DNA of 64,000 nt. Origin: Microvirga sp. 17 mud 1-3 (GTDB taxonomy: Bacteria; Pseudomonadota; Alphaproteobacteria; Rhizobiales; Beijerinckiaceae). Below, piece by piece: positions 1 through 64,000 of the stretch; positions within the stretch are counted from its first letter, which is position 1; every line of letters begins with the position of its first letter. Both the position numbers and the translations under genes were made by a program. The stretch is from the NCBI RefSeq assembly GCF_003151255.1, contig NZ_CP029481.1, positions 2,418,001 through 2,482,000 of the forward strand. Direction: 5' to 3'. The notes under the pieces were generated by a model. It was given only the letters and a program-made list of their open reading frames with translations, was not told the origin of the DNA and did not search any database.

Positions 1-115
1 GAAGGAGCGGCAGGTGCTTGTCGCCATGCTCCGCGACCACGGAGGACAGAACCTCCAGGGCCTTCGTCAGGCGCTCTTCCGTAATCGTATCCTGCGATTT
101 CCAATGGCCGTTCAT
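1..115 (-). CDS. hypothetical protein, 5' part only (runs off left edge)
   Basis: A reverse-strand reading frame opens with ATG at 115 and stays open to the window edge, giving about 38 residues beginning MNGHWKSQDTITEERL. A strong ribosome binding site (GGAGGG) lies about 121-126, a few bases upstream of the ATG, which fixes the start. The visible part is soluble and charged, with no signal peptide or membrane segment. I do not recognise the family. Function is unknown because most of the gene lies outside the window. Confidence 0.6.
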   Translation of the reverse strand, partial: MNGHWKSQDTITEERLTKALEVLSSVVAEHGDKHLPLL

Positions 116-385
116 GAGGAGCCCTCCTGTCGCTGGCGCAGACATTGCGGGATGACCATGGCCTCCGAATAGTAAAGGTTTCGTGGAAATCACCCGCACT
201 CGCGAAATCGACTTGGCCAACGGCAGTGGATGACCGCCCCACCCCATTCCGATGTCAGCCTTTACGCTGGGCGCGAAGGGACAACGGAGGATGGTGCCGC
301 AAGTAACGTAAGGAAGACTTAAGCATAACCGGAGATTTCCACGGCTATGCTACGGGAACCGCAGCAACACCGCCGATCCCGATCG

Positions 386-652
386 TCAGAACGCGAAGCG
401 CCAGGGCTGAGGACTCATCTCGACCTGCTGGGGTTCGAGGCTGACAAGAGCAGCAATCTGCCCCCTCGCGACAATCTGCACCCGGTCGATCTCCATCCGG
501 TTGTCCGTCGCGTCCGGCACCGAAGCGTGGCGGACCTCTACGACGGCCGGCCCATCCTCGACCGAGGGAGTGGCCGCCGTCATCTCGACGCGCAGATCGC
601 TGCCCCCGGCACCGAAGGTTGGAAGAGGCATGTAGGAGTAAACGGGCTGCAT
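386..652 (-). CDS. small hypothetical protein (88 aa)
   Basis: An 88-residue frame whose third codon positions are mostly G or C, as in neighbouring host genes. That is the main reason to prefer it over the longer overlapping frame on the other strand (347-937). It has no obvious domain, signal peptide or membrane helix. It stands alone, with several hundred bases of apparent noncoding sequence on the divK side. I do not recognise it, and it may be spurious. Confidence 0.4.
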   Translation of the reverse strand: MQPVYSYMPLPTFGAGGSDLRVEMTAATPSVEDGPAVVEVRHASVPDATDNRMEIDRVQIVARGQIAALVSLEPQQVEMSPQPWRFAF

Positions 653-1128
653 CGCTGTTCCGGAAGAGATTCGCTCTCCGGAAGGCTAGTAAACAATTCC
701 TTAACGCTCAAGGAGCATGAGCCTCGGGACCCCGCCTCTGTCGAAGTGCGGGGCGGATCCGCTAAACAAGGCATGCGCATAGCCGCCTCGCCAGACCCGG
801 CAGGGCGCGCACTGAGCTCTTACATTTTTAGACAGGAAAGGTGGCCAGCTGGCGACGGTGTTGAGGAGGCAACGGTCCGTCTCCAGCTGGCCGGCCTACG
901 AAGTCCCAGGAGATGCGGCGGACCTGAGCATCCGTAGGGCATGCACGCTCCGCCCTTGGCGGATGAATGACATGAACATATAGGAAACATTTGGCAGCAC
1001 AAGCGCACAAAGTCGCCTAAATGCGGGAATTTCGCGAAGGTTATCACGAGACCTGTGGAAAACAAGAATCGTTTTGCCGGAAATTTCGAAGCATCCGGAA
1101 ACAGGCACGAGGGTGGACCGGCACGTCG
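653..1128. other. intergenic stretch without a supported gene
   Basis: No frame here has convincing coding character. The one visible structure is a hairpin with arms CCCCGC at 730-735 and GCGGGG at 748-753. It has no clear T-run, so I do not call it a terminator. The part next to 1129 lies downstream of divK. Confidence 0.4.
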
Positions 1129-1512
1129 TCAGGCGGGAGGCGTATCCGCGTCGAGATAGGTCTTCACGGTCGCGAGGAATTTGGCCACCGAGATCGGCTT
1201 GGACAGATAGGCCTCGCAGCCCCCTTCCCGGATCCGCTCCTCGTCCCCCTTCATGGCGAAGGCCGTAATGGCGATGACGGGGATCGATTTCAGCTCCTCG
1301 TCGGCCTTGAGCCAGCGGGTGACCTCGAGCCCCGACACCTCGGGAAGCTGGATGTCCATGAGGATCAGGTCGGGCTTGTGGGCCCTTGCCAGCTCCATCG
1401 CCTCGATGCCATGCCCGGTCTTGAGGGTGGCGTAGCCGTGCGCCTCGAGCAGATCGTTGAAAAGCTTCATGTTGAGTTCGTTATCCTCAACAATGAGCAC
1501 GGTCTTCTTCAT
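1129..1512 (-). CDS. divK: cell-cycle response regulator DivK
   Basis: A 127-residue stand-alone receiver domain, the usual DivK length, with no output domain. The sequence opens with the [14 protein letters not shown] block. It has the phospho-acceptor Asp in [10 protein letters not shown] (about residue 52), the switch T in ITAF and the conserved Lys in LSKPIS near the end. In Caulobacter and rhizobia, DivK is a diffusible phospho-signal that works with PleC, DivJ and DivL to control CtrA and polar development. It is divergent from the DUF3572-dinB pair, a neighbourhood common in Rhizobiales. Function rests on strong resemblance to Caulobacter DivK. Confidence 0.95.
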
Positions 1513-1596
1513 TGCCGCTGTCCCAGGACTCCAAACCGGCTTTCCCGGTCCGCCACTTCATCGGATGATGACCGTAGATTGAAACCTATTGATGAA

Positions 1597-1902
1597 ATGC
1601 AAACCCCGAAGATGAAACCATCCACCAAGAAAATTTCCGTAGAGGAAGCTGAGCGCTTGGCGCTCGACGTGTTCTCGCGCATCGCCGCCGACGGAGGGCG
1701 CCTCACCCGGTTCCTGGCCGTATCGGGGCTCGATGTGCAGACGATCCGCTCGGCCGCCGCGCTGCCGGGCTTCCTGGCCGGGCTTCTGGACTATGTGGCA
1801 GCCGACGAGCCGCTCCTGATTTCCCTGGCGCAGGAGATGGAGACGAAGCCGGAGCGGATCATGGAAGCTCATCGGACGCTGTCGCCCTCGGAGTTCGAAT
1901 AG
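1597..1902 (+). CDS. DUF3572 family protein
   Basis: A protein of about 100 residues, largely helical. It has an N-terminal [18 protein letters not shown] helix and a C-terminal segment ending [10 protein letters not shown], matching the DUF3572 family found between divK and dinB in many Rhizobiales. The frame is open much further upstream. I place the start at ATG 1597, with ATG 1612 as an alternative; neither has a strong ribosome binding site. The stop codon overlaps the ribosome binding site of dinB, so the two genes are probably cotranscribed. Its function is not known. Confidence 0.85.
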
Positions 1903-1910
1903 GAGCGCCG

Positions 1911-3194
1911 ATGAGCGGGATCCTGTGCCGCGACTGTCTGGCGGAGACCGCTGCTTCCGTAGCGGAGCGCTGCGGCGCATGCGGGTCCCCTCGCCTGCTC
2001 CGGCATCCGGAGCGGGACACGCTGGCGATCGCCCATGTGGATTGCGACGCCTTCTTCGCGGCCGTGGAGAAGCGGGACGATCCAAGCCTCGCCGACAAGC
2101 CGGTGATCATCGGCGGCGGCAAGCGTGGCGTGGTCTCCACCGCCTGCTATGTGGCACGCACCTATGGCGTGCGCTCGGCCATGCCCATGTTCAAGGCCCT
2201 GCAGGCCTGCCCCCATGCGGTGGTCATCAAGCCGAATATCGACAAGTACCGGGTGGCCGGGCGCGCCGTGCGCGAGATGATGCAGGAACTGACCCCGCTC
2301 GTGGAGCCGGTCTCCATCGACGAGGCCTTTCTCGATCTTTCCGGCACCGAGCGCCTCCATCACGGCAGCCCGGCTTTCACGCTCGCGAAATTCGCCAAGC
2401 GGGTTGAGGCTGAGATCGGCATCACCGTGTCGGTCGGCCTGTCCTACAACAAGTTTCTCGCCAAGATCGCGTCGGATCTCGCCAAGCCGCGCGGATTCTC
2501 GATCATAGGCCGGCAGGAGGCTGCTGACTTCCTGGCCGGAAAGCCGGTCTCGATCATCCACGGCATCGGCGCCTCGGCCCAGAACCGCCTTGCCAAGGCG
2601 GGCGTCACCACCATCGCCCAACTGCGTGAGGTGGATCCCAAGCTCCTCTTCGCCGCTCTTGGCCGAGACGCCCAGCGCCTGTCGCGCCTCGCCGTAGGTC
2701 GGGACGACCGGCCCGTGAAGCCGGAGCGGGAGACGAAGAGCATTTCGGCCGAGACCACCTTCGACACGGACCTGCGTGCCTTCGAGGATCTGGAGCCCAT
2801 CCTGTGGCGGCTCTCCGAGAAGGTATCCCGGCGCCTGAAGGCCGCCGGTTTCGCCGGGCGCAGCATCACGCTGAAACTCAAGGATTCGGAGTTCAGGCTC
2901 CTCACCCGCACGCGCTCGGGCCTGCCCGCGACCCAACTCGCCCAGCGCCTTTTCGATACCGGCCGGCAGATGCTGAAGACGGCCTGCGACGGCACCGCCT
3001 ATCGTCTCATTGGCATCGGCGCAGCGGATCTCTGCGACGGGGCGGAGGCCGACAGGGGCGACCTCGCGGATCAGACCGTGGTCAGGCAGGCCCATATGGA
3101 ATCGGCCATAGACCGGATCCGTGAGAAGTTCGGCACCGATGCCCTTCAGAAAGGCATCGTTCTGCGCAAGGGCCCGCCGAAACCTCAGCGCTGA
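1911..3194 (+). CDS. dinB: DNA polymerase IV (Y-family translesion polymerase)
   Basis: A 427-residue Y-family polymerase. Catalytic acidic residues appear in [12 protein letters not shown] (about residues 43-54) and [11 protein letters not shown] (about 127-137). A helix-hairpin-helix thumb and a C-terminal little-finger domain follow. The N-terminal extension carries two Cys pairs (CRDC and CGAC), a probable zinc ribbon found in some alphaproteobacterial DinB proteins but not in E. coli. The ribosome binding site AGGAG overlaps the upstream DUF3572 stop. Its last 10 bases overlap the convergent eipB-like gene. Expected role: error-prone bypass of damaged template bases. Confidence 0.95.
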
Positions 3195-4030
3195 CAGGTG
3201 CTCTGCTTCTGGGCCGCCTGGACCTGGAGATTCTGAAGGTCGCCCTTCAGGGTGAAGTCGCCGTAATCGAGCCGGAGCGCCCGGCTGACGCCGTTCTCGT
3301 AGAGTTCGAACGAGACTCGGTAGACAGGCGTCCGGTCGGCCGAGCCTTCGGCGAAATAGCTCACGGTCATGGGCCAGCGCGGCACTGTGGCCAGATCGCC
3401 CTGACGGGCAGCTTCCTCGAGATTGGCCCCAGCGCCGCCTTCGATCCGATGGCCGATCACCGCCAGGGTATCGTAGACCTTCTGCCCGTTGTCGGATCCG
3501 TCATAGACCTTGGTGCTCAGGGTCGTCTCGCCGTTGCGACCCGCCTCGATCAGCCGCTTGAGATGCTCGGTCGGAAAGATCGCCTGTCCACCGGCCGAAA
3601 AATTCGCCTGCTTCGGCTGCTTCAGGGTGACGTCGAGGGACCCGTCGGGCTTGAGCCGCGCATTCCCGTCCACCCCGTCGCCGCCGCGTCCGCCCACCGA
3701 CGAGACGGACCTGAAGCGCATGGAGCGGCCGTCACCGGTCTCGAATGTGGCGGTCTGCGTATCGAGGGTGCGCGAGCCGGTCTCGCTGCTGTCGAGCACC
3801 GTTACCTGGCGGTATTTCAGCGTATAGCCCTCACAGGCATCGCCGGCGAAATCCATGGCGATCCGACCCCGGGCGCTGTCCAGGCCACGGGAGCCTTCCG
3901 ACCGCACCAGGGAGAGATCGTAGACCGCCCGGTGCGCCACGAGCGTTACAGGAGGCTTTGCCACCTCCGCGAAGGCCGGGAACGACAAGAGAGCAAGGGT
4001 CAGGCTCGACGCCGTCAACAGGGTGCGCAT
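3185..4030 (-). CDS. eipB: EipB-like periplasmic cell-envelope integrity protein (DUF1849)
   Basis: A 281-residue exported protein. The signal peptide begins [20 protein letters not shown] and is probably cleaved after AFA. The mature part carries [14 protein letters not shown] and the conserved [11 protein letters not shown] segment, plus a final Cys near the C-terminus, as in the DUF1849/EipB family. In Brucella, EipB is a periplasmic beta-spiral protein needed for envelope integrity. ATG 4030 is chosen over longer frames because AGGAGG lies just upstream and the signal peptide begins there. The 3' end overlaps the dinB 3' end by 10 bases, tail to tail. Confidence 0.85.
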
Positions 4031-4152
4031 GGGTCCTCCTGGCTTTTGAAAGACAAAGATAGAAGCCTCCTGCGCCCACGGCAACGTTCCGGCTTGCGTC
4101 TATCGGGCTCATCCGCCACAACTCCGCCGGACCATCGCAAACCGAGGCTTCC

Positions 4153-4623
4153 ATGAGCACCGTTGAAAAGAAACTCGAGGGCATGGGAATCACCCTGCCG
4201 ACTCCTGCCGCGCCGGTGGCGAACTATGTGCCGTTCGTCCGCACGGGCAACCTCATCGTCATCTCCGGCCAGCTCTGCCTCGGTCTCGACGGCAAGCTCG
4301 CGGACGCCCACAAGGGCAAGCTCGGGGCCGAGATCGCCCCTGAGGTCGGCCAGCAGGCTGCCCGCCTCTGCGCCATCAACCTGCTCGCCCAGCTCAAGGC
4401 CGCCGTCGGCGACCTCGACAAGGTCGTGCGCTGCGTGCGCCTCGGCGGCTTCATCAATGCGGTTCCGTCCTTCGCTGGTCTCGCGCCCGTGATGAACGGC
4501 GCGTCCGACCTGATGGTCGAAGCCCTGGGCGACAAGGGCCGCCATGCCCGCTCCACCGTCGGCGTCGCCGAACTGCCCCTCGATGCCTGCGTCGAGGTCG
4601 AAGGGATGTTCGAAGTCCAATGA
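4153..4623 (+). CDS. RidA/YjgF family protein
   Basis: A 156-residue member of the YjgF/YER057c/UK114 superfamily, in the longer subgroup common in alphaproteobacteria. Family signatures include VRTGNLIVISGQLC, the central AINLLAQLKAAVGDLDKV stretch and the C-terminal RSTVGVAELPLDACVEVE. Classical RidA hydrolyses reactive enamine/imine intermediates made by PLP enzymes. Whether this subgroup does so is not shown. The stop overlaps the next gene's start by four bases, so it is cotranscribed with the phosphodiesterase. Confidence 0.9.
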   Translation: MSTVEKKLEGMGITLPTPAAPVANYVPFVRTGNLIVISGQLCLGLDGKLADAHKGKLGAEIAPEVGQQAARLCAINLLAQLKAAVGDLDKVVRCVRLGGFINAVPSFAGLAPVMNGASDLMVEALGDKGRHARSTVGVAELPLDACVEVEGMFEVQ

Positions 4624-5372
4624 GCACGCCCTCCTGGCTCGTCGCGAAGCCCATCGCCCATCGCGGCCTCCACAACAAGGCCGAGGGAATCCTCGAGAAC
4701 ACGATCTCGGCTGCGGAGGCCGCCATCGCGCGCGGTTTCCCCCTCGAACTCGATGTTCAGCTCACGGCCGACAACGAGGCCATCGTGTTCCATGATTTCG
4801 AGCTCGACCGCCTCACCGGGCAGACGGGCCTCGTTGCGGAGCGCAAGCTCTCCGAACTCGTCGGCATCGACATCACGGGCGCCAAGGGCGGAGATAGGAT
4901 CCCCTCCCTGAAGGAATTTCTTGCCAAGGTTGCCGGGCGCACGCCGCTGGTCGTCGAGATCAAGAGCAAGTTCAACGGCGACATGAGACTGACGAAACGC
5001 ACCATCGAAGTGCTCGCCGATTATAGCGGCCCGTTCGTGGTGAAGTCCTTCGATCCGGACATCGTGGCTTATCTTCGCCAGCACGCGCCGAACATCACCC
5101 GCGGTTTCATCGGCGAGCTGGAATACGCGTCCAAGTCCGACAACTTCCTCTCCCCCGAGCAGAAGCACCGGATGGCGAACCTGCTCCACTTTGATGAGAC
5201 GCAGCCTCAGTTTCTCTCCTGGCGCGTGAAAGACTTGCCCTGCGCTTCGACCTATCTCAGCAGGCTTCTGGGGCACATCCCGGTCATGACCTGGACCGTC
5301 CGCAACCCGGAGGACCGGGCGCGGGCCGAAAAGCATGCGGACCAGATGGTCTTCGAGGGCTTCCTCCCCTGA
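4620..5372 (+). CDS. glycerophosphodiester phosphodiesterase
   Basis: A 250-residue TIM-barrel phosphodiesterase of the GDPD/UgpQ family. It shows the N-terminal PIAHRGLHN (catalytic His-Arg), LELDVQLTAD with metal-binding Glu and Asp, and VFHDFELDRLTG with the second catalytic His. These enzymes hydrolyse glycerophosphodiesters to glycerol-3-phosphate and an alcohol. There is no signal peptide, so it is probably cytoplasmic. It overlaps the ridA-like gene by ATGA, indicating translational coupling. Confidence 0.92.
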   Translation: MSTPSWLVAKPIAHRGLHNKAEGILENTISAAEAAIARGFPLELDVQLTADNEAIVFHDFELDRLTGQTGLVAERKLSELVGIDITGAKGGDRIPSLKEFLAKVAGRTPLVVEIKSKFNGDMRLTKRTIEVLADYSGPFVVKSFDPDIVAYLRQHAPNITRGFIGELEYASKSDNFLSPEQKHRMANLLHFDETQPQFLSWRVKDLPCASTYLSRLLGHIPVMTWTVRNPEDRARAEKHADQMVFEGFLP

Positions 5373-5446
5373 GACGGTCCGTCCCGATTGCAACGACCCC
5401 GCCGGGCCCCTAGCTTAAAGGTGCACCGGCGGGATCCTCCTCCATC

Positions 5447-6646
5447 GTGACGCTTCAGGCCCAAACACTCCAGGTCAAAGCCGCTCCCAGCCTGAAGGCC
5501 GTTCCGGCCTCCGCATGGGACGCCTGTGCCATGGGCGGCGCCAATGCCTCCGGCGATGAGGACCCGTTCAACCCCTTCGTGTCTCACGCCTTCCTGTCGG
5601 CCCTCGAAGAGGCGGGCTGCGTCGGCCCGAAGACCGGGTGGACGCCCCTACATCTCCTCGTAGAAGACGATGGCGGCACCCTTCGCGGCGCCGCTCCCTG
5701 CTATCTCAAGTCCCATTCCATGGGCGAATACGTGTTCGACCATGCCTGGGCCGACGCCTATGACCGGGCGGGCGGGCATTATTATCCCAAGCTCCAGGTC
5801 TCCGTTCCCTTTACGCCCGTGAGCGGCCCTCGCCTGCTGGCGGCGCATGACCCGGGCGGAGAGGTCCGGGCCCATCTGGTCGCCGGGCTTCGGGCCCTGC
5901 GTGACGAGACCGGCGCCTCCTCGATCCACGCTACCTTCCTCCAGGAGCAGGACCTGTCGGCCCTCGCGGCGCGGGGCTTCCTGCGGCGGGACGATCAGCA
6001 GTTTCACTGGTTCAACGAGGGTTATGGGAGCTTCGAGGATTTCCTGGGCGCTCTCGCGTCCCGCAAGCGCAAGGCGATCCGCCGGGAACGGCGCGACGCC
6101 CTCGCGAACGGTATCACGGTCGAGTGGATTACCGGCAGCGAGCTCCGGGAGGCGCATTGGGACGCGTTTTTCGCCTTCTACATGGATACGGGCTCGCGCA
6201 AATGGGGCCGGCCCTACCTGAACCGCCGGTTCTTCTCCCTCATCGGGGAGCGCATGGCGGAGCGGATCCTCCTGGTCCTGGCAAAGCGCAACGGGCGCTA
6301 CATCGCCGGGGCCCTCAACCTCATCGGCGACCGGCGGCTCTACGGTCGCAACTGGGGCTGCATCGAGGACCATCCCTTCCTGCATTTCGAGGTCTGCTAT
6401 TACCAGGCCATCGACTTCGCGATCGCCCGGGGCCTCGACCGGGTCGAGGCCGGCGCCCAGGGAGAGCATAAGCTCGCGCGCGGCTACCGCCCGGTCACCA
6501 CTTCCTCGGCCCACGATTTCGCGGACCCGTCCCTGAGCCGGGCTATCGAGGCCTATCTCCAGCGAGAGCGGAGCTACGTGTCCGAAATCGCAGGAGAGCT
6601 CGCGGCCGCTACCCCTTTCCGGAGCGGCACGCGCGAAGAGGACTGA
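5447..6646 (+). CDS. FemAB-like / GNAT-fold acyltransferase (PF04339 type)
   Basis: A 399-residue protein of the family annotated as peptidogalycan biosynthesis/recognition or GNAT-family N-acetyltransferase (COG3146). It has an N-terminal block with DPFNPFVSHAFLSALE, a central HWFNEGYGSFEDFL followed by SRKRKAIRRER, and a C-terminal GAQGEHKLARGYRPV. The start is GTG at 5447, just ahead of conserved sequence. The substrate is not known. The gene converges on the clp operon, with a hairpin between them. Confidence 0.85.
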   Translation: MTLQAQTLQVKAAPSLKAVPASAWDACAMGGANASGDEDPFNPFVSHAFLSALEEAGCVGPKTGWTPLHLLVEDDGGTLRGAAPCYLKSHSMGEYVFDHAWADAYDRAGGHYYPKLQVSVPFTPVSGPRLLAAHDPGGEVRAHLVAGLRALRDETGASSIHATFLQEQDLSALAARGFLRRDDQQFHWFNEGYGSFEDFLGALASRKRKAIRRERRDALANGITVEWITGSELREAHWDAFFAFYMDTGSRKWGRPYLNRRFFSLIGERMAERILLVLAKRNGRYIAGALNLIGDRRLYGRNWGCIEDHPFLHFEVCYYQAIDFAIARGLDRVEAGAQGEHKLARGYRPVTTSSAHDFADPSLSRAIEAYLQRERSYVSEIAGELAAATPFRSGTREED

Positions 6647-6676
6647 GCCGTCTCAGAGGGTCGATCCCAAAACGAA

Positions 6677-6704
6677 GACCCCGCCTCCTTTCGAAGACGG
6701 GGTC
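6677..6704 (-). terminator. rho-independent terminator of the clp operon
   Basis: An inverted repeat with 7-bp arms GACCCCG (6677-6683) and CGGGGTC (6698-6704). Read on the reverse strand it is followed by CTTCGTTTTGG, a T-rich tail. It lies 28 bases past the stop of the small membrane-protein gene, between convergent genes. Confidence 0.65.
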
Positions 6705-6731
6705 GATTAAGTGGGTCCCAGGTCCCGCGCC

Positions 6732-6980
6732 TCAGAGAGCGTGGAGGATGAGCCGAGCCCCGTCGATCAACGCCGACGTAGAGGTTCCCAAGGCATTCAT
6801 GGTGAGTTCGAACGCCCAGTAGCAGCCAATGACGATGATCGGCACGAGGATCCAACCGAGGATTTCCTCGAACCAGATCCGCCGGCGACGCCGGATCCGG
6901 CGCTGTTCGCGCCAGCTCGGCTTCGCCTTGGCGATGGTCGATACGGCCTCGAGGGGGCCTTGGTGCAGCTCTGTGGTCAT
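6732..6980 (-). CDS. small membrane protein downstream of clpA
   Basis: An 82-residue protein with a very basic stretch (WREQRRIRRRRRIWFEE) followed by one clear transmembrane helix (about residues 40-60, ILGWILVPIIVIGCYWAF) and a short tail. The positive-inside rule places the basic N-terminus in the cytoplasm. Its ATG overlaps the clpA stop by four bases, so it is translationally coupled to clpA and ends the operon. I do not recognise a characterised family. Partnership with the ClpAP system is only inferred from the coupling. Confidence 0.8.
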   Translation of the reverse strand: MTTELHQGPLEAVSTIAKAKPSWREQRRIRRRRRIWFEEILGWILVPIIVIGCYWAFELTMNALGTSTSALIDGARLILHAL

Positions 6981-9436
6981 GCCTTAACCAGGGGTACCTT
7001 TGGAACGGTGCGGATGCCTCCGCCCCCATTACCACCGGACCCTTTGGGCTTCACGGACTTTTTTGCCTTCGTGCCCGAGGCTGACTTGGCCCGCGGCTTG
7101 CGCTTGGTTGTCACGGCCTTCTCGGGCTTCGGCTTTATCGGGCCCTCAAGGTACTCGAAGCCGAGCGTCTGGAGCCCGATCTCGTCCGTCTTCACCACGA
7201 CTCGCACCGCGCCGCCGTCCTTCAGGCGTCCGAAGAGGACGTCGTCCGCGAGCGGCGTCTTAATGGTCATCTGGATCAGGCGACCCATCGGGCGGGCACC
7301 CATGGCCTCGTCATAGCCATGCTCCGTCAGCCACTCGCGGGCCTCGTCGGTCAGCTCGATGGTGACGTTGCGGTCGGCGAGCTGAGCCTCGAGTTGGAGA
7401 ACGAACTTGTCCACCACCTTCTGGACCACTTCCTTCGGCAGGTGGCCGAACGAGATGATGGCGTCGAGACGGTTGCGGAACTCCGGCGCGAAGAGCTTGT
7501 TCACGGCCTCCGTATCGTCGCCCTCCCGCTTGGTCCGGGTGAAGCCATAGGCCGGGCGGGCCATGTCGGCGGCGCCCGCATTCGTGGTCATGATGATGAT
7601 CACGTTGCGGAAATCGACCTGCTTGCCGTTATGGTCCGTCAGCTTCCCGTGGTCCATGACCTGGAGCAGGATGTTGAACAGATCCGGGTGCGCCTTCTCG
7701 ATCTCGTCGAGCAGGAGCACGCAATGGGGATGCTGATCGATGCCGTCGGTCAGGAGGCCGCCCTGGTCGAACCCCACATAGCCGGGAGGGGCGCCGATGA
7801 GCCGGCTGACCGTGTGGCGCTCCATGTATTCCGACATGTCGAAACGCAGGAGCTCCACCCCGAGCGACAGGGCGAGCTGCTTCGCCACCTCGGTCTTGCC
7901 GACGCCTGTCGGACCCGCGAACAGATAGGCGCCGATGGGCTTCTCCGGGTCGCGCAGGCCGGCCCGCGCCAGCTTGATGGCCGAGGTCAGGGACTCGATG
8001 GCCTTGTCCTGCCCGTAGACCACCCGCTTGAGGGTCTCCTGCAGGTTGGCGAGCACCTCGGCGTCGTCCTTGGACACGGTCTTGGGCGGAATCCGCGCCA
8101 TGGTCGCGATGGTGGCCTCGATCTCCTTGATGCCGATGGTCTTCTTGCGGCGGCTCTCGGGCAGCAGCATTTGGGACGCACCGGTCTCGTCGATCACGTC
8201 GATGGCCTTGTCCGGCAGCTTGCGGTCGTTGATGTAGCGTGCCGAAAGCTCCACGGCGGCCTTCACGGCCTCGTTGGTGTAACGGAGCTTGTGGAACTCC
8301 TCGAAATAAGGCTTGAGCCCCTTCACGATCTCGATGGCGTCCGGCACCGTCGGCTCGTTCACGTCGATCTTCTGAAAGCGACGGACGAGGGCCCGATCCT
8401 TCTCGAAATACTGACGGTATTCCTTGTAGGTGGTCGAGCCGATGCAGCGGAGCGTGCCCTGGGCCAGGGCCGGCTTCAGGAGGTTGGACGCGTCCATGGC
8501 GCCGCCCGAGGTGGCGCCCGCGCCGATCACCGTGTGGATCTCGTCGATGAACATGATGGCGTTGGGATGCGCCTCGATCTCCTTCATCACCTGCTTCAGG
8601 CGCTCCTCGAAGTCGCCGCGATAGCGGGTGCCCGCCAGGAGGGTACCCATGTCGAGGGCGAAGACCGTCGCGTCCTTCAGGACCTCCGGCACCTCGCCGC
8701 GCACGATCTTGCGGGCAAGCCCCTCCGCGATGGCGGTTTTGCCGACGCCGGGATCGCCCACGAGGAGCGGGTTGTTCTTCTGACGGCGGCACAGGACCTG
8801 GATCGTGCGCTGCACCTCGGCCTCGCGGCCGATGAGCGGATCGATCTTCCCGTCCTTCGCCTTCTTGTTGAGGTTGACGCAGTAAGCCTCTAGGGCATCG
8901 CCCTTTTTCTTGGCCCGCGCCTCCGGCTCGTCGGAGGTCGGACGCTCGGACGACTCCTCTTCCGCGCCCCGGGGGGGACGACCCTCGCTGAGACCCGGAC
9001 GCTTGGCGATGCCGTGGCTGATGTAGTTGACCGCGTCGTAACGGGTCATGTCCTGCTCCTGCAGGAAATAGGCCGCATGGCTCTCCCGCTCGGCGAAGAT
9101 GGCCACGAGCACGTTCGCGCCCGTCACCTCGTCTCGGCCGGAGGATTGCACATGGATGACCGCCCGCTGGATGACCCGCTGGAAGCCGGCCGTCGGCTTG
9201 GAATCCTGACGCCCGTCAGCGACCAGGTTCGCCAGCTCCGTGTCGACATATTCCACAAGGTTGCGGCGCAGAAGCTCGATGTCGACGTTGCAAGCGCGCA
9301 TCACCGACGCCGCGTCCTGATCGTCGATCAGGGCGAGGAGCAGGTGCTCCAGGGTCGCATATTCATGGCGGCGCTCGCCCGCCAGGGCGAGGGCCCGGTG
9401 GAGGGCTTGTTCAAGACTGCGAGAAAAGCTCGGCAA
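6977..9436 (-). CDS. clpA: ATP-dependent Clp protease ATP-binding subunit ClpA
   Basis: An 819-residue class I Clp/Hsp100 unfoldase. It has the N-terminal double ClpN repeat (about 1-140), a first AAA+ module with Walker [14 protein letters not shown], and a second with [14 protein letters not shown] basic, Lys/Pro-rich C-terminal tail of about 50 residues exceeds the E. coli protein. Translation starts at TTG 9436, preceded by AAGGA about 7 bases upstream. clpS ends 31 bases upstream and the pair is the usual clpS-clpA operon. It unfolds N-degron and other substrates for ClpP. Confidence 0.97.
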
Positions 9437-9467
9437 CGGCTTATCCTTTAAGAGATGGTGATCCCGG

Positions 9468-9809
9468 CTAATTCTTTTCCATTACGCATTGCAGGGGATG
9501 CTGGTGCTTGCGGGCGAAATCCATCACCTGCGTCACCTTCGTCTCCGCCACTTCGTAGGTAAAAACTCCACATTCTCCCACGCCGTTCTGATGAACATGC
9601 AGCATGATGCGGGTGGCGTCTTCGCGGTTCTTGTTGAAGAAGCGTTCCAGCACATGCACCACGAACTCCATGGGCGTGTAATCGTCGTTCAGGAGGAGAA
9701 CGCGGTAAAGGTTGGGTCGTTTCGTCCGGGGCTTGGCTTTCGTGACGATTGCAGTCCCCGTGCGGCCGTCATCCCCGTCGCCCGGCGACTGGGATCCGGC
9801 TCCGGCCAT
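9468..9809 (-). CDS. clpS: ATP-dependent Clp protease adaptor ClpS
   Basis: The ClpS core is plain: [20 protein letters not shown], with the N-degron-binding Asn-Asp pair. [21 protein letters not shown] and the C-terminal [10 protein letters not shown] follow. ATG 9809 gives 113 residues, near the usual alphaproteobacterial length. Upstream in-frame starts reach to 9881 but their extra residues are not family-like. ClpS delivers N-end-rule substrates to ClpA, whose gene follows by 31 bases. The start choice is uncertain because no good ribosome binding site is visible. Confidence 0.95.
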
Positions 9810-10100
9810 GGAGAATGCATGCGCGCGAACCGAAGCGCCCTGAGGTATCCGCAGCATGGTTGTCAGACCGACCCTTTTCATCTGGTTGTTTCCCCGCGGC
9901 CGCCGGATCTCGTGTCCGGGCTCCGCCTGCCGCGACGTACCTCCAAATGTATAGTCGCTCCGTTCGGTTCGCTAGATCAACCAGATGGGTCGTCGCAGCC
10001 CTGTCCGAAAGAGCGACATCTTGGCCTCCCAATAGAACGAACGCCGCACGCAGAGAGCAGGCTGGGCTGTGGCATCACTCGGCGCCCCTAGAGCAGGCAC

Positions 10101-10133
10101 AAAAAGAAAATGCCCGGCGCGGAGGCCGGGCAT
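10101..10133 (-). terminator. rho-independent terminator of the phasin gene
   Basis: A perfect 9-bp stem (ATGCCCGGC at 10110-10118, GCCGGGCAT at 10125-10133) with a 6-base loop. On the reverse strand it is followed by TTTTCTTTTT. It starts about 28 bases past the phasin stop codon. Confidence 0.92.
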
Positions 10134-10160
10134 CGAAACTTCAGATCGAAGGAGTATCGA

Positions 10161-10496
10161 TCAGGCGGAAACCGCCTTGGACATCCAGCCCTCGTAGGGG
10201 CGCAGGGCCTCGGACGCGAGGGTGGAGTAGAACTCGTTCAGCTTGGCCGAATGGCTGACGAAGCCATCGTAGGACTTGCGGACGAAATCGGCATGGATCT
10301 CCATGACCTTGTCGGGGGTCCGGGCGCCGAGCAGCTGCTCGACGGCCGAAGAGCCGTGCTCGAATGTCTTCTTGGCAAGCTCCGCAGAGTCGACCGTGAG
10401 CGCCTGAGCGCCCTGCGACAGGGTGCCCAGTACCTTCACGGCGGCCTCGAATTGCTCCTGGCCGAGCTTCTGAATCTGGTCGAAAGGCTGGATCAT
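10161..10496 (-). CDS. phasin family protein
   Basis: A 111-residue all-helical protein with the phasin pattern: PFDQIQKLGQEQFEAAVKVL, an Ala-rich amphipathic middle and DFVRKSYDGFVSHSAKLNEFY. Phasins coat polyhydroxyalkanoate granules and regulate their size. There is no signal peptide or membrane helix. It is a single-gene unit: its own terminator lies downstream, GAGG lies ahead of ATG 10496, and a palindromic operator lies in the upstream region shared with the divergent carboxypeptidase gene. Confidence 0.88.
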   Translation of the reverse strand: MIQPFDQIQKLGQEQFEAAVKVLGTLSQGAQALTVDSAELAKKTFEHGSSAVEQLLGARTPDKVMEIHADFVRKSYDGFVSHSAKLNEFYSTLASEALRPYEGWMSKAVSA

Positions 10497-10562
10497 CTTG
10501 AACCTCAGCTGTTAACTTTTCGCTGGCGAAAAGCTCCGCCAGATGCGACAAATAGAAATATA

Positions 10563-10609
10563 TGCACCGCACAAAAAATGTCAATAGAAATTGTGCATCG
10601 CACAATTTC
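10563..10609 (-). promoter_or_regulatory. palindromic operator upstream of phasin, probable PhaR site
   Basis: A perfect palindrome has 10-bp arms GAAATTGTGC (10587-10596) and GCACAATTTC (10600-10609) around ATC. A weaker copy of its core, TGC-N3-GCA, lies at 10563-10571, with centres about 31 bases (three helical turns) apart. Known: PhaR repressors bind TGC/GCA-type palindromes before phasin genes in alphaproteobacteria. Inference: this is the PhaR operator. Confidence 0.6.
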
Positions 10610-10748
10610 GACTCCAAGGACCAGGCCTCGTTAACCCCCCCGTAACCGCATCCTCTTACGGTTCATGAGTGTGTTGCGCCGGCAACGATCTCCAAAAGGA
10701 GCGGTCGGCGTGGAGCCTGAGACCAGTGAAGACAGGGACGGTAACAGG

Positions 10749-12287
10749 ATGAACTCGGTTCGCGTTTGGGTTCGAAATCGGAAATGGGTAGCGCTGGTCG
10801 GAGTGGTCGCCTCCGTCGCCGTTGCGTTAAGCTCCCCGGCCGAAGCGGCCCGCCGCAAGTCCAAGGGCGGCGGCTACAGCCCCCCCTATGCGTCGATCGT
10901 TGTTGATGCCAAGACCGGCAAGATCCTCGACGGCGAGAACGTCGATGCTCCGCGGATTCCGGCTTCCATCACCAAGGTGATGACGCTCTATCTTCTCTTC
11001 GAGCAGCTGGAGCGCGGTAAGCTTCGCCTGGACACGCCCTTGGAAGTCTCGGCCTATGCGGCCGCCCAGGCCCCGACGAAGCTCGGCGTGCGCGCCGGCT
11101 CGACCATCGAGGTCGAGGACGCCATCAAGGCGATGGTCACCCTCTCGGCCAATGACGTCTCGGTGGTGGTCGCGGAGAACCTCGGCGGCTCCGAGGAGGC
11201 CTTTGCACGGCAGATGACCCGCAAGGCCCGGGAGCTCGGCATGAACTCCTCGACCTTCTATAATCCCCACGGCCTTCCTCATTCGCCGCCGAACATCACG
11301 ACGGCCCGCGACCTTTCGGTGCTTGGTCGCGCGATTCAGGACCGCTTTCCCAAGTATTTCTCCTATTTCCAGACCACGTCGTTCCAGTACGGCTCGCGTA
11401 CGATCCGTGGCCATAACCGCCTCCTCGGCCGTGTTGACGGCGTGGATGGGATCAAGACCGGCTATACGCGCCTCTCGGGCTTCAACCTGCTGACCTCCGT
11501 GAACACGCCGTCGCGCAGCATTGTCGCGGTGGTGCTCGGCGGACGCTCGGCCGCCCTGCGTGACAGGCAAATGGCTGCCCTGATCGAGGAGCAGCTGCCG
11601 CGGGCCTATGCAGGCGCTCGCACCACGCCTCCGGTGACCGAGACTGCGGCAGCCGCGCAGCCTGTGCCTCAGCCGGTGGTGGTTGCCGACGCCTCGCCGA
11701 CCCCGAGCGTGAGGATCGAAGCCAGTGCCGCTCCCGAGGTGGCCGCAGCACCGCCCCCGCCTGCCCGCAAGCCTCTGGACTTGAACAGCCTGCGTCCTGT
11801 CGTCGCCTCCGCGGCCGGGGCCAGCAGCACCACGACCCCCTCCTCCGGACCCAAGGTCCGCTGGCAGAAGGGTCCTCAGCCCCTTCCTCAGAACACCCAG
11901 GCCTATGCGGCCCTCGACACGGATGACGGCCCGTCCGACAAGGAAAAGGCTGCCCTCCTGGCCAAGATCGAGAGGGCAGCTCCGGCCGCCGCCGCTCCCT
12001 CGGCGCCTCCCCAGAAGACCGCCGCACGGCCGGCCACCACGGAATGGGTCATCCAGCTCGGCGCGACTGACGACGAGGACAAGGCCCGTGCGATGCTGGA
12101 GGCCGCCCGCGCCAAGTCCGGCCGGCTTCTCGCCAAGGCCTCGCCCTTCACCGAGAAGGTCGTCCAGAAGGGTAGCACCCTCTACCGGGCCCGTTTCTCC
12201 GGCTTCGACGAATCCGGTGACGCCGAGAAGGCCTGCAAGGCTCTCAAGAAGAACGGGTTTGCCTGTTTCGCAGCCCGCAGCTCCTGA
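10749..12287 (+). CDS. D-alanyl-D-alanine carboxypeptidase with C-terminal SPOR domain
   Basis: A 512-residue exported penicillin-binding protein. The N-terminal signal sequence reaches to about residue 36 (ends SSPAEAA). The peptidase S11 domain shows the serine motif SITK, the SAN triad motif (TLSAND) and the KTG box (IKTGYTRLSG). A long Pro/Ala-rich linker (about 290-420) leads to a C-terminal SPOR domain (about 430-510) that binds denuded glycans at the septum. ATG 10749 has AGG upstream and begins the signal peptide. Role: trimming peptidoglycan pentapeptides, probably at division sites. Confidence 0.93.
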   Translation: MNSVRVWVRNRKWVALVGVVASVAVALSSPAEAARRKSKGGGYSPPYASIVVDAKTGKILDGENVDAPRIPASITKVMTLYLLFEQLERGKLRLDTPLEVSAYAAAQAPTKLGVRAGSTIEVEDAIKAMVTLSANDVSVVVAENLGGSEEAFARQMTRKARELGMNSSTFYNPHGLPHSPPNITTARDLSVLGRAIQDRFPKYFSYFQTTSFQYGSRTIRGHNRLLGRVDGVDGIKTGYTRLSGFNLLTSVNTPSRSIVAVVLGGRSAALRDRQMAALIEEQLPRAYAGARTTPPVTETAAAAQPVPQPVVVADASPTPSVRIEASAAPEVAAAPPPPARKPLDLNSLRPVVASAAGASSTTTPSSGPKVRWQKGPQPLPQNTQAYAALDTDDGPSDKEKAALLAKIERAAPAAAAPSAPPQKTAARPATTEWVIQLGATDDEDKARAMLEAARAKSGRLLAKASPFTEKVVQKGSTLYRARFSGFDESGDAEKACKALKKNGFACFAARSS

Positions 12288-12399
12288 CGGAGCAGCTCAT
12301 CTCGTCCGCGGCGGTGCATGTATCGTACCGCCGCCCCGCCTACCGGATCGCGCGTGGAGTATCAGCGATGTCGGCTCAACAAGATCTCTCTGGCTTCGT

Positions 12400-13068
12400 T
12401 TACCCGCGCCGCCAGGTGCGCCGTCCCCCCTGGTCGGGATGGAGTTTCTTCATGAGCGTCCGATACGCATGTCGGATCTCATCGACGCTCGCGCCCGGCT
12501 GAAGCCCCAGGACCTGATAGGCTTCATCTTTCGACATCGCGCCCGTCTGCGCATGAGTGCGCGTCCGCGTGTCGCCATCGCGCTGAGCGTGTTCACGCCA
12601 GCCGGAAAACCGGCGGTCAAGATAAGCCTCTAGGAGCGCCACGCCTTCGGGATCGAAGGTGCAGCATTCCTCGTAAACCTTGCGAAGGCCCGATTGGTCG
12701 AGGTCTGACAGGCTGCGCCCCGCGTGGGACCCGGCCAGGACGGAGCCGCCGAGAGCCCCGGTCGCATGGTCGATTTCCATCTCGATCATGGCAGAACGGA
12801 TCCGCGAGAACCGGCCGTTCGATCTCCCGGCCCGCCGCCAGGGCAGAGCGGCGCCGTTCCACCAGCCGAGAGCCCAGGCACCGAACCCGCCAAGCAGTAG
12901 AGCCATATCGAAGCGCCCGCGCGCCGCCAGGAGCGCAGCTGCCCCGAGGGCCAGGATGCCACCGACGATCTTGACCGCCTTGGCAACCGCTGCAGCGTCG
13001 GTCCGCACGAAAACCTTGGCAAGCCACCAGACGAGGGCGGCGAGAGCAATCCCATAGAGCAGCATCAT
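12400..13068 (-). CDS. membrane-anchored J-domain protein, C-terminus frameshifted
   Basis: 222 residues as read: N-terminal membrane helices (about 1-75), a linker with MIEMEIDHATGALGGSVLAG, then a J-domain (SKDEAYQVLGLQPGAS) with intact HPD. After HPDQGG the frame leaves the family and stops at 12400. Adding one G to the six-G run (CCCCCC at 12425-12430 on this strand) restores TAHLAARVNEAREILLSRHR, the normal last J-domain helix, ending at 12362. So the gene is either truncated by a one-base deletion, slips at the run, or carries a sequencing error. J-domain proteins stimulate DnaK-type chaperones. Confidence 0.8.
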   Translation of the reverse strand: MMLLYGIALAALVWWLAKVFVRTDAAAVAKAVKIVGGILALGAAALLAARGRFDMALLLGGFGAWALGWWNGAALPWRRAGRSNGRFSRIRSAMIEMEIDHATGALGGSVLAGSHAGRSLSDLDQSGLRKVYEECCTFDPEGVALLEAYLDRRFSGWREHAQRDGDTRTRTHAQTGAMSKDEAYQVLGLQPGASVDEIRHAYRTLMKKLHPDQGGRRTWRRG

Positions 13069-13265
13069 GTTCTTCGTTCCCGCTCCTCATGTGGGCGGCG
13101 TCCGACCGGATGTAAATGACGAGTCAGGAGCCTCGCACAGCTTCCGGCGTTTCGGCCAGGGCCATGCGGCAATGAGAAGCTCGCTGAACCGGGTCGCCGT
13201 GTGGAGGCGTCCGCTACAGGCGAACGAAGACTTTCTTATCAGGCGGGATCAGTTCTTGCCGCTAC

Positions 13266-13375
13266 AGCATCGGACCCAAAAGTGGACCCACTTTTGGGAT
13301 CAATCCGATGCTTCTTCTCTGGGCTGGAGCATCGTTCGGGGCGGAAAACCGGGTCCACTTTTCCGCACGATGCTC
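13266..13375. repeat. double palindromic extragenic repeat
   Basis: Two large hairpins side by side. The first (13266-13312) has outer arms AGCATCGGA/TCCGATGCT and an inner palindrome CCCAAAAGTGG-AC-CCACTTTTGGG. The second (13327-13375) has outer arms GAGCATCGT/ACGATGCTC and inner arms GCGGAAAA/TTTTCCGC. Both carry related GTGGACC or GGTCCAC centres. I recognise this as a dispersed extragenic element of Rhizobiales genomes. It fills most of the gene-free stretch 13,069-13,455, in which I see nothing else. Confidence 0.75.
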
Positions 13376-13455
13376 TAGGGTGAAGTCTCACCACTTTTCC
13401 AGGCCGCAGGGTGAACACCAAACGAGTCTCTGTGCGCACCCTGCGGACAGCGGTC

Positions 13456-13812
13456 TTAATGGAGGAGGCGGACAGTGGTGAGCTGCTTCTCGCGCTCCCA
13501 GGCCTGAACGGCGATGCCGTTGATGCCCACGTCATGGAGGCGGTCGCTGAGATCGATGAAGTGTCGCTCCGTCGCTTCCACATCGAACTCGATCTGTTCG
13601 TCCTCCACATGCTCGATTTCGCACGCGGCAAAGCGCTCGTACGCAGCAGACATCTCCGCATAAGCGAAGGCTACGGGAAGGGTCCGGAAGATTGTGGAGA
13701 ACTCCTCGTCCAGGTCGCCGGTTTCCAGATCGCGCATTTGGACGAGATATCCATCCGCATGCTCACACACTTCATAACGCCAGTGCCGGCCTTCAGATGC
13801 GGTCAAAAGCAT
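13456..13812 (-). CDS. hypothetical protein (118 aa)
   Basis: An acidic, soluble protein of 118 residues beginning MLLTASEGRHWRYEV. ATG 13812 is chosen because GGAGG lies exactly 5 bases upstream; a GTG at 13824 would place that site inside the gene. There is no signal peptide, membrane helix or motif I recognise. The high acidic content (DLETGDLDEEFS) and GC-rich third positions match host genes. It is monocistronic between a repeat element and a small secreted-protein gene. Confidence 0.65.
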   Translation of the reverse strand: MLLTASEGRHWRYEVCEHADGYLVQMRDLETGDLDEEFSTIFRTLPVAFAYAEMSAAYERFAACEIEHVEDEQIEFDVEATERHFIDLSDRLHDVGINGIAVQAWEREKQLTTVRLLH

Positions 13813-13892
13813 CGCAACCTCCACTCAACCGAACTGCAAAGCCAATGCGAATCGCGGCTCTGCGGTTCCATGAGGGAGGCTGGGTCGAAAGA

Positions 13893-14180
13893 CTAATACC
13901 GGAAGCCTGCTTCGGCACGGACGCGGCCGCCGATTCGCACCTGCGTTCCGCTCCCGAGATCGATGAAGCCGTTTCCGCTTCGCAGGTGTTCCGGCGATCG
14001 GCTCGTGTCACGCTTCGCGGCTTCGGCCTGCTGGCATTCCGGCGGCACCTGAAGCGCCACGCCGGGCGGCGCCTTCGGCATGCGGCATTCCTTTGCAGCC
14101 GCCGGTGCATTGCCGGCCAGGGCGAGGATCGTCAGCGACCCGAGGGTGAAAGAAAGTCGTCCCAAGCCCGTCATCGTCAC
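13893..14180 (-). CDS. small secreted hypothetical protein
   Basis: A 95-residue protein with a signal peptide (GRLSFTLGSLTILALAGNA, cleavage probably near APAAA) and a short Pro/Gln-rich mature part with two Cys that could form a disulfide. The start is GTG 14180, which overlaps the DUF1489 stop as GTGA; ATG 14174 is the alternative. The coupling suggests coexpression with DUF1489. I do not recognise the family. Confidence 0.65.
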   Translation of the reverse strand: MTMTGLGRLSFTLGSLTILALAGNAPAAAKECRMPKAPPGVALQVPPECQQAEAAKRDTSRSPEHLRSGNGFIDLGSGTQVRIGGRVRAEAGFRY

Positions 14181-14614
14181 AGAAGCCCCAGTTCGGCCAG
14201 TTCACGGCGCATATCCTCCGGCATCGTAGCCAGGTCGCCTGCCCGGCTGTCAATGTCGCGGGGCGCTTCCTTGACCGCGAGATATCGCCAGCCCTGGAAG
14301 GGCCGATACGGCCGCGGCTCGACCGGCACGATCTTCGTTTCCAGAACGAGCCGGCAACGGCCGATCCCATCACTATCCGTGAACGGACGGATGTCGAGGA
14401 GCCTCTGCCGGCAAGCTACCTGCCCCCGAATGACCCAGTAAAGCGAGCCGCTGTCGAGCAGCTCCTCCATACGCTTGGGTACCATGCGGGTGGTGTGGGT
14501 CTGCTCGTAGTCGCGGCCCAGGCGCCGGTGATGCGCCCGGTTCTCCTCGATCCATTCCTCGAGATCCGAGATCGAATCGCAACCAACGCAGAGCTTGATC
14601 AGGTGAAGCGGCAT
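14177..14614 (-). CDS. DUF1489 family protein
   Basis: A 145-residue soluble protein with the DUF1489 hallmarks: start MPLHLIKLCVGCDSI, the His/Arg-rich THTTRMVPKR segment and FQGWRYLAVKEAPRDI near the C-terminus. The family is widespread and conserved in alphaproteobacteria, but its function is unknown. ATG 14614 begins directly at the conserved N-terminus. It precedes the small secreted-protein gene with a four-base overlap. Confidence 0.88.
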   Translation of the reverse strand: MPLHLIKLCVGCDSISDLEEWIEENRAHHRRLGRDYEQTHTTRMVPKRMEELLDSGSLYWVIRGQVACRQRLLDIRPFTDSDGIGRCRLVLETKIVPVEPRPYRPFQGWRYLAVKEAPRDIDSRAGDLATMPEDMRRELAELGLL

Positions 14615-14668
14615 AAGCCTATCGAACCATAAGGGCGCCGTGTCGAGAATCGGACGTGCCGCCGCATC

Positions 14669-16672
14669 CTACTCTTCCATCTTGAGAACGATGAGCCGTG
14701 CGCCCTCAGCCACCTGCATCCCTGGCTCGGCGGCGATCTCTTCCACCTCGCCGTCGGCAGGCGCCACAAGTGCATGCTCCATCTTCATGGCTTCGACGAT
14801 GGCGAGCCGCTGGCCCTTCCCCACACGCTCGCCCGGCTTCACGAACAACGCGACGAGCTTACCGTGCATAGGTGCCTTGACGGCATTGCTGCCATTGAGG
14901 TGCTCGAGATCCACGTTGAAGGGATCGTAGGGAGAGACGCGGGTCTGTCGGCCGGCGCGGACCACGATCACGCCCTCCTCGGTCGGCACGAGGCCGCGCA
15001 TGTCGGACGACAGGTAGTCGGAGACCATGCCCGAGGCCTTGCCGCCCCACGAGACGACCAGCTCCTCGTCCGTATGAGCATCGCCGGGTACGGGCCATTG
15101 CACGGCCACGTCGATCCGCTCACCGTCCACATCCACGGGCAAACCCTGTTCGCGCGCTCCGCCGAGTTGAAAGCCGTCTTGCTCGTCCCAGGGCGAGGAT
15201 GCCGAACCATTCCTCATGAGTGCATGATAGCCTCTTGCATCGAGCTCCATGTCGATGAGCTTCAGCACGCCGAGGCGGACCGCCTCCGCATCCACCCCGT
15301 GCGGGACAGCGCCGAGCGCATCGAGATTCCGGTCGATGAAACCCGTGTCGAACTGCCCTGCCCCGAACTGCGGCGCCTCGCAGAGCTTTTTCAGGAACGC
15401 CACATTGGTCTTCGGGCCGGCGACGAGGGTTTGCCCAAGCGCTTCAGCCAGTTTTTCCAGCGCCTCCCCGCGCGTCGGCGCGTGGGCGATGACTTTCGCG
15501 ATCATCGGATCGTAGAACGGCGTGACCTCGTCCCCGGCCTGCACGCCCGTATCTACGCGAAGCCCCTCATGTTCAGGAAAATCGAGCGCCCAGAGCTTGC
15601 CGGTCGAGGGCAGGAATTCCTTTTCGGGGTCTTCAGCATAAAGGCGTGCCTCGACCGCATGACCGTCGATCCCGAGATCACCCTGCCCGAAGGGCAACAC
15701 CTCGCCGGACGCGACGCGGAACTGCAGCTCCACGAGGTCGAGGCCGGTGATCGCCTCCGTGACCGGATGCTCCACCTGCAGGCGCGTATTCATTTCCATG
15801 AAATAGAAGCGGTCGGATCGAAGCCCTTCGCGCCCGTCGGCAATGAACTCCACCGTGCCGGCACCCACATAGCCGACCGCGCGCGCCGCCTCGACGGCGG
15901 CCTTGCCCATGACGGCGCGCATCTCGGGCGTCATGCCTGGAGCAGGAGCTTCCTCGATCACCTTCTGGTGGCGACGTTGCAGGGAGCAGTCACGCTCGAA
16001 GAGATGCACCACGTTGCCGTGCCGGTCGGCAAAAACCTGGATCTCGATATGGCGCGGCGAGAGCACATATTTCTCGACGAGGACGCGGGGATCACCAAAA
16101 GCGCTCGCAGCCTCCCGCTGCGCGCTTTCCAGGGCCGCCTCGAAATCGGCTGCGCGCTCAACCCGCTTCATGCCCTTGCCGCCGCCGCCCGCGACCGCCT
16201 TGATGAGTACCGGATAACCGATCTCGTCCGCCTTCAGGCGCAGGAAATCGGGCTCCTGCTGCGCCCCATGGTAACCCGGCACGACCGGAACGCCCGCCTG
16301 CTGCACCAGCGCCTTGGCGGCGTCCTTCAGGCCCATGGCGTTGATGGCGGATGCGGGCGGGCCGACAAACACAATGCCGGCCCCGGCGCAGGCCTCGGCG
16401 AACTCGGCCCGCTCGGATAGGAAGCCGTAGCCCGGATGGATGGACGCCGCGCCCGTTCGCTTGGCGACATTGATGATCCTGTCGATGCGCAGATAACTGT
16501 CCCGGGCCGGAGCCGGACCGATGAGATGCGCCTCGTCGGCCATCTGCACGAACAGCGCTCCGGCATCCGCCTCCGAATGGACCGCGATAGTCCGCATGCC
16601 GAGCCGCTGCGCTGTGCGGATGATGCGGCAGGCGATTTCGCCGCGATTGGCGATTAGGACGCTCTCGAGCAT
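14669..16672 (-). CDS. mccA: methylcrotonyl-CoA carboxylase alpha (biotin carboxylase) subunit, probable
   Basis: A 667-residue biotin-dependent acyl-CoA carboxylase alpha subunit. The biotin-carboxylase domain (about 1-445) has [16 protein letters not shown], the glycine-rich ATP loop [12 protein letters not shown], and [15 protein letters not shown] linker/BT domain and a C-terminal biotinyl domain follow, with the biotinylated Lys in [10 protein letters not shown]. It resembles MccA of leucine degradation more than propionyl-CoA carboxylase alpha (for example [17 protein letters not shown]), but the call between these is tentative because no beta-subunit gene is adjacent. ATG 16672 has GGAGAG upstream. 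Confidence 0.85.
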
Positions 16673-16928
16673 GGACACTCTCCACATCGCGGGCCGGGCC
16701 CGTTTATGCCATCACCTAGAGCAAACCCGGCGGCGCTTGTCACGCCCCGAAGAGGCACGGTGCGGCCCACCTCCCCGCCCCCGGAGAGCTGCAGATCTGG
16801 CCAGGGAGCCTCCGGTTTTCGTTTGGTCAGATCCCAACATGACCAGTTTCACGGACGTTCTCTTCAAGAATCATGGCTCTCCCAGAAAAAGCCCCTTGTC
16901 GGGAACAGGAATGCCCGCTAGCTTTTTA

Positions 16929-16947
16929 TTGCAACTAATTCGCAACT
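16929..16947 (+). promoter_or_regulatory. candidate Mn-responsive operator before mntH
   Basis: TTGCAACTAATTCGCAA (16929-16945) is an imperfect inverted repeat (TTGC...GCAA). It also contains GCAACT twice, one helical turn apart (16931-16936 and 16942-16947). It lies 15-33 bases before the mntH start. Known: alphaproteobacterial mntH is repressed by Mur/Fur-type or MntR proteins at TGCAA-type elements. Assigning this site to such a repressor is inference. Confidence 0.45.
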
Positions 16948-16961
16948 GCAGAAAGAAACAG

Positions 16962-18308
16962 ATGGACGCCCAGCGCCCCTCCTCCCTCGCTTCCGATAGC
17001 GGCTGGCGCCGTGAGCGGCTCGTGCCTCCCCTGCCGGAGGTAAGCCGTTCGATCGCAGTGCGTCCGGGCTCCAAGTGGCGCCGTGCAGCGGCTTTCCTCG
17101 GGCCGGGCTACCTCGTCGCCGTCGGCTACATGGATCCGGGCAACTGGGCCACCTCCTTGGCTGGCGGCTCGAAATACGGCTACGCCCTTCTCTCAGTCGC
17201 GCTCATCTCCAACATCATGGCAATCCTGCTCCAGGCCCTGTGCGCGCGGCTCGCCATTGCGTCAGGACGGGATCTCGCCCAGGCGTGCCACGATGCCTAT
17301 CCGAAGCCGGTCTCCTGGGTTCTCTGGGCTCTGGCCGAGCTGGCGATTTGCGCCACCGACCTCGCTGAGGTCATCGGCACCGCCATCGGCCTCAACTTGC
17401 TCTTCGGGCTTCCGCTCGAGGCGGGCGTGGTCGTCACGGCGCTCGACGTATTCCTTATCCTTTATCTTCAGAATCTCGGCTTCCGCTGGGTCGAGGCCTT
17501 CGTCATCGCCCTGCTCGGCGTGATCGCCCTGTGCTTCGGCATCCAGATCGCCCTGGCGGATCCCGAATGGGGCGGTGTTCTGCGCGGGTTCGTCCCTACC
17601 ACGGACATCGTCACCAACCCGGATATGCTCTATCTCGCCCTCGGCATCCTGGGTGCGACCGTGATGCCCCATAACCTCTACCTGCATTCGGGCATCGTCC
17701 AGACACGGGCCTATGGCGACAGCCTGCCGGAGAAGCGGGAGGCGCTTCGCTATGCGACGCTGGATTCCACTATCGCGCTTATGTTTGCCCTGACGATCAA
17801 TGCCTCCCTACTGATCCTCGCGGCTGCGGCCTTTCATAAGACGGGGCGGACCGAGATTGCCGAGATCGGCGAGGCACATACCCTGCTCGAACCGCTCCTA
17901 GGCGCTGCCATCGCGCCCACCCTGTTCGGAATCGCCCTGCTCTGCTGCGGCCTGAACTCCACCGTTACGGCGACCATGGCCGGCCAGATCGTCATGGAGG
18001 GTTTCATCGACTTCCGGATGCCCCCCTGGCTGCGCCGCCTCATCACCCGCGGCATCGCCATCGTCCCAGCCGCTGCCGTCACCATCGCCTATGGAGAAAG
18101 CGGCACGGCCAGGCTCCTGATCCTGAGCCAGGTGGTTTTGAGCCTCCAGTTGCCCTTCGCGGTCATCCCCCTGGTGGCCTTCACGGCCTCACGGCGCAAG
18201 ATGGGCGCCCTCGTGGCCCCCCGCTGGCTCACCGCCGTCTCGGTTCTGATCGCAGCCGTGATCGTCGTGCTGAACATGAAGTTGCTGGTGGATTTCGTGC
18301 TGGAGTAA
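16962..18308 (+). CDS. mntH: Nramp-family divalent metal:proton symporter MntH
   Basis: A 448-residue polytopic protein with about 11 membrane helices. It has the Nramp metal-site motif DPGNWAT in helix 1 and MPHNLYLHS in helix 6, both characteristic of Mn2+ importers, and the GQIVMEGF signature late in the chain. It imports Mn2+ (and Fe2+) using the proton gradient. ATG 16962 begins just before the family N-terminus, although the frame is open further upstream. A candidate metal-responsive operator lies immediately upstream and an extragenic repeat downstream. Confidence 0.95.
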
Positions 18309-18327
18309 GCGGCAGCCGGGAGAGAGC

Positions 18328-18476
18328 CACCGTCATTCCGGGGCGCCGATGGCGAGCCCGGAACCCACAAACACCAGCGTTTCAGAACAATACATCGCGA
18401 TAGCCGCAGCTCCCTTTTCTGAACTGTCAGCGGTTATGGGTTCCGGGCTCCGCTGCGCCGACCCGGAATGACGGTG
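18328..18476. repeat. 149-bp palindromic extragenic repeat
   Basis: A long imperfect palindrome. Its outer arms are CACCGTCATTCCGGG at the left end and CCCGGAATGACGGTG at the right end. Its inner arms are AGCCCGGAACCCA and TGGGTTCCGGGCT, with an unpaired centre of about 65 bases. This type (GTCATTCCGGG ends) is a dispersed element of Rhizobiales genomes. It lies between the 3' ends of mntH and valS. Confidence 0.75.
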
Positions 18477-18510
18477 TATGATCTTCCGACCTTGGCACTC
18501 AGAAACGCAA

Positions 18511-18533
18511 ATCCCCGGGACGAGCCCGGGGAT
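18511..18533 (-). repeat. short GC palindrome, copy 1, possible valS terminator
   Basis: Stem ATCCCCGGG/CCCGGGGAT with a 5-base loop ACGAG. A second copy with loop ACAAG lies at 28059-28081. Both sit just past a reverse-strand operon. Read on the reverse strand, this copy is followed by TTGCGTTTC, so it may work as a weak terminator for valS, which ends 29 bases away. Confidence 0.6.
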
Positions 18534-18561
18534 GATACGAGACAACGGCTGAGAAACAACC

Positions 18562-21270
18562 TCAGGCCTCCTTGAGGCGGTTCAGGGCCTCTTCCATCTT
18601 GGCCTTGCGGGTCGCGGCGTCCTCGCGGCGCTCGCGCTGCTCCTCGATGACCTCCTCGGGGGCGCGCTTGAGGAAATCCGCATTGCCGAGCTTGGCGTCG
18701 ATCTTGCCCATCTCGGCGTCGAGCTTCTGGATTTCCTTGGCGAGACGGGCACGCTCCGCCGCGAGATCGATCACGCCCTCGAGCGGAAGCGCCGCCACTT
18801 CACCGCGAATGAGGAGCTGGATCGAGCTCTTCGGTGCGGCGTCCGCGAATGCGATGTCCGACAGGCGTGCAAGGCGCTTGACGATGTCGCCCCAGCGCCC
18901 GGCGCGGGCTCGCACATCCGCCGAGGACGCGACGAGGACGAGGGGGATCTGCGCGCCCGCCGGCACGTTGGTTTCGGAGCGGGCGGAGCGGATCTCCGTG
19001 ACGAGGTCCACCACCCAGCCGATCTCCGCCTCGGCAGCCGGATCGACGAGATCGTCGAGGCGCGACCAGGGCGCGAGCGCCAGGATGGTCTCCCGCTTCG
19101 GCCCCTCCTGCCCCTTCACGTCCCAGAGCTCCTCGGTCAGGAACGGCATGAAGGGATGCAGGAGCTTGCAGATCTCGTCCAGGATGAACGCGATGGTGGC
19201 GCGGGTCTCGCCCTTGGCGGGAGAATCAGGCCCCTGCAGAACGGGCTTCGCCAGTTCCAGAGTCCAGTCGCAGAACACGTTCCAGACGAACCGATAAGCC
19301 GCAAGCGCCGCCTCGTTGAACTTGTAGGCCTCGATACCCGCCGCCACCTCGGCGATCCCCTTGGCGCATTCGCTCAGCGCCCACTTGTTGAGCGTCTCGG
19401 TCACGGCCTTCGGGTCGAACCCGGCAACGCGGCGGCACTCGTTCATCTCGGCGAAGCGGGCCGCATTCCAGATCTTCGTCGCGAAGTTGCGGTAGCCCTC
19501 GACGCGCTGCAGGCTGAGCTTGATGTCGCGGCCCTGGGCCGCCATGGCCGAGAGGGTCATGCGCAGAGCATCGGCGCCGTACTGGTCGATGGCCTCGAGC
19601 GGATCGATGACGTTGCCTTTCGACTTCGACATCTTGGCGCCCTTCTCGTCACGGACGAGGGCGTGGATGTAGACCGTGTCGAAGGGCACCTCCTCCATGA
19701 AGTGGAGGCCCATCATCATCATGCGGGCGACCCAGAAGAAGATGATGTCGAAGCCCGTCACCAGAGTGTTGGTGGGATAGTAGCGCTTGAGTTCCGGCGT
19801 CTCGTCCGGCCAGCCGAGCGTGGAGAACGGCCACAGGGCGGAGGAGAACCAGGTGTCCAGCACGTCCTCGTCGCGCCGCAGAGGCACGTCCTTTCCGTGC
19901 CGGGCGCGGGCCTCGGCCTTCGCGTCCTCTTCGCTGTGCGCCACGAAGACGTTGCCGTCCTCGTCGTACCAGGCCGGAATCTGGTGGCCCCACCAGAGCT
20001 GGCGGGAAATGCACCAGGGCTCGATGTTCTCCAGCCACTGGAAATAGGTCTTTTCCCAGTTCTCGGGGACGAACTTCGTGTCGCCCTTGCGCACGGCCGC
20101 GAGCGCGCGGTCCGCGAGGGGCTTCACGTTCACGTACCACTGGTCCGTGAGATAGGGCTCGGTCACGACGCCCGAGCGGTCGCCGTGCGGGACCATGTGA
20201 GTGTGCGGCTCCACCTCGACCAGGACGCCGCGCTCCTCCAGCAGGGCCACGACGCGCTTGCGTGCCTCCGTGCGGTCGAAGCCCTCAAGAGCGAGGACCG
20301 CATCGAGATCCGCCGAGGCCGGTAGATCGGCGAGGAAGGACTCGTTGCCCTTGAGCGTCAGCTGTGCCTCGGTGCCGAAGATGTTAATCAGCGGCAGCTG
20401 ATGGCGCTTGCCTACCTCGAAATCGTTGAAGTCATGCGCCGGCGTGATCTTGACCGCGCCGGTCCCCTTCTCGGGATCGGAATATTCATCGGCGACGATC
20501 GGGATGCGGCGCCCGACCAGGGGCAGCACGGCGAACTTGCCGATCAGATCCTTGTAACGCTCGTCCTCTGGATGGACCGCGACGGCCACGTCGCCGAGCA
20601 TGGTCTCGGGACGGGTGGTGGCGACCGTGATGGAACGGTCCGGCATCCCGTCGATTGCGTAGCGGATATGCCAGAGGTTGCCCTTCACCTCGACCTGCTG
20701 GACCTCAAGATCCGAGATCGCCGTCTGGAACTTCGGGTCCCAGTTCACGAGGCGCTTGTCCTTGTAGATCAGACCCTGCCGGTAGAGATCCACGAAGACC
20801 TTCAGCACGGCGCGGGACAGGCCCTCGTCCATGGTGAAGCGCTCCCGCGACCAGTCGCAGGAGGCGCCGAGGCGCTTGAGCTGGTCCTTGATGCGGCCGC
20901 CGGATTCCTCTTTCCACTCCCAGACGCGCTTGATGAATTCCTCACGGCCCAGGTCGCGGCGATGGATCTGGCGCTCCATGAGCTGGCGCTCCACCACCAT
21001 CTGGGTCGCGATGCCCGCGTGGTCCATGCCCGGCTGCCAGAGCACGTCACGCCCGCGCATGCGCTCGAACCGGCACAGGATGTCCTGGATCGTGTTGTTG
21101 AGGGCGTGCCCCATATGGAGCGAGCCCGTCACGTTCGGCGGCGGGATGACAATCGTGTAGGGGGCAGCATCCCGGCGATCCGCGCGGCCGGCCTTGAAGG
21201 CCTCGGCCTCGTCCCAGCGGGCGGAGATGCGCGCCTCGACGGCGGCGGGATCGAACGTCTTGTCCATCAT
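18562..21270 (-). CDS. valS: valyl-tRNA synthetase
   Basis: A 902-residue class Ia aminoacyl-tRNA synthetase. It has the HIGH-type motif in PPNVTGSLHMGHALNNT (about residues 43-59), a CP1 editing domain, and KMSKSKGN (about 550). An anticodon-binding domain and the C-terminal coiled-coil arm characteristic of ValRS (LAKEIQKLDAEMGKIDAKL) follow. It charges tRNA-Val and edits mischarged Thr. Two adjacent ATGs (21270, 21267) make the exact start unimportant. It follows popZ on the same strand, an order common in rhizobia. Confidence 0.97.
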   Translation of the reverse strand: MMDKTFDPAAVEARISARWDEAEAFKAGRADRRDAAPYTIVIPPPNVTGSLHMGHALNNTIQDILCRFERMRGRDVLWQPGMDHAGIATQMVVERQLMERQIHRRDLGREEFIKRVWEWKEESGGRIKDQLKRLGASCDWSRERFTMDEGLSRAVLKVFVDLYRQGLIYKDKRLVNWDPKFQTAISDLEVQQVEVKGNLWHIRYAIDGMPDRSITVATTRPETMLGDVAVAVHPEDERYKDLIGKFAVLPLVGRRIPIVADEYSDPEKGTGAVKITPAHDFNDFEVGKRHQLPLINIFGTEAQLTLKGNESFLADLPASADLDAVLALEGFDRTEARKRVVALLEERGVLVEVEPHTHMVPHGDRSGVVTEPYLTDQWYVNVKPLADRALAAVRKGDTKFVPENWEKTYFQWLENIEPWCISRQLWWGHQIPAWYDEDGNVFVAHSEEDAKAEARARHGKDVPLRRDEDVLDTWFSSALWPFSTLGWPDETPELKRYYPTNTLVTGFDIIFFWVARMMMMGLHFMEEVPFDTVYIHALVRDEKGAKMSKSKGNVIDPLEAIDQYGADALRMTLSAMAAQGRDIKLSLQRVEGYRNFATKIWNAARFAEMNECRRVAGFDPKAVTETLNKWALSECAKGIAEVAAGIEAYKFNEAALAAYRFVWNVFCDWTLELAKPVLQGPDSPAKGETRATIAFILDEICKLLHPFMPFLTEELWDVKGQEGPKRETILALAPWSRLDDLVDPAAEAEIGWVVDLVTEIRSARSETNVPAGAQIPLVLVASSADVRARAGRWGDIVKRLARLSDIAFADAAPKSSIQLLIRGEVAALPLEGVIDLAAERARLAKEIQKLDAEMGKIDAKLGNADFLKRAPEEVIEEQRERREDAATRKAKMEEALNRLKEA

Positions 21271-21362
21271 GGTGAATACCGGCAGTTTGGCGCGAAAGGC
21301 GCGCGCGTCATGACGGCTACAAACCGGACGGATCGGGCGAAGTCAACCGACGGGTGGAAATC

Positions 21363-21962
21363 TCAGCGGCGTCCGCGTGAAACGCGCTCGATCTCAGCCT
21401 GGACGAGCCGCTCCACCAGGGACGGCAGATTCTCGTCGAGCCAGTCGCGCAGGAGCGGGCGCAGCAGCGCGGCGACGAAGTCCTCCATGGTTTGAGGACT
21501 TTTGTCGGACAGGGTGGCGCCGAGACGGCCGAAGGCATCGGCCACGCAGGCACCGGCCGCGCCGGAGAGAAGATTGTCCTGCGGATAGATTGGCGCTTCC
21601 GCAACCAGAGGAGCAGCCTCCTGAGTTTCATGCTCTCCAGAGGATATTTCCGCCCTCAGATCACCCCGCGGAGCAGCTCTGTCGGTCGCCATGGGCGCTA
21701 CGGTCTCAGCGGTCGGAGCCTCGTCGTCCGATGATTCAGGGTCGATCGCGAAAGGCTCGGGAGCGTCACGCTCATCGGAAAAGGCGAGCGGGATCACCTG
21801 AGCGTCTGGGGCATCGCGCAAAGTGCGAAAGGAGGTTGACTCATTCCGCCGAGCGGTCTCGACGATGCGCAGCTCCTCCTGATCATCGGCGATGATGCGC
21901 CGGATGGACGCCAGGATCTCTTCCATCGAAGGCTCATGGACCTTCGCATTGACTGCACTCAT
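21363..21962 (-). CDS. popZ: polar organizing protein PopZ family (DUF2497)
   Basis: About 199 residues in the PopZ layout: a conserved N-terminal helix (EPSMEEILASIRRIIADDQ), a long acidic Pro/Glu/Asp-rich disordered middle, and a C-terminal helical block (EDFVAALLRPLLRDWLDENLPSLVERLVQAEIE, shown in part by LLRDWLDENLPSLVERLV). PopZ self-assembles at cell poles and recruits the ParB-centromere complex and cell-cycle regulators. The order tolC-popZ-valS supports the call. ATG 21962 is preferred, with ATG 21971 three codons upstream. Confidence 0.88.
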   Translation of the reverse strand: MSAVNAKVHEPSMEEILASIRRIIADDQEELRIVETARRNESTSFRTLRDAPDAQVIPLAFSDERDAPEPFAIDPESSDDEAPTAETVAPMATDRAAPRGDLRAEISSGEHETQEAAPLVAEAPIYPQDNLLSGAAGACVADAFGRLGATLSDKSPQTMEDFVAALLRPLLRDWLDENLPSLVERLVQAEIERVSRGRR

Positions 21963-22044
21963 ACGCCGCATCCGCTCGAAAAGTTTAGAATCAAACGCTT
22001 TCAGGTGCGTTCAGTATTTCACGGGCACGGGGAGAAGCAAGCGA

Positions 22045-22073
22045 GGCCGCATCGATTGGTAGGGGATGCGGCC
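22045..22073 (-). terminator. hairpin downstream of tolC
   Basis: Arms GGCCGCATC (22045-22053) and GATGCGGCC (22065-22073) form a 9-bp stem with an 11-base loop, 19 bases past the tolC stop. The following bases on the reverse strand are only mildly T-rich, so intrinsic termination is likely but not certain. Confidence 0.5.
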
Positions 22074-22091
22074 CGCCTTTTCGCGGCTTGA

Positions 22092-23495
22092 TCAGCGGCC
22101 GTCAGGGGTCGTCAGGCCACCCCACAGGTCCTTGACCTGATCGTAATGGATCTTCGGGCTGTAGTGGTTCACCGCAAGGCCGAGGCTGCGCGAGGTGAGA
22201 CGGCCCATGGCCTGGGCGACCGCATAGGAGGCGACCACGCGGTCACGCTGCGCCGTGATGAGGTTCACGCGGGCGGTCAGGAGCTCCTGCTGTGCGTTGA
22301 GCACGTCGAGGGTGGTGCGCTGGCCGACGCGGGCCTCCTCGCGAACGCCGTTGAGCGCCGTCTCGGAAGCGTCGATCTGTGCCTGGGCCGCCACGATCTG
22401 TGCGCGGGCAGCTTCGAGCTGCCCCCAGGTCGAAACCACTGCGGCCCGAACCTGATCTCGGATCGAATCGGCCTCGAGGCGGCGCTGGCCCACGGTTTCC
22501 TTGGACTGCCGGGTGGTCGCATAGGCGACGCCGCCGTCGTAGATCGGCACCGTCAGCTGAGCCACCACGGAGGCCGACAGGGCCCTGTCGTCGCTAATTT
22601 GATTGTCATAGCGCTGGGCCACCGTACCGCGCACGCCGACCTGAGGCGCGAGAGCGCCCTGATCGATCTTCACCTGCAGCTCGGCCACATCCACCCCGTG
22701 CTCGGAGGCCTTGATGGCCGGATGCTCGTTGAGGGCAACCTTCAGCGCCGTCTCGACCGACTTGGGCAGGAGACGGTCCAGGGGACGGCCGGGCGCCAGG
22801 GAGCGCGGCTCGACGCCGACCACCTGTCGATACTGGGCGATACTGGTGCGCAGGTTCGATTCCGCGAGGCTGACCTGGGACCGGGAGGCTGCGAGGCGGG
22901 ATTCCGCCTGGGCCACGTCGGTCCGGGTCACCTCGCCCACGTTGAAGCGGTCGCGGGTCTGGCGCAGCTGCTCGTCCAGCACTTCAACGTTGTTGCGCTG
23001 GAGATCGAGGATCGCCGTGTCGCGCAGGACGTTCATATAGGCGGTCGCAGCGTCGAGCAGGGTGTTCTGCTCGTTGTTGCTGAGGGTCTCACGGGCGCCG
23101 AGAACCGACGATTCGGCCTGACGGACCGAGTTCACGGTCCGAAACCCGTTGAAGATCGACTGCTCGATCTCGATCCCGTAGCCGCGAGGCGTCAGAAAAT
23201 TCTCCCCCCCGGGTGTACCCGTCCGCGCGGGGCGGTTCACATTCGAGTAGGAACGGCCGATATCCGCGGAGGCGTTGACCTGGGGGCGGTAGCCCGACTT
23301 GGCGCGAGCCACATTCTCGTCCGTCGCCCGGACGCTGGCGCGCTGGGCGTTCAGGGAAGGATTGTTGCCATAGGCGCGAGCGAGGGCACTATCCAACGTC
23401 TCGGCCGAAGCGCCCGAGGCGGCTGCCAGCACGAAGACAGAGGCCATGGCGCCGAAGAATGCTCGGCCCTTGTTCCAAAATCGCTTCTCGTTCAC
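22092..23495 (-). CDS. tolC: TolC family outer-membrane efflux protein
   Basis: About 467 residues with an N-terminal signal peptide (FGAMASVFVLAAASGASA) and two outer-membrane-efflux repeats that form long alpha-hairpins. Recognisable points are ETLDSALARAYGNNPSLNA at the mature N-terminus and GQRTTLDVLNAQQELL in the second repeat. It forms the outer-membrane channel for type I secretion and RND efflux. The frame is open to a TTG at 23516. I prefer GTG 23495, which has AGGTGG just upstream. It is followed by popZ and valS. Confidence 0.92.
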   Translation of the reverse strand: MNEKRFWNKGRAFFGAMASVFVLAAASGASAETLDSALARAYGNNPSLNAQRASVRATDENVARAKSGYRPQVNASADIGRSYSNVNRPARTGTPGGENFLTPRGYGIEIEQSIFNGFRTVNSVRQAESSVLGARETLSNNEQNTLLDAATAYMNVLRDTAILDLQRNNVEVLDEQLRQTRDRFNVGEVTRTDVAQAESRLAASRSQVSLAESNLRTSIAQYRQVVGVEPRSLAPGRPLDRLLPKSVETALKVALNEHPAIKASEHGVDVAELQVKIDQGALAPQVGVRGTVAQRYDNQISDDRALSASVVAQLTVPIYDGGVAYATTRQSKETVGQRRLEADSIRDQVRAAVVSTWGQLEAARAQIVAAQAQIDASETALNGVREEARVGQRTTLDVLNAQQELLTARVNLITAQRDRVVASYAVAQAMGRLTSRSLGLAVNHYSPKIHYDQVKDLWGGLTTPDGR

Positions 23496-23684
23496 GCCCA
23501 CCTGCCTGTCGGTCAAATATAGCGGTTCGACCCGCCAACCTTAGCATTGAATTTCTTAACCAAAACGACTCAAAGCGAAACAATACCGATGGCAGGGCTC
23601 ACGGCAATCGCACCGAAGAGTTCGCAAGGTGATTATTGGGGATGTGGCGCAAAAATGAGACACTGTTCGCGCCATGGAGGAGAC

Positions 23685-24347
23685 TTAGAAAACGAAGCCC
23701 GGCTTTGCCTCGAAGGCCGCCAGCATGGGAGCGGCCGCATCGAAGAGGGCGCGCTCGCTGATGGCGCTGTCCGAGCGCACATAAAGCGTCGCCCGTCCGG
23801 CACGCCCGCGCCCCTTCACGCAGACGAGACGTCCGCCGTTTGCGAGCTGCCGCAGCAGCTCCTCCGGGCGCACATCCACGGCGCCGTTGATCAGAATGGC
23901 ATTATAGCCACCCTCGACCGGAATACCCCTGTCGAGAGGGCCCGCTTCGACCGTCACGGATCCGAATCCGGTCTCGTCGAGAATCTGCTTGGCCGTCTGG
24001 GCAAGCGTCGCGTCCGCCTCCAGAGCCGTCACCTTGGCGCCGAGCTCGCAGAAGACCGCGGAGGAATATCCCCGGCCGCAGGCAACATCGAGCACCTTCT
24101 CGCCGGGCTCGATTCGCAGCTCCTGGATCATCCGAGCCAGAACCATGGGGGTGACCATGAAGCGGCGCTCGGCGCCGTCGCTGACGAGAATGCTCTGATC
24201 GATATAGGCAAGCTCTTCGCGGCCCGGGATAACGAAGCGCTCCCGGGGAACGCTCCCCATGGCATCCAGCACTGGGACGTCATTCACATCGAAAGTGCGC
24301 AGCTGGCTGTCGACCATCGTCCGGCGCGCTTGCGAGAAATCGACCAT
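23685..24347 (-). CDS. protein-L-isoaspartate O-methyltransferase family protein
   Basis: A 220-residue PCMT-like protein. It has the N-terminal MVDSQLR, PRERFVIPG, the SAM-binding glycine motif VLDVACGRGYSSAVF and LEADATLA for the ribose-binding acid. It is shorter and diverged in the C-terminal half compared with E. coli Pcm, as in the alphaproteobacterial copies next to tolC. Repair of isoaspartyl residues is the family role but is not certain for this subgroup. The start is ATG 24347; the frame is open upstream through the tRNA-Cys gene. Confidence 0.88.
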   Translation of the reverse strand: MVDFSQARRTMVDSQLRTFDVNDVPVLDAMGSVPRERFVIPGREELAYIDQSILVSDGAERRFMVTPMVLARMIQELRIEPGEKVLDVACGRGYSSAVFCELGAKVTALEADATLAQTAKQILDETGFGSVTVEAGPLDRGIPVEGGYNAILINGAVDVRPEELLRQLANGGRLVCVKGRGRAGRATLYVRSDSAISERALFDAAAPMLAAFEAKPGFVF

Positions 24348-24368
24348 GGATTGCCTCAGAAGATGGGA

Positions 24369-24442
24369 TGGAGGCCTCGCCCGGAATCGAACCGGGGTGC
24401 AAGGATTTGCAGTCCTCTGCGTAACCACTCCGCCACGAGGCC
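24369..24442 (-). tRNA. tRNA-Cys (GCA)
   Basis: Reverse-strand cloverleaf: acceptor GGCCTCG pairing with CGAGGCC, anticodon loop with GCA in GGACTGCAAATCCT, and T-arm CCCCGGTTCGATTCCGGG. Discriminator T is followed by an encoded CCA (24371-24369). It lies head to head with tRNA-Asn. Confidence 0.95.
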
Positions 24443-24564
24443 ATCCGGGGCGTGCCGCGATCGCGACGGGGGCTCCATAGCAGAGCGTGACCCCAAAGGG
24501 CAACTGCCCGTTTGACCCCAAATGGCATGGACCCATTTTATGTCACGAGTTCGACGCAAGGGGC

Positions 24565-24592
24565 TTGCAAGCGGCCGAACCCGTGGTATATG
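24565..24592 (+). promoter_or_regulatory. candidate promoter of tRNA-Asn
   Basis: TTGCAA (24565-24570) and TATATG (24587-24592) are spaced by 16 bases and lie about 95 bases upstream of the mature tRNA-Asn 5' end. It fits a sigma-70-type promoter. This is a sequence match only. Confidence 0.4.
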
Positions 24593-24686
24593 CCACCCCA
24601 CCTCAGGCCGACGCGGCGTCTGGATCTCCAGAGCTTCCGGCCGGCGAAGGGCGAACCGATCCCTTTCGCAAGTAGGCATGGCATAT

Positions 24687-24761
24687 TCCGGCGTGGCGCA
24701 GCGGTAGCGCAGCGGACTGTTAATCCGTTGGTCGTAGGTTCGAATCCTACCGCCGGAGCCA
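24687..24761 (+). tRNA. tRNA-Asn (GTT)
   Basis: Acceptor TCCGGCG (24687-24693) pairs with CGCCGGA (24751-24757). Anticodon arm CGGACTGTTAATCCG has GTT in the loop. The T-arm is GTAGGTTCGAATCCTAC. Discriminator G is followed by an encoded CCA (24759-24761). Confidence 0.96.
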
Positions 24762-24847
24762 ACCTTCCCTCGAAAGCAATTGACTCCCGGTTGGGCGCGC
24801 CCGATTTCCCTGGCCCGTTCCTCGAATGGCGCTTCCAGGAGAAAAGC

Positions 24848-26314
24848 TTGACCGGTCCTGCCCTCGTCTGGTTTCGCGACGATTACCGCTTGGCCGACAA
24901 TCCGGCCCTGAGCGCCGCCGTCGAGAGCGGAGCCTCCCTCCTCTGCTTCGCCATCATCGACGAATCGTCGCAGGGCCTGCGCCCCATCGGCTCCGCCGCC
25001 CGCTGGTGGCTGCACGGCTCGCTCCATGCCCTCGATCGCTCCCTGCGGGGTCTCGGAAGCCGCCTGGTTCTCTTTCGGGGCCCGGCGGAGGGGGTGATGA
25101 GGCGCCTTGCCGAGACCGCGAATCCCTCAGGCGTTTTCTGGAATCGTCGCTATCAGGCGGCCGAGATTGCCATAGACAGCGCCGTTAAGGCGGATCTGAG
25201 CGGCGGGGGAATCGCCGTCCGCAGCTTCAATGGGCGCCTCCTCCACGAACCGTGGCAGATCCAGAATCAGGCCGGCCGGCCCTATCGGGTCTTCACCCCC
25301 TATCTCCGCGCCGTTGCGGCAAGGCCGATCACCGCCCCCCTGCCCCGCCCTAAGGGACTCAAGCCCGGCCAATGGCCTTCCGCGGCTCTCGAATCGAGCG
25401 TCTCCCTGGCGGATCTCCGGCTCGAGCCAACCCATCCGGACTGGGCTGCGCCCTTCTCGGCCATCTGGTGCCGGGGCGAGGACGGCGCCCGTGATCGGCT
25501 GACGGAATTCCTTGAGGAGGATCTGGGCGGCTATGCCGTCCGGCGCGATTTTCCGGCCGCGGAAGCAACGTCGCGCCTGTCTCCCCATCTCCGCTTCGGA
25601 GAGATCAGCCCGCGCCAGATCTGGCACGCCGCGAAGATGCGCGGCGATGGGAGCGAAAGCCATGTGGCGAAGTTCCTGAGCGAGGTCGTCTGGCGCGACT
25701 TCTGCCACCAGCAGCTCTATGACGATCCCGATCTCGCAACGGCTCCATCCGACCCGCGCTTTGAAGGATTTCGATGGGCCGACGGTTTGACCTCCCTCAT
25801 TGCCTGGCAGAAAGGCCGGACCGGGTATCCGATTGTCGATGCAGGGATGCGTCAGCTTTGGCAGGCAGGCTGGATGCACAATCGCGTCCGGATGATCGTC
25901 GGATCCTTCCTCGTGAAGCATCTCCTGACCGACTGGCGGCATGGGGAGGCCTGGTTCTGGGACACGCTGCTGGATGCCGACGCTGCCAACAATGCCTTCA
26001 ACTGGCAGTGGATCGCCGGCTCGGGGCCGGATTCCTCGCCATTCCACCGCATCTTCAATCCCGTAACCCAGGGCGAGAAATTCGATCCCGACGGGGCCTA
26101 TATCCGTGCCTATGTGCCGGAACTCGCGGGCCTGCCGGCCCCGCATATCCACAAGCCCTGGGAGGCGCCGCGCGAGATCCTGCAACAGGCGGGAATCGTG
26201 CCCGGCAAGACCTATCCTCTTCCCATAGTGGACCATGCTGCAGCCCGTGAGCGCGCCCTCGACGCATACCGGGCCTTGCGCGCATTGCAGCCCGGAAGCG
26301 GCGATTCGGCTTGA
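24848..26314 (+). CDS. phrB: deoxyribodipyrimidine photo-lyase (cryptochrome/photolyase family)
   Basis: About 488 residues. The N-terminal alpha/beta antenna domain begins PALVWFRDDYRLADNPAL. The C-terminal FAD domain carries WRDFCHQQLY, GYPIVDAGMRQLWQAGWMHN, RMIVGSFLVKHLL and DADAANNAFNWQW. These are the FAD-contacting and electron-relay segments of class I CPD photolyases. It splits UV-induced pyrimidine dimers using blue light. I set the start at TTG 24848, which has AGGAGA upstream and begins directly before the conserved N-terminus. The frame is open upstream through tRNA-Asn, which cannot be coding. Confidence 0.94.
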   Translation: MTGPALVWFRDDYRLADNPALSAAVESGASLLCFAIIDESSQGLRPIGSAARWWLHGSLHALDRSLRGLGSRLVLFRGPAEGVMRRLAETANPSGVFWNRRYQAAEIAIDSAVKADLSGGGIAVRSFNGRLLHEPWQIQNQAGRPYRVFTPYLRAVAARPITAPLPRPKGLKPGQWPSAALESSVSLADLRLEPTHPDWAAPFSAIWCRGEDGARDRLTEFLEEDLGGYAVRRDFPAAEATSRLSPHLRFGEISPRQIWHAAKMRGDGSESHVAKFLSEVVWRDFCHQQLYDDPDLATAPSDPRFEGFRWADGLTSLIAWQKGRTGYPIVDAGMRQLWQAGWMHNRVRMIVGSFLVKHLLTDWRHGEAWFWDTLLDADAANNAFNWQWIAGSGPDSSPFHRIFNPVTQGEKFDPDGAYIRAYVPELAGLPAPHIHKPWEAPREILQQAGIVPGKTYPLPIVDHAAARERALDAYRALRALQPGSGDSA

Positions 26315-26391
26315 CCGAGCTCGCCTCTTGGGCCCAGCATCTCGCCCCTGCCGCTAGGGCGGCGACCCTGACACTTAATTCCGGACCTGCC

Positions 26392-27105
26392 ATGACCGAG
26401 CTCCTCTTTCGCGACGATGCCTATGCCAAGACCTGCCAGGCCAAGGTCGTCGGCGTAACGCCGGAGGGCGGCATCGTTCTTGACCGAACCGTCTGCTACG
26501 CGCAGGGCGGAGGCCAACCCGGCGACGTGGGCCTGCTGCGCCATTCGGGCGGGGAAGCGGCCATCACCAACACGGTCTATTCCGCGGATCGCACGCAGAT
26601 CGTCCATCTCATCGGGGCGGAAGCTGCCGCCGGCCTCTCGCCTGGCGATTCCGTGGAAGTCGCCCTCGACTGGGAGCGTCGGCTCAAGCGCATGCGGGTC
26701 CACACCGCCCTGCATCTCCTGAGCGTGGTCCTTCCCTACCCGGTCACGGGCGGAGCCATCGGCGACGGCGACGGGCGGCTCGATTTCGACATCCCGGACG
26801 GAGGCCTCGACAAGGGTGAGCTGACCGACAAGATGAATGCGCTCATCGCCCGTGATGCGGCCGTGACGGAAAGTTGGATCACCGACGAGGAACTCGACGC
26901 CAATCCGAGCCTCGTGAAGACCATGTCGGTGAAGCCGCCGCGTGGCTCCGGCCGGGTCCGCCTTGTCGCCATCGAAGGCATCGATCTCCAGCCCTGCGGC
27001 GGCACCCACGTCCGTCGGACTGGTGAGATCGGAACTGTCACGATCACGGACATCGAGAAGAAGGGCAAGCAGAACCGCCGCGTCCGCCTTTCGCTGGTTG
27101 ACTGA
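26392..27105 (+). CDS. alaX: alanyl-tRNA editing protein AlaX
   Basis: A 237-residue free-standing editing domain related to the C-terminal half of AlaRS editing. It shows CYAQGGGQPGDVG, the zinc-binding HTALHLL (HxxxH-type) and CGGTHVRRTGEIG near the C-terminus. It hydrolyses Ser- or Gly-tRNA-Ala. ATG 26392 fits the family N-terminus. It lies between photolyase and sseA on the same strand. Confidence 0.92.
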   Translation: MTELLFRDDAYAKTCQAKVVGVTPEGGIVLDRTVCYAQGGGQPGDVGLLRHSGGEAAITNTVYSADRTQIVHLIGAEAAAGLSPGDSVEVALDWERRLKRMRVHTALHLLSVVLPYPVTGGAIGDGDGRLDFDIPDGGLDKGELTDKMNALIARDAAVTESWITDEELDANPSLVKTMSVKPPRGSGRVRLVAIEGIDLQPCGGTHVRRTGEIGTVTITDIEKKGKQNRRVRLSLVD

Positions 27106-27135
27106 AACCCCTCTTCATCAAGGCCGAGCTCCAGA

Positions 27136-27990
27136 ATGTCCGCCTCCTTCGTCTCCGCCGCCTGGCTGAAAGAGCATTTGAACGACCCCAACGTCGTGAT
27201 CATTGACGCATCCTGGTATCTGCCCGCGCAGAAACGGGACGCGGATGCGGAATATCTTGCCGAGCACATTCCCGGCGCCGTTCGTTTCGACCTCGACAAG
27301 GTGAAGGATGGCTCTTCGCCGTTGCCGCACATGCTTCCGTCCGAAGCGGATTTCGCGGCCGCGGCCGGCGCTCTGGGAATCGACAACCATATGACGGTGG
27401 TCGTCTACGACGGCCTCGGTCTGTTTTCCGCGCCGCGCGTTGCCTGGACATTCCGTATTTTCGGCACACAGGACGTGCGGATTCTCGAAGGCGGCCTGCC
27501 CGCCTGGAAGGCTGAAGGCGGCCCGCTCACGCAAGGTCCGCAGCCCTTGCGCAAGGCAAAGACCTTCTCGGCGAGGCTCGACCGGAAAGCGGTTGCCGAT
27601 GCCGATCAGATCCTGGGCGCCTTGCAATCGGGCTCGGCCCAGATCGTGGATGCGCGCGCGGCGGATCGGTTTCGGGGCGAAGCGCCGGAGCCACGGGCGG
27701 GGCTCCGTGCGGGACACATTCCCGGCTCCCTCAACCTCCCATGGGGCGACATCGTCGAGAATGGTCGCCTCAAGGATGAGGCGTCGCTCAAGCAAGCGGT
27801 AACAGAGGCCGGGATCGACCTGACCAGGCCCATCATCGCCAGCTGCGGCTCAGGCGTCTCGGCCGCCATCATCGCGCTCGCCTTCGAGCGCCTCGGCCAC
27901 CCACCTGAGGCGATCTACGACGGCTCCTGGTCGGAATGGGGCGCACGCGACGACCTGCCGATCGAGACCGGTCCCGCCCGTACGCGATAA
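27136..27990 (+). CDS. sseA: 3-mercaptopyruvate sulfurtransferase
   Basis: A 284-residue tandem rhodanese protein. The N-terminal inactive rhodanese domain ([15 protein letters not shown]) is followed by the active one. Its catalytic Cys lies in ASCGSGVSA, the CGSGVSA loop typical of mercaptopyruvate sulfurtransferases (thiosulfate sulfurtransferases have CRKGVTA-type loops). It transfers sulfur from 3-mercaptopyruvate to thiols or cyanide. There is no signal peptide. It converges on the aap operon. Confidence 0.94.
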
Positions 27991-28058
27991 GGGATAGGCC
28001 TCCTCCCGCTCCGTCCCGGCTATCCACACGCTGGCAACCACGGCGCTTCAAAATGAAA

Positions 28059-28081
28059 ATCCCCGGGACAAGCCCGGGGAT
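28059..28081 (-). terminator. short GC palindrome, copy 2, probable aap operon terminator
   Basis: Stem ATCCCCGGG/CCCGGGGAT with loop ACAAG, the same element as at 18511-18533. On the reverse strand it is followed by TTTTCATTTTG, so this dispersed repeat probably also serves as the intrinsic terminator of aapJQMP, which ends 59 bases away. Confidence 0.7.
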
Positions 28082-28139
28082 GACAAGGAAAGCCGCGCTC
28101 CTGCTCTCGCGGAGAAAGGCGGCAGAGCGTTTCGCCGAA

Positions 28140-28925
<786 letters not shown>

Positions 28926-28929
28926 GATG

Positions 28930-30249
28930 TCACCGTTTCTGGCCTGCCGCGAGCCGCCGCTCCACGCCGATCGAGTAGCGCGACATGCCCCAGCAGAAGA
29001 CGAAGTAGAAGAGCGCCGCGAAAGCGTAGCCCGTGTAGCTGATGGTCGGGGCGGCCCAGTTGGGATCGATACGGGATGCCTCGATGGTCTTGATCAGGTC
29101 GAAGATGCCGACCACGGAGACCAGGGACGTATCCTTGAACAGTCCGATGAAGGTGTTCACGATCCCGGGGATCACGATCCGCAGGGCCTGCGGTAGGATG
29201 ATGAGGACCATCATCTGCGGGTAGTTGAGGCCGAGCGACATCGCCCCTTCGTACTGGCCCTTGGGCATCGCCTGCAGGCCGCCGCGCACCACCTCGGCCA
29301 TATAGGCGGAGGCGAAGAACGCCGTTCCCACGAGCGGCCGCAGCAGCCGGTCGACGCTCGTGTCCGGCGGCAGGAAGAGCGGCAGCATGGTGTTCGCCAT
29401 GATCAGCACGGTGATGAGCGGCACGCCGCGCACGAACTCGATGAAGATCACGGAAGCGAGCCGCAGGATCGGCAGCCGAGAGCGCCGCCCGAGGGCGAGC
29501 AGGATGCCGAAGGGCAGCGAGAATACGATCCCGACCGTTGCGACGATCAGCGTCACCAGGATGCCGCCCCAGAGCGCCGATGGAACCGGCAGGAGGCCGA
29601 AATCCCAATCGATCGCACCTAGGGTCAGGCCGATGACAGCGACGATACCGATTCCGACGATGAGCGCCGTGCGGACCGAGGCATTCAGCATCCGGGCCGC
29701 CGCTACGAGAACGCCAATCAGAATAGCGCTTGCAACCGCAAAGATCGTCCAGAAGCGCAGACCGAAATCAGCGTTTCCGCCAGTCAGCAGGATGTAGGAC
29801 GCAACCGGGAAGACCCAGAAGAAATAGGCGGCGCCGAGGTCCCGCCGCGGCGCCCGCAGCCACAGCAACCAGCCGACGCCGATGGCGAGCAGGACAAAGA
29901 AGACATTGACCCGCCAGCGTTCCGCCGCCGGATAGGACCCGTAGGTGAAGAAATTGATCTTGTCCCAAACGAAGGCCCAGCAGGCGCCCACCGGGTGCCC
30001 CACCATGTCTTCACGGCAGACGCTGCGATCCGTCCCGGTCCAGACCGCATCCGTGATCATGAAGCGGACAATGGGCGGGACCATCACATAGAGGAGGTAG
30101 AGGACGACCAGAGTCAGGATCGTGTTGACCGGACCCGAGAAGAGGTTCTCGCGCATCCAGGCAATCGGCCCCCGCGCCAGCTTGGGCGGCGGCAGGGCCT
30201 CGATCTGATCGGAGCGGACGAAATGGGACATGTCGACGGAGGTGCTCAT
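28930..30249 (-). CDS. aapM: general L-amino-acid ABC transporter permease AapM
   Basis: A 439-residue permease. The N-terminal extension has membrane helices and a soluble loop with Cys residues ([15 protein letters not shown]). The HisM-type core follows ([14 protein letters not shown], then the EAA loop [27 protein letters not shown], seen in part as [18 protein letters not shown]). Length and the N-terminal extension are typical of AapM rather than GlnP. It pairs with AapQ to form the channel. aapP starts just 4 bases downstream. Confidence 0.94.
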
Positions 30250-30258
30250 GCCAATCTC

Positions 30259-31461
30259 CTACCGTTCGACGATCGCCACACGGCGATTGTAGATATTCAT
30301 GACGAAAGACGTCACGAGGCTGATGGTCAGGTACACGCCCATGGTGATCACCACCACTTCGATGGCCTGCCCCGTCTGGTTGAGGACAGTGCCCATGAAG
30401 ACCTGGACGAGGTCCGGATAGCCGATGGCAACGGCAAGTGACGAGTTCTTCGTGAGGTTGAGGTACTGACTGGTCAGCGGCGGAATGATGACCCGCATTG
30501 CCTGGGGCACGACCACCAGGCGAAGGGTCTGCCCCGGCTTGAGGCCGAGCGATCCCGCGGCTTCGGTCTGGCCCTTCGAAACGGCCAGGATGCCGGCCCG
30601 CACCACCTCGGCGATGAACGCCGCCGTGTAGGTTGTCAGCCCGACCAGCAGGGCCACGAATTCAGGCAGGATCTGCATGCCGCCCTGGAGATTGAAGGTG
30701 CCCTTCCGGGGCATGTCGAAGGTGATCGGATTGGTGGCCGTGAGTGCCAGGACGAGCCAGGTAACGAGGGGAAGGCCGAGAACGAGCGCCAGGGTGACGC
30801 GCCCGACACGATACTGCCTGCCCGTCGCCTCCTGCTGCTTCTTCGCCCAGCGGCGGAAAAGCAGGGCCGCGACTGCGCCGACGACCAAAGCCACGAGAAC
30901 GGCCGAGATGTCAGAGGCGAAAAGCGGGCGCGGCATGAAGAGGCCGCGGGAATTGAGGAAGAAGCCCGCGCCCATCTCAAGGGAGTTGCGCGGCTGCGGC
31001 AGCGGCCCGAGGACCGCGATATACCAGAACAGCAGCTGCAGCAGGAGCGGGATGTTGCGCAGCAGCTCCACATAGACCATCGCGACCTTGGCCACCATCC
31101 AGTTGGACGACAGGCGCGCAATGCCGATGATGAAGCCCAGAATGGTCGCGAACACGATGCCGATGGCCGACACCACGAGGGTGTTCAGGAGCCCGACCAG
31201 GAAAGCGTCGCCGTAGCTCGACCCCGCCGCGCTGAACGGGATCAGCGTCTGGCTGATGTCGAAGCCGGCCGTGGTCTCGAGGAAGCCGAATCCGGACGCG
31301 ATCTTAGCCCGCTGCAGGTTCTCGATGGCGTTCGTCGCGGCGGCATAGAACAGGTACGTGACAATGACGACGAGAAGGATCTGATAGAAAGCGGCACGGA
31401 TCTTCGGGTCGTAGAGAAATGATTTCTTTGGCGGCGACGTCTGACTGACAACAGTGTTCAC
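30259..31461 (-). CDS. aapQ: general L-amino-acid ABC transporter permease AapQ
   Basis: A 400-residue permease with a long periplasmic insertion between the first helices and the HisM-type core. It has an EAA-type loop (AEVVRAGILAVSKGQTEAAG) and the family segment ELLRNIPLLLQLLFWY. Translation begins at GTG 31461. It lies between aapJ, from which a strong hairpin separates it, and aapM, 9 bases downstream. Confidence 0.94.
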   Translation of the reverse strand: MNTVVSQTSPPKKSFLYDPKIRAAFYQILLVVIVTYLFYAAATNAIENLQRAKIASGFGFLETTAGFDISQTLIPFSAAGSSYGDAFLVGLLNTLVVSAIGIVFATILGFIIGIARLSSNWMVAKVAMVYVELLRNIPLLLQLLFWYIAVLGPLPQPRNSLEMGAGFFLNSRGLFMPRPLFASDISAVLVALVVGAVAALLFRRWAKKQQEATGRQYRVGRVTLALVLGLPLVTWLVLALTATNPITFDMPRKGTFNLQGGMQILPEFVALLVGLTTYTAAFIAEVVRAGILAVSKGQTEAAGSLGLKPGQTLRLVVVPQAMRVIIPPLTSQYLNLTKNSSLAVAIGYPDLVQVFMGTVLNQTGQAIEVVVITMGVYLTISLVTSFVMNIYNRRVAIVER

Positions 31462-31553
31462 CGGACCTATCCTCTAGAAGCTTGTTGTTCTTGGGCCGTT
31501 TACGTCCGCATCCGGTGGCGGCCTGTCCTTATCCGGAACGGCACGGCAGAAAG

Positions 31554-31579
31554 GGGCGCCCGGATCGCTCCGGGCGCCC
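31554..31579 (-). terminator. intercistronic hairpin between aapJ and aapQ
   Basis: A perfect 11-bp stem GGGCGCCCGGA/TCCGGGCGCCC with a TCGC loop, 14 bases past the aapJ stop. On the reverse strand CTTTCTG follows. Such hairpins after binding-protein genes commonly give partial termination and protect the upstream mRNA, raising binding protein over permease. That role is inferred. Confidence 0.7.
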
Positions 31580-31593
31580 TGCCCCGCATTCGC

Positions 31594-32616
31594 TTAGCGG
31601 ATCGGGAGGCCGTACTGCAGGCCGCCCTTGGTCCAGAGAGCGTTCTGGCCGCGCTTGATCTTCAGCTTAGAGCCTTCGCCCACGTTGCGCTCGAAGCTCT
31701 CGCCGTAGTTGCCGATATGCTTGATGATCCGGTAGGCCCAGTCGTTGGTGAGACCGACCGCCTCGCCGAATTTGCCCTCGGAGCCGAGCAGACGCTTGAT
31801 CTCCGGGTTATCGGAGCTCTTCATCTGATCAACATTGGCCTTGGTCACACCGAGCTCCTCAGCGTCGAGCATGGCGTTGAAGGTCCAGCGGACGATGTCG
31901 GCCCACTGGTTGTCGCCGTGACGCACTGCCGGCCCGAGGGGCTCCTTGGAGATGATCTCGGGCAGCACGATGTGGTCGTCCGGGTTCGAGGCGCGCAGGC
32001 GCTCCGCATAGAGGCCCGAGGCGTCCGTCGTGAAGGCGTCGCAGCGGCCCGCGTCATAGGCCTTGAACGTCTCGTCCGAGGTCGCGAAGGCCACCACCTC
32101 GTACTTCATGTTGTTGGCGCGGAAATAGTCCGCCAGGTTCAGCTCGGTCGTGGTGCCCTGCTGGGTGCAGATCGAGGCGCCGTTCAGCTCCTTGGCGGAG
32201 GAAACGCCGAGCTTCTTGCGCACCATGAAGCCCTGGCCGTCGTAGTAGTTGACGGCGGGGAAATCGAGACCGAGCTGCGTGTCGCGGGACATCGTCACGG
32301 TCGAGTTGCGGGACAGCACGTCCACTTCGCCGGACTGGAGAGCCGTGAAGCGGTCCTTGGCGGCAAGCGGGATGAACCGCACCTTGGTCGGATCGTCGAA
32401 GATCGCAGCCGCGATGGCGCGGCAGAACTCCACGTCGAGACCGGTCCAGTTGCCCTGGGCGTCGGGCAGACCGAAGCCGGCAAGGCCGGTGTTCGAGCCG
32501 CAGGTCAGATAGCCTTTCTGCTTCACGCTCGCGAGGGTCGCCTGGGCCGAAGCGCCCGTCGTCATCAGGCCGGCCGTCAAGAGGCCGAAGGCGATCGATA
32601 CGATGGCCTTTTTCAT
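31594..32616 (-). CDS. aapJ: general L-amino-acid-binding periplasmic protein AapJ
   Basis: A 340-residue solute-binding protein (family 3). The signal peptide MKKAIVSIAFGLLTAGLMTT is cleaved near ASA. The mature start is LASVKQKGYLTCGSNTGLAGF, and GNWTGLDVEFCRAIAAAIF is the SBP family 3 signature. A Cys pair occurs (GASICTQQG and AGRCDAF). ATG 32616 has GGGAGA upstream. It delivers amino acids to AapQMP. It is the first gene of the operon and is divergent from metC. Confidence 0.95.
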   Translation of the reverse strand: MKKAIVSIAFGLLTAGLMTTGASAQATLASVKQKGYLTCGSNTGLAGFGLPDAQGNWTGLDVEFCRAIAAAIFDDPTKVRFIPLAAKDRFTALQSGEVDVLSRNSTVTMSRDTQLGLDFPAVNYYDGQGFMVRKKLGVSSAKELNGASICTQQGTTTELNLADYFRANNMKYEVVAFATSDETFKAYDAGRCDAFTTDASGLYAERLRASNPDDHIVLPEIISKEPLGPAVRHGDNQWADIVRWTFNAMLDAEELGVTKANVDQMKSSDNPEIKRLLGSEGKFGEAVGLTNDWAYRIIKHIGNYGESFERNVGEGSKLKIKRGQNALWTKGGLQYGLPIR

Positions 32617-32840
32617 GTCGATATAGTCTCCCAAATTGTACCTGGCTCGGCGATTTTTCCGCAGCCCAGCCGAGTTCCCTGTCGTACCGCTCCGCCCGTT
32701 TTCCGGCGATACGGTATCCACCCATCACATTCCATGATTGATCACCGGTCAAGTCTTGATAGGTGCCACTTTCGGCCGGGGTTGACGCAGACCTTAGGGC
32801 AGCCTCACATCGGAAGACCTTTCACCAAGCGCCTGGAACC

Positions 32841-34037
32841 ATGACAAAATCTCCCTCACGCCCTGCCGATCTCGGCGAACGCACCCGCCTCGTCCATGCC
32901 GGCCGCGACCCATCTGAGCAGCACGGTTTCGTGAATACGCCGATCTACCGCGGCTCGACGGTTCTCTATCCGACCACGGACGATCTCCTGCGCCGGCGGG
33001 GCCGCTATTCCTATGGCACGAAAGGGACTCCGACGACCGAGGCGCTGGAGAAGGCCTGGACCGAAATGACCGGCGCGGCCGGCACAGTGCTGGCCCCGTC
33101 CGGGCTTGCGGCTGTCACGGTCGCGCTCCTGTCCTGCCTTAAGGCAGGCGACCATTTGCTGATGACGGATTCGGTCTACCTTCCCACCCGTCAGTTCTGC
33201 GAAGGGATGCTGAAGAAATTTGGTGTGGAAACCACCTATTATGATCCGCTCGTCGGGGCCGGCATCGAGACCCTGATCCGCCCGAACACCACCGTTGTCT
33301 TTACGGAAGCGCCCGGCTCGCAATCCTTCGAGATGCAGGACATCCCGGCCATCGCCGAGGTGGCGCACCGCCACGGCGCCGTGGTGATCATGGACAATAC
33401 CTGGGCGACGCCCCTTCTGTTCCCGCCTCACGAGCGTGGGGTGGACATCGCCATCGAGGCCGGCACCAAGTACCTGAGCGGCGGTTCGGACCTGCTCCTC
33501 GGCCTCGTCTCGGCCAACGACCGCTGCTTCAAGGCGCTGCGCGAGACCTACGATTCCTTCGCCATGTGCCCGGGCCCGGAGGACGTGTTCCTGGGCCTGC
33601 GCGGATTGCGCACCATGGCGCTGCGGTTGCGCGAGCATGAGAAGCAGGCCCTCGACATGGCACGGTGGCTACAGGCCCGTCCGGAAGTGGCACAGGTGCT
33701 CCATCCGGCCTTGGAAACCTTCCCCGGCCACACCATCTGGAAGCGCGATTTCAAAGGCTCGTCGGGCCTGTTCTCGGTCATCCTCAAGCCCTGCTCCGAC
33801 CAAGCCCTTGCGGCGATGCTCGATGGGCTGAGCCTGTTCGGCATGGGTTATTCCTGGGGCGGCTTCGAGAGCCTGGTGATCCCATTCAACTGCGCCACCT
33901 ACCGGACCGCGACCAAGTGGGCGCCTGGAGGCCACGCCCTGCGCTTCCATATCGGCCTGGAAGACCTGGACGACCTCAAGCGCGATCTCGACGCCGGCTT
34001 TGCCCGGCTGCGCGATGCGGACGCAAAGGCTGCGTGA
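32841..34037 (+). CDS. metC: cystathionine beta-lyase
   Basis: A 398-residue PLP enzyme of the Cys/Met metabolism family. It has the N-terminal RLVHAGRDPSEQHGFVNTPI, RYSYGTKGTPTTEALE, the cofactor-stacking and binding region VVIMDNTWATPLLF, and the PLP Lys in AGTKYLSGGSDLLLG. It matches MetC (cystathionine to homocysteine, pyruvate and ammonia) better than gamma-lyases. ATG 32841 follows GGAACC. It is divergent from aapJ and converges on the glycan operon. Confidence 0.93.
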   Translation: MTKSPSRPADLGERTRLVHAGRDPSEQHGFVNTPIYRGSTVLYPTTDDLLRRRGRYSYGTKGTPTTEALEKAWTEMTGAAGTVLAPSGLAAVTVALLSCLKAGDHLLMTDSVYLPTRQFCEGMLKKFGVETTYYDPLVGAGIETLIRPNTTVVFTEAPGSQSFEMQDIPAIAEVAHRHGAVVIMDNTWATPLLFPPHERGVDIAIEAGTKYLSGGSDLLLGLVSANDRCFKALRETYDSFAMCPGPEDVFLGLRGLRTMALRLREHEKQALDMARWLQARPEVAQVLHPALETFPGHTIWKRDFKGSSGLFSVILKPCSDQALAAMLDGLSLFGMGYSWGGFESLVIPFNCATYRTATKWAPGGHALRFHIGLEDLDDLKRDLDAGFARLRDADAKAA

Positions 34038-34046
34038 AGAAAGACA

Positions 34047-34070
34047 GCGCGGCGGTTGAGTCCGCCGCGC
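34047..34070 (-). terminator. terminator of the lipid-glycan operon
   Basis: A perfect 9-bp stem GCGCGGCGG/CCGCCGCGC with a 6-base loop directly abuts the stop codon at 34071. On the reverse strand it is followed by TGTCTTTCTTC. It lies between convergent genes. Confidence 0.7.
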
Positions 34071-34451
34071 CTAGCCTGCCGCCGTCTCGGCTTCCGTCTC
34101 GGCCTCGGCAACGGCTTTCGCTCTCGCCTGGGCCTTGGTCTTCGCTTCCTTGGAGATCAGCATCAGGTTGCGGACATAGATGAAGATCGAGAAGAGCTGA
34201 CCGAGGATGATCACGAGGTCGCGGCGGGCGAAGCCGTAGATGAGGGTCATCAGGCCGCCCGAGATGGACAGGAACCAGAACCCGACCGGGATGACGCTCC
34301 GCTCCGCCTTCTCGCTGGCGATCCATTGCACCAGGAAGCGGGCGCCGAAGACGAACTGCGCCAGCACGCCGAAAGCGGCCCACAGGTCGAAGCGCGCCAC
34401 GACGATGTCGTAGAGATAGAGGCCGAGGTCGTGCGACAGGCGCATCAGCAT
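34071..34451 (-). CDS. LpxB N-terminal-like (LAB_N) small membrane protein
   Basis: A 126-residue protein with three membrane helices and the LAB_N pattern (FGARFLVQWIASEKAERSVIPV, seen as FLVQWIASEK, and FWFLSISGGLMTLIY). A charged Lys/Ala/Glu-rich cytoplasmic tail follows. Despite the domain name it is not lipid-A-disaccharide synthase. Such proteins often accompany a GT2 and an ArnT-like transferase. A role in moving or supplying the lipid-linked sugar is inference. Its ATG overlaps the glycosyltransferase stop as TGATG. Confidence 0.88.
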   Translation of the reverse strand: MLMRLSHDLGLYLYDIVVARFDLWAAFGVLAQFVFGARFLVQWIASEKAERSVIPVGFWFLSISGGLMTLIYGFARRDLVIILGQLFSIFIYVRNLMLISKEAKTKAQARAKAVAEAETEAETAAG

Positions 34452-35182
34452 CAGAGGATCTCCTGGGCAACCGGCACGCGGCGCCGGCGGCGGATCAGCC
34501 ACCAGACTCCCGCAAGGTCGAGAATGCCAACCCAGAGCCGGTCAAACAGCCCATATTTGGATTGGCCCGCATGACGATGGCGGTCCACAACGTCCACATG
34601 GGCAATGGCATAACCCTCGCGCTTGACCAGGGCCGGCATGAAGCGGTGAAGGGCATCGAAATACGGCAGGCGCAGATAGATGTCGCGACGGAACGCCTTC
34701 AGGCCGCAGCCCGTATCCCGCGTTCCGTCCTTCAGAACGCGGCCGCGCACCCCGTTGGCAATGCGGGATTGCCATCGCTTCGCGGCGCCCTTGCGCCCCA
34801 CGCGCTGGCCCGCAACCAATCCGGTAGCAGGATCGTCGAGAGGCGCGACCAGCTTGGGGATGAAGGCCGGGTCGTTCTGGCCATCCCCGTCGAGGGTGAC
34901 GATGATGCCTCCCCGCGCGGCATGGACCCCTGTCCGGACAGCAGCGCTCTGGCCGCAGCTCGCCTCATGTTTCACGAGACGCAGCCAAGGCCGGGTCTGG
35001 CGGGCCTTCAGGACCACGTCCGCCGTATCGTCCGTCGAGCCGTCGTCCACATAGATCAGCTCGAAGGCTCCCAGCGGCGTGCAGGCGCGCTCGATCTCCT
35101 CCACCAGAGGAAGGACGTTGGGCGCCTCGTTCTTGACGGGCACGACGACGCTGATGCGCGGGGCCGAAGCGGGATCGGTCAT
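34451..35182 (-). CDS. family 2 glycosyltransferase (polyprenyl-phosphate sugar synthase type)
   Basis: A 243-residue GT2 of the dolichol/undecaprenyl-phosphate transferase type. It has the ISVVVPVKNEAPNVLPL start, nucleotide-binding LIYVDDGSTDDT, VTLDGDGQNDP with the metal-binding DGD, and the DTGCGLKAFRR acceptor-region motif. The C-terminus is hydrophobic (LFDRLWVGILDLAGVWWLI) and basic, consistent with membrane association. It probably makes polyprenyl-phosphate-sugar for the ArnT-like transferase encoded upstream. ATG 35182 is preferred, with GTG 35203 possible. Confidence 0.9.
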   Translation of the reverse strand: MTDPASAPRISVVVPVKNEAPNVLPLVEEIERACTPLGAFELIYVDDGSTDDTADVVLKARQTRPWLRLVKHEASCGQSAAVRTGVHAARGGIIVTLDGDGQNDPAFIPKLVAPLDDPATGLVAGQRVGRKGAAKRWQSRIANGVRGRVLKDGTRDTGCGLKAFRRDIYLRLPYFDALHRFMPALVKREGYAIAHVDVVDRHRHAGQSKYGLFDRLWVGILDLAGVWWLIRRRRRVPVAQEIL

Positions 35183-35224
35183 AACTCTATGGCCATCGGC
35201 CACCTCTGGTAAATGGAACCGGCG

Positions 35225-36934
35225 TCACGGCTCGACCGCGTAGGCCCCGATATCGAGCCTGCGCCCGCTGTTGATATTGAAGCCTGCAACCCGGGTCGAG
35301 AGGGCAGGCTTCAGCCCGAGTCGCTCGTTCTCGGCCCGGAAGGCCTCCTCGAAGCGCTTCTCTACGAACACCATCCGGCAGCCGCCCTGGCCAAGGAAGG
35401 CCGAGGCCTCCTCGCCGGTCTCGAACATTTCCAGGTTCGTGCCGGTCAGGAAGACGAGGCTCGGCTCCCGATAGCCCAGGGTCGCGACCGCAGGGTTCTT
35501 GCAGGTCATGTTGCGCGCGGCCTCCGCGAGGCGCGGCGACAGCTTGAGGGAGCGCAGGTCGAGCTGGACGAAGCCGAATACCCCGACCGACAGACAGGCA
35601 GCAGCCGCAAAGCCCAGCCAGAGGCTCTTGAGCACCTCGTTCCGGACGAAAAGACGCCAAGCATAGAGCGCGATCAGGGACGAGGCGACCATCGCCGGCA
35701 GGCCCCGGTAAGGCAAGGTGTGGTCAAAGGACCAGTTCACGGCCGACAGGCCGATGGTGAGGCCGACCGGGATGAGCGGGATCAGGATCGTGGCCGGCTT
35801 GGCGACCGGACGGTGCGGGCCTACGAAATGGCGCAGGATCGCCAGCACCGTGATCACGCCGATCGCCGGATAGAGCGGCATCACGTAATGGGGCAGCTTC
35901 GTCGGCACCGCCTCGAAGATCAGCCAGGAGGGCACGACCCAGGCGAGGCAGAAGGCCACTGCGTCCTCGCGCCGGTGGATCCAGGCGAACGGGACCGCGA
36001 TGGCCGCGAGGATGGCGCCCGGCCAGTAGGTGGCAAAGAAGGCGAGCAGGTAGAACCCGGGTGGCGCCCAGTGGTAGCGCTGCGCGGTGCCGACCTTGCC
36101 CAGCATGTCGTGCCCCACCGCCTCCGCGTAGAAGGCCCCGCCGCTCTTGAGCGCAATGGCCACGAACCAGGGCAGGACGACCAGAAGCGTGAAGACAGCC
36201 CCGAGGCCAGGCCTGAGCGGCAGGAGCCAGCGAAACGAGCGCTCCCGGTAAGACAGGATGGCGGCCGTGAGCCCGGCGAACATCAGCACGAGCGGCCCCT
36301 TGATGAGGATGCCGGCCGCGAAGCCAAGCCAGAAGATCGCGAGCGTGCGCTTGGGCAGGATCCCGGCGCCCCGGCCCAGATAGGCCCGCGCCAGCCCTCC
36401 CAACACGGCCACCGCGCAGGCCGTCAGCGCCGCGTCCGTCTTGGCGAGGCGCGCCTCGACCATGAGGATGATCGAACTCGCCATGAGAGCCGCGACCAGG
36501 AAAGCGCCACGCCGCCCAAGGAAAGCCAGGGCGGCCCAGTAGGTGAGAAGAACGGTCGCCAGCGCTCCGAACAGGGACGGAATGCGGTAGAGCGCAATGG
36601 TCGTCCGGGCCTCCGGCACGCCGAGGGCCTCGCCTATCGAGACGGTGGCGCTCTGGAGCCAGTAGATTCCTACCGGCTTTTTATGTCGGGCCTCGTCCTG
36701 AAAGCGGATATCCACGAATTCCCGGGTTTCGAGCATCTGCTTGGAAGCCTGGGCATAGCGCGGCTCGTCCCGGTCCATGGGATGGAGCGACGCAAAGCCC
36801 GGCAGGAAGCAGACAAGCGACAGGAGCACGAGAACCAGACAGAGCCTGAAATGGCTCCGCTCGACTGCGTTCGCCGCCTGCGCCATAGAAAAATGGCGCA
36901 GCGAGAGGCGCTGCTGGGGGACCATACCGTCCAT
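35225..36934 (-). CDS. ArnT-like glycosyltransferase family 39 membrane protein
   Basis: A 569-residue protein with 11-13 predicted membrane helices, the GT39/GT83 layout. The catalytic first periplasmic loop holds MDRDEPRYAQAS. The GIYWLQS and LPHYVMPLYPA segments and a periplasmic C-terminal domain follow. It should transfer a sugar from a polyprenyl phosphate to an envelope acceptor such as lipid A or core. The sugar cannot be told from sequence. It is the first gene of the GT39-GT2-LAB_N operon. Confidence 0.9.
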   Translation of the reverse strand: MDGMVPQQRLSLRHFSMAQAANAVERSHFRLCLVLVLLSLVCFLPGFASLHPMDRDEPRYAQASKQMLETREFVDIRFQDEARHKKPVGIYWLQSATVSIGEALGVPEARTTIALYRIPSLFGALATVLLTYWAALAFLGRRGAFLVAALMASSIILMVEARLAKTDAALTACAVAVLGGLARAYLGRGAGILPKRTLAIFWLGFAAGILIKGPLVLMFAGLTAAILSYRERSFRWLLPLRPGLGAVFTLLVVLPWFVAIALKSGGAFYAEAVGHDMLGKVGTAQRYHWAPPGFYLLAFFATYWPGAILAAIAVPFAWIHRREDAVAFCLAWVVPSWLIFEAVPTKLPHYVMPLYPAIGVITVLAILRHFVGPHRPVAKPATILIPLIPVGLTIGLSAVNWSFDHTLPYRGLPAMVASSLIALYAWRLFVRNEVLKSLWLGFAAAACLSVGVFGFVQLDLRSLKLSPRLAEAARNMTCKNPAVATLGYREPSLVFLTGTNLEMFETGEEASAFLGQGGCRMVFVEKRFEEAFRAENERLGLKPALSTRVAGFNINSGRRLDIGAYAVEP

Positions 36935-37106
36935 TCAAAGCTCCGGCGGCGAAATGTCTTATGGTTCGAACGACTTCGCAAGGGGTCGGGCCCCTCGAAA
37001 GGCGCTCATGTCTCTCAAAGCCGGGGGGAAGTCAAATGGACGGAAGGTAGCGGCCACTCGGCCGCCACCGGTCCGGGGCAGGTCCGAATCAGGAGCAGGT
37101 CTGGCC

Positions 37107-38894
37107 CTAATCCCTATGCGGCAGGACCGTATTGAGCACCTGTTTGGCGGTTCCCAGGATCACGCCGCCCTCGTCGGGATCGCCCTTCAGGAGCGTCGAG
37201 GCGAATTTGCGGGCCTGTTCCAGGGTGATGTGGGACGGAAGCGGAGGCACGTCCGGGTCGGTCTTCACCTCCAGCAGGACCGGGCGGTCGCTGGCGAGGG
37301 CCTCGTCCCAGGCAGCACCGAGCTTCTCGGGGTCGTCCACATAGATCCCTTTTAGGCCGATCAGCTCCGCGAACTTGTGGTAGGGCACGTTCGGCAGGTC
37401 CTGGGAGGCCTCGAACTTGGGATCGCCCTGCATCACCCGCTGCTCCCAGGTAACTTGGTTCAGGTCCTCGTTGTTGAACACGCAGCAGATCCAGGTCCGG
37501 TTCGTCCAAAGCTGCCAGTATTTCGCGACCGTGATCAGCTCCGCCATGTTGTTCATCTGCATGGCGCCGTCGCCCACCAGGGCTATGACCGGCCGGTCCG
37601 GATGCGCAAATTTGGCCGCGATGGCGTAAGGAACCGCCGCTCCCATGGAAGCCAAGCCGCCCGACAAGGAGCCCATCATGCCGCGCCGGAATTTGAGATC
37701 CCGGGCGTACCAATTGGCGCAGGAGCCGGAATCGCTGGTCACGATCACGCGCTCCGGCAGGCGGGGCGAAAGCTCCCAGGTGACCCGCTGCGGGTTGACC
37801 GGGTTTGCGGACGCCATGGCCCGGGCCTCCAGGTCCTTCCACCACTCGGCGATGTTCGCCTCGATCCCTTCGCGCCAGGACCGGTCGGCCTTGTGCTTGA
37901 GGCGTGGGAGAAGAGCCTTCAGAGTCTCGGCGCTGTCGCCCACCAGGTTCACCTCCATGGGGTAGCGCAGGCTCAGCATTCCGGGCTTCAGGTCGATCTG
38001 CACCCCCCTCGCCTGCCCCTCCTTGGGCAGGAACTCCGCATAGGGAAAGCCGGAGCCGATCATGAGTAGTGTGTCGCACTCGTTCATCATGTCCCAGCTC
38101 GGCTTGGTGCCGAGGATGCCGATAGAGCCCGTGACGAAGGGCAGGTCGTCCGGAACGGCCGCCTTGCCGAGGAGCGCCTTTGCGACGCCCGCCCCAAGGG
38201 CCTCTGCGACGGCCACGACTTCGTCGGTGGCGTGGAGGGCCCCTGCCCCCACGAGAATCGCCACCTTCTCGCCGGCATTGAGCACCTCGGCGGCGCGATC
38301 AAGGTCCCGGTCATAGGGAACGACCCTCGGGTCCGTATAGCCGACGCCGGAATGCACGGTGCCGTGCTTGCGCGGCGGCTCCATGTAATCCTCCTCCTGG
38401 AGGTCGCTCGGCAGCACGATGGCCGTGACGGTCCGCTCGGCCTTGGCGATGCGCACCGCCCGGTCGACCAGGTGGCGAACCTGCGGAGCAGTGCTCGCCT
38501 GGTGGACGAAGGCGCCCGCCACGTCCTGGAACGTCGCCTCGAGCTTCAACTCCTGCTGGTAATGCCCACCGATAGCGCTGCGCGCCTGTTGGCCCGCAAT
38601 GGCCAGGACCGGCTGATGATCGAGGCGGGCGTCGTAAAGCCCCGTGACGAGGTGCGTTGCGCCCGGCCCCGACGTGGCGATGCAGACCCCGAGCTCGCCC
38701 GAGAACTTGGCGTAGGCCGAGGCCATGAAGGCCGCCATCTCCTCGTGTCGGGCCTGAATGAACGTGATGGCTCCATCGGCTCGGTTCATGGCGCCGAAGA
38801 CCCCGTTGATGCCGTCTCCGGGATAACCGAAGACGAGACGCACGCCCCACTCGCCCAAGCGCTGAACAATGAAATCGCCGACCGTTCGAGCCAT
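37107..38894 (-). CDS. thiamine-pyrophosphate enzyme, pyruvate oxidase/acetolactate synthase-like
   Basis: A 595-residue TPP enzyme. It has the N-terminal Pyr domain with FGYPGDGINGVFGA and the catalytic Glu in QARHEEMAAFMA, a central FAD/DHAP-type domain, and the C-terminal PP domain with VGDGAMQMNNMAELI (GDG...NN metal and pyrophosphate site). Closest remembered relatives are proteins annotated thiamine-pyrophosphate-requiring or pyruvate dehydrogenase (quinone)-like, not true biosynthetic AHAS. ATG 38894 has AGGTG upstream and begins at the family N-terminus. The substrate is uncertain. Confidence 0.88.
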   Translation of the reverse strand: MARTVGDFIVQRLGEWGVRLVFGYPGDGINGVFGAMNRADGAITFIQARHEEMAAFMASAYAKFSGELGVCIATSGPGATHLVTGLYDARLDHQPVLAIAGQQARSAIGGHYQQELKLEATFQDVAGAFVHQASTAPQVRHLVDRAVRIAKAERTVTAIVLPSDLQEEDYMEPPRKHGTVHSGVGYTDPRVVPYDRDLDRAAEVLNAGEKVAILVGAGALHATDEVVAVAEALGAGVAKALLGKAAVPDDLPFVTGSIGILGTKPSWDMMNECDTLLMIGSGFPYAEFLPKEGQARGVQIDLKPGMLSLRYPMEVNLVGDSAETLKALLPRLKHKADRSWREGIEANIAEWWKDLEARAMASANPVNPQRVTWELSPRLPERVIVTSDSGSCANWYARDLKFRRGMMGSLSGGLASMGAAVPYAIAAKFAHPDRPVIALVGDGAMQMNNMAELITVAKYWQLWTNRTWICCVFNNEDLNQVTWEQRVMQGDPKFEASQDLPNVPYHKFAELIGLKGIYVDDPEKLGAAWDEALASDRPVLLEVKTDPDVPPLPSHITLEQARKFASTLLKGDPDEGGVILGTAKQVLNTVLPHRD

Positions 38895-39041
38895 GGTGCA
38901 CCTGCCTATTGCCGTTTTGCCGTGGGACCGCCGGGCGGCAGCCTTCCGGTGAACCGCGTCACGGACGGGATGTTCCGGCCTGCGGCGGAACGGCGGCTGC
39001 TCCCTCCGGTTGTCCCTCCGCGACCGAAGGGCAAAGCGACG

Positions 39042-40280
39042 ATGGAGCAGGCGCATATTCTCGGCTTCCTGGCCCTTGGCGCCATCGTCCTGGCCACCGT
39101 GTGGCTGCCCGTGGTGCTGCAGCGCTTTCCGTTGTCCCTCCCCATGGTGGCTTTTGCGTTCGGCTATGTCTTTTTCAGCCTCTCCCCCATGGGCCGCTTC
39201 ACGGCGGAGGAAAGGAACGTCGCCGAAATCCTGCTGGAATTCGTTCTCGTGGTGGCCGTCATGGGGGCGGGTCTCAAGATCGACCGGCCCTTCGGTTTCC
39301 GGGCCTGGGCCAGCACCTGGCGGCTCCTGGGGCCCGGAATGCTCTTGACCATCGCAGGTATTGCGATCGCGGCGGTCGTCGTCCTCGACCTGCCGCCCCC
39401 GCTGGCCCTGCTGCTCGGCAGTATCCTGTCACCGACCGACCCGGTCCTCGCATCGAGCGTGCAGCTGGGCCCGCCGGGCGCAGGCGAGGAGGGAGAGGTG
39501 CGCTTCGCCCTCACGTCCGAGGCAGGTCTCAACGACGGCCTCGCATTCCCGTTCGTCACGCTGAGCCTCCTCTGGGCCGGAGCGCCGGAGCCGGGATGGC
39601 TCACCCACTGGTTTCTCGTCGAGCTTATCTGGAAGCTCCTGGCCGCCGTCGCCGTCGGGCTCGTCGTCGGCGGCGGGATCATGGCTCTCAACCACCGCCT
39701 GCCGGCGCCGTTTCGCATTTCCCGGTCGAAGAACGCTTATGCGGCCCTCGGTGTAGGGCTCCTGGTCTACGGACTGGCCGAATGGGCGCATGCCAACGGT
39801 TTCGTGGCGGTGTTCGTCGCCGCCGCGACCATCCGCAACATGACCCGCAATCTCGACTACACCCGCACGATCCACGGGTCGGAAGAGCAGATCGAACAAT
39901 TGGTGATGGTCCTCGTCCTCATCCTCTTCGGCGGGTCCGTCGCCGAAGGCCTGATCGGCCCCTTGAGCGTTTCCGAGATCGTGTTCGCCACCGTGGCCCT
40001 CGTGGTGGTCCGGCCCGTGGCGGTCCTCATCGGCTTCGCGGGCTCGCGAGAGCCCTTTCCGGTACGGGCTGCGACAGGGTTCTTCGGCATTCGAGGACTG
40101 GGAACGCTCTATTATGCGACCTATGCGGCCGAACGGCTCAGCCATGACGCTGCCGGGCAACTTTGGCATGCGGTCGGCCTCGTGGTGCTGATGTCCGTCT
40201 TCCTCTACGGCCTGAGTGCCACGCCGATCATGCACAGGCTCGATACGCTGCGACTGCGGCCTCCCTCGTCCGCCGAATAG
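39042..40280 (+). CDS. cation:proton antiporter (CPA1/NhaP-like)
   Basis: A 412-residue protein with 12-13 membrane helices. It has the CPA1 motif GSILSPTDPVLASSVQ (the TDP unwound helix) and a second-half ALTSEAGLNDGLAFPFV with the ND ion-binding pair. The FFGIRGLGTLYYATY segment is conserved in NhaP-type exchangers. It lacks a cytoplasmic regulatory tail. It probably exchanges Na+ or K+ for H+. It is divergent from the TPP enzyme, with about 150 bases between them. Confidence 0.9.
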   Translation: MEQAHILGFLALGAIVLATVWLPVVLQRFPLSLPMVAFAFGYVFFSLSPMGRFTAEERNVAEILLEFVLVVAVMGAGLKIDRPFGFRAWASTWRLLGPGMLLTIAGIAIAAVVVLDLPPPLALLLGSILSPTDPVLASSVQLGPPGAGEEGEVRFALTSEAGLNDGLAFPFVTLSLLWAGAPEPGWLTHWFLVELIWKLLAAVAVGLVVGGGIMALNHRLPAPFRISRSKNAYAALGVGLLVYGLAEWAHANGFVAVFVAAATIRNMTRNLDYTRTIHGSEEQIEQLVMVLVLILFGGSVAEGLIGPLSVSEIVFATVALVVVRPVAVLIGFAGSREPFPVRAATGFFGIRGLGTLYYATYAAERLSHDAAGQLWHAVGLVVLMSVFLYGLSATPIMHRLDTLRLRPPSSAE

Positions 40281-40422
40281 TCGGGCCTTGCGCGGGATAA
40301 CAACGCTCATGCGCCCAGCGAAGGGCCGCGACACGGCTTCCGACGTGTCATGCGTTTCGGTTTTGCTGTAGGGAATCAAGGAACGGCCCGCCCCAGGCCC
40401 TCCCGCTCCGGAGAGACGATCC

Positions 40423-41415
40423 ATGCAGAGCTCTGCCCAACAGGTTACCGCCCCCCTTCCCGCCTCGCCGACCTACGAAGACGTGGTGGTGGCAGCCCGA
40501 CGCATCGAAGGCATCGCCCATCGCACCCCGGTGCTCACCTCACGGACTGCAGACGCCCTTACGGGCGCAACCTTGTTCTTCAAGGCCGAGAACCTTCAGC
40601 GGGCAGGCGCCTTCAAGTTCCGCGGAGCCTACAACGCCATCGCGCGGCTCTCCGAGGACGCGAAGAAGCGGGGCGTCGTGGCCTTCTCGTCTGGCAATCA
40701 CGCCCAGGCCATCGCCTATGCGGGCCAGCTCCAGGATGTCCCAAGGGTCATCATCATGCCGCAGGATGCGCCGGCCATGAAGGTGGCGGCCACCAAGGCC
40801 TATGGCGGCGAGGTCGTGCTCTTCGACCGCTATACGGAAGACCGGGAGGCCATTGGGCGGAAGCTGTCCGCCGAGCGCGGCCTCACGCTGATCCCTCCTT
40901 ACGACCACGACGACGTGATCGCCGGCCAGGGAACGGCCACGAAAGAGCTCATCGAGGAGACTGGCCCCCTCGACATGCTCTTCGTCTGCCTTGGCGGTGG
41001 AGGCCTGCTTGCGGGGTCGGCTCTCGCCGCGAAGGCATTGTCGCCGCAATGCCGGATCTTCGGCGTCGAGCCGGAAGCCGGGAATGATGGCCAGCAATCC
41101 TTCCGAAGCGGCGAGATCGTGCGGATTCCCGTCCCGTCCACCATCGCCGACGGCGCCCAGACCACTTATCTTGGCAGCAAGACCTTCCCGATCATCCGCA
41201 CTCTCGCGGAAGACATCGTGACGGTGTCGGACGCCATGCTGGTGGATGCCATGCGGTTCTTCGCGGAGCGCATGAAGATCGTCGTGGAGCCGACCGGCTG
41301 CCTTGCGGCCGCAGCGGTTCTGAACGGAGTCGTGCCGTGCCGCGGACTGCGCGTCGGCATCATTCTGAGCGGGGGCAATGTGGACCCGAAAGCCTTCGCG
41401 CGTTTCCTCGCCTGA
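40423..41415 (+). CDS. threonine/serine dehydratase (PLP fold type II)
   Basis: A 330-residue fold-type-II PLP enzyme. It has the PLP-binding Lys in AGAFKFRGAYNA, the Asn-containing SSGNHAQA cofactor loop and the glycine-rich phosphate loop CLGGGGLLAGSA. It lacks the C-terminal ACT domain of biosynthetic IlvA. It could be a catabolic threonine dehydratase, a serine racemase or a hydroxyaspartate ammonia-lyase; sequence alone does not decide. It is followed by the YbaK-type gene in the same direction. Confidence 0.9.
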   Translation: MQSSAQQVTAPLPASPTYEDVVVAARRIEGIAHRTPVLTSRTADALTGATLFFKAENLQRAGAFKFRGAYNAIARLSEDAKKRGVVAFSSGNHAQAIAYAGQLQDVPRVIIMPQDAPAMKVAATKAYGGEVVLFDRYTEDREAIGRKLSAERGLTLIPPYDHDDVIAGQGTATKELIEETGPLDMLFVCLGGGGLLAGSALAAKALSPQCRIFGVEPEAGNDGQQSFRSGEIVRIPVPSTIADGAQTTYLGSKTFPIIRTLAEDIVTVSDAMLVDAMRFFAERMKIVVEPTGCLAAAAVLNGVVPCRGLRVGIILSGGNVDPKAFARFLA

Positions 41416-41458
41416 TCCATCCAAGCTTCCGATTCGCACAGCCCAGGAGACACGGGAC

Positions 41459-41947
41459 ATGAGCCTTGAATCCGTCCGCGCCTTCTTCGCGAAGAACGCC
41501 CCGGAGATTCGCATCATCGAGAAATCCACCAGCACCGCGACCGTTGCGCAGGCGGCCGAAGCGCATGGGGTGGAACCTGGACGGATCGCCAAGACCCTGT
41601 CCCTACGCGTGGGCGAGCGAAGCTTTCTTGTGGTCACCCGAGGCGATGCGCGGCTGGACAACCGGAAGATCAAGGCGGCCTTCGGCGGCAAGGCTTCCAT
41701 GCTCGGTGCCGAGGAGGTTCAGGCTCTGACGGGTCATCCGGTCGGCGGCGTATGCCCTTTCGGGCTGGCTACACCCCTGCCGGTCTATTGCGATATTTCC
41801 CTAAAAGCCTTCGACGAGGTCGTGCCGGCAGCAGGCGCGGTTCACACGGCGGTGCGGATCGCGCCGCAACGCATGGTGGAACTTGTCAATGCAGCCTGGG
41901 TGGATGTCTGCCAGGATCCACCCGCGGTGGGTGAAACTGGGAACTAA
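41459..41947 (+). CDS. YbaK/EbsC family aminoacyl-tRNA deacylase
   Basis: A 162-residue YbaK-fold protein. It has an N-terminal helix (MSLESVRAFFAKNAPEI), AQAAEAHGVEPGRIAKTL with the conserved Lys, and the catalytic-pocket GHPVGGVCPFG. It belongs to the ProX/YeaK/YbaK superfamily that hydrolyses mischarged tRNAs (Cys-, Ala- or Ser-tRNA). The specificity is not evident. ATG 41459 is preceded by CAGGAGACACGG. Confidence 0.88.
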   Translation: MSLESVRAFFAKNAPEIRIIEKSTSTATVAQAAEAHGVEPGRIAKTLSLRVGERSFLVVTRGDARLDNRKIKAAFGGKASMLGAEEVQALTGHPVGGVCPFGLATPLPVYCDISLKAFDEVVPAAGAVHTAVRIAPQRMVELVNAAWVDVCQDPPAVGETGN

Positions 41948-42161
41948 CCGCCTGCAGGACAGACAATCGACACACATCTTCCGTAGGGGCGTCGATCCGA
42001 CGAAAAGTGCAACGCTTTCGTGGAATTAACGAAATATAAGCGTCTCCCAGTGTCCAATTGTCTCGGTTGATGCAGGTTGCAGGAACTGGGTTCTTTCAAC
42101 GGCTGCGTTATAACTTCAGATGCATGACGTTTCCTGCCGGTCGAGAATCCGAGGACCGCAT

Positions 42162-42590
42162 ATGACGGAAGATGAAGTCGAAACGGTCGCGGCGGAGCTT
42201 GCGAAGGCCGGCGGCCATTCCTGGTATCCGGGCCGAGAGCGGGGGCCCTTCAAGGTTGTAGCAGACAGGTATCGAGACCGCGCCCGCCTCGCCATCGCGG
42301 CTCTGGACCGCCTGCGTACGAGCCGTCACGCTTCACCGAATGGTGGCGCGCAGGAGCCGATCGAGGGCCTCGTTTTCCACGACGCAGAGACGGCCTCTCG
42401 CAGCGACGCATTAACGGTCGGCACGACAGTGCTCTACCGCCCGCCTGGGGACCAACGATTCTATCGGTGCCGGGTCGAGAAGATCGATGGACGCCGAGCT
42501 TATCTCGTGCCCGACATTAAAATTTGCACGGGCTGGGTCGACATCGACAATATTTCTCCTGCGGCGAACGAAGAGACGCAGGCGCTCTGA
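42162..42590 (+). CDS. hypothetical protein (142 aa)
   Basis: A soluble acidic protein starting MTEDEVETVAAELAKAGG, followed by WYPGRERGPFKVVADRYRDRA. The C-terminal part looks like a small beta domain (TVLYRPPGDQRFYRCRVEKI). GAGGA lies before ATG 42162, preferred over an upstream in-frame ATG at 42120. I do not recognise the family. It is one of the last host genes before the prophage. Confidence 0.65.
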   Translation: MTEDEVETVAAELAKAGGHSWYPGRERGPFKVVADRYRDRARLAIAALDRLRTSRHASPNGGAQEPIEGLVFHDAETASRSDALTVGTTVLYRPPGDQRFYRCRVEKIDGRRAYLVPDIKICTGWVDIDNISPAANEETQAL

Positions 42591-42727
42591 CCTAAGCGGA
42601 CAGCGGAAAGCCGAAGAGCTTGGCGGCAATTCTTTCCTGGCGCTTTAGCGTTGCAGTTCCAGCATTTCGTTGACAGATGACAGCCACTTGTTTTTAAGCG
42701 ACAAGTCCATCCGCGCTGGTTCTGGCT

Positions 42728-42958
42728 GTGCGATATTATTTTCATCTGACAAACGGCCACGATGCCATTCGCGACGAAGAAGGCACGGAGGTCTCCGACA
42801 CCCAGGCCGCCCTTACGTCCGCCATGGAAGCCATCGAGGAACTGCGCGCATCCGACCCGTCCTATTCGGAGGACTGGCAGGGATGGCGCCTCGAAATCGT
42901 CGATTCGGCCGGCCGACTGATTCAGGCCCTTCCGCTTGTCGATTCCGCCTCTCATTGA
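42728..42958 (+). CDS. DUF6894 family protein
   Basis: A 76-residue protein with the pattern of a small rhizobial family: RYYFHLTNGHDAIRDEEG, then TQAALTSAMEAIEEL and W-R-L-E-IVDSAGR. The start is GTG 42728. These short proteins are abundant in Bradyrhizobium, Methylobacterium and Microvirga and have no known function. The match to DUF6894 is from memory of the family pattern. Confidence 0.8.
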   Translation: MRYYFHLTNGHDAIRDEEGTEVSDTQAALTSAMEAIEELRASDPSYSEDWQGWRLEIVDSAGRLIQALPLVDSASH

Positions 42959-43124
42959 ATGAGTCGCACGGCGAGGTGCGGTGCGATCTCTCGACAGCCG
43001 GGCAAGCTTGAAAACTCTGTGAGTCAGATGGGAGCGGTTAGGAAACGCCGACTTGCCGTCGGGAACCTGCACGTTCCCATCCTCCGGGCAAAATCATCAA
43101 AGCCTTGCAGTTTCAGTGGCTTGA

Positions 43125-43173
43125 TGGTGAGCGCGCTGGGACTCGAACCCAGGACCCTCTGATTAAAAGTCAG
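43125..43173 (-). other. attL: 3' half of tRNA-Lys(TTT) at the left prophage junction
   Basis: The reverse strand reads CTGACTTTTAATCAG (anticodon loop with TTT), then T-arm CTGGGTTCGAGTCCCAG, acceptor CGCGCTC and ACCA ending at 43125. The 5' half (D-arm and 5' acceptor strand) is absent: sequence past 43173 is unrelated. This is the signature of integration in the anticodon-to-3' part of a tRNA gene. The intact tRNA should be at the right junction, outside the window. The crossover lies within these 49 bases. I see nothing else in 42,959-43,124. Confidence 0.88.
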
Positions 43174-43225
43174 TTTTTACGTGGTATCGTGTCATCACGC
43201 TGGTTCATTCTGGATAACCGTAAAT

Positions 43226-43246
43226 CGTTGTTAAAAAACAACAAAT
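43226..43246 (+). repeat. CGTTGTTAAAA repeat, copy 1 (before integrase), with hairpin
   Basis: CGTTGTTAAAA at 43226-43236 recurs at 44535-44545 inside the 3' end of the integrase gene; 17 of 21 bases match if extended. The copy here also forms a perfect hairpin GTTGTT-AAAA-AACAAC (43227-43242). Placement on either side of int suggests arm-type integrase or excisionase binding sites, which is inference. Confidence 0.45.
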
Positions 43247-43338
43247 CAGGATGGAGCGGCGCAAGTGTCTGGCCTACAAACAGGCTTTCACTTCTGACAA
43301 ACCGTTACCAATACCGATACCAAATTAGGGAAACCGAC

Positions 43339-44574
43339 ATGCTGACAGACCGGCAAATCCAGGCGGCCATCCGGGGCGCGCGGGGCGAAACAATCCTGAA
43401 CGATGGCGCGCGCGGGAAAGGCGCCGGAAGCCTGCGCCTGCGCATCAGGCTGGGCGCCAGGGGCGTGACTGCTACATGGTTCGCCTGGTGGCAGAAGGAC
43501 GGCAAGGCAGCCACCATCACGCTGGGGCGATACCCGGAACTGACGCTGGCCGAAGCGCGCGAGAAATGCGACCAGGCCGTGGGGCAGGCAAAGAACCCGG
43601 CGGCCGCCCAGGTTCCAGCCACGGACCGGACCGTGGCCAAACTGTTTGCCGGGTACATCGCCAGCATGCGCCAGGATGGCCGGCGAAGCGCGGACGAGGT
43701 GGAAGGGCAGCTGGACCGCGCCATGGCTGTCCTGGGGGCGGATACACCAGCTGGCGACGTGACGCCGGCGGACATCGCCCTGGTCCTGACTCCGATCTAT
43801 GAGCGCGGCGCCCGCGTCATGGCCGACCGCATGAGGGCCTACCTTTCCGCCGCGTTCAACTGGGGCATCGAGGCCGGGAACGACTACCGGGCGAAGGTGC
43901 GCCAGGACTGGGGCATCAAGTCGAACCCGGCCGCGCAGGTGAAGCGAGACACGGCCGCGAACGTGGCGCGGGACCGGAACCTGTCTGCCGACGAAATGGC
44001 CGCGCTATGGCATGCCGTGGACGGCGAAGGGTTCATGGACGGCACCGGGGCCGCCATCAGGCTGCTGCTGTGCTGCGGCCAGCGGGTCCATGAAACGATG
44101 CGCCTGGAAGGCCGCGACGTGGACCTGGACGCGGCCGTGTGGACCATGCCGGCCACCAAAACGAAGGGGGGCAAGCCGCACGCCATCCCGCTGCCGCGCC
44201 AGGCCGTGGAAGTCCTGCGCCCTCTGGTGGACAAGTACGGCCGCGGGGCGCTGTTCCCGGCGCGGTTCGGGGAATCCGAACGGCAACTGGCGTCATCCGT
44301 GGGAAAGGCCATCAGGCGCTGGCTGGTGGGCAGCGGGGCCGAACGATTCCAGGCGCGCGACCTGCGCCGCACCTGGAAGTCGCGCGCCCACGATGCCGGC
44401 GTGGACCGGTTCACGCGCGACCTGATCCAGCAGCACGCCAAGGGCGACACTGGCAGCAAACATTACGACCGCGCCGAGTATATGCCGCAGATGCGTGATG
44501 CCATGGACAAGTGGGAAGTGTGGCTTGATTGCAACGTTGTTAAAACGCAACATAAGCATTCTGTTGCGGCGTGA
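43339..44574 (+). CDS. int: tyrosine-type site-specific integrase
   Basis: A 411-residue phage integrase with an N-terminal DUF4102-like arm-binding domain (LRIRLGARGVTATWF, ITLGRYPELTLAEAREKC), a core-binding SAM-like domain and a catalytic domain. Catalytic residues visible: first Arg in CCGQRVHETMRLEG, Lys in TKTKGGKPHAIPL, second Arg in ARDLRRTW, and nucleophile Tyr in SKHYDRAEY. The usual box-II His (HxLR) is Arg here, as in some P4-related integrases. AGGG lies 8 bases before ATG 43339. It sits next to the split tRNA-Lys, its presumed target. Confidence 0.95.
   Translation: MLTDRQIQAAIRGARGETILNDGARGKGAGSLRLRIRLGARGVTATWFAWWQKDGKAATITLGRYPELTLAEAREKCDQAVGQAKNPAAAQVPATDRTVAKLFAGYIASMRQDGRRSADEVEGQLDRAMAVLGADTPAGDVTPADIALVLTPIYERGARVMADRMRAYLSAAFNWGIEAGNDYRAKVRQDWGIKSNPAAQVKRDTAANVARDRNLSADEMAALWHAVDGEGFMDGTGAAIRLLLCCGQRVHETMRLEGRDVDLDAAVWTMPATKTKGGKPHAIPLPRQAVEVLRPLVDKYGRGALFPARFGESERQLASSVGKAIRRWLVGSGAERFQARDLRRTWKSRAHDAGVDRFTRDLIQQHAKGDTGSKHYDRAEYMPQMRDAMDKWEVWLDCNVVKTQHKHSVAA
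44535..44555 (+). repeat. CGTTGTTAAAA repeat, copy 2 (3' end of integrase)
   Basis: The second copy of the 11-base repeat of 43226-43236, inside the last codons of int. It is followed by CGCAACATAA, which is similar to the sequence after copy 1. Confidence 0.4.
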
Positions 44575-44661
44575 TATAATGCGCGACACGCCTTAAAAAT
44601 TCGATGCCCGACGACGCCGCAAACCGGCACCAGGGCGCGAGGCGGAAACCGCCGAAATGAG

Positions 44662-44690
44662 AAACCCCGGCCATGTGCCGGGGTTTTCTT
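44662..44690. terminator. bidirectional rho-independent terminator between int and ssb
   Basis: Stem AAACCCCGGC/GCCGGGGTTT (10 bp) with a CATGT loop. It is followed by TCTT on the forward strand and by CTCATTTC on the reverse strand. It separates the rightward integrase from the leftward recombination operon, which it probably ends. Confidence 0.85.
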
Positions 44691-44698
44691 TAGCCTGC

Positions 44699-45118
44699 CT
44701 AGAACGGAATATCGTCGTCCATGTCGGCCATATTGCTGGCAGGTGCCGCAGCCGGGGCGGCTGGGCGCGGCTGCTGCTGCTGCGCGCTGGTCCCGACATC
44801 GCCGCCAGCACGCGGCCCAAGTTCAACGTCGATCACGCGCGCCGCCAGTTTGTGGCCTTGGCCATTCTTGCCCTGGAACGTTTCGATGTGGATTTCGTCC
44901 AGGGTGAAGCAGTGCAGGCTGCCTTTCACCAGGTACTGCGCGAGGGATTCAGCACGCTTTCCCCACAGCGATGCGTCAATCCATTGCGTAGGCCGGTTTC
45001 CGTCCTGCCCTTTCTGTCCGTAACTGACTGCCAGCGACAGATTACACACGGCATCGCCGTCTGGCGTATAGCGCACTTCGGCATCCCGGCCCAGGCGGGC
45101 CATTCCGATTGTTTTCAT
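44699..45118 (-). CDS. ssb: phage single-stranded DNA-binding protein
   Basis: A 139-residue SSB. The OB-fold shows MARLGRDAEVRYTPDGDAV, WIDASLWGKRAESLAQYLVKG and ARVIDVELG. A Gln/Pro/Ala-rich linker leads to the acidic tip DMDDDIPF, which binds partner proteins. It is the last gene of the leftward operon that also encodes the exonuclease and a Sak4-like recombinase. Sak4 proteins typically work with a cognate SSB. Confidence 0.93.
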   Translation of the reverse strand: MKTIGMARLGRDAEVRYTPDGDAVCNLSLAVSYGQKGQDGNRPTQWIDASLWGKRAESLAQYLVKGSLHCFTLDEIHIETFQGKNGQGHKLAARVIDVELGPRAGGDVGTSAQQQQPRPAAPAAAPASNMADMDDDIPF

Positions 45119-45175
45119 GATGATGTGTTGCCTATAAAAATGCAGCCAGCACGGCGCCGGCCGCAGTGTTGAAAA

Positions 45176-45394
45176 TCACTTTCTGGTGACGCGCGCGTAT
45201 TCGTCGGCGCATTCTCGCCCGCAGAAAAGCCGCTGGCTTTCATCCGGCCCGAACGGTTCGCTGCACAGCGGGTTCAGACAGTGACCCATCGGCGTGGGCC
45301 TGGGAGTGGAGGCGGCAATCGCCGCCTGCGCCGCCAGCGCGTGTTCGCGTTCCAGCATTTCCACGTCCGTGGCCTTGTCGTAAATATCAGCCAT
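45176..45394 (-). CDS. small zinc-finger-like protein
   Basis: A 72-residue protein with four Cys in two pairs (HCLNPLCSEP and RLFCGRECADEYAR), a treble-clef-like zinc-binding pattern of the DksA/TraR or DUF2116 kind. GGAG lies 8 bases before ATG 45394. The 5' end overlaps the preceding gene by 8 bases. Precise family not recognised. Confidence 0.75.
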   Translation of the reverse strand: MADIYDKATDVEMLEREHALAAQAAIAASTPRPTPMGHCLNPLCSEPFGPDESQRLFCGRECADEYARVTRK

Positions 45395-45758
45395 CGTTTT
45401 GCGCTCCATGGTGCGGGGTATTGTCATTCGCCGCATTATTGGCCGCTGCGCAGCGTTCCATGGCGATGACCGCGCCGGCCAGGTAATTGATGGCGCCCAG
45501 CAGTTCACGGACGGCAGCATCACGCTGCAGGCGCTGGGATTCTTCGGATTTCTTGAACGCCTGACCAAGCAGCGCGCCGACGCCGAAGCGCCGCGCCGTG
45601 TCCTGCATCACTTGGCTGTCGAACGGTTCGCCTTGCGCGTGCCGTTCGTGACCCTTTCCATGCGCTGCCTGGTGAAACGCGCGCCCCAGCACGCCGGCCA
45701 GGCTTTCGTATCCTGGTGCGTCCAGCAGGACGCCATTGTGGTGATGTTCCATGTTCAT
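45387..45758 (-). CDS. hypothetical phage protein (123 aa)
   Basis: A soluble protein starting MNMEHHHNGVLLDAPGYESL, with an Ala-rich helical C-terminal half (VRELLGAINYLAGAVIAME). I do not recognise it. Its ATG overlaps the end of the HTH gene upstream by four bases, so it belongs to the leftward operon. An in-frame extension upstream lies in the HTH gene and is rejected. Confidence 0.65.
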   Translation of the reverse strand: MNMEHHHNGVLLDAPGYESLAGVLGRAFHQAAHGKGHERHAQGEPFDSQVMQDTARRFGVGALLGQAFKKSEESQRLQRDAAVRELLGAINYLAGAVIAMERCAAANNAANDNTPHHGAQNDG

Positions 45759-45982
45759 GATTTCGCGGTTTCTGGTTCTGTGTCGTTGTCGTTTGCGGCG
45801 CGCAGGTGCGCGGATTCCCATTGTTCAAGCTGGCGAATCGGATAGCGCACTCTGCTTCCGAACTTGATAAACGGCGGGCCTTTGCCCTGCGCGCGCCAGT
45901 TTGCCAGCGTGCCGACCGTCACCGCAGCGCCCCATCGCGCCACGACTTCGGCCGGCGTGAGGTTCACGGCTGGCTGTCCCAT
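45755..45982 (-). CDS. helix-turn-helix protein, excisionase/AlpA-like
   Basis: A 75-residue protein with a winged-helix MerR/AlpA-type fold: LTPAEVVARWGAAVTVGTLANWR, GPPFIKFGSRVRYP, then LEQWESAH. This pattern is typical of phage excisionases and of small DNA-binding activators. Proximity to the integrase (1.2 kb) supports a recombination-directionality role, unproven. It lies 15 bases downstream of the Sak4-like gene. Confidence 0.8.
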   Translation of the reverse strand: MGQPAVNLTPAEVVARWGAAVTVGTLANWRAQGKGPPFIKFGSRVRYPIRQLEQWESAHLRAANDNDTEPETAKS

Positions 45983-45997
45983 GGTTTTTTCCTTTCC

Positions 45998-46990
45998 TTA
46001 TTCAGCGGCCTGGGCGGTATTGCCCAGCACCTGTTCGTTCAAGTCCGCCAGGTTCTCGCCACCCGGCTGGGCTTGCGTGCGGGCCTTGTCGAACGCTTCG
46101 GCGGACGCCTTGATTTCGTCGGGGCAGCTGCCGCCCAGGGCCTTGCGGATGTCGGCCGGCAGCACTTTCCACGCCGCCGTCAGCGCGGCCATTCCCTGTT
46201 CTGCGGTGGTTCGCAGCGTGTTGCGCGCGTGTTCCACCTTCGGGTCCAGGGCCACGCCACCGCGCACCCATTCGCGCATAGCCAGCCCTTGCTTGGCCGA
46301 CAGATAACCCTGGTGGATTTCACCCGGGGCGCCGAACACCGGCACCAGGTCGGCGGGGCATTTCATCACGTCGCGCGACTTGCCGCCGTCCCACATCATG
46401 AGGCTGGCTGTCATTTCGAACATGAAATTTTGTTCCTGGACTGGCATCACGCCCTGGGGGATGAATTCGGTTTTCCCGTCGCGTTTTTCTACCTTGACCT
46501 TTTCGCGGGCGCGGATGCAGACGATGATGTGCATGTCGCATTGCAACATCACGTTCATGAACCGCTTGTGTTCGGCCTTCGCGTCGTTCCAGCGCGGCAC
46601 TTTCAGGTTCGTTCCTGGGGGGCTGGCGATATCCTGGCACCCGCCGGTCCCTTCCCATTCGTGCGTCACGCTGTCGATCACCAGGACTTCGACGCCCGCG
46701 TGCTGGAACTGCATAATGGCATCAATGTACCGCTGCGGGGAAAACGGCGCATCAAGATCCCCGATAAGGAACTGGTCCACGCTGCCGTCCCGGCGTTTCA
46801 GGATATCGGAATAGAGCGACCCGCGCCGGTTTTCCGTGTCGATAAATCCCACCTTGCTGGCGTCGCCCCCGGCCAGGCCCCAGGCCAGCTGCAGCGCGCT
46901 GTACGTTTTCCCGCTGCCAGAAATGCCGGCAATGCCGACCACCAAACGCGCGCCCGCTCGTTCCGCCTTTCGAATGTTCAATACGGCCAT
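45998..46990 (-). CDS. RecA-like ATP-binding recombinase, Sak4-like (AAA_24)
   Basis: A 330-residue RecA-core ATPase. It has Walker A GISGSGKTYSA, an acidic GFIDTENRRGS strand and Walker B VLVIDSVTHEWEG. A C-terminal helical extension is probably for protein contacts. It matches phage Sak4/AAA_24 single-strand annealing or exchange proteins. It stands between the PD-(D/E)XK exonuclease gene and, further down, ssb, the set needed for phage two-component recombination. AAGGAAA lies before ATG 46990. Confidence 0.85.
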   Translation of the reverse strand: MAVLNIRKAERAGARLVVGIAGISGSGKTYSALQLAWGLAGGDASKVGFIDTENRRGSLYSDILKRRDGSVDQFLIGDLDAPFSPQRYIDAIMQFQHAGVEVLVIDSVTHEWEGTGGCQDIASPPGTNLKVPRWNDAKAEHKRFMNVMLQCDMHIIVCIRAREKVKVEKRDGKTEFIPQGVMPVQEQNFMFEMTASLMMWDGGKSRDVMKCPADLVPVFGAPGEIHQGYLSAKQGLAMREWVRGGVALDPKVEHARNTLRTTAEQGMAALTAAWKVLPADIRKALGGSCPDEIKASAEAFDKARTQAQPGGENLADLNEQVLGNTAQAAE

Positions 46991-47005
46991 GATTTTCCTT
47001 TGAAG

Positions 47006-48211
47006 TTATGCTGCAGTGAGTAATTCGGGATTGTTGTTGAACGCCCATCGCGGCACCGTCAGCGACTGGATAGTGTCGCCATACCCAGGCCAGACACCAG
47101 TGGCGCAGCACTGCGCATATTGATCCAGATCGCGGCGGTATTCAGCCCGCCCAAGCGCAACGCTTTCGCTGTCGAGCATGTACACGGCCACGCCCTTGGC
47201 CTGTCCATCGACCACGCAGGCGTCTTTTTCGACGGCCAGAAAAACGAATGCGCGCGCTTCGGCTGGAACGGACGGCGGAAATTCAGCGTCCGCGCTGGCT
47301 GCCTGCAACTGTTTGCGCATCGTATTGATGCCGTCGAGGTAATACGGGTGCTGAACATGATAGCGCCAGTTCGCAATCGACTTTGCGAACCCTGTCGGGC
47401 TGGCGTCCAGCGTGGTTTTCACGTCCACCACAATGCCGTCCTGGCGCCAGAAGTCCGGCCGGCAGCGGCACAGCTGGCCGGTGGTTTCGTCAATCCAGTA
47501 CACCGACCGCTCGGCCACGCCAGGAACGGCAGTCAACAGCGCGCTGGCTGCCGGGTGCGCCATCACGGCATCGCGCATCCGGTGCAACTGGTCCCAGGCG
47601 TCCGCGTCCAGCACGGTGCGGTGGCCGTTGTTTTCCAGCCACGACTGTTTGACTTCGGACCACAGCGTGATTTCGCGGCCGTTCGCGCGCAGGATAGCGG
47701 CCAGTTCTGCCATGGTGCCCTTGTCGGACAGCAGGCCGGGGCGGTGTTCGTTGATGCGTTCGATACGCTGTTTCAGCAGCGCCGCCGTTTCGCCCTTGAG
47801 CGCGTCAACCGTCACGCCGTCGTTACTGTCGTGGAATTCCGGCGCGTCCATGATGCGCGCCACCAGTTCGTCCTTTGCGCCGCTGGTGGACAGTTTCGGC
47901 AGGCGGCCGGCGTTCAGTTCGGCCACCATCGCCAGCAGCGTGTCCCTGTCCGCGATGGCGTCCGGCACGTCCGCCTGGCGCAGCGCCAGACAGTAATCCT
48001 TCGTGAATTCCGCCGGTTCCAGCAGCAGCGCATGGAACGCGGTTCCAAGGGCCTGGGCCGGCGTGGGCTGGCGTTCGTTTTCGTTCGCCGCTTCGACCAC
48101 CGCGCGATAGTGCAGTGGGCTGCGCGCGATCAAATCAAGGCCGGACTTTGATATGCCCGGCCCGCCATGGTATTCGGCATTAGCAATGCCATCGTAAAAA
48201 CCTGGTTTCAT
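47006..48211 (-). CDS. PD-(D/E)XK exonuclease, RecE/exonuclease VIII C-terminal type
   Basis: A 401-residue protein with the phage exonuclease start (YDGIANAEYHGGPGISKSGLD, seen as EYHGGPGISKSGLDLIARSP). The nuclease core is RCRPDFWRQDGIVVDVKTT, with D..VDVKT as the PD-(D/E)XK signature, then HPYYLDG. It probably resects double-strand ends to supply substrate for the Sak4-like protein. It is the first gene of the leftward operon. GGGGA precedes ATG 48211 and a TACAAT -10-like element lies near 48,240. Confidence 0.87.
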   Translation of the reverse strand: MKPGFYDGIANAEYHGGPGISKSGLDLIARSPLHYRAVVEAANENERQPTPAQALGTAFHALLLEPAEFTKDYCLALRQADVPDAIADRDTLLAMVAELNAGRLPKLSTSGAKDELVARIMDAPEFHDSNDGVTVDALKGETAALLKQRIERINEHRPGLLSDKGTMAELAAILRANGREITLWSEVKQSWLENNGHRTVLDADAWDQLHRMRDAVMAHPAASALLTAVPGVAERSVYWIDETTGQLCRCRPDFWRQDGIVVDVKTTLDASPTGFAKSIANWRYHVQHPYYLDGINTMRKQLQAASADAEFPPSVPAEARAFVFLAVEKDACVVDGQAKGVAVYMLDSESVALGRAEYRRDLDQYAQCCATGVWPGYGDTIQSLTVPRWAFNNNPELLTAA

Positions 48212-48315
48212 GGTTTCCCCAAGTGAAGATGAACGATAATTGTACATCATTAGTGAGCAACCGTGAGGATCAATGAGGCGCGATGATGTGTAAATACATC
48301 ACCGTTTCTTTAGTG

Positions 48316-48717
48316 TCACCGAATGGCGCGGCGCGGGGCAATGCCCTTACTGTCCATTTTGGACAGTTTGCCAGCCGCCTTGTGGATAAGCCGCGCCGCT
48401 TCGGAAATCATGGCGCCGCGCCCATAGAACGCATGTGTGCGCGACATCACAAAACCGCCGCCGGCCGTGCGTTCGATTGCGCCGCATGCTTCCAGTTCTC
48501 GCAATTTCCTGATGACCGTGGGGCGCGGCATGCCAGCGTAATCGGCCAGTTTCGACGCCGACATGGGCCGCCCTTCGGCGTGTCCGACGTGTATAGCGCA
48601 GCACAATATCACGGTGTCGGCGTGTGTGCCGAACCGTTCCTGGTTCAGAATGGACCGCGATATTTCGCACACCAGCGCCAGTACCAGGCGCGCAACAACG
48701 GGTTCGCGTTTTGGCAT
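48316..48717 (-). CDS. winged-helix transcriptional regulator (candidate phage regulator)
   Basis: A 133-residue protein with a MarR/IclR-like winged helix: SASKLADYAGMPRPTVIRKL (helix-turn-helix), then ELEACGAIERTAGGGFVMS (wing). It is the only clear regulator near the divergent early promoters, facing the helicase gene with 65 bases between starts. A copy of a repeated 25-bp element lies in its promoter. That makes it the best candidate for the phage repressor, though it is not CI-like. Confidence 0.75.
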   Translation of the reverse strand: MPKREPVVARLVLALVCEISRSILNQERFGTHADTVILCCAIHVGHAEGRPMSASKLADYAGMPRPTVIRKLRELEACGAIERTAGGGFVMSRTHAFYGRGAMISEAARLIHKAAGKLSKMDSKGIAPRRAIR

Positions 48718-48741
48718 TGCATCACCACCATGCGCCCCCGT

Positions 48742-48766
48742 TCAGTTAGAATATACGTTTGTAATC
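48742..48766 (-). promoter_or_regulatory. repeated 25-bp element, copy 1 (regulator promoter)
   Basis: On the reverse strand this reads GATTACAAACGTATATTC followed by TAACTGA. It shares most positions with copies at 50687-50711 and 59138-59162. TATATT could be the -10 of the regulator gene, 34 bases before its start. Confidence 0.5.
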
Positions 48767-48782
48767 AGCCCACGCCACAACC

Positions 48783-50213
48783 ATGACAGTAACAATTCAG
48801 CTGCGCGACTACCAAGACGACATGATGGCGCGCGCCAGGGCAGCCATGCGCAGGTGCCGCAGGGTGCTGCTGCAGGCCCCGACCGGCGCCGGGAAAACCG
48901 CCCTGGCAACGTTCATGGCGGGAGGCACGGCACAGCGCGGGCGCATCGTGTATTTCATCTGCCACCGGGCTGAACTGGTCGCGCAAACCAGCGCAACGTT
49001 TAAGCGTTTTGGGCTGCCGCATTCGTTCATCGCCGCCGGCCTGCCCTATGATGCGCGCCAGCTGGTGCAGGTGTGCAGCATCGACACTTTGAAGGTGCGC
49101 GCCCACATGCTGCCGGAACCATCCCTGGCGATCTGGGACGAATGCCACCACATCGCGGCCGCCGGCTGGCTGGCGGTGATGAACGGCTGGACGCGCGCGT
49201 ATCATGTCGGCCTTTCCGCCACGCCCACCAGGACGGACGGCGCAGGGCTGGACGGAATGTTTGATGACCTGGTGCTGGGTCCGGCAGTGGCCTGGCTGAT
49301 CGAGCATGGCCACCTGGCGCCATACCAGGCGTTCATCCCGCACGGCGGCATGGACGTGGGCGGCGTGCACACGCGCATGGGCGATTTTGTGGCCAAGGAA
49401 ATCGAAGCGCGCGTGGACCGCCCCAAGCTGGTGGGCGACATCATCACGCACTGGCGTAAGCACGCGAACGGCCTGTGCACGGTAGGGTTCGCGCCATCCC
49501 TGGATTTTTCCATGTATATGGTGGGCGAGTTCAACGCGGCCGGCATCACGGCGGCGCACCTGGACGGCAACACGCACAAGGCCGAGCGTCGGCAGATCAT
49601 CCAGGCATACGCGGACGGACGCATTCAGGTGCTGTGGAACAGATTTCTGTTCGGTGAGGGGTTCGACCTGGCGGCCATCGCGCAGCGTGATGTGACCATT
49701 GATGCGGTAATCGACTGCGCCCCTACGCAGGCGCTGGGGCTGGCCATGCAACGCTGGGGGCGGGCGCTGCGGCCGGCACCAGGCAAAACCGCCATCCTGC
49801 TGGACCACGCCGGAAACATGCTGCGCCACGGCTTCCCTGACGACGAGCGCGAATGGAGCCTGCAGGGGCGCGAGAAATCGGGGCGCGGCGGCGACAATGA
49901 GGGGCCGCCGCCGCCGATCATCTGCGATGGCTGTTTTAACGCCATCCGCCGCCCCGCCCCACCGACATGCCCGCACTGCGGCAAGCTGCTGCGCAAAGAG
50001 GCGCAACAGATCGAGGTGGCCGAAGGCGAACTGGTGGCAGCGAACGACAACGACAAGGCCGCCATCAGGGCGCAGCGAAAGCGCGAACAGCAAGAAGCAC
50101 GAACACTGGGAGAACTGGTCGCCCTAGGGCAGCGGCGAGGATACCCAAGCCCGCAGGCGTGGGCTCTGAAAGTATGGTCCGCCAGAGGTCTGAAACGGAG
50201 AAACGCAGCATGA
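48783..50213 (+). CDS. superfamily 2 DEAD/DEAH-type helicase
   Basis: A 476-residue SF2 helicase. Motif Q/I is QLRDYQDDMM and APTGAGKTALA. Motif II is WDECHHIAA, motif III is GLSATPTR, and motif VI is MQRWGRALRPAPGK. A C-terminal zinc ribbon follows (ICDGCFNAIRR and CPHCGKLL), then a basic tail. It resembles phage helicases thought to act in replication or recombination, rather than restriction subunits, because no nuclease domain is present. Its stop overlaps the next ATG. Confidence 0.92.
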   Translation: MTVTIQLRDYQDDMMARARAAMRRCRRVLLQAPTGAGKTALATFMAGGTAQRGRIVYFICHRAELVAQTSATFKRFGLPHSFIAAGLPYDARQLVQVCSIDTLKVRAHMLPEPSLAIWDECHHIAAAGWLAVMNGWTRAYHVGLSATPTRTDGAGLDGMFDDLVLGPAVAWLIEHGHLAPYQAFIPHGGMDVGGVHTRMGDFVAKEIEARVDRPKLVGDIITHWRKHANGLCTVGFAPSLDFSMYMVGEFNAAGITAAHLDGNTHKAERRQIIQAYADGRIQVLWNRFLFGEGFDLAAIAQRDVTIDAVIDCAPTQALGLAMQRWGRALRPAPGKTAILLDHAGNMLRHGFPDDEREWSLQGREKSGRGGDNEGPPPPIICDGCFNAIRRPAPPTCPHCGKLLRKEAQQIEVAEGELVAANDNDKAAIRAQRKREQQEARTLGELVALGQRRGYPSPQAWALKVWSARGLKRRNAA

Positions 50214-50590
50214 CAGACAACGATATCGAGCGCATCGCGCAGCGGGTTGCAGAAATAGTTTCTGCAATGATTGATGAACAACTTGCCGAGACAGCGGGCA
50301 TTCTAATTGAGGCGGCCAAATCTTCCGGGGCAAGAAATATCCGGCCAGATGACAGCGCAGTTTCAGACAAATGGGAAATCCCTGTATCGAATTTCATTAC
50401 AGGCAAACCAGAAACAACGGTTCCTGAAGTACTGTGTGGAATCGGTGTTCCATCTGAAAAGCATGGCAAGGCAGAACAAATGAGGATCGGAAAAATACTG
50501 AAAAGCTTGGGCTATCAGAGGAAAAAATTAAGGAGGGACGGAAAGCCGAAAAATGTATGGGTGATTGAAGAAAGAAATTATGAGCAGTGA
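50210..50590 (+). CDS. small DNA-binding protein resembling a VapE C-terminal winged helix
   Basis: A 126-residue protein: an N-terminal coiled-coil-like helix (DIERIAQRVAEIVSAMIDEQ) and a C-terminal winged-helix-like segment with KAEQMRIGKILKSLGYQRKK and GKPKNVWVI. The latter matches the tail domain often found at the end of VapE-type primase-helicases. Lower GC and AAA/GAA-rich codons than its neighbours hint at separate origin. ATG 50210 overlaps the helicase stop. Confidence 0.75.
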   Translation: MTDNDIERIAQRVAEIVSAMIDEQLAETAGILIEAAKSSGARNIRPDDSAVSDKWEIPVSNFITGKPETTVPEVLCGIGVPSEKHGKAEQMRIGKILKSLGYQRKKLRRDGKPKNVWVIEERNYEQ

Positions 50591-50686
50591 CGCGATGAGG
50601 AAATGGGCGAACAGTCCGTGGCGGCGCGAGATAGCAAAACGCAAATCAGGACTGGCGGCGTGATAGGAAAATACAATAACGCGACC

Positions 50687-50711
50687 GATTTACTTATGTA
50701 TAATTACTTCA
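50687..50711 (+). promoter_or_regulatory. repeated 25-bp element, copy 2 (promoter before 50750)
   Basis: GATTTACTTATGTATAAT then TACTTCA. TATAAT at 50699-50704 is a consensus -10 and would start RNA about 39 bases before ATG 50750. It differs at only two positions from the copy at 59138-59162. Confidence 0.6.
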
Positions 50712-50749
50712 CCATCAACGCAACGCGCTACGGCGCACAAGGAAAGGAA

Positions 50750-51136
50750 ATGGAATTCAAAACTGGACAGGTATGGAGAACGCGCGACGGCAAGATCGTG
50801 ACAATCGAATCAATCGAACCTTCGTCAGAAGCTATTTTCATTGTTCAAGGAAGTGACAAAGGATGGAGAACAGCCGAAGGGTTCTATTTTGGCGCCTGGA
50901 TGGAAGATGGCAGGGATCTGGTGGCGCCCATTACTGATGTTCAGGACGAGGAACAGCAATCCTCCGTCGAATCTGGCGCGGAGCGTGATGGCGCGCCCAT
51001 CAAGATTGCCAGCAGCGAACAGCGAAACGAACATATCGCCAAGATCATACTTGCCGGGATTGGCGATGGCATGAAAGCCATGGATATAAGCGAGTTCATC
51101 GGCCTGTACGACGAGGCCGTAGGATGGACCAACTGA
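50750..51136 (+). CDS. hypothetical phage protein (128 aa)
   Basis: Starts MEFKTGQVWRTRDGKIVTI, a small beta-rich N-terminal domain with EGFYFGAWMEDGRDLVAPI, followed by an acidic linker and a helical C-terminus. ATG 50750 is preceded by AAGGAAAGGAA and by a promoter-like repeat. Upstream in-frame residues would cross that promoter and are rejected. Family not recognised. Confidence 0.7.
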   Translation: MEFKTGQVWRTRDGKIVTIESIEPSSEAIFIVQGSDKGWRTAEGFYFGAWMEDGRDLVAPITDVQDEEQQSSVESGAERDGAPIKIASSEQRNEHIAKIILAGIGDGMKAMDISEFIGLYDEAVGWTN

Positions 51137-51360
51137 TGACCCGCGCCGACTGGTACGCGCAGCACAGCGGAGGCGGATGGCGCACAGCGCGCACCGCACA
51201 CCGATGCGACCGCGTGGGCCGCGACGGCCTGCGGTGCATGGGGCGGATGGCACCAGGGCAAAAGTATTTCGACAGCAACCAGCACAACCAGCGCAGCAGC
51301 AGCCAATGGGGCACCATCAAGCTGTGCGAGGCGTGCGCAAATCAGGAAATCCAATCATGA
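51124..51360 (+). CDS. small Cys/His-rich protein
   Basis: A 78-residue basic protein with RTAHRCDRVGRDGLRCMGRM and KLCEACANQE: four Cys and nearby His that could bind one zinc. It overlaps the preceding gene by 13 bases and the next by four (ATGA). Family not recognised. It may be a DNA- or RNA-binding early protein. Confidence 0.7.
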   Translation: MDQLMTRADWYAQHSGGGWRTARTAHRCDRVGRDGLRCMGRMAPGQKYFDSNQHNQRSSSQWGTIKLCEACANQEIQS

Positions 51361-51527
51361 AAAACCAGGACCACAACACCACCGCGCGCCAGGAATTCAT
51401 CCGCAACATCCCGCGCGAAACCGAACTGCAGCAGCGCATCGAACAGCGCAAGGCGGAAATGGGCGAGAAATATATTTGCCACCCGGCGAACCACGTCAAG
51501 CGCCTGGACGTGCCGCTGCCCCGGTAA
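51357..51527 (+). CDS. very small hypothetical protein (56 aa)
   Basis: A highly charged helical peptide (RQEFIRNIPRETELQQRIEQ) with a short tail (KYICHPANHVKRLDVPLPR). Its ATG overlaps the upstream stop as ATGA. It is probably real because of the tight operon spacing on both sides (1 base to the next start). Function unknown. Confidence 0.65.
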   Translation: MKNQDHNTTARQEFIRNIPRETELQQRIEQRKAEMGEKYICHPANHVKRLDVPLPR

Positions 51528-51528
51528 C

Positions 51529-51855
51529 ATGGCGCGCTACCATTGCCGGTGCCGCAAGTGCGAGGCCAGGCGCGTGCTGCCGCGACATCCAGACGACTAC
51601 CTGCGCCCGCCGCGCTGCGCATGTGGCGCGAAGTCCTGGCGGATAGACCGATGGATGAACACGCGAGACACCAGCATGCACGGCGCAGGGTGTAATTGCA
51701 GTGGATACTGGTTCACGCACAGACGCGGTTCTAAGTTCTGCTGGTATCGTAAAGACGGAACCGCCCGCGTTCCTGGTGATCCAGATTTTTCCGACAGGGA
51801 ACTGTCGGCCGATGAAATAGCGGCAGCAGCCGCACAGATAAAGGATGCAGCATGA
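51529..51855 (+). CDS. Cys-rich zinc-ribbon protein
   Basis: A 108-residue protein with at least eight Cys: HCRCRKCEARR, RCACGAKSWR, GAGCNCSGYWF and KFCWYR. The first two groups form a zinc-ribbon-like pattern. A basic middle and an acidic C-terminal helix (SADEIAAAAAQIKDAA) follow. It overlaps the ParB-like gene start by four bases. The family is seen in phages but has no known role. Confidence 0.75.
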   Translation: MARYHCRCRKCEARRVLPRHPDDYLRPPRCACGAKSWRIDRWMNTRDTSMHGAGCNCSGYWFTHRRGSKFCWYRKDGTARVPGDPDFSDRELSADEIAAAAAQIKDAA

Positions 51856-52850
51856 CGACGTTTAAACAGAAAATCCTTTCCGGCGAAATCAAGCGCGCCG
51901 ACGCCATGAAGGTTCGGTACGAAGATTTGCACGTCGAGCCTGGTTTCAACTTGCGCGCCGACATCGAAAGCCTGCGCGGACAGGCACGCGAGGAAGCCGA
52001 AGCCGCCGAAGAAAACCTGTTCCGGCACATCATGGCTGGCGGCCAGTACCCGGCCCTGGAAGTCCGCCCGCGCGCCGAAGGTGGCGTGTGGATCGTGGAC
52101 GGCCACCGCCGGCACCGGAACATTGGCCGCGCCATCGCAGCCGGCGCCCCGCTGCAGGACAAGGACGGCGTGGTGTGGGTGCGCGTGGAAGCGTTCAGCG
52201 GAAACGATGCGGACCGTGTGGCGCGCGTCATCACCAGCCAGGAAAACCGCAAGCTGGCGCCGCTGGAAATCGCGGAAGGCTACAAGCGCCTGTCCGCGTT
52301 CGGCTGGGACAATGACCGCATCGCCAAGACGGTGGGCAAGACGCCGCAGCACGTCGCGCAGCTGCTGATCCTGGCCAATGCGAACAGCGACGTTCACCGC
52401 CTGGTGGCCGAAGGCACCGTGTCCGCAGCCATGGCCGTCGAAATGGTACGCAAGCACGGAGACGAAGCGGGCCAGGTGCTGGCGGGCGAGGCCGACAAGG
52501 CCAAGGCCCAGGGCAAACGGAAGGTTACGGCCGGCACCATCAAGGGCAAGCCGCTGCCGCGCGTCGTAGTGGACCGGACGGTGGATGCCCTGGAAGGGCT
52601 GGCGGAATCCCTTGGCGCCGACGCCCGCGCCGATCTGGCGTATGTCGAGGCGCACGCCGATGATGCCGCAGCGCGCGAAAAAACCATCAGCGTACCGGCC
52701 TGGGCGCTGCTGGACCTGCTGGCGCAGCACCAGGAAATCATCGACGCCAAGGCCGCCGAAGCCCAGCGCGTGCGCGATGCCCAGGCGAAGGCTGCGCAGC
52801 AGGAAATCCCGCAGGCGAACGACAACCAGCCCATGGAGAATGCAGCATGA
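51852..52850 (+). CDS. ParB/RepB/Spo0J-like partition or nuclease domain protein
   Basis: A 332-residue protein. It has the ParB N-terminal domain (DLHVEPGFNLR, GVWIVDGHRRHRNIGRAI, then ITSQENRKLAPLEIAEGYKRL). A KorB-like helix-turn-helix follows (WDNDRIAKTVGKTPQHVAQLL), then a long helical C-terminus. No ParA partner is encoded nearby. In integrated phages such proteins may act as DNA-binding or nuclease early proteins rather than partition factors. Its stop overlaps the next ATG. Confidence 0.85.
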   Translation: MTTFKQKILSGEIKRADAMKVRYEDLHVEPGFNLRADIESLRGQAREEAEAAEENLFRHIMAGGQYPALEVRPRAEGGVWIVDGHRRHRNIGRAIAAGAPLQDKDGVVWVRVEAFSGNDADRVARVITSQENRKLAPLEIAEGYKRLSAFGWDNDRIAKTVGKTPQHVAQLLILANANSDVHRLVAEGTVSAAMAVEMVRKHGDEAGQVLAGEADKAKAQGKRKVTAGTIKGKPLPRVVVDRTVDALEGLAESLGADARADLAYVEAHADDAAAREKTISVPAWALLDLLAQHQEIIDAKAAEAQRVRDAQAKAAQQEIPQANDNQPMENAA

Positions 52851-53140
52851 GATATTTTGTAACACTTCTGGCCGCGCTGACGATGTGCACGACCGTACAG
52901 GCCGATGAAGCCGTGGACCTGAAATGCAGCCAGGCCACGAACGTGGCGGTGGCCACGTTCAACGCCCGCAAAGACGGCCTGACCGAATCCCAGGCCATGG
53001 GCATGCTGCGCGAACAGAAGATTTACAGCGGCATCCTGGTTTGGGCCGTGAAACAGGGGCTGCGCGCGCCGGCTGATGCTGCGGAATGGGTGGTGCGCGG
53101 TTCCGTGTTTGGGGAATGCGTGAAGCGGGGGGCGGTGTGA
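52847..53140 (+). CDS. small exported hypothetical protein
   Basis: 97 residues with a clear signal peptide (MRYFVTLLAALTMCTTVQA, cleavage before DEA). The mature domain of about 78 residues has two Cys (DLKCSQAT and FGECVKRG), likely a disulfide. It is probably periplasmic. It sits inside the replication operon between ParB-like and VRR-NUC genes, with four-base overlaps on both sides, an odd place for an exported protein. A role such as superinfection exclusion is speculation. Confidence 0.78.
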   Translation: MRYFVTLLAALTMCTTVQADEAVDLKCSQATNVAVATFNARKDGLTESQAMGMLREQKIYSGILVWAVKQGLRAPADAAEWVVRGSVFGECVKRGAV

Positions 53141-53532
53141 AAGAACACGCCATCCAGAACACCATCCGCAACGCCCTGGCCGGCGAATGCCTGCTGTTTC
53201 GCGCGAACGTGGGGCGGGCCTGGACGGGCGACAGCGTGCACAAGCTGCCGAACGGCGACCTGGTGATACGCAATCCGCGACCGTTCTATACGGGCCTGCC
53301 GCCTGGTTTCGCGGACACGTTTGGCTTGGCAACGCGCATCATCACGCCGGCCGACGTGGGCACGAAGCTTGGCGTGTACATCGCAGGAGAAATCAAGACG
53401 GAACGCGGGCGCGTGTCCGACAAACAAGCGGCGTATCTGCGCGCCGTCAATGACAACGGAGGCGCTGCAGACGTTTGGCGCACTGTTGACGATGCCAGGG
53501 CCACGGTGGCCAGGGCCAAAGGAAAGGTATGA
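53137..53532 (+). CDS. VRR-NUC domain nuclease
   Basis: A 131-residue single-domain nuclease of the VRR-NUC (PD-(D/E)XK) family. It has KEHAIQNTIRNAL (conserved Glu and Gln), RANVGRAW, and the catalytic strand YIAGEIKTERGRVSDKQ with E-I-K, then AYLRAV. GTG 53137 overlaps the previous stop as GTGA. Such phage proteins are structure-specific nucleases, perhaps resolving recombination intermediates. Confidence 0.88.
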   Translation: MKEHAIQNTIRNALAGECLLFRANVGRAWTGDSVHKLPNGDLVIRNPRPFYTGLPPGFADTFGLATRIITPADVGTKLGVYIAGEIKTERGRVSDKQAAYLRAVNDNGGAADVWRTVDDARATVARAKGKV

Positions 53533-54017
53533 GCATTGCACGACAAAAGAACGAATGGGGCTATGAAATCCCCACCGAACTGAAAGTTAAACGGGTTCAC
53601 CCTGACGCGGTGCTGCCGGCGTACGCCACGGACGGCAGCGCGTGTTTCGACTTGCGCGTGGTGGGCCTGACGCGGCCAGTAAAGGTTTTCGACAGCCAGC
53701 CCTTGGCGCTGCGCACCGGCCTGGCGTTCGAAGTCCCGAATGGTCACGCGATGCTGGTTTTCAGCCGCAGTGGGCATGGGTTCAACTACGACACCAGGCT
53801 GGCGAATTGCGTCGGCGTGATCGACAGCGATTACCGGGGCGAAGTCATGGTGCGCCTGACCTGCGACAGCAACCGCGTGGACCTGCTGGAAATCAAGCCC
53901 GGCGACCGCATCGCCCAGGCAATGCTGGTGCCAATTCCGCGCGTGCAGCTGGTGGAAGTGGACGGCCTGGCGCCGACCGCGCGCGGGGAAGGCGGGTTCG
54001 GTTCGACGGGGGCGTGA
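53529..54017 (+). CDS. dut: dUTPase (deoxyuridine triphosphatase)
   Basis: A 162-residue trimeric-type dUTPase with all five motifs: ATDGSACFDLR (I), SRSGHG (II, usually SRSGLA/SRSGMG), NCVGVIDSDYRGEV (III, with catalytic Asp and Tyr), GDRIAQAML (IV) and RGEGGFGSTG (V, the P-loop-like arm). It keeps uracil out of phage DNA. It overlaps the nuclease gene by four bases. Confidence 0.95.
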   Translation: MSIARQKNEWGYEIPTELKVKRVHPDAVLPAYATDGSACFDLRVVGLTRPVKVFDSQPLALRTGLAFEVPNGHAMLVFSRSGHGFNYDTRLANCVGVIDSDYRGEVMVRLTCDSNRVDLLEIKPGDRIAQAMLVPIPRVQLVEVDGLAPTARGEGGFGSTGA

Positions 54018-54018
54018 A

Positions 54019-54489
54019 ATGAAACCGTTTTACGTCCTGCACCCCGGCATCGTGGTGAGCCGGTACGATGGCCAGGAACACTACATCACCGCGCAGCAGC
54101 TGGCGGGCCTGTACCGCGTCAATCAGAACGACTGCGCGGTGTATCGTTCCGAAAACGATCAATACCGCACGCCGCGCCCATTGGTGCACCTGTACCCGCG
54201 CGATGATGGCAATTACACCCTGCCGCAGTATGCCGCCGGCAAGATGCTGCGCGAATCGCTGGGACGGCATATGTCCGGTTTCATCGGCAAGCCCATAACG
54301 CCCATAGCGCTGGCGGAAGTGCAGGCGGCAGCAACCCAGGCCCTGCGCGAAACGGCGGCGGCATACCCTGATCTTTTCGAAGAAACGGTGGAAGCCGTAC
54401 CCTGTGGGAGCAACCGCATCGTGCTGGCATGGGGTCCCCGCGCGCAGCAGGCGCTGGAAGATGACGCGACAAACGCGGGGACACAATGA
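54019..54489 (+). CDS. hypothetical phage protein (156 aa)
   Basis: The N-terminal half (YVLHPGIVVSRYDGQEHYI, QQLAGLYRVNQNDCAVY) matches a common but unnamed phage protein type that has HYI...LA.LY.V...C. The C-terminal half is Ala/Glu-rich and may be a lineage-specific addition. It starts one base past the dut stop. No function known. Confidence 0.7.
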   Translation: MKPFYVLHPGIVVSRYDGQEHYITAQQLAGLYRVNQNDCAVYRSENDQYRTPRPLVHLYPRDDGNYTLPQYAAGKMLRESLGRHMSGFIGKPITPIALAEVQAAATQALRETAAAYPDLFEETVEAVPCGSNRIVLAWGPRAQQALEDDATNAGTQ

Positions 54490-54824
54490 ACGCCCGCGAT
54501 TTCGCCCGCCAGCGCGCCATCATCGAACGCCGGTTCAGCGCCAAGCCATCCAAGCGTTCCGCCGCCATGCGCCGCCTGGTGCGCGATTCCGGCGCCGCCG
54601 TCATGGTTTCAGGAACCAAGGCCATGGGCTGGCGCCTGCCAGACGGTTCTGTGGTGTGCGTGAAACACAGGTTCCGCGACCGCGACCGCGCCGAAACGGA
54701 ACTGCAGATCATCGCCGCGAAGAACTGGAACCATCATCGGGTGCCCACCAGGGTTTACGCCTGCCGATTCTGCAATGGCTGGCACCTGACCAGCCAGCCA
54801 TCAAGGTTCGACGCGGCTGAATAG
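54486..54824 (+). CDS. hypothetical phage protein with C-terminal zinc-finger-like motif
   Basis: A 112-residue basic protein. The N-terminal part is Arg/Ala-rich. The C-terminal YACRFCNGWHLTSQP is a Cys-x2-Cys...His pattern often seen at the end of small phage proteins. ATG 54486 overlaps the previous stop. It ends the first early operon segment before a new promoter. Function unknown. Confidence 0.7.
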   Translation: MNARDFARQRAIIERRFSAKPSKRSAAMRRLVRDSGAAVMVSGTKAMGWRLPDGSVVCVKHRFRDRDRAETELQIIAAKNWNHHRVPTRVYACRFCNGWHLTSQPSRFDAAE

Positions 54825-54869
54825 TGCTGTGCGGTGATGCCGCGTGAACACAAAGTATTCGGCGGTAAA

Positions 54870-54906
54870 TTTTCAAAAGTATATTTGCGCGGTATAATCA
54901 CCGCAC
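54870..54906 (+). promoter_or_regulatory. promoter with overlapping palindrome before the methyltransferase gene
   Basis: TTTTCA (54870-54875) and TATAAT (54893-54898) are spaced 17 bases, a good sigma-70 match. Arms GCGCGGT (54887-54893) and ACCGCAC (54900-54906), 6 of 7 pairing, flank the -10, so a bound protein would block it. C5 methyltransferases or their partners often autoregulate. That role here is inference. Confidence 0.6.
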
Positions 54907-54928
54907 AGTATTTTTTCTGGACGACGTT

Positions 54929-56386
54929 ATGAATATTCGATACGGCAGCGTGTGCAGCGGCATAGAGGCCGCGACCGTTGCGTGGCACCCGCTTGGCTGG
55001 AAGGCCGCATGGTTCGCGGAAATCGAACCGTTCCCCAGTACGGTGCTGGCACACCATTACCCTGACGTGCCCAACCTGGGCGACATGACGAAGATTGCCG
55101 AGCGCATACGCGCCGGTGAAGTGCAAGCCCCCGACGTGCTGGTGGGCGGGACACCGTGCCAAGCGTTCAGCGTGGCCGGTATGCGTGGCGGGCTGTCTGA
55201 TGCCCGTGGCGCCTTGACTATTTCTTTTGTGGAATTGGCTGATGAAATCGACAGAACAAGAATTGCAGCAGGGAACGAACCCTGCACCGTCGTGTGGGAA
55301 AACGTACCAGGCGTTTTATCGTCCAAAGATAACGCTTTTGGATGCTTTCTTGGGGCACTCGCCGGCGAAGCTGACGCGCTGCAGCCACCAGGGGGAAAAT
55401 GGGCGAACGCTGGTTATGTGCGCGGACCCCAAAGAACAATCGCGTGGCGCATTCTGGACGCCCAATATTTCGGAGTGGCCCAACGACGCCGCCGTGTGTT
55501 CGTTGTCGCAAGTGCTGGTGCGCGGTTCGATCCCGCAGCAGTACTTTTTGAGTTCGAAGGCGGCCGCCGGGATTCTGCGCCGCGCCGAGAAGCGGGGGAA
55601 GAAACTGCCGGCACTCTTGCATCACGCACTGGTGCAGGCGGCTTTCAAGGGACAGACGAAGCCTGCAGCGGATACGTGCAACCCGTTGCCGTTGCCCTGC
55701 GTGGACGCGACGGGGGCGCAACCGCAGAATTAGGCGACGATGTGTCGTTTACGCCGCGCGCGTGCAGCGGTGGCGGTGACAAGCCGCACGTTATCGTGCC
55801 TGTCGCGTTCGGCGGGAACAACACCAGCGGCCCCATCGACGTTTCGCCAGCCCTAAACGCATGCGGCAGTGCCAGCGGCCGCCTGGATTTCGAATCCGAA
55901 GCGTTCCTGGTGCAGCCTGTCGCTCATGTCGAAACCATGCCGGCCATTACGTGCGGCGGTGGTCATGCCGCCAGCCACAACCAGACAAGCGGCCAGATGC
56001 GGGGTCAGTACATCCTTCCCGTTCTGGCGTTCGACATCCTGGGCACACCGGCATCCGAAGTAGCGAAGCCCACGGACGTGCACACCCCGCTGCGCGCACG
56101 TACCCCTGGCCAGTTCGAAAACAGCACCGTAACGGTGATTGCCCACTATTACGCCGTGCGCCGACTGATCCCGATGGAATGCGAACGGCTGCAGGCATTC
56201 CCTGACGGGTACACTCTGGTGCCGGTGCGAGGCAAACCAGCGGCCGACGGCCCGCGCTACAAGTCGCTGGGCAATTCCATGTGCGTGAACGTCATGCACT
56301 GGATAGGCAAGCGACTGGACCGCGCGCTGCGCACGGCAGTGCCCGCGAACGACAACAAACTGAACGCCACCGACGTGGCCGCATGA
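54929..56386 (+). CDS. dcm: DNA cytosine-C5 methyltransferase
   Basis: A 485-residue C5-MTase with motif I GSVCSGIEAATVAW, catalytic motif IV GGTPCQAFS (Cys77), motif VI WENVPG (124-126), motif VIII QRRRRVFVV (about 185-193), a long variable target-recognition region (about 200-410), motif IX RRLIPMECERLQAFPDGY and motif X SLGNSMCVNVMHWIG. All catalytic motifs are intact. No restriction endonuclease gene is near, so it is an orphan phage methyltransferase, probably protecting phage DNA. Residues 105-268 share their DNA with a second frame (55242-55733). Confidence 0.94.
   Translation: MNIRYGSVCSGIEAATVAWHPLGWKAAWFAEIEPFPSTVLAHHYPDVPNLGDMTKIAERIRAGEVQAPDVLVGGTPCQAFSVAGMRGGLSDARGALTISFVELADEIDRTRIAAGNEPCTVVWENVPGVLSSKDNAFGCFLGALAGEADALQPPGGKWANAGYVRGPQRTIAWRILDAQYFGVAQRRRRVFVVASAGARFDPAAVLFEFEGGRRDSAPRREAGEETAGTLASRTGAGGFQGTDEACSGYVQPVAVALRGRDGGATAELGDDVSFTPRACSGGGDKPHVIVPVAFGGNNTSGPIDVSPALNACGSASGRLDFESEAFLVQPVAHVETMPAITCGGGHAASHNQTSGQMRGQYILPVLAFDILGTPASEVAKPTDVHTPLRARTPGQFENSTVTVIAHYYAVRRLIPMECERLQAFPDGYTLVPVRGKPAADGPRYKSLGNSMCVNVMHWIGKRLDRALRTAVPANDNKLNATDVAA
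55242..55733 (+). CDS. overlapping gene nested in the methyltransferase gene
   Basis: A 163-residue frame lies entirely inside the methyltransferase gene, in a different forward frame, from ATG 55242 (TTG 55227 is possible). It is not just a shadow. AKLTRCSHQGENGRT, GAFWTPNISEWPN and the block FLSSKAAAGILRRAEKRGKKLP match a protein type I recall as a separate gene in many phages (AGILRRAEKRGK is its hallmark). It spans methyltransferase motifs VI to VIII, so two conserved proteins are encoded in the same DNA. Function unknown. The identity rests on motif memory, and expression is untested. Confidence 0.7.
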   Translation: MKSTEQELQQGTNPAPSCGKTYQAFYRPKITLLDAFLGHSPAKLTRCSHQGENGRTLVMCADPKEQSRGAFWTPNISEWPNDAAVCSLSQVLVRGSIPQQYFLSSKAAAGILRRAEKRGKKLPALLHHALVQAAFKGQTKPAADTCNPLPLPCVDATGAQPQN

Positions 56387-56568
56387 CTATGAACAAACGC
56401 ACGAAACGCCTGCATCAGCTGATGGCGCGGCACGAACTGAACGCCGACCAGGTGGCCGCTCTGCTGGGGCGCGCATCCACCACCGTGGCGATGTGGCGCG
56501 TGGGCAAACCGCGCACGATCCCGGCGCACATGCTGCAGCTGCTGGAAATGAAGCTGGGCGCGAAATGA
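56383..56568 (+). CDS. small helix-turn-helix protein (XRE/Cro-like)
   Basis: A 61-residue protein consisting of one HTH domain: LHQLMARHELNADQVAALLG, then STTVAMWRVGKPRTIP and LQLLEMKLGAK. The recognition helix pattern (TTVAMWR) is of the XRE/Cro type. It overlaps the methyltransferase stop (ATGA), so the two are coupled. It may regulate the methyltransferase promoter, whose -10 lies in a palindrome. That is inference. Confidence 0.82.
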   Translation: MTMNKRTKRLHQLMARHELNADQVAALLGRASTTVAMWRVGKPRTIPAHMLQLLEMKLGAK

Positions 56569-56822
56569 AGGCGCCAGCGTGCCAGCGCGACCGCACAGTA
56601 ACGCTGCAAGTCAGCGGCGAAGCGGTGTGCGCCTGGTGCGAACAATACCGCCACGAATGCGAGGCGCGGCACGTCATGGCGCGCAGGACACTGGCCGAAC
56701 GCAGGGAATACCTGGCGGGCGTGGAAAAACACAGGGGTGCGGCAGAACGCCAGCGCCTGGAAAAAACAATCATGGCGCTGTGGAAGCAGCGTAAGCAGAA
56801 AAATGAACCCAGCGGAACGTGA
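56565..56822 (+). CDS. small phage protein with CxxC and CEARHV motif
   Basis: An 85-residue protein with VCAWCEQYRHECEARHVMA, RTLAERREYLAGVEKHRG and a basic C-terminus. This arrangement recurs in small proteins of betaproteobacterial phages (possibly DUF7696, from memory). The Cys/His set could bind zinc. ATG 56565 overlaps the upstream stop. Its end overlaps the primase gene by 20 bases. Confidence 0.75.
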   Translation: MKAPACQRDRTVTLQVSGEAVCAWCEQYRHECEARHVMARRTLAERREYLAGVEKHRGAAERQRLEKTIMALWKQRKQKNEPSGT

Positions 56823-59082
56823 TTTACCAGAACACGAAATCATCGAATTGTTCCGCAAGTCCATGGCCGAAAACGGCCTGGAAACGCCGGACAAGATCGA
56901 GCCGACCGCCGGGGAAATCCGCCGGTTCCACGTCAAAGGCGACGGCCCGAACACGCGCAACGGATGGTATGTCCTGTTTACGGACGGCAAGGTGCCGGCG
57001 GGCGAGTTCGGCACATGGAAGGGCGGGCAGACCGTCACATGGACAGCCCGCGATGCCCGCGCGCTGACGCCCGAAGAACGGCGCGACGTGCAGGACCGCA
57101 TCGATGCGGCGCGCAAGCAGCGCGAGGCAGACCAGCGCGCGCGCGAGGGCGAGGCGGCACGCACGGCGAACCTGTACTGGAACGAGGCAGACGAGGCAGA
57201 CGACAGCCACCCATATCTGCGGCGCAAGCAAGTCCCGGCCCACGGCCTGCGCATCGGTTCGTGGCCGGTGACACGGCGCGACGGAACCGTGTTCCGGCAC
57301 ATCGACAACACGCTGCTGGTGCCGGTGATGGATGCCAAGGGCAAGATCATCAGCCTGCAGGGAATCTTCCCGTCGCGGGATGAAGGGTTCGGGCGGGATA
57401 AGGATTTCTGGCGCGGCGGACGCAAGCGCGGCGGGTTCTACATCATCGGCCGGCCGGCGCCTGGCGGAACTGTAGCGATATGCGAGGGATACGCGACTGG
57501 CGCAACGATCCACCAGGCGACAGGCTGGTGCGTCGTCGTCGCGTTCGACGCCGGCAACCTGACGCCGGTGGCGGTGGCGATGCGCGAGGCCATGCCGGAC
57601 TGCATGATCGTCATCACGGCCGACAACGACCAGTGGACCACCGAACCGGTGGAAAACCCAGGCGTGGTTTACGCACGCCAAGCGGCGGCCGAAATCGGCG
57701 CGCTGTGCGTCGTTCCGCAATTCGCTGATGTCAGCACCAGGCCAAGCGACTGGAACGACCTGGAGGCCCTGGAAGGCATCCAGGAATGCCAGCGGCAACT
57801 GATGGCGCATCAGGCGCGAAACGTGGTGCCAGCAGCGGCAAACGACAATGCGCCGGCGACCGTGGACACGTTCACGCCGCTGCCTGATGCTGGCGGCAGC
57901 GGGAAACCCCTGTCCACCATCGAAAACCTGGCCGAAGTGTGTCGGCGCCTGGGCGTGGTGGTGCGGTACAACGTCATCAGCAAGGAAGAAGAACTGCTGA
58001 TCCCAGGCCATGCGTTTTCCGTGGACAACGCGGCGAACGCCAGCCTGGCGTGGCTGATGTCCTGGTGTTCGCGGTTTCGCATGCCGACAGGAAACCTGGG
58101 CGATTTCGTCACGTTCCTGGCCGACCAGAACCTGTACAACCCGGTGGCAAACTGGATCACCAGCAGGCCGTGGGACGGCACAAAACGCCTGCCTGCGCTG
58201 TACGAAACCGTGACACCGAAAGAGGATAAGCGCCTGCAGGACGGGACCAGGCTGCGCGATGTGCTGATTAAACGCTGGATGGTTTCGGCCGTGGCAGCCG
58301 CGTTTCAACCGAACGGCGTTTCCGCCCACGGCATCCTGGTGCTGCAGGGCGACCAGTACCTTGGGAAAACCAAGTGGTTCAAGAACCTGGTGCCGCAAGA
58401 ACTGGGCGTGCTGAAAGACGGCATGATCCTGCGGCCGGATGACAAGGACAGCGTGAAACAGGCGTGTTCATTCTGGCTGGTGGAGCTTGGCGAACTGGAC
58501 GCGACGTTCAGGAAATCCGACATCGCACAGCTGAAATCATTTATCACGAACCAGTCCGATGTCCTGCGCCGCGCCTACGCCAGGAAGGAATCGCATTTCG
58601 CGCGCCGCACCGTGTTTTTCGGCAGCGTGAACCCGCGCGAATATCTGCACGACCCGACGGGAAACAGGCGGTACTGGACCATCGAGGCGGCCGCGCTGAA
58701 CATGGACCACGGCCTGGACATGCAGCAGGTGTGGGCAGAGGTGTACGAGTTGTTCAAGGCCGGGGAATCGTACTATCTGCAGCCCGACGAAATGGCCGCC
58801 CTGAACGCGCACAATGAAGCATTCACCGTGGTGGACCCCATCGAAGAACGCCTGCAGACGCGCCTGGACTGGGACGCCAAGCATGACGCCTGGGACTGGA
58901 AAACGTCCACGGAAGTGCTGATTTCCATCGGCATCGAAAAGCCTACGCCCGCCGAAGCAACGAAGGCCGCGCTGGTCATCCGCAAGTTGAACGGCGGAAC
59001 AGGAAAGCGCGTGAAGGGGCGGAATCTGTTGTTCGTGCCGCCCAAGCCGCTGGGCAAGGAAGATTACGACCGGCCGTTTTAG
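56803..59082 (+). CDS. TOPRIM primase / VapE-type helicase fusion
   Basis: A 759-residue two-part replication protein. The N-terminal part has a primase-like region (FHVKGDGPNTRNGWYV) and a TOPRIM domain (VAICEGYATGATIHQ with catalytic Glu; MIVITADNDQW with Asp). The C-terminal part is a VapE/virulence-E P-loop ATPase: Walker A LQGDQYLGKTKWFKN, Walker B FWLVELGELDATFRKSD, then RRYWTIEAA. It should prime and unwind phage DNA at the origin. It starts within the preceding gene (20-base overlap). Alternative start codons exist upstream but lie inside that gene. Confidence 0.92.
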   Translation: MNPAERDLPEHEIIELFRKSMAENGLETPDKIEPTAGEIRRFHVKGDGPNTRNGWYVLFTDGKVPAGEFGTWKGGQTVTWTARDARALTPEERRDVQDRIDAARKQREADQRAREGEAARTANLYWNEADEADDSHPYLRRKQVPAHGLRIGSWPVTRRDGTVFRHIDNTLLVPVMDAKGKIISLQGIFPSRDEGFGRDKDFWRGGRKRGGFYIIGRPAPGGTVAICEGYATGATIHQATGWCVVVAFDAGNLTPVAVAMREAMPDCMIVITADNDQWTTEPVENPGVVYARQAAAEIGALCVVPQFADVSTRPSDWNDLEALEGIQECQRQLMAHQARNVVPAAANDNAPATVDTFTPLPDAGGSGKPLSTIENLAEVCRRLGVVVRYNVISKEEELLIPGHAFSVDNAANASLAWLMSWCSRFRMPTGNLGDFVTFLADQNLYNPVANWITSRPWDGTKRLPALYETVTPKEDKRLQDGTRLRDVLIKRWMVSAVAAAFQPNGVSAHGILVLQGDQYLGKTKWFKNLVPQELGVLKDGMILRPDDKDSVKQACSFWLVELGELDATFRKSDIAQLKSFITNQSDVLRRAYARKESHFARRTVFFGSVNPREYLHDPTGNRRYWTIEAAALNMDHGLDMQQVWAEVYELFKAGESYYLQPDEMAALNAHNEAFTVVDPIEERLQTRLDWDAKHDAWDWKTSTEVLISIGIEKPTPAEATKAALVIRKLNGGTGKRVKGRNLLFVPPKPLGKEDYDRPF

Positions 59083-59137
59083 TTTCTGACTATCAGGCCG
59101 ATAGATAAATACAATCAGCCAGAAGCGCCCAGGTGCG

Positions 59138-59162
59138 GATTTACATACGTATAATTACTTCA
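59138..59162 (+). promoter_or_regulatory. repeated 25-bp element, copy 3 (promoter of small-gene block)
   Basis: GATTTACATACGTATAAT then TACTTCA, with TATAAT at 59150-59155. It would start RNA close to 59162, only about 18 bases before ATG 59180. It is identical to the copy at 50687 except at two positions. Confidence 0.6.
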
Positions 59163-59179
59163 TCGACAAACGAACCGGA

Positions 59180-59392
59180 ATGAACGACATGGCCCAAGCA
59201 ATCGCACGCAAGACAAACAGCAAGGGCGTTACCTATGCGCTGGTTCAGGACGGCGAAACCTTCGGTGTTTACAAGCGCTGCGAGAACTACGCGCCGCATC
59301 GCAAAGGCGGTCTGGCCGTGTCGTGGCGCTACGTCGAAAAAGGAATGAACCGCGATGCGGCGCAAAAACTGTTTGACCGCCGCGCCGCTTAA
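59180..59392 (+). CDS. small hypothetical phage protein (70 aa)
   Basis: A basic 70-residue protein (AIARKTNSKGVTYALVQDGE, then NYAPHRKGGLAVSWRYV) that looks like a small beta domain followed by a helix. ATG 59180 follows a weak GGA; ATG 59189 is possible. It is first in a row of four small genes, each separated by a GC hairpin. Unrecognised. Confidence 0.65.
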   Translation: MNDMAQAIARKTNSKGVTYALVQDGETFGVYKRCENYAPHRKGGLAVSWRYVEKGMNRDAAQKLFDRRAA

Positions 59393-59399
59393 CAACCCC

Positions 59400-59417
59400 G
59401 CCCCGGTTCGCCGGGGC
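59400..59417 (+). repeat. intergenic GC hairpin with TTCG loop
   Basis: Stem GCCCCGG/CCGGGGC (7 bp) closed by a TTCG tetraloop, between the stop at 59392 and the ribosome binding site of the next gene. It is one of four hairpins in this block; the one at 59630-59650 is CTGCCGC/GCGGCAG. There is no T-run, so they are more likely RNA-stability or attenuation elements than terminators. Confidence 0.6.
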
Positions 59418-59429
59418 AGCACTGGAGAG

Positions 59430-59618
59430 ATGAACATGACCGACATTCAAGAAATGGACACGCTGCAAACGATGGTGGCCGACTATCGGTGCGTTTTCCC
59501 GAAGGAATCCGCCAGCAAGTCGGATGCCGAAATCGCTGACATCGTGTTGTGCCAAGAAGGCATATCCCACGAATACATCGACGGCGCGCTGCTGATCGGC
59601 GGCGTCCGTATTTACTGA
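59430..59618 (+). CDS. small acidic hypothetical phage protein (62 aa)
   Basis: A 62-residue acidic protein starting MNMTDIQEMDTLQTMV, with SKSDAEIADIVLCQEGISHE, an amphipathic helical middle. GGAGAG lies just before ATG 59430. Such tiny acidic early proteins can be DNA mimics or inhibitors of host enzymes, but nothing here proves that. Confidence 0.65.
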   Translation: MNMTDIQEMDTLQTMVADYRCVFPKESASKSDAEIADIVLCQEGISHEYIDGALLIGGVRIY

Positions 59619-59671
59619 CAGCCCAAGCCCTGCCGCGTGACAGGCGGCAGCACCATCAACGAGGAAAGGAC

Positions 59672-59782
59672 GTGAAAAAAATCAACTGGTGGAACGTGTG
59701 GGCCTACACGATGACGGGCCTTGCGCTGGCGGTGCTGGCTGTCATCGCGTTCATGTTCGCCATGGCGGAGCCGATTGTTTGA
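59672..59782 (+). CDS. 36-aa single-pass membrane protein
   Basis: Begins at GTG 59672 after a strong GAGGAAAGGA site. The peptide KKINWWNVWAYTM is followed by a membrane helix (GLALAVLAVIAFMFAMA) and a short tail EPIV. Charged start, Trp belt and hydrophobic core are right for one membrane span. Possible roles are holin-like or superinfection exclusion. Function unknown. Confidence 0.6.
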   Translation: MKKINWWNVWAYTMTGLALAVLAVIAFMFAMAEPIV

Positions 59783-59788
59783 TGAATT

Positions 59789-59818
59789 GCATCACCGCCG
59801 CCGGGGCGGTTCCCCGGC
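59789..59818 (+). repeat. 30-nt hairpin repeat, copy 1
   Basis: GCATCACCGCC followed by the hairpin GCCGGGG-CGGTT-CCCCGGC, immediately after the 36-aa gene. A second copy at 60678-60707 differs at one base of 30. Confidence 0.7.
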
Positions 59819-59837
59819 GATATTTCAAGGAAAGGAA

Positions 59838-60407
59838 ATGCGACTGACCAACGAAATTCGCAAAATCATCATCAAGGCCGCCATGCACAAGGCGTTCGAC
59901 GCCCGCGACAAGGCCCACGAAAAGGCGAGTACGGCGCTGGCCGATGCCGCGTACCAGCACGAATACGGGGCCATCGGCAAGATCGCGGCGAAGCTGCCTG
60001 AAAACTGGTGCTGCCGGGACAACTATATCAAGATCGAGGCGGCGGGATTCAGTTGGCATGGTGACAGCCTAGCGCGTGACAGCCTGCGCATGTCGAAAAC
60101 GCGCCCGATGCCGAACTATCAATACAGCAACCCGGTCAAGATCGGCGGCGCACATCCGCTGAACGATAAGGCGCAGGCCGTTGCCGATGAATACCAAGCC
60201 ATTCAGCGCGACAAAGACGAACTGCGCGCCAAGCTGAACGCCCTGGTGTATTCCGTGACGACGACTGAAAAGCTGTTGGAAGCGTGGCCAGAGTGCGAGG
60301 CTTTCATCCCCGCCAGAGTGCCGACGACGCGGGCGCTGGTGCCTGTCGAACTGGTGCCGGAACTGAATGCTGCCATTGGCATCAAGGCGAAGCGCAAGGA
60401 GGCGTGA
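59838..60407 (+). CDS. Nmad5-like putative nucleotide-modification protein
   Basis: A 189-residue protein beginning MRLTNEIRKIIIKAAMHKAF, then DARDKAHEKASTALADAAYQ, and LPENWCCRDNYIKIEAAGF. This matches my memory of the phage Nmad5 family (putative nucleotide modification). GGAAAGGAA precedes ATG 59838. The C-terminal half is helical and less conserved. If correct, the phage has two DNA-modifying genes, with the C5 methyltransferase 3.5 kb upstream. The assignment is by motif only. Confidence 0.6.
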   Translation: MRLTNEIRKIIIKAAMHKAFDARDKAHEKASTALADAAYQHEYGAIGKIAAKLPENWCCRDNYIKIEAAGFSWHGDSLARDSLRMSKTRPMPNYQYSNPVKIGGAHPLNDKAQAVADEYQAIQRDKDELRAKLNALVYSVTTTEKLLEAWPECEAFIPARVPTTRALVPVELVPELNAAIGIKAKRKEA

Positions 60408-60676
60408 TGGACGACAGACTACTGGCCGGCAAGCTGTGCCGCGCATACTGCAGATTCGATAACCTGCGGCTGAATGCGTCGAGGCCGGAAGCAATGAGCA
60501 TCGTTCAGCAAGACATGACGCGGATCATTGCCGGCACCATCGCGGACAAGCACATCAAGGAAGAACGGGGCGAATTCCAGACAACGTTCGTGCTGGACGT
60601 GTACGTGCTGACGCCCGACGAATTTCACCAACTGGTGCAGCAGGAAGCCATGGAACTGACGCGCTTTATGCGCTGA
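60407..60676 (+). CDS. hypothetical phage protein (89 aa)
   Basis: 89 residues starting MDDRLLAGKLCRAYCRFDNL, with DMTRIIAGTIADKHIKEER and an acidic helical end. The ATG overlaps the upstream stop as TGATG and has AAGGAGG before it, so it is coupled to the Nmad5-like gene. Not recognised. Confidence 0.65.
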   Translation: MDDRLLAGKLCRAYCRFDNLRLNASRPEAMSIVQQDMTRIIAGTIADKHIKEERGEFQTTFVLDVYVLTPDEFHQLVQQEAMELTRFMR

Positions 60677-60677
60677 C

Positions 60678-60707
60678 GCATCACCGCTGCCGGGGCGGTT
60701 CCCCGGC
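60678..60707 (+). repeat. 30-nt hairpin repeat, copy 2
   Basis: GCATCACCGCT followed by GCCGGGG-CGGTT-CCCCGGC, directly past the stop of the 89-aa gene. It is the same element as at 59789-59818. Confidence 0.7.
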
Positions 60708-60740
60708 ATCAACGCGCGATAGGCGCATGAAGGAAATGAT

Positions 60741-61877
60741 GTGAAAAACGACGATATCAAACTACCACCACTGCCCAAGCCCATGGTCGATATCGCGGCG
60801 TGGCTTGAGGTGAGCAGTGACGCAGAGGTAGCAAGAGACATCCTCAATTACGCCCGCGCCGCAGTCGAAGCCGACCGGCAAGACCATCTTCGTGATGCCG
60901 CGAAAATGGTGCCGAGCGATGAGCTTCGCAGCAGGGCAGACGCGGCTTACAGCGCGTACATACAGCAGATGCGCTCTCGTGAATGTCTGGGGTGGGAGCA
61001 TAAGGTCAAGACGAGGAAATTTGGTGAAGCAGAACTCAAGGCTCATACAAAAGCCGGGGAATTTCTTGGTCGCCATCGCGCCTTCGATGAGTGCGCCAAT
61101 ATGCTGTCCCGCTACAGCAGCGGTCAGCCTGCTGCAAGATCAGCCGATTACGAAGCTACTTTGGCCGATCATAACCGCCTTGTGCGCGAACTGGATGTGC
61201 TGCTGAATGGCGAAGATGGCGCGGCCCAACAGGCAAGCCTTTGCGACATCGTGGCCCAGGTGCAGCGAGAAGGATTACGGTCGAAGTGGTACGAGCGACA
61301 CCACGGCCAGCCCGCCGCAAGCCCGGAGCCGGATGACATGCCCCCGCTGGACGATCGCGCCACATACCCCGCCTCGAGGATCCGCCGCTTGATCCGCGAG
61401 GATCGCGCGCGCCGCGCCGCCCCTGTAGCGCAGGAGCCGGTGGCGTATCTCGATCTTGGTGCGGGCGGCTACATCGACGTGGGAACCGACCTGACAGACG
61501 AGCAACTGGCTGCACTGCCCAAGGGTCGGCACATGCTGGCGATCATTGGGACGTATGGCGTGGACGGCTACGTAGCCGCCCCCGTTGCCGCCCAGCCCAG
61601 CGCTCAGGATCGGGAGGATGCGGAGCGGTATCGGTGGCTGCGGCGTCATGACAGCCGCCGTCATGCTACCGGAATCCTCGTCAAAGGCATCTTGTTCGAC
61701 GGGGGTGAATCAGCCGAAAAAATCGACGCTATTGTTGACGCCGCCCGCACAGCGAAGGGGGCCGACCAGGCGCAACCAGTCGAGGGCCAATGCGACTACC
61801 TGGACGGCGACGAGGAATGCCGCGAAGTGCATGAGTGGATCATGCAGCAGGACCACAGGGGGTATCGGAAACCATGA
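60741..61877 (+). CDS. mosaic hypothetical phage protein (378 aa)
   Basis: A 378-residue protein of modular look. The N-terminal region is helical (AEVARDILNYARAAVEADRQ). The middle has two His/Asp-rich linkers. Segments such as EPVAYLDLGAGGYIDVG and DREDAERYRWLRRHDSRR recur in many phage early proteins. No enzyme motif is visible. The start is GTG 60741 after AAGGAA. It ends as ATGA over the next start. Confidence 0.7.
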   Translation: MKNDDIKLPPLPKPMVDIAAWLEVSSDAEVARDILNYARAAVEADRQDHLRDAAKMVPSDELRSRADAAYSAYIQQMRSRECLGWEHKVKTRKFGEAELKAHTKAGEFLGRHRAFDECANMLSRYSSGQPAARSADYEATLADHNRLVRELDVLLNGEDGAAQQASLCDIVAQVQREGLRSKWYERHHGQPAASPEPDDMPPLDDRATYPASRIRRLIREDRARRAAPVAQEPVAYLDLGAGGYIDVGTDLTDEQLAALPKGRHMLAIIGTYGVDGYVAAPVAAQPSAQDREDAERYRWLRRHDSRRHATGILVKGILFDGGESAEKIDAIVDAARTAKGADQAQPVEGQCDYLDGDEECREVHEWIMQQDHRGYRKP

Positions 61878-62077
61878 GCCCCATCGCCCACATGGTCCAG
61901 CAGATGCAGCAGGCCGCCACCAGGCCGGCAAGGCGGGCCACATCGGCCAGGATCACGCCGGAACTGCGCCGCGATGTCCTGGCCGCATTGCAGCAAGGTA
62001 AGACGGTGCGCGAGATACGCGAAACGTTTGGCATCAGTCACAAATCGCTGGTGAAGATCAGGGACGCGGAACCGTGA
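61874..62077 (+). CDS. small helix-turn-helix protein (resolvase-like HTH)
   Basis: A 67-residue protein with a basic N-terminus and a C-terminal HTH (ITPELRRDVLAALQQGKTVR, then EIRETFGISHKSLVKI) of the Hin/Sigma-70 r4-like type. ATG 61874 overlaps the preceding stop. It is the last gene before a terminator and a noncoding region. It may be a DNA-binding regulator. Confidence 0.75.
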   Translation: MSPIAHMVQQMQQAATRPARRATSARITPELRRDVLAALQQGKTVREIRETFGISHKSLVKIRDAEP

Positions 62078-62106
62078 ACTGAACACCAGGTTAAGGCAGC
62101 GCCCGG

Positions 62107-62128
62107 CCCGCCCATGAGGCGGGTTTTT
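62107..62128 (+). terminator. rho-independent terminator ending the early operon
   Basis: Stem CCCGCC/GGCGGG with a CATGA loop is followed by TTTTT (62124-62128), 30 bases past the stop of the last early gene. Confidence 0.9.
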
Positions 62129-62134
62129 CATGCC

Positions 62135-62400
62135 TACACCCAGGATGCACATGACCATGCACCCGCCGTAAGTCATTGATCCATAAGGTGATAGGTGCCC
62201 TTTAGGTGTAGGGTGTATGTAGGTGTATGTATGTATGTAGTTAAAAGAGAAGAGTAACAGGGGGGCGCATATACCAGTTACAAACACGTATCCCCTAACT
62301 GCAAAATGAAAAAGGGGGCACCCCTACACCCAGCGGCAAGTTATTGATAAATAAGATGAAATAGCAAAATATGCCGGGTGCACCCTTTTTGGGGTACACC
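62135..62400. repeat. noncoding region with six GGTGTA/TACACC motifs
   Basis: GGTGTA or its complement occurs at 62135, 62205, 62212, 62222, 62325 and 62395. The palindromes GGGTGCACCC (62376-62385) and GGGGT-AC-ACCCC (62391-62402) and a run of TGTA units (about 62214-62240) are also present. AT-rich patches lie between the GC blocks. It fills most of the gene-free interval 62,078-62,509 and resembles an iteron-type origin or a regulator-binding cluster. Confidence 0.55.
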
Positions 62401-62470
62401 CCTGCGGCGCACTTGCGGACATCCATCGCAGAAACGCTTGGGTTTGTGGATTCACACAGTATCCAGCATG

Positions 62471-62509
62471 TTGTACAATTCCCCCTATTGACACGCCAGG
62501 GGCGATTAC
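62471..62509 (+). promoter_or_regulatory. leader region of the Mor-like gene
   Basis: A TTGTACAATT stretch (62471-62480) resembles a -10 (TACAAT), and about 30 bases separate it from ATG 62510. No clear -35 is visible, so the promoter may need an activator. Only the -10-like element supports it. Confidence 0.35.
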
Positions 62510-62935
62510 ATGCGATTACCTAGAAGCGTGCAGGAAATAGCGGACGTTATAGGCCGTGAGCGGGCGTTATACTTGATCGGGAAGCTGCCGCGATGCTTTG
62601 CGGGCAGCGAGGGGCATAAGTCTTGGCGGCCCATGCTGTACGTTCCCGCCCTGCGCCGGCTGACACCCGATCATGCCCTGGTGGACATCCTGGGATGGAA
62701 TGATGCCGAACGCCTGTGCCGGCATTTCGGTGGCGAAATCCTGCAGCCCGCGAATTGCGCGGAAATTTACCGTCCGTTCCGGGACAAGGCGATTTCGAAG
62801 ATTGTTGCAGGCGGAATACCGCCCAAGCTGGTGGCCGAATGGTTTGGCGTAACGGACCGGCATGTGCGGACGGTGCGGCGGGAAATCCCACAAGAGGAAT
62901 CCCGGCCCGCGAACGACAATAATCGGCAAATCTAA
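62510..62935 (+). CDS. Mor-like phage transcription activator
   Basis: A 141-residue protein with an N-terminal RLPRSVQEIADVIGRERALY, a central WRPMLYVPALRRLTPDHAL and a C-terminal HTH (GGIPPKLVAEWFGVTDRHVR). It resembles the Mor/C family of Mu-like phages and small DNA-binding proteins of betaproteobacterial prophages. Its position between the early terminator and the lysis genes fits a late-gene activator. The initiation region lacks a strong ribosome binding site. Confidence 0.8.
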   Translation: MRLPRSVQEIADVIGRERALYLIGKLPRCFAGSEGHKSWRPMLYVPALRRLTPDHALVDILGWNDAERLCRHFGGEILQPANCAEIYRPFRDKAISKIVAGGIPPKLVAEWFGVTDRHVRTVRREIPQEESRPANDNNRQI

Positions 62936-62949
62936 ACGGACCTCAAGGC

Positions 62950-63348
62950 ATGAACACAATGGAACCCACATCCACCAGCAGCGCCGCAGGAATTGCGGCG
63001 TGGAAACTCATTGGCGGCCTGGCTGGGATCGGCGCCATCGGGGCCGGCCTGGCGACAATCGTGGTGATGTGCGTTTTGCGCCCGCGCACGCAGGCCGAAT
63101 GGACTGTGGGGATCATTTCCACCGTGATGGGATCAATCAGCGGCGGCGCGTTTGTGGTCCAGTATTACGAACTGCAGGAATGGGCCGCAAGCCCGTTTGG
63201 CCTGGTGGCCATGCTTGGCCTGGTGTTCGCCTGCGGCCTGCCGGCATGGGCCATCGTCCGCTGGTCTTTCAACTACATAAACAAGCACGAAAGCGCTGAC
63301 ATTGCGGAAATCGTCAGCGATGCCCGCAAGCTGGCAAGGGGCGAGTAA
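62950..63348 (+). CDS. holin-like membrane protein
   Basis: A 132-residue protein with three hydrophobic segments (LIGGLAGIGAIGAGLATIVV, then IISTVMGSISGGAFVV and FGLVAMLGLVFACGLPAWAI) and a charged cytoplasmic C-terminus. Topology and size suit a holin or phage membrane protein. It is directly followed by an endolysin-like gene (TAATG overlap) and a spanin-like gene, completing a lysis cassette. Confidence 0.75.
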   Translation: MNTMEPTSTSSAAGIAAWKLIGGLAGIGAIGAGLATIVVMCVLRPRTQAEWTVGIISTVMGSISGGAFVVQYYELQEWAASPFGLVAMLGLVFACGLPAWAIVRWSFNYINKHESADIAEIVSDARKLARGE

Positions 63349-63851
63349 TGGCGGCTGACCTGCATGCGATCCTGAAAAACACCATCGCCCCCGCGCTGGA
63401 CCTGCTGCCGGAAAAGATGACATCCGGGAAATCCATGGTGATGCTGCTGGCCATCGGGCTGCAGGAATCGAGGTTTGAACATACCCATCAAATCGGCGGC
63501 CCGGCGCATTCCTGGTGGCAGTTTGAGCGCGCAGGCGGCGTTCGTGGCGTCATCAAAAGCAAGGCGACCAAAGAGCACGCGCTTGGCCTTTGCTACCAGC
63601 GCGGAATTGCCTTGAATGAATCGTCCGTGTTCGGCGCAATGGAGCATGACCAGGTGCTGGCTGCCGGCATGGCGCGCTTGCTGCTGTGGACCGATCCAAG
63701 GCCGCTGCCGAAGATCGGTGACGCGCAATCAGCATGGGATTGCTACCTGCGAAATTGGCGGCCAGGCAAGCCGCACCCGCAGACGTGGGGCAAACTGTAC
63801 GACACCGCGATGTTCGCGGTGATGCGCTACCAGCAGGACGACGCGGCATGA
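63348..63851 (+). CDS. endolysin candidate (lysozyme-like)
   Basis: A 167-residue protein with AIGLQESRFEHTHQIGGPA (a Glu in a lysozyme-like QESRF motif), SWWQFERAGGV and a C-terminal WDCYLRNWRPGKPHPQTW. The pattern matches a class of phage proteins near holins, and the Glu in QESRF would be the catalytic residue. It lacks a signal peptide, so release would need the holin. The enzyme type is inferred from motif and position. Confidence 0.7.
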   Translation: MAADLHAILKNTIAPALDLLPEKMTSGKSMVMLLAIGLQESRFEHTHQIGGPAHSWWQFERAGGVRGVIKSKATKEHALGLCYQRGIALNESSVFGAMEHDQVLAAGMARLLLWTDPRPLPKIGDAQSAWDCYLRNWRPGKPHPQTWGKLYDTAMFAVMRYQQDDAA

Positions 63852-64000
63852 TTGCGGCCTGGCCCATCCTGCGCCGCATCCTGCCTTACCTGGTGGCTGT
63901 GGTGGCCGTGGTGGCCGTGCTGTTTGGCGCGTATCGGCATGGCGTCAACACCACGACCGATAGGTACGAACGCAGGCTGGCTGATATCAGCACGGCAAAC
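63848..64000 (+). CDS. spanin-like protein, N-terminal part (runs off right edge)
   Basis: The first 51 residues are visible: AAWPILRRILPYLVAVVAVV is an N-terminal membrane anchor, followed by a charged helix (TTDRYERRLADIST). This is the layout of an Rz-type inner-membrane spanin. ATG 63848 overlaps the endolysin stop (ATGA). The C-terminal part is beyond the window, so the call is provisional. Confidence 0.65.
   Translation, partial: MIAAWPILRRILPYLVAVVAVVAVLFGAYRHGVNTTTDRYERRLADISTAN

Follow-up and report, generated by a model that had tools for sequence, protein, structure and literature searches.

Many phages appear to encode a second conserved protein in a shifted frame of the gene for a DNA-methylating enzyme. 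We analysed one such gene, coding for a C5-cytosine DNA methyltransferase (MTase), in a stretch of 64,000 nucleotides from a Microvirga genome (the window), together with its relatives in viral and bacterial sequences. The best reading of these comparisons is that two proteins come from one stretch of DNA, the nested frame being conserved and under selection of its own. Because canonical C5-MTases carry a homologous segment in frame after motif VIII, the core of the nested protein is probably the enzyme's own post-motif-VIII segment, displaced to the +1 frame. This homology between the nested core and the in-frame segment of ordinary C5-MTases, as judged from profile alignments, is new in the present analysis.

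The main-frame product of the window gene was identified as a C5-cytosine DNA methyltransferase by a match to Pfam PF00145 (E = 1.7e-34) and by the presence of motifs I, IV, VI, VIII, IX and X, and it also matched PHROG 116 (E = 3.8e-85). The motif names in Table 1 are those that we take to apply. All motifs from I to X lie in one ORF of the main frame, and the essential motifs are thus not divided between two polypeptides as in a two-subunit C5-methyltransferase of the M.AquI type. The first-pass annotation had described an uninterrupted 163-residue frame with its own ATG inside this gene, and the coordinates confirmed both the frame and its overlap with MTase residues 105–268, including ENV (124) and QRRRRV (185). 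An alternative TTG start at 55227 would give a protein of 168 aa. Nested proteins are small and basic (pI 9.4–9.6 in three proteins), and among the gene neighbours in the window are a dUTPase and a VapE/Toprim protein. In 645 of 5,000 synonymous-codon shuffles of the window MTase, the +1 frame held an open stretch of at least this length; an open frame in the window gene alone is within chance, and the case for the nested frame therefore rests on relatives. A chance ORF would fit the window gene taken alone, but it was ruled out by the comparison across relatives.

Between the MTase and the VapE/Toprim gene, the window encodes a DUF7696 family protein of unassigned function (56493–56822, E = 5.8e-17). 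PHROG 864, labelled 'DNA primase', matched the window MTase with its profile positions 652–1056 (E = 1e-58), and a fusion protein may account for this label. Between the nested core and motif IX (window 55740–56160 and the same region of L085, L091 and P0183), the sequence seems, as judged by eye, to consist of recurring Gly/Thr-rich stretches (for example THTLKAEGFDASEDGTGRG and AFDTTQITSKANRSNP) whose number differs among relatives.

Table 1. Positions of the main-frame and nested features in the window and in related loci.
Feature	Position	Strand	Remarks
C5-cytosine DNA methyltransferase (MTase) ORF	54929..56386	+	Frame 0, 485 aa
Window MTase motifs	I 54947-54973; IV 55148-55180; VI 55298-55306; VIII 55481-55501; IX 56162-56215; X 56264-56293	+	
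Possible weak Shine-Dalgarno GGAA	55231..55234	+	7 nt 5' of the nested ATG; duplex energy -3.3
Nested start codon ATG	55242..55244	+	ATG at the same position in 79/81 MTases, window included
Nested ORF	55242..55733	+	+1 frame of the MTase; ATG start, stop 55731-55733; 163 aa, 17.6 kDa, pI 9.4
Nested core (residues 88-130, LSQVLVRGSIPQQYFLSSKAAAGILRRAEKRGKKLPALLHHAL)	55503..55631	+	Appears homologous to the post-motif-VIII segment of canonical C5-methyltransferases (hhalign, reciprocal HMM)
Split loci, core + motifs IX-X	L085 (= L087-L089), L086, L091, L532, L537		
P1 dmt	AF234172 66412-68676		Holds the nested ORF
P1 nested ORF	AF234172 66728-67201		157 aa, begins MQLT

With the nested protein as query, 645 homologues at E ≤ 1e-3 were found among 5.8 billion proteins, and the best 120 of them were listed. 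The comparison with phage proteins that the first-pass annotation had proposed gave abundant homologues, with tblastn matches in 140 phage records at E ≤ 1e-5 (60 listed). Among the matches listed were P1, P7 and phages of Vibrio, Pseudomonas, Caulobacter, Mycobacterium, Streptococcus and Ruminococcus, and the annotation under the tblastn match was a methyltransferase or a hypothetical protein in most of the 60 listed rows. Within the phylum of the window, 6 of 398 genomes, the window's own included, contained a nested-protein match. The profile phrog_16143 (139 positions, 'DNA methyltransferase') matched three of six nested proteins scanned, with E values down to 5.4e-6, and the nested protein of the window at E = 0.079 only. 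Five nested proteins compared with NCBIfam yielded a single weak match (E = 0.033), and a sequence search of solved structures gave no match for the nested family at E ≤ 1.

Since a choice of loci by the nested frame itself was to be avoided, we fetched loci from IMG/VR by MTase similarity, although this fetching was not wholly blind to the overlap, as some of the six search words per query fall inside it. Three sets were obtained with the MTases of the window (best 80 of 598), of a Ruminococcus phage (Firmicutes-type set, best 80 of 556) and of a Mycobacterium phage (third set, best 80 of 406). The core lay in one open frame with a preceding start codon in all 240 of these loci, as counted with an HMM built from nested sequences of the same loci, and tblastn with two nested queries found the nested frame in 355 of 356 loci. 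The sequences in these counts are related and not independent.

We then compared selection in the two frames. Synonymous constraint was measured as codon identity at columns with an identical amino acid, relative to each pair's own level outside the overlap. Across 81 MTases, the observed/expected ratio was 0.67–1.14 outside the overlap and 1.33 in the edge window (residues 97–111), and from this window to about residue 247 it ranged between 1.23 and 2.14, with a peak of about 2.1 over residues 185–231. The first half of the nested frame was less constrained than the core, and its last part (residues 241–271) was unconstrained, with ratios of 0.81–0.94. Similar values were found for 71 distinct Firmicutes-type MTases (1.23–2.16 over residues 91–245, with one window outside the overlap also high, 1.41 at 251–265) and for 71 MTases of the third set (1.22–2.06 over residues 61–215).

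We also counted stop codons. Over the 81 sequences, +1 stops numbered 63 in residues 97–108, none in 109–228, 3 in 229–240 and 59 in 241–252; the 71 Firmicutes-type sequences likewise had no +1 stop in residues 111–230, where the +2 frame had up to 120 stops per window. Nested residues 17–134 were open in the +1 frame in 77 of the 81 sequences, compared with 10 expected from synonymous shuffles, and the same stretch was open in the +2 frame in none and in the three antisense frames in 41, 29 and 5. For the four exceptions (L010, L019, L077 and L083), the mapped segments were longer, and their cores proved open in the later count of 240 loci.

Conservation was also specific to the nested frame. 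In residues 217–228 of the 81 MTases, the most variable position was MTase codon position 1, which is the third position of the nested codon, and nested identity (0.70) exceeded MTase identity (0.49). Between clades (25 × 25 sequences, L034 numbering), identities in the nested, MTase and +2 frames were 0.68, 0.40 and 0.33 over residues 205–216, and 0.60, 0.16 and 0.22 over residues 217–228. Across homologues, the second frame is therefore open beyond chance and under frame-specific purifying selection, as overlapping genes are expected to be. The codon-level examination suggested in the first-pass annotation thus pointed to purifying selection on the nested frame in all three MTase-fetched sets; neither a lack of outside homologues nor frequent nested stops without purifying selection, which had been named as signs against the claim, was encountered. 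The dual-coding region comprises some 120–140 codons, and to our knowledge a conserved dual-coding region of such length is unusual for double-stranded DNA viruses.

The nested start codon imposes AAT or GAT on the MTase in place of AAC or GAC. It was present in 71 of 71 Firmicutes-type genes, and elsewhere T-ending codons made up 45% of D/N codons in the window's set and AAT 53% of Asn codons in the Firmicutes-type genes. We compared Shine-Dalgarno pairing at the nested ATG with that at other ATGs, using a rule that set the start at the ATG nearest upstream of the core, which is wrong for some loci. Pairing was stronger at the nested ATG in the Firmicutes-type set (mean -6.4 vs -3.3 kcal/mol, p = 5e-19) and in the third set (-5.1 vs -3.2, p = 9e-8); in the window's set the nested ATG had no such advantage (-2.4 vs -3.2, p = 0.89). 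In the Firmicutes-type set (L164, L166, L170, L171 and L178–L257), a +1 stop was found five codons before the nested ATG, at about MTase residue 104, in 71 of 71 distinct genes. A GAGGTG-like site lies between this stop and the nested ATG in most of the examples printed, possibly a stop-start arrangement, and AGR accounts for only about 41% of the Arg codons elsewhere in these genes.

Given that the first-pass annotation had recognised in the nested protein a block from stand-alone phage proteins, we looked for the nested frame apart from an MTase. A pattern search of 507 loci, a set that includes nested-protein-fetched loci and duplicates, placed the core in +1 relative to MTase motif VIII in all 465 loci where both were placeable (27 had no core pattern match and 15 no nearby motif VIII). 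In genome contigs, phylum genomes and the third viral set, the nested match overlapped an MTase in +1 in 103 of 106 loci; of the other three, L353 lies at a contig edge, L356 has no detected MTase, and L272 was missed by BLAST but is in +1 by motif pattern. No convincing locus with the nested frame but without an MTase was found among the 106 loci. The stand-alone phage proteins were thus not confirmed, and such homologues look like the nested frame itself. The annotation had left a choice between an expressed nested protein and two merged genes; a conserved coding frame with its own selection held up, and a merged separate phage gene did not, as the core also resembles an MTase segment.

Some individual loci showed unusual arrangements. 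L356 (2917–3168, an Oscillospiraceae MAG) contains an 83-aa ORF with the nested core, perhaps a relic or a rare separate copy. In Mycobacterium phage Thibault (L169, 1341–3142), an HNH gene interrupts the MTase just after motif VIII, and the nested core, annotated as gp104, lies downstream. In Mycobacterium phage Porcelain (L167, 2068–3268), the MTase is annotated as two genes, 116 (motifs I–VIII) and 117 (motifs IX–X), and the nested ORF lies inside gene 116 in the frame of gene 117.

The lead to the origin of the core came from canonical MTases. The nested HMM matched none of 30 canonical MTase loci of the host's family at E ≤ 10, and gave only one weak match (L423, E = 0.0037) in 59 loci fetched with a canonical MTase. 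This match, first taken as a weak nested match, lay immediately behind motif VIII in frame 0 and was the decisive clue. When aligned by hhalign with 77 canonical MTases, the nested core was placed just after motif VIII, with a moderate match (score 34.9, probability 79%, P = 1.6e-5). The controls scored lower, at most 19.5 for 200 column-shuffled cores and 13.7 for the reversed core. When only the window's clade was used, the +1 frame scored 23.8 at the same place (probability 15%) and the +2 frame 10.5, and frame 0 matched motif VIII itself only.

In the reverse direction, we searched the 240 loci with an HMM of the canonical segment that holds no nested sequence. In 178 of the 203 loci with any match, the best place was inside the nested ORF, although nested ORFs make up 1.5% of the residues searched; the mean score there was weak (11.7 bits) and was 6.4 for the 25 others. 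Both directions thus support homology between the nested core and the canonical post-motif-VIII segment at the corresponding place. In a tree of 95 sampled MTases, a single branch separated 63 nested from 32 canonical sequences (SH-aLRT 99), and the same 63/32 split was obtained from residues 1–101 only (SH-aLRT 95), a one-clade result that is limited by long branches and unsampled intermediates.

We further examined loci in which the core is joined to other parts of the enzyme. By motif patterns, the core ORF continues into motifs IX–X and the other ORF ends after motif VIII in eight loci with five distinct core ORFs (Table 1), and in L151 motifs I–VI are fused to the core and motifs VIII–X lie in the other ORF. 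Only in L085–L089, L091, L532, L537 and L151 were the motifs divided between two polypeptides. Past the overlap, differences at codon positions 1/2/3 of the nested frame were 7/5/42 between L085 and L086, and 43/40/92 between L086 and L091. The post-overlap part of L085, L086 and L091 thus evolves as coding sequence in the nested frame, which indicates translation of that frame at these loci, unless it is reached through a frameshift. A further 111 proteins with the core in a longer frame were newly listed among the 120 listed of 261 matches. The frame runs on to motif IX, motif X or both in 54 of them, N-terminal motifs (I, IV, VI) precede the core in 29, neither is present (or the core pattern failed) in 27, and one shows nothing but a motif VI-like match. 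In none of the 111 did motif VIII stand in frame ahead of the core. The core is therefore found on its own, attached to the front part of the enzyme, or attached to its back part, which is what one would expect if it is a piece of that enzyme.

A copy of the gene is present in phage P1 (dmt; Table 1). Of 5,426 complete E. coli genomes, 493 had a match to the P1 stretch, in most cases on a plasmid. In the 40 E. coli matches listed, the nested frame was never annotated as a separate gene. All nine P1-like copies that we fetched had an open nested frame of 154–160 aa; the MTase of L458 and that of L459 are themselves flagged as incomplete in RefSeq, and in L458 an insertion-sequence gene follows close behind. 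Variable MTase third positions in six P1-like copies (four of the nine fetched copies, whose upstream sequence differs, were dropped) numbered 14 of 135 in the overlap and 14 of 105 upstream, with no clear excess of constraint. Among the variable codons of ten P1-like copies, 20 were nonsynonymous and 6 synonymous in the nested frame, compared with 10 and 15 in the MTase. According to the accessible part of PMC12707154, P1 dmt is needed in Dam- hosts, and that part does not mention a second product.

The P1-like dmt genes (L454–L462 and L001) share the nested stretch and differ on both flanks. In 4 of 9 copies the similarity to P1 begins only about 80 nt upstream of the nested ATG, and in 19 of 40 listed E. 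coli records the match to the P1 stretch ends at nested nt 406. Past nt 406, another allele still encodes a nested end with RGRKLPxxL in the four copies of this kind that were fetched. In P1-like copies, the ends of the MTase may be exchanged by recombination while the nested core stays constant.

Taking these results together, we consider it likely that the gene is dual-coding, and that the nested core is a displaced MTase segment, translated separately, which as a subunit makes up in trans for the segment that the main-frame enzyme lacks. In the ancestor of the phage clade, the post-motif-VIII segment would have been displaced to +1 by shifts on both sides, and the displaced segment would have been kept since as a separately translated piece. 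The main frame would yield a full-length C5-methyltransferase with motifs I–X, and internal initiation at the nested ATG (55242) on the MTase mRNA would yield, from the +1 frame, a small basic protein of about 17.6 kDa. This protein may bind the MTase made from the same mRNA, take up the position left vacant by the displaced segment, at the edge or entrance of the target-recognition region, and act as a subunit needed for activity or assembly. With all motifs in one ORF of the window main frame, the nested piece need not be required, and the retention of the nested frame in every MTase-fetched locus favours a task tied to the MTase. On balance, we also incline to the broader view that the whole phage C5-methyltransferase clade, P1 Dmt included, is an unrecognised two-protein enzyme, whose segment would have slipped out of frame in a common ancestor and would be supplied in trans from the overlapping frame in phages of at least four bacterial phyla, the phyla being those of the hosts of the named phages.

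The main competing explanation, which we regard as rather unlikely, accepts a genuine nested protein and gives it a job of its own, for example in anti-restriction or as a regulator of the methyltransferase or the host, with the likeness of the core reflecting ancestry only. The small size and basic charge of the protein and its dUTPase and VapE/Toprim neighbours would suit such a job, as would phage Thibault, which keeps the core as a separate gene beside its HNH-interrupted methyltransferase. However, an accessory host-directed gene should at times be lost, whereas the nested frame was present in 240 of 240 methyltransferase-fetched loci and was not convincingly seen without a methyltransferase, and the natural fusions seen by motif pattern are to methyltransferase parts. 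The databases also contain separate hypothetical proteins of the nested family, as would be expected if a separate phage gene had been juxtaposed with the methyltransferase and then merged into it. We rejected this origin as highly improbable, given the constant +1 placement of the frame inside the methyltransferase in the DNA loci examined, where the oddities are L356, L353 and Thibault gp104 (after an HNH insertion), and given that the core matches the methyltransferase's own segment.

A programmed ribosomal frameshift would instead let ribosomes slip to +1 and add the core to motifs I–VIII, producing a second methyltransferase form. This would agree with the position of the core after motif VIII in canonical enzymes and with the 29 of 111 classified proteins in which N-terminal motifs are fused to the core, but we hold it to be improbable, since motif VIII was in frame before the core in none of these 111, the +1 frame is free of stops and under constraint already from the ATG, well ahead of motif VIII, and the ATG is conserved, with the Firmicutes-type +1 stop just upstream. 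Synonymous constraint by itself cannot separate a protein from a conserved RNA or DNA element, or from codon bias, that fixes synonymous sites without any protein. Such an element, which would favour no single frame, was rejected on the frame-specific conservation and seems scarcely credible: nested identity over the core exceeds that of both other frames, nested third positions are the most variable in residues 217–228, a start and stops delimit the open stretch, and the split loci continue as coding in the nested frame.

The proposed two-protein enzyme has partial parallels among known systems. In the two-subunit C5-methyltransferases M.AquI and M.EcoHK31I, the motifs of one enzyme are shared between two polypeptides, and in M.EcoHK31I the small subunit is reportedly encoded in an alternative frame overlapping the large one. 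Unlike in these enzymes, the window main frame keeps motifs I–X and the small protein is fully nested; the nested core corresponds to the post-motif-VIII segment only, and the nested protein covers motifs VI–VIII in the other frame. The accessible part of PMC3404938 places the natural split of M.AquI after motif VIII, in the variable region, which is where the nested core and the split loci L085, L086 and L091 lie. The same part reports that complementation between artificial fragments of M.SssI is best if the C-terminal one begins in the stretch that separates motif VIII from the target-recognition domain; those fragments are engineered and in the same frame.

As far as the accessible part of PMC11855218 describes it, the ShiLan domain is an out-of-frame HNH endonuclease hidden in a mycobacteriophage methylase, and it resembles the present case in that a second protein lies in another frame of a phage methylase gene. 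ShiLan, however, is inserted, homing and sporadic, whereas the nested frame overlies conserved motifs VI–VIII in 240 of 240 MTase-fetched loci. No HNH domain was found among 75 nested members scanned, which gave only five single-member weak matches to other families. An HNH or homing insertion of the ShiLan type was therefore rejected, the nested frame also not being absent from near relatives. Overprinted gene pairs, in which two proteins come from one DNA stretch, are known in viruses (review PMC8227390, accessible part); compared with these, the nested core, which would have been displaced from within the gene that now contains it, appears to be the older partner, and the main-frame peptide that overlies the core the newer one. 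Searches of one open-access library, with subscription journals mostly outside its scope, listed no description of the nested/MTase pair. The out-of-frame HNH endonucleases (PMC11855218) came nearest, and nothing on the pair was found in the accessible parts of PMC3439449, PMC6456624 and PMC3711429 or in PMC5009743.

The dual-coding region is conserved in phages of Escherichia, Streptococcus, Mycobacterium and Akkermansia hosts, and with a copy in phage P1 the proposal is testable at once. Gene callers choose one frame or the other, and the nested frame would therefore explain many database proteins whose function is unassigned (645 matches). If the nested protein is a subunit, phage C5-methyltransferases expressed from recoded genes would miss a part of the enzyme. 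If true, our reading would show how part of an enzyme can change frame and persist as a protein of its own.
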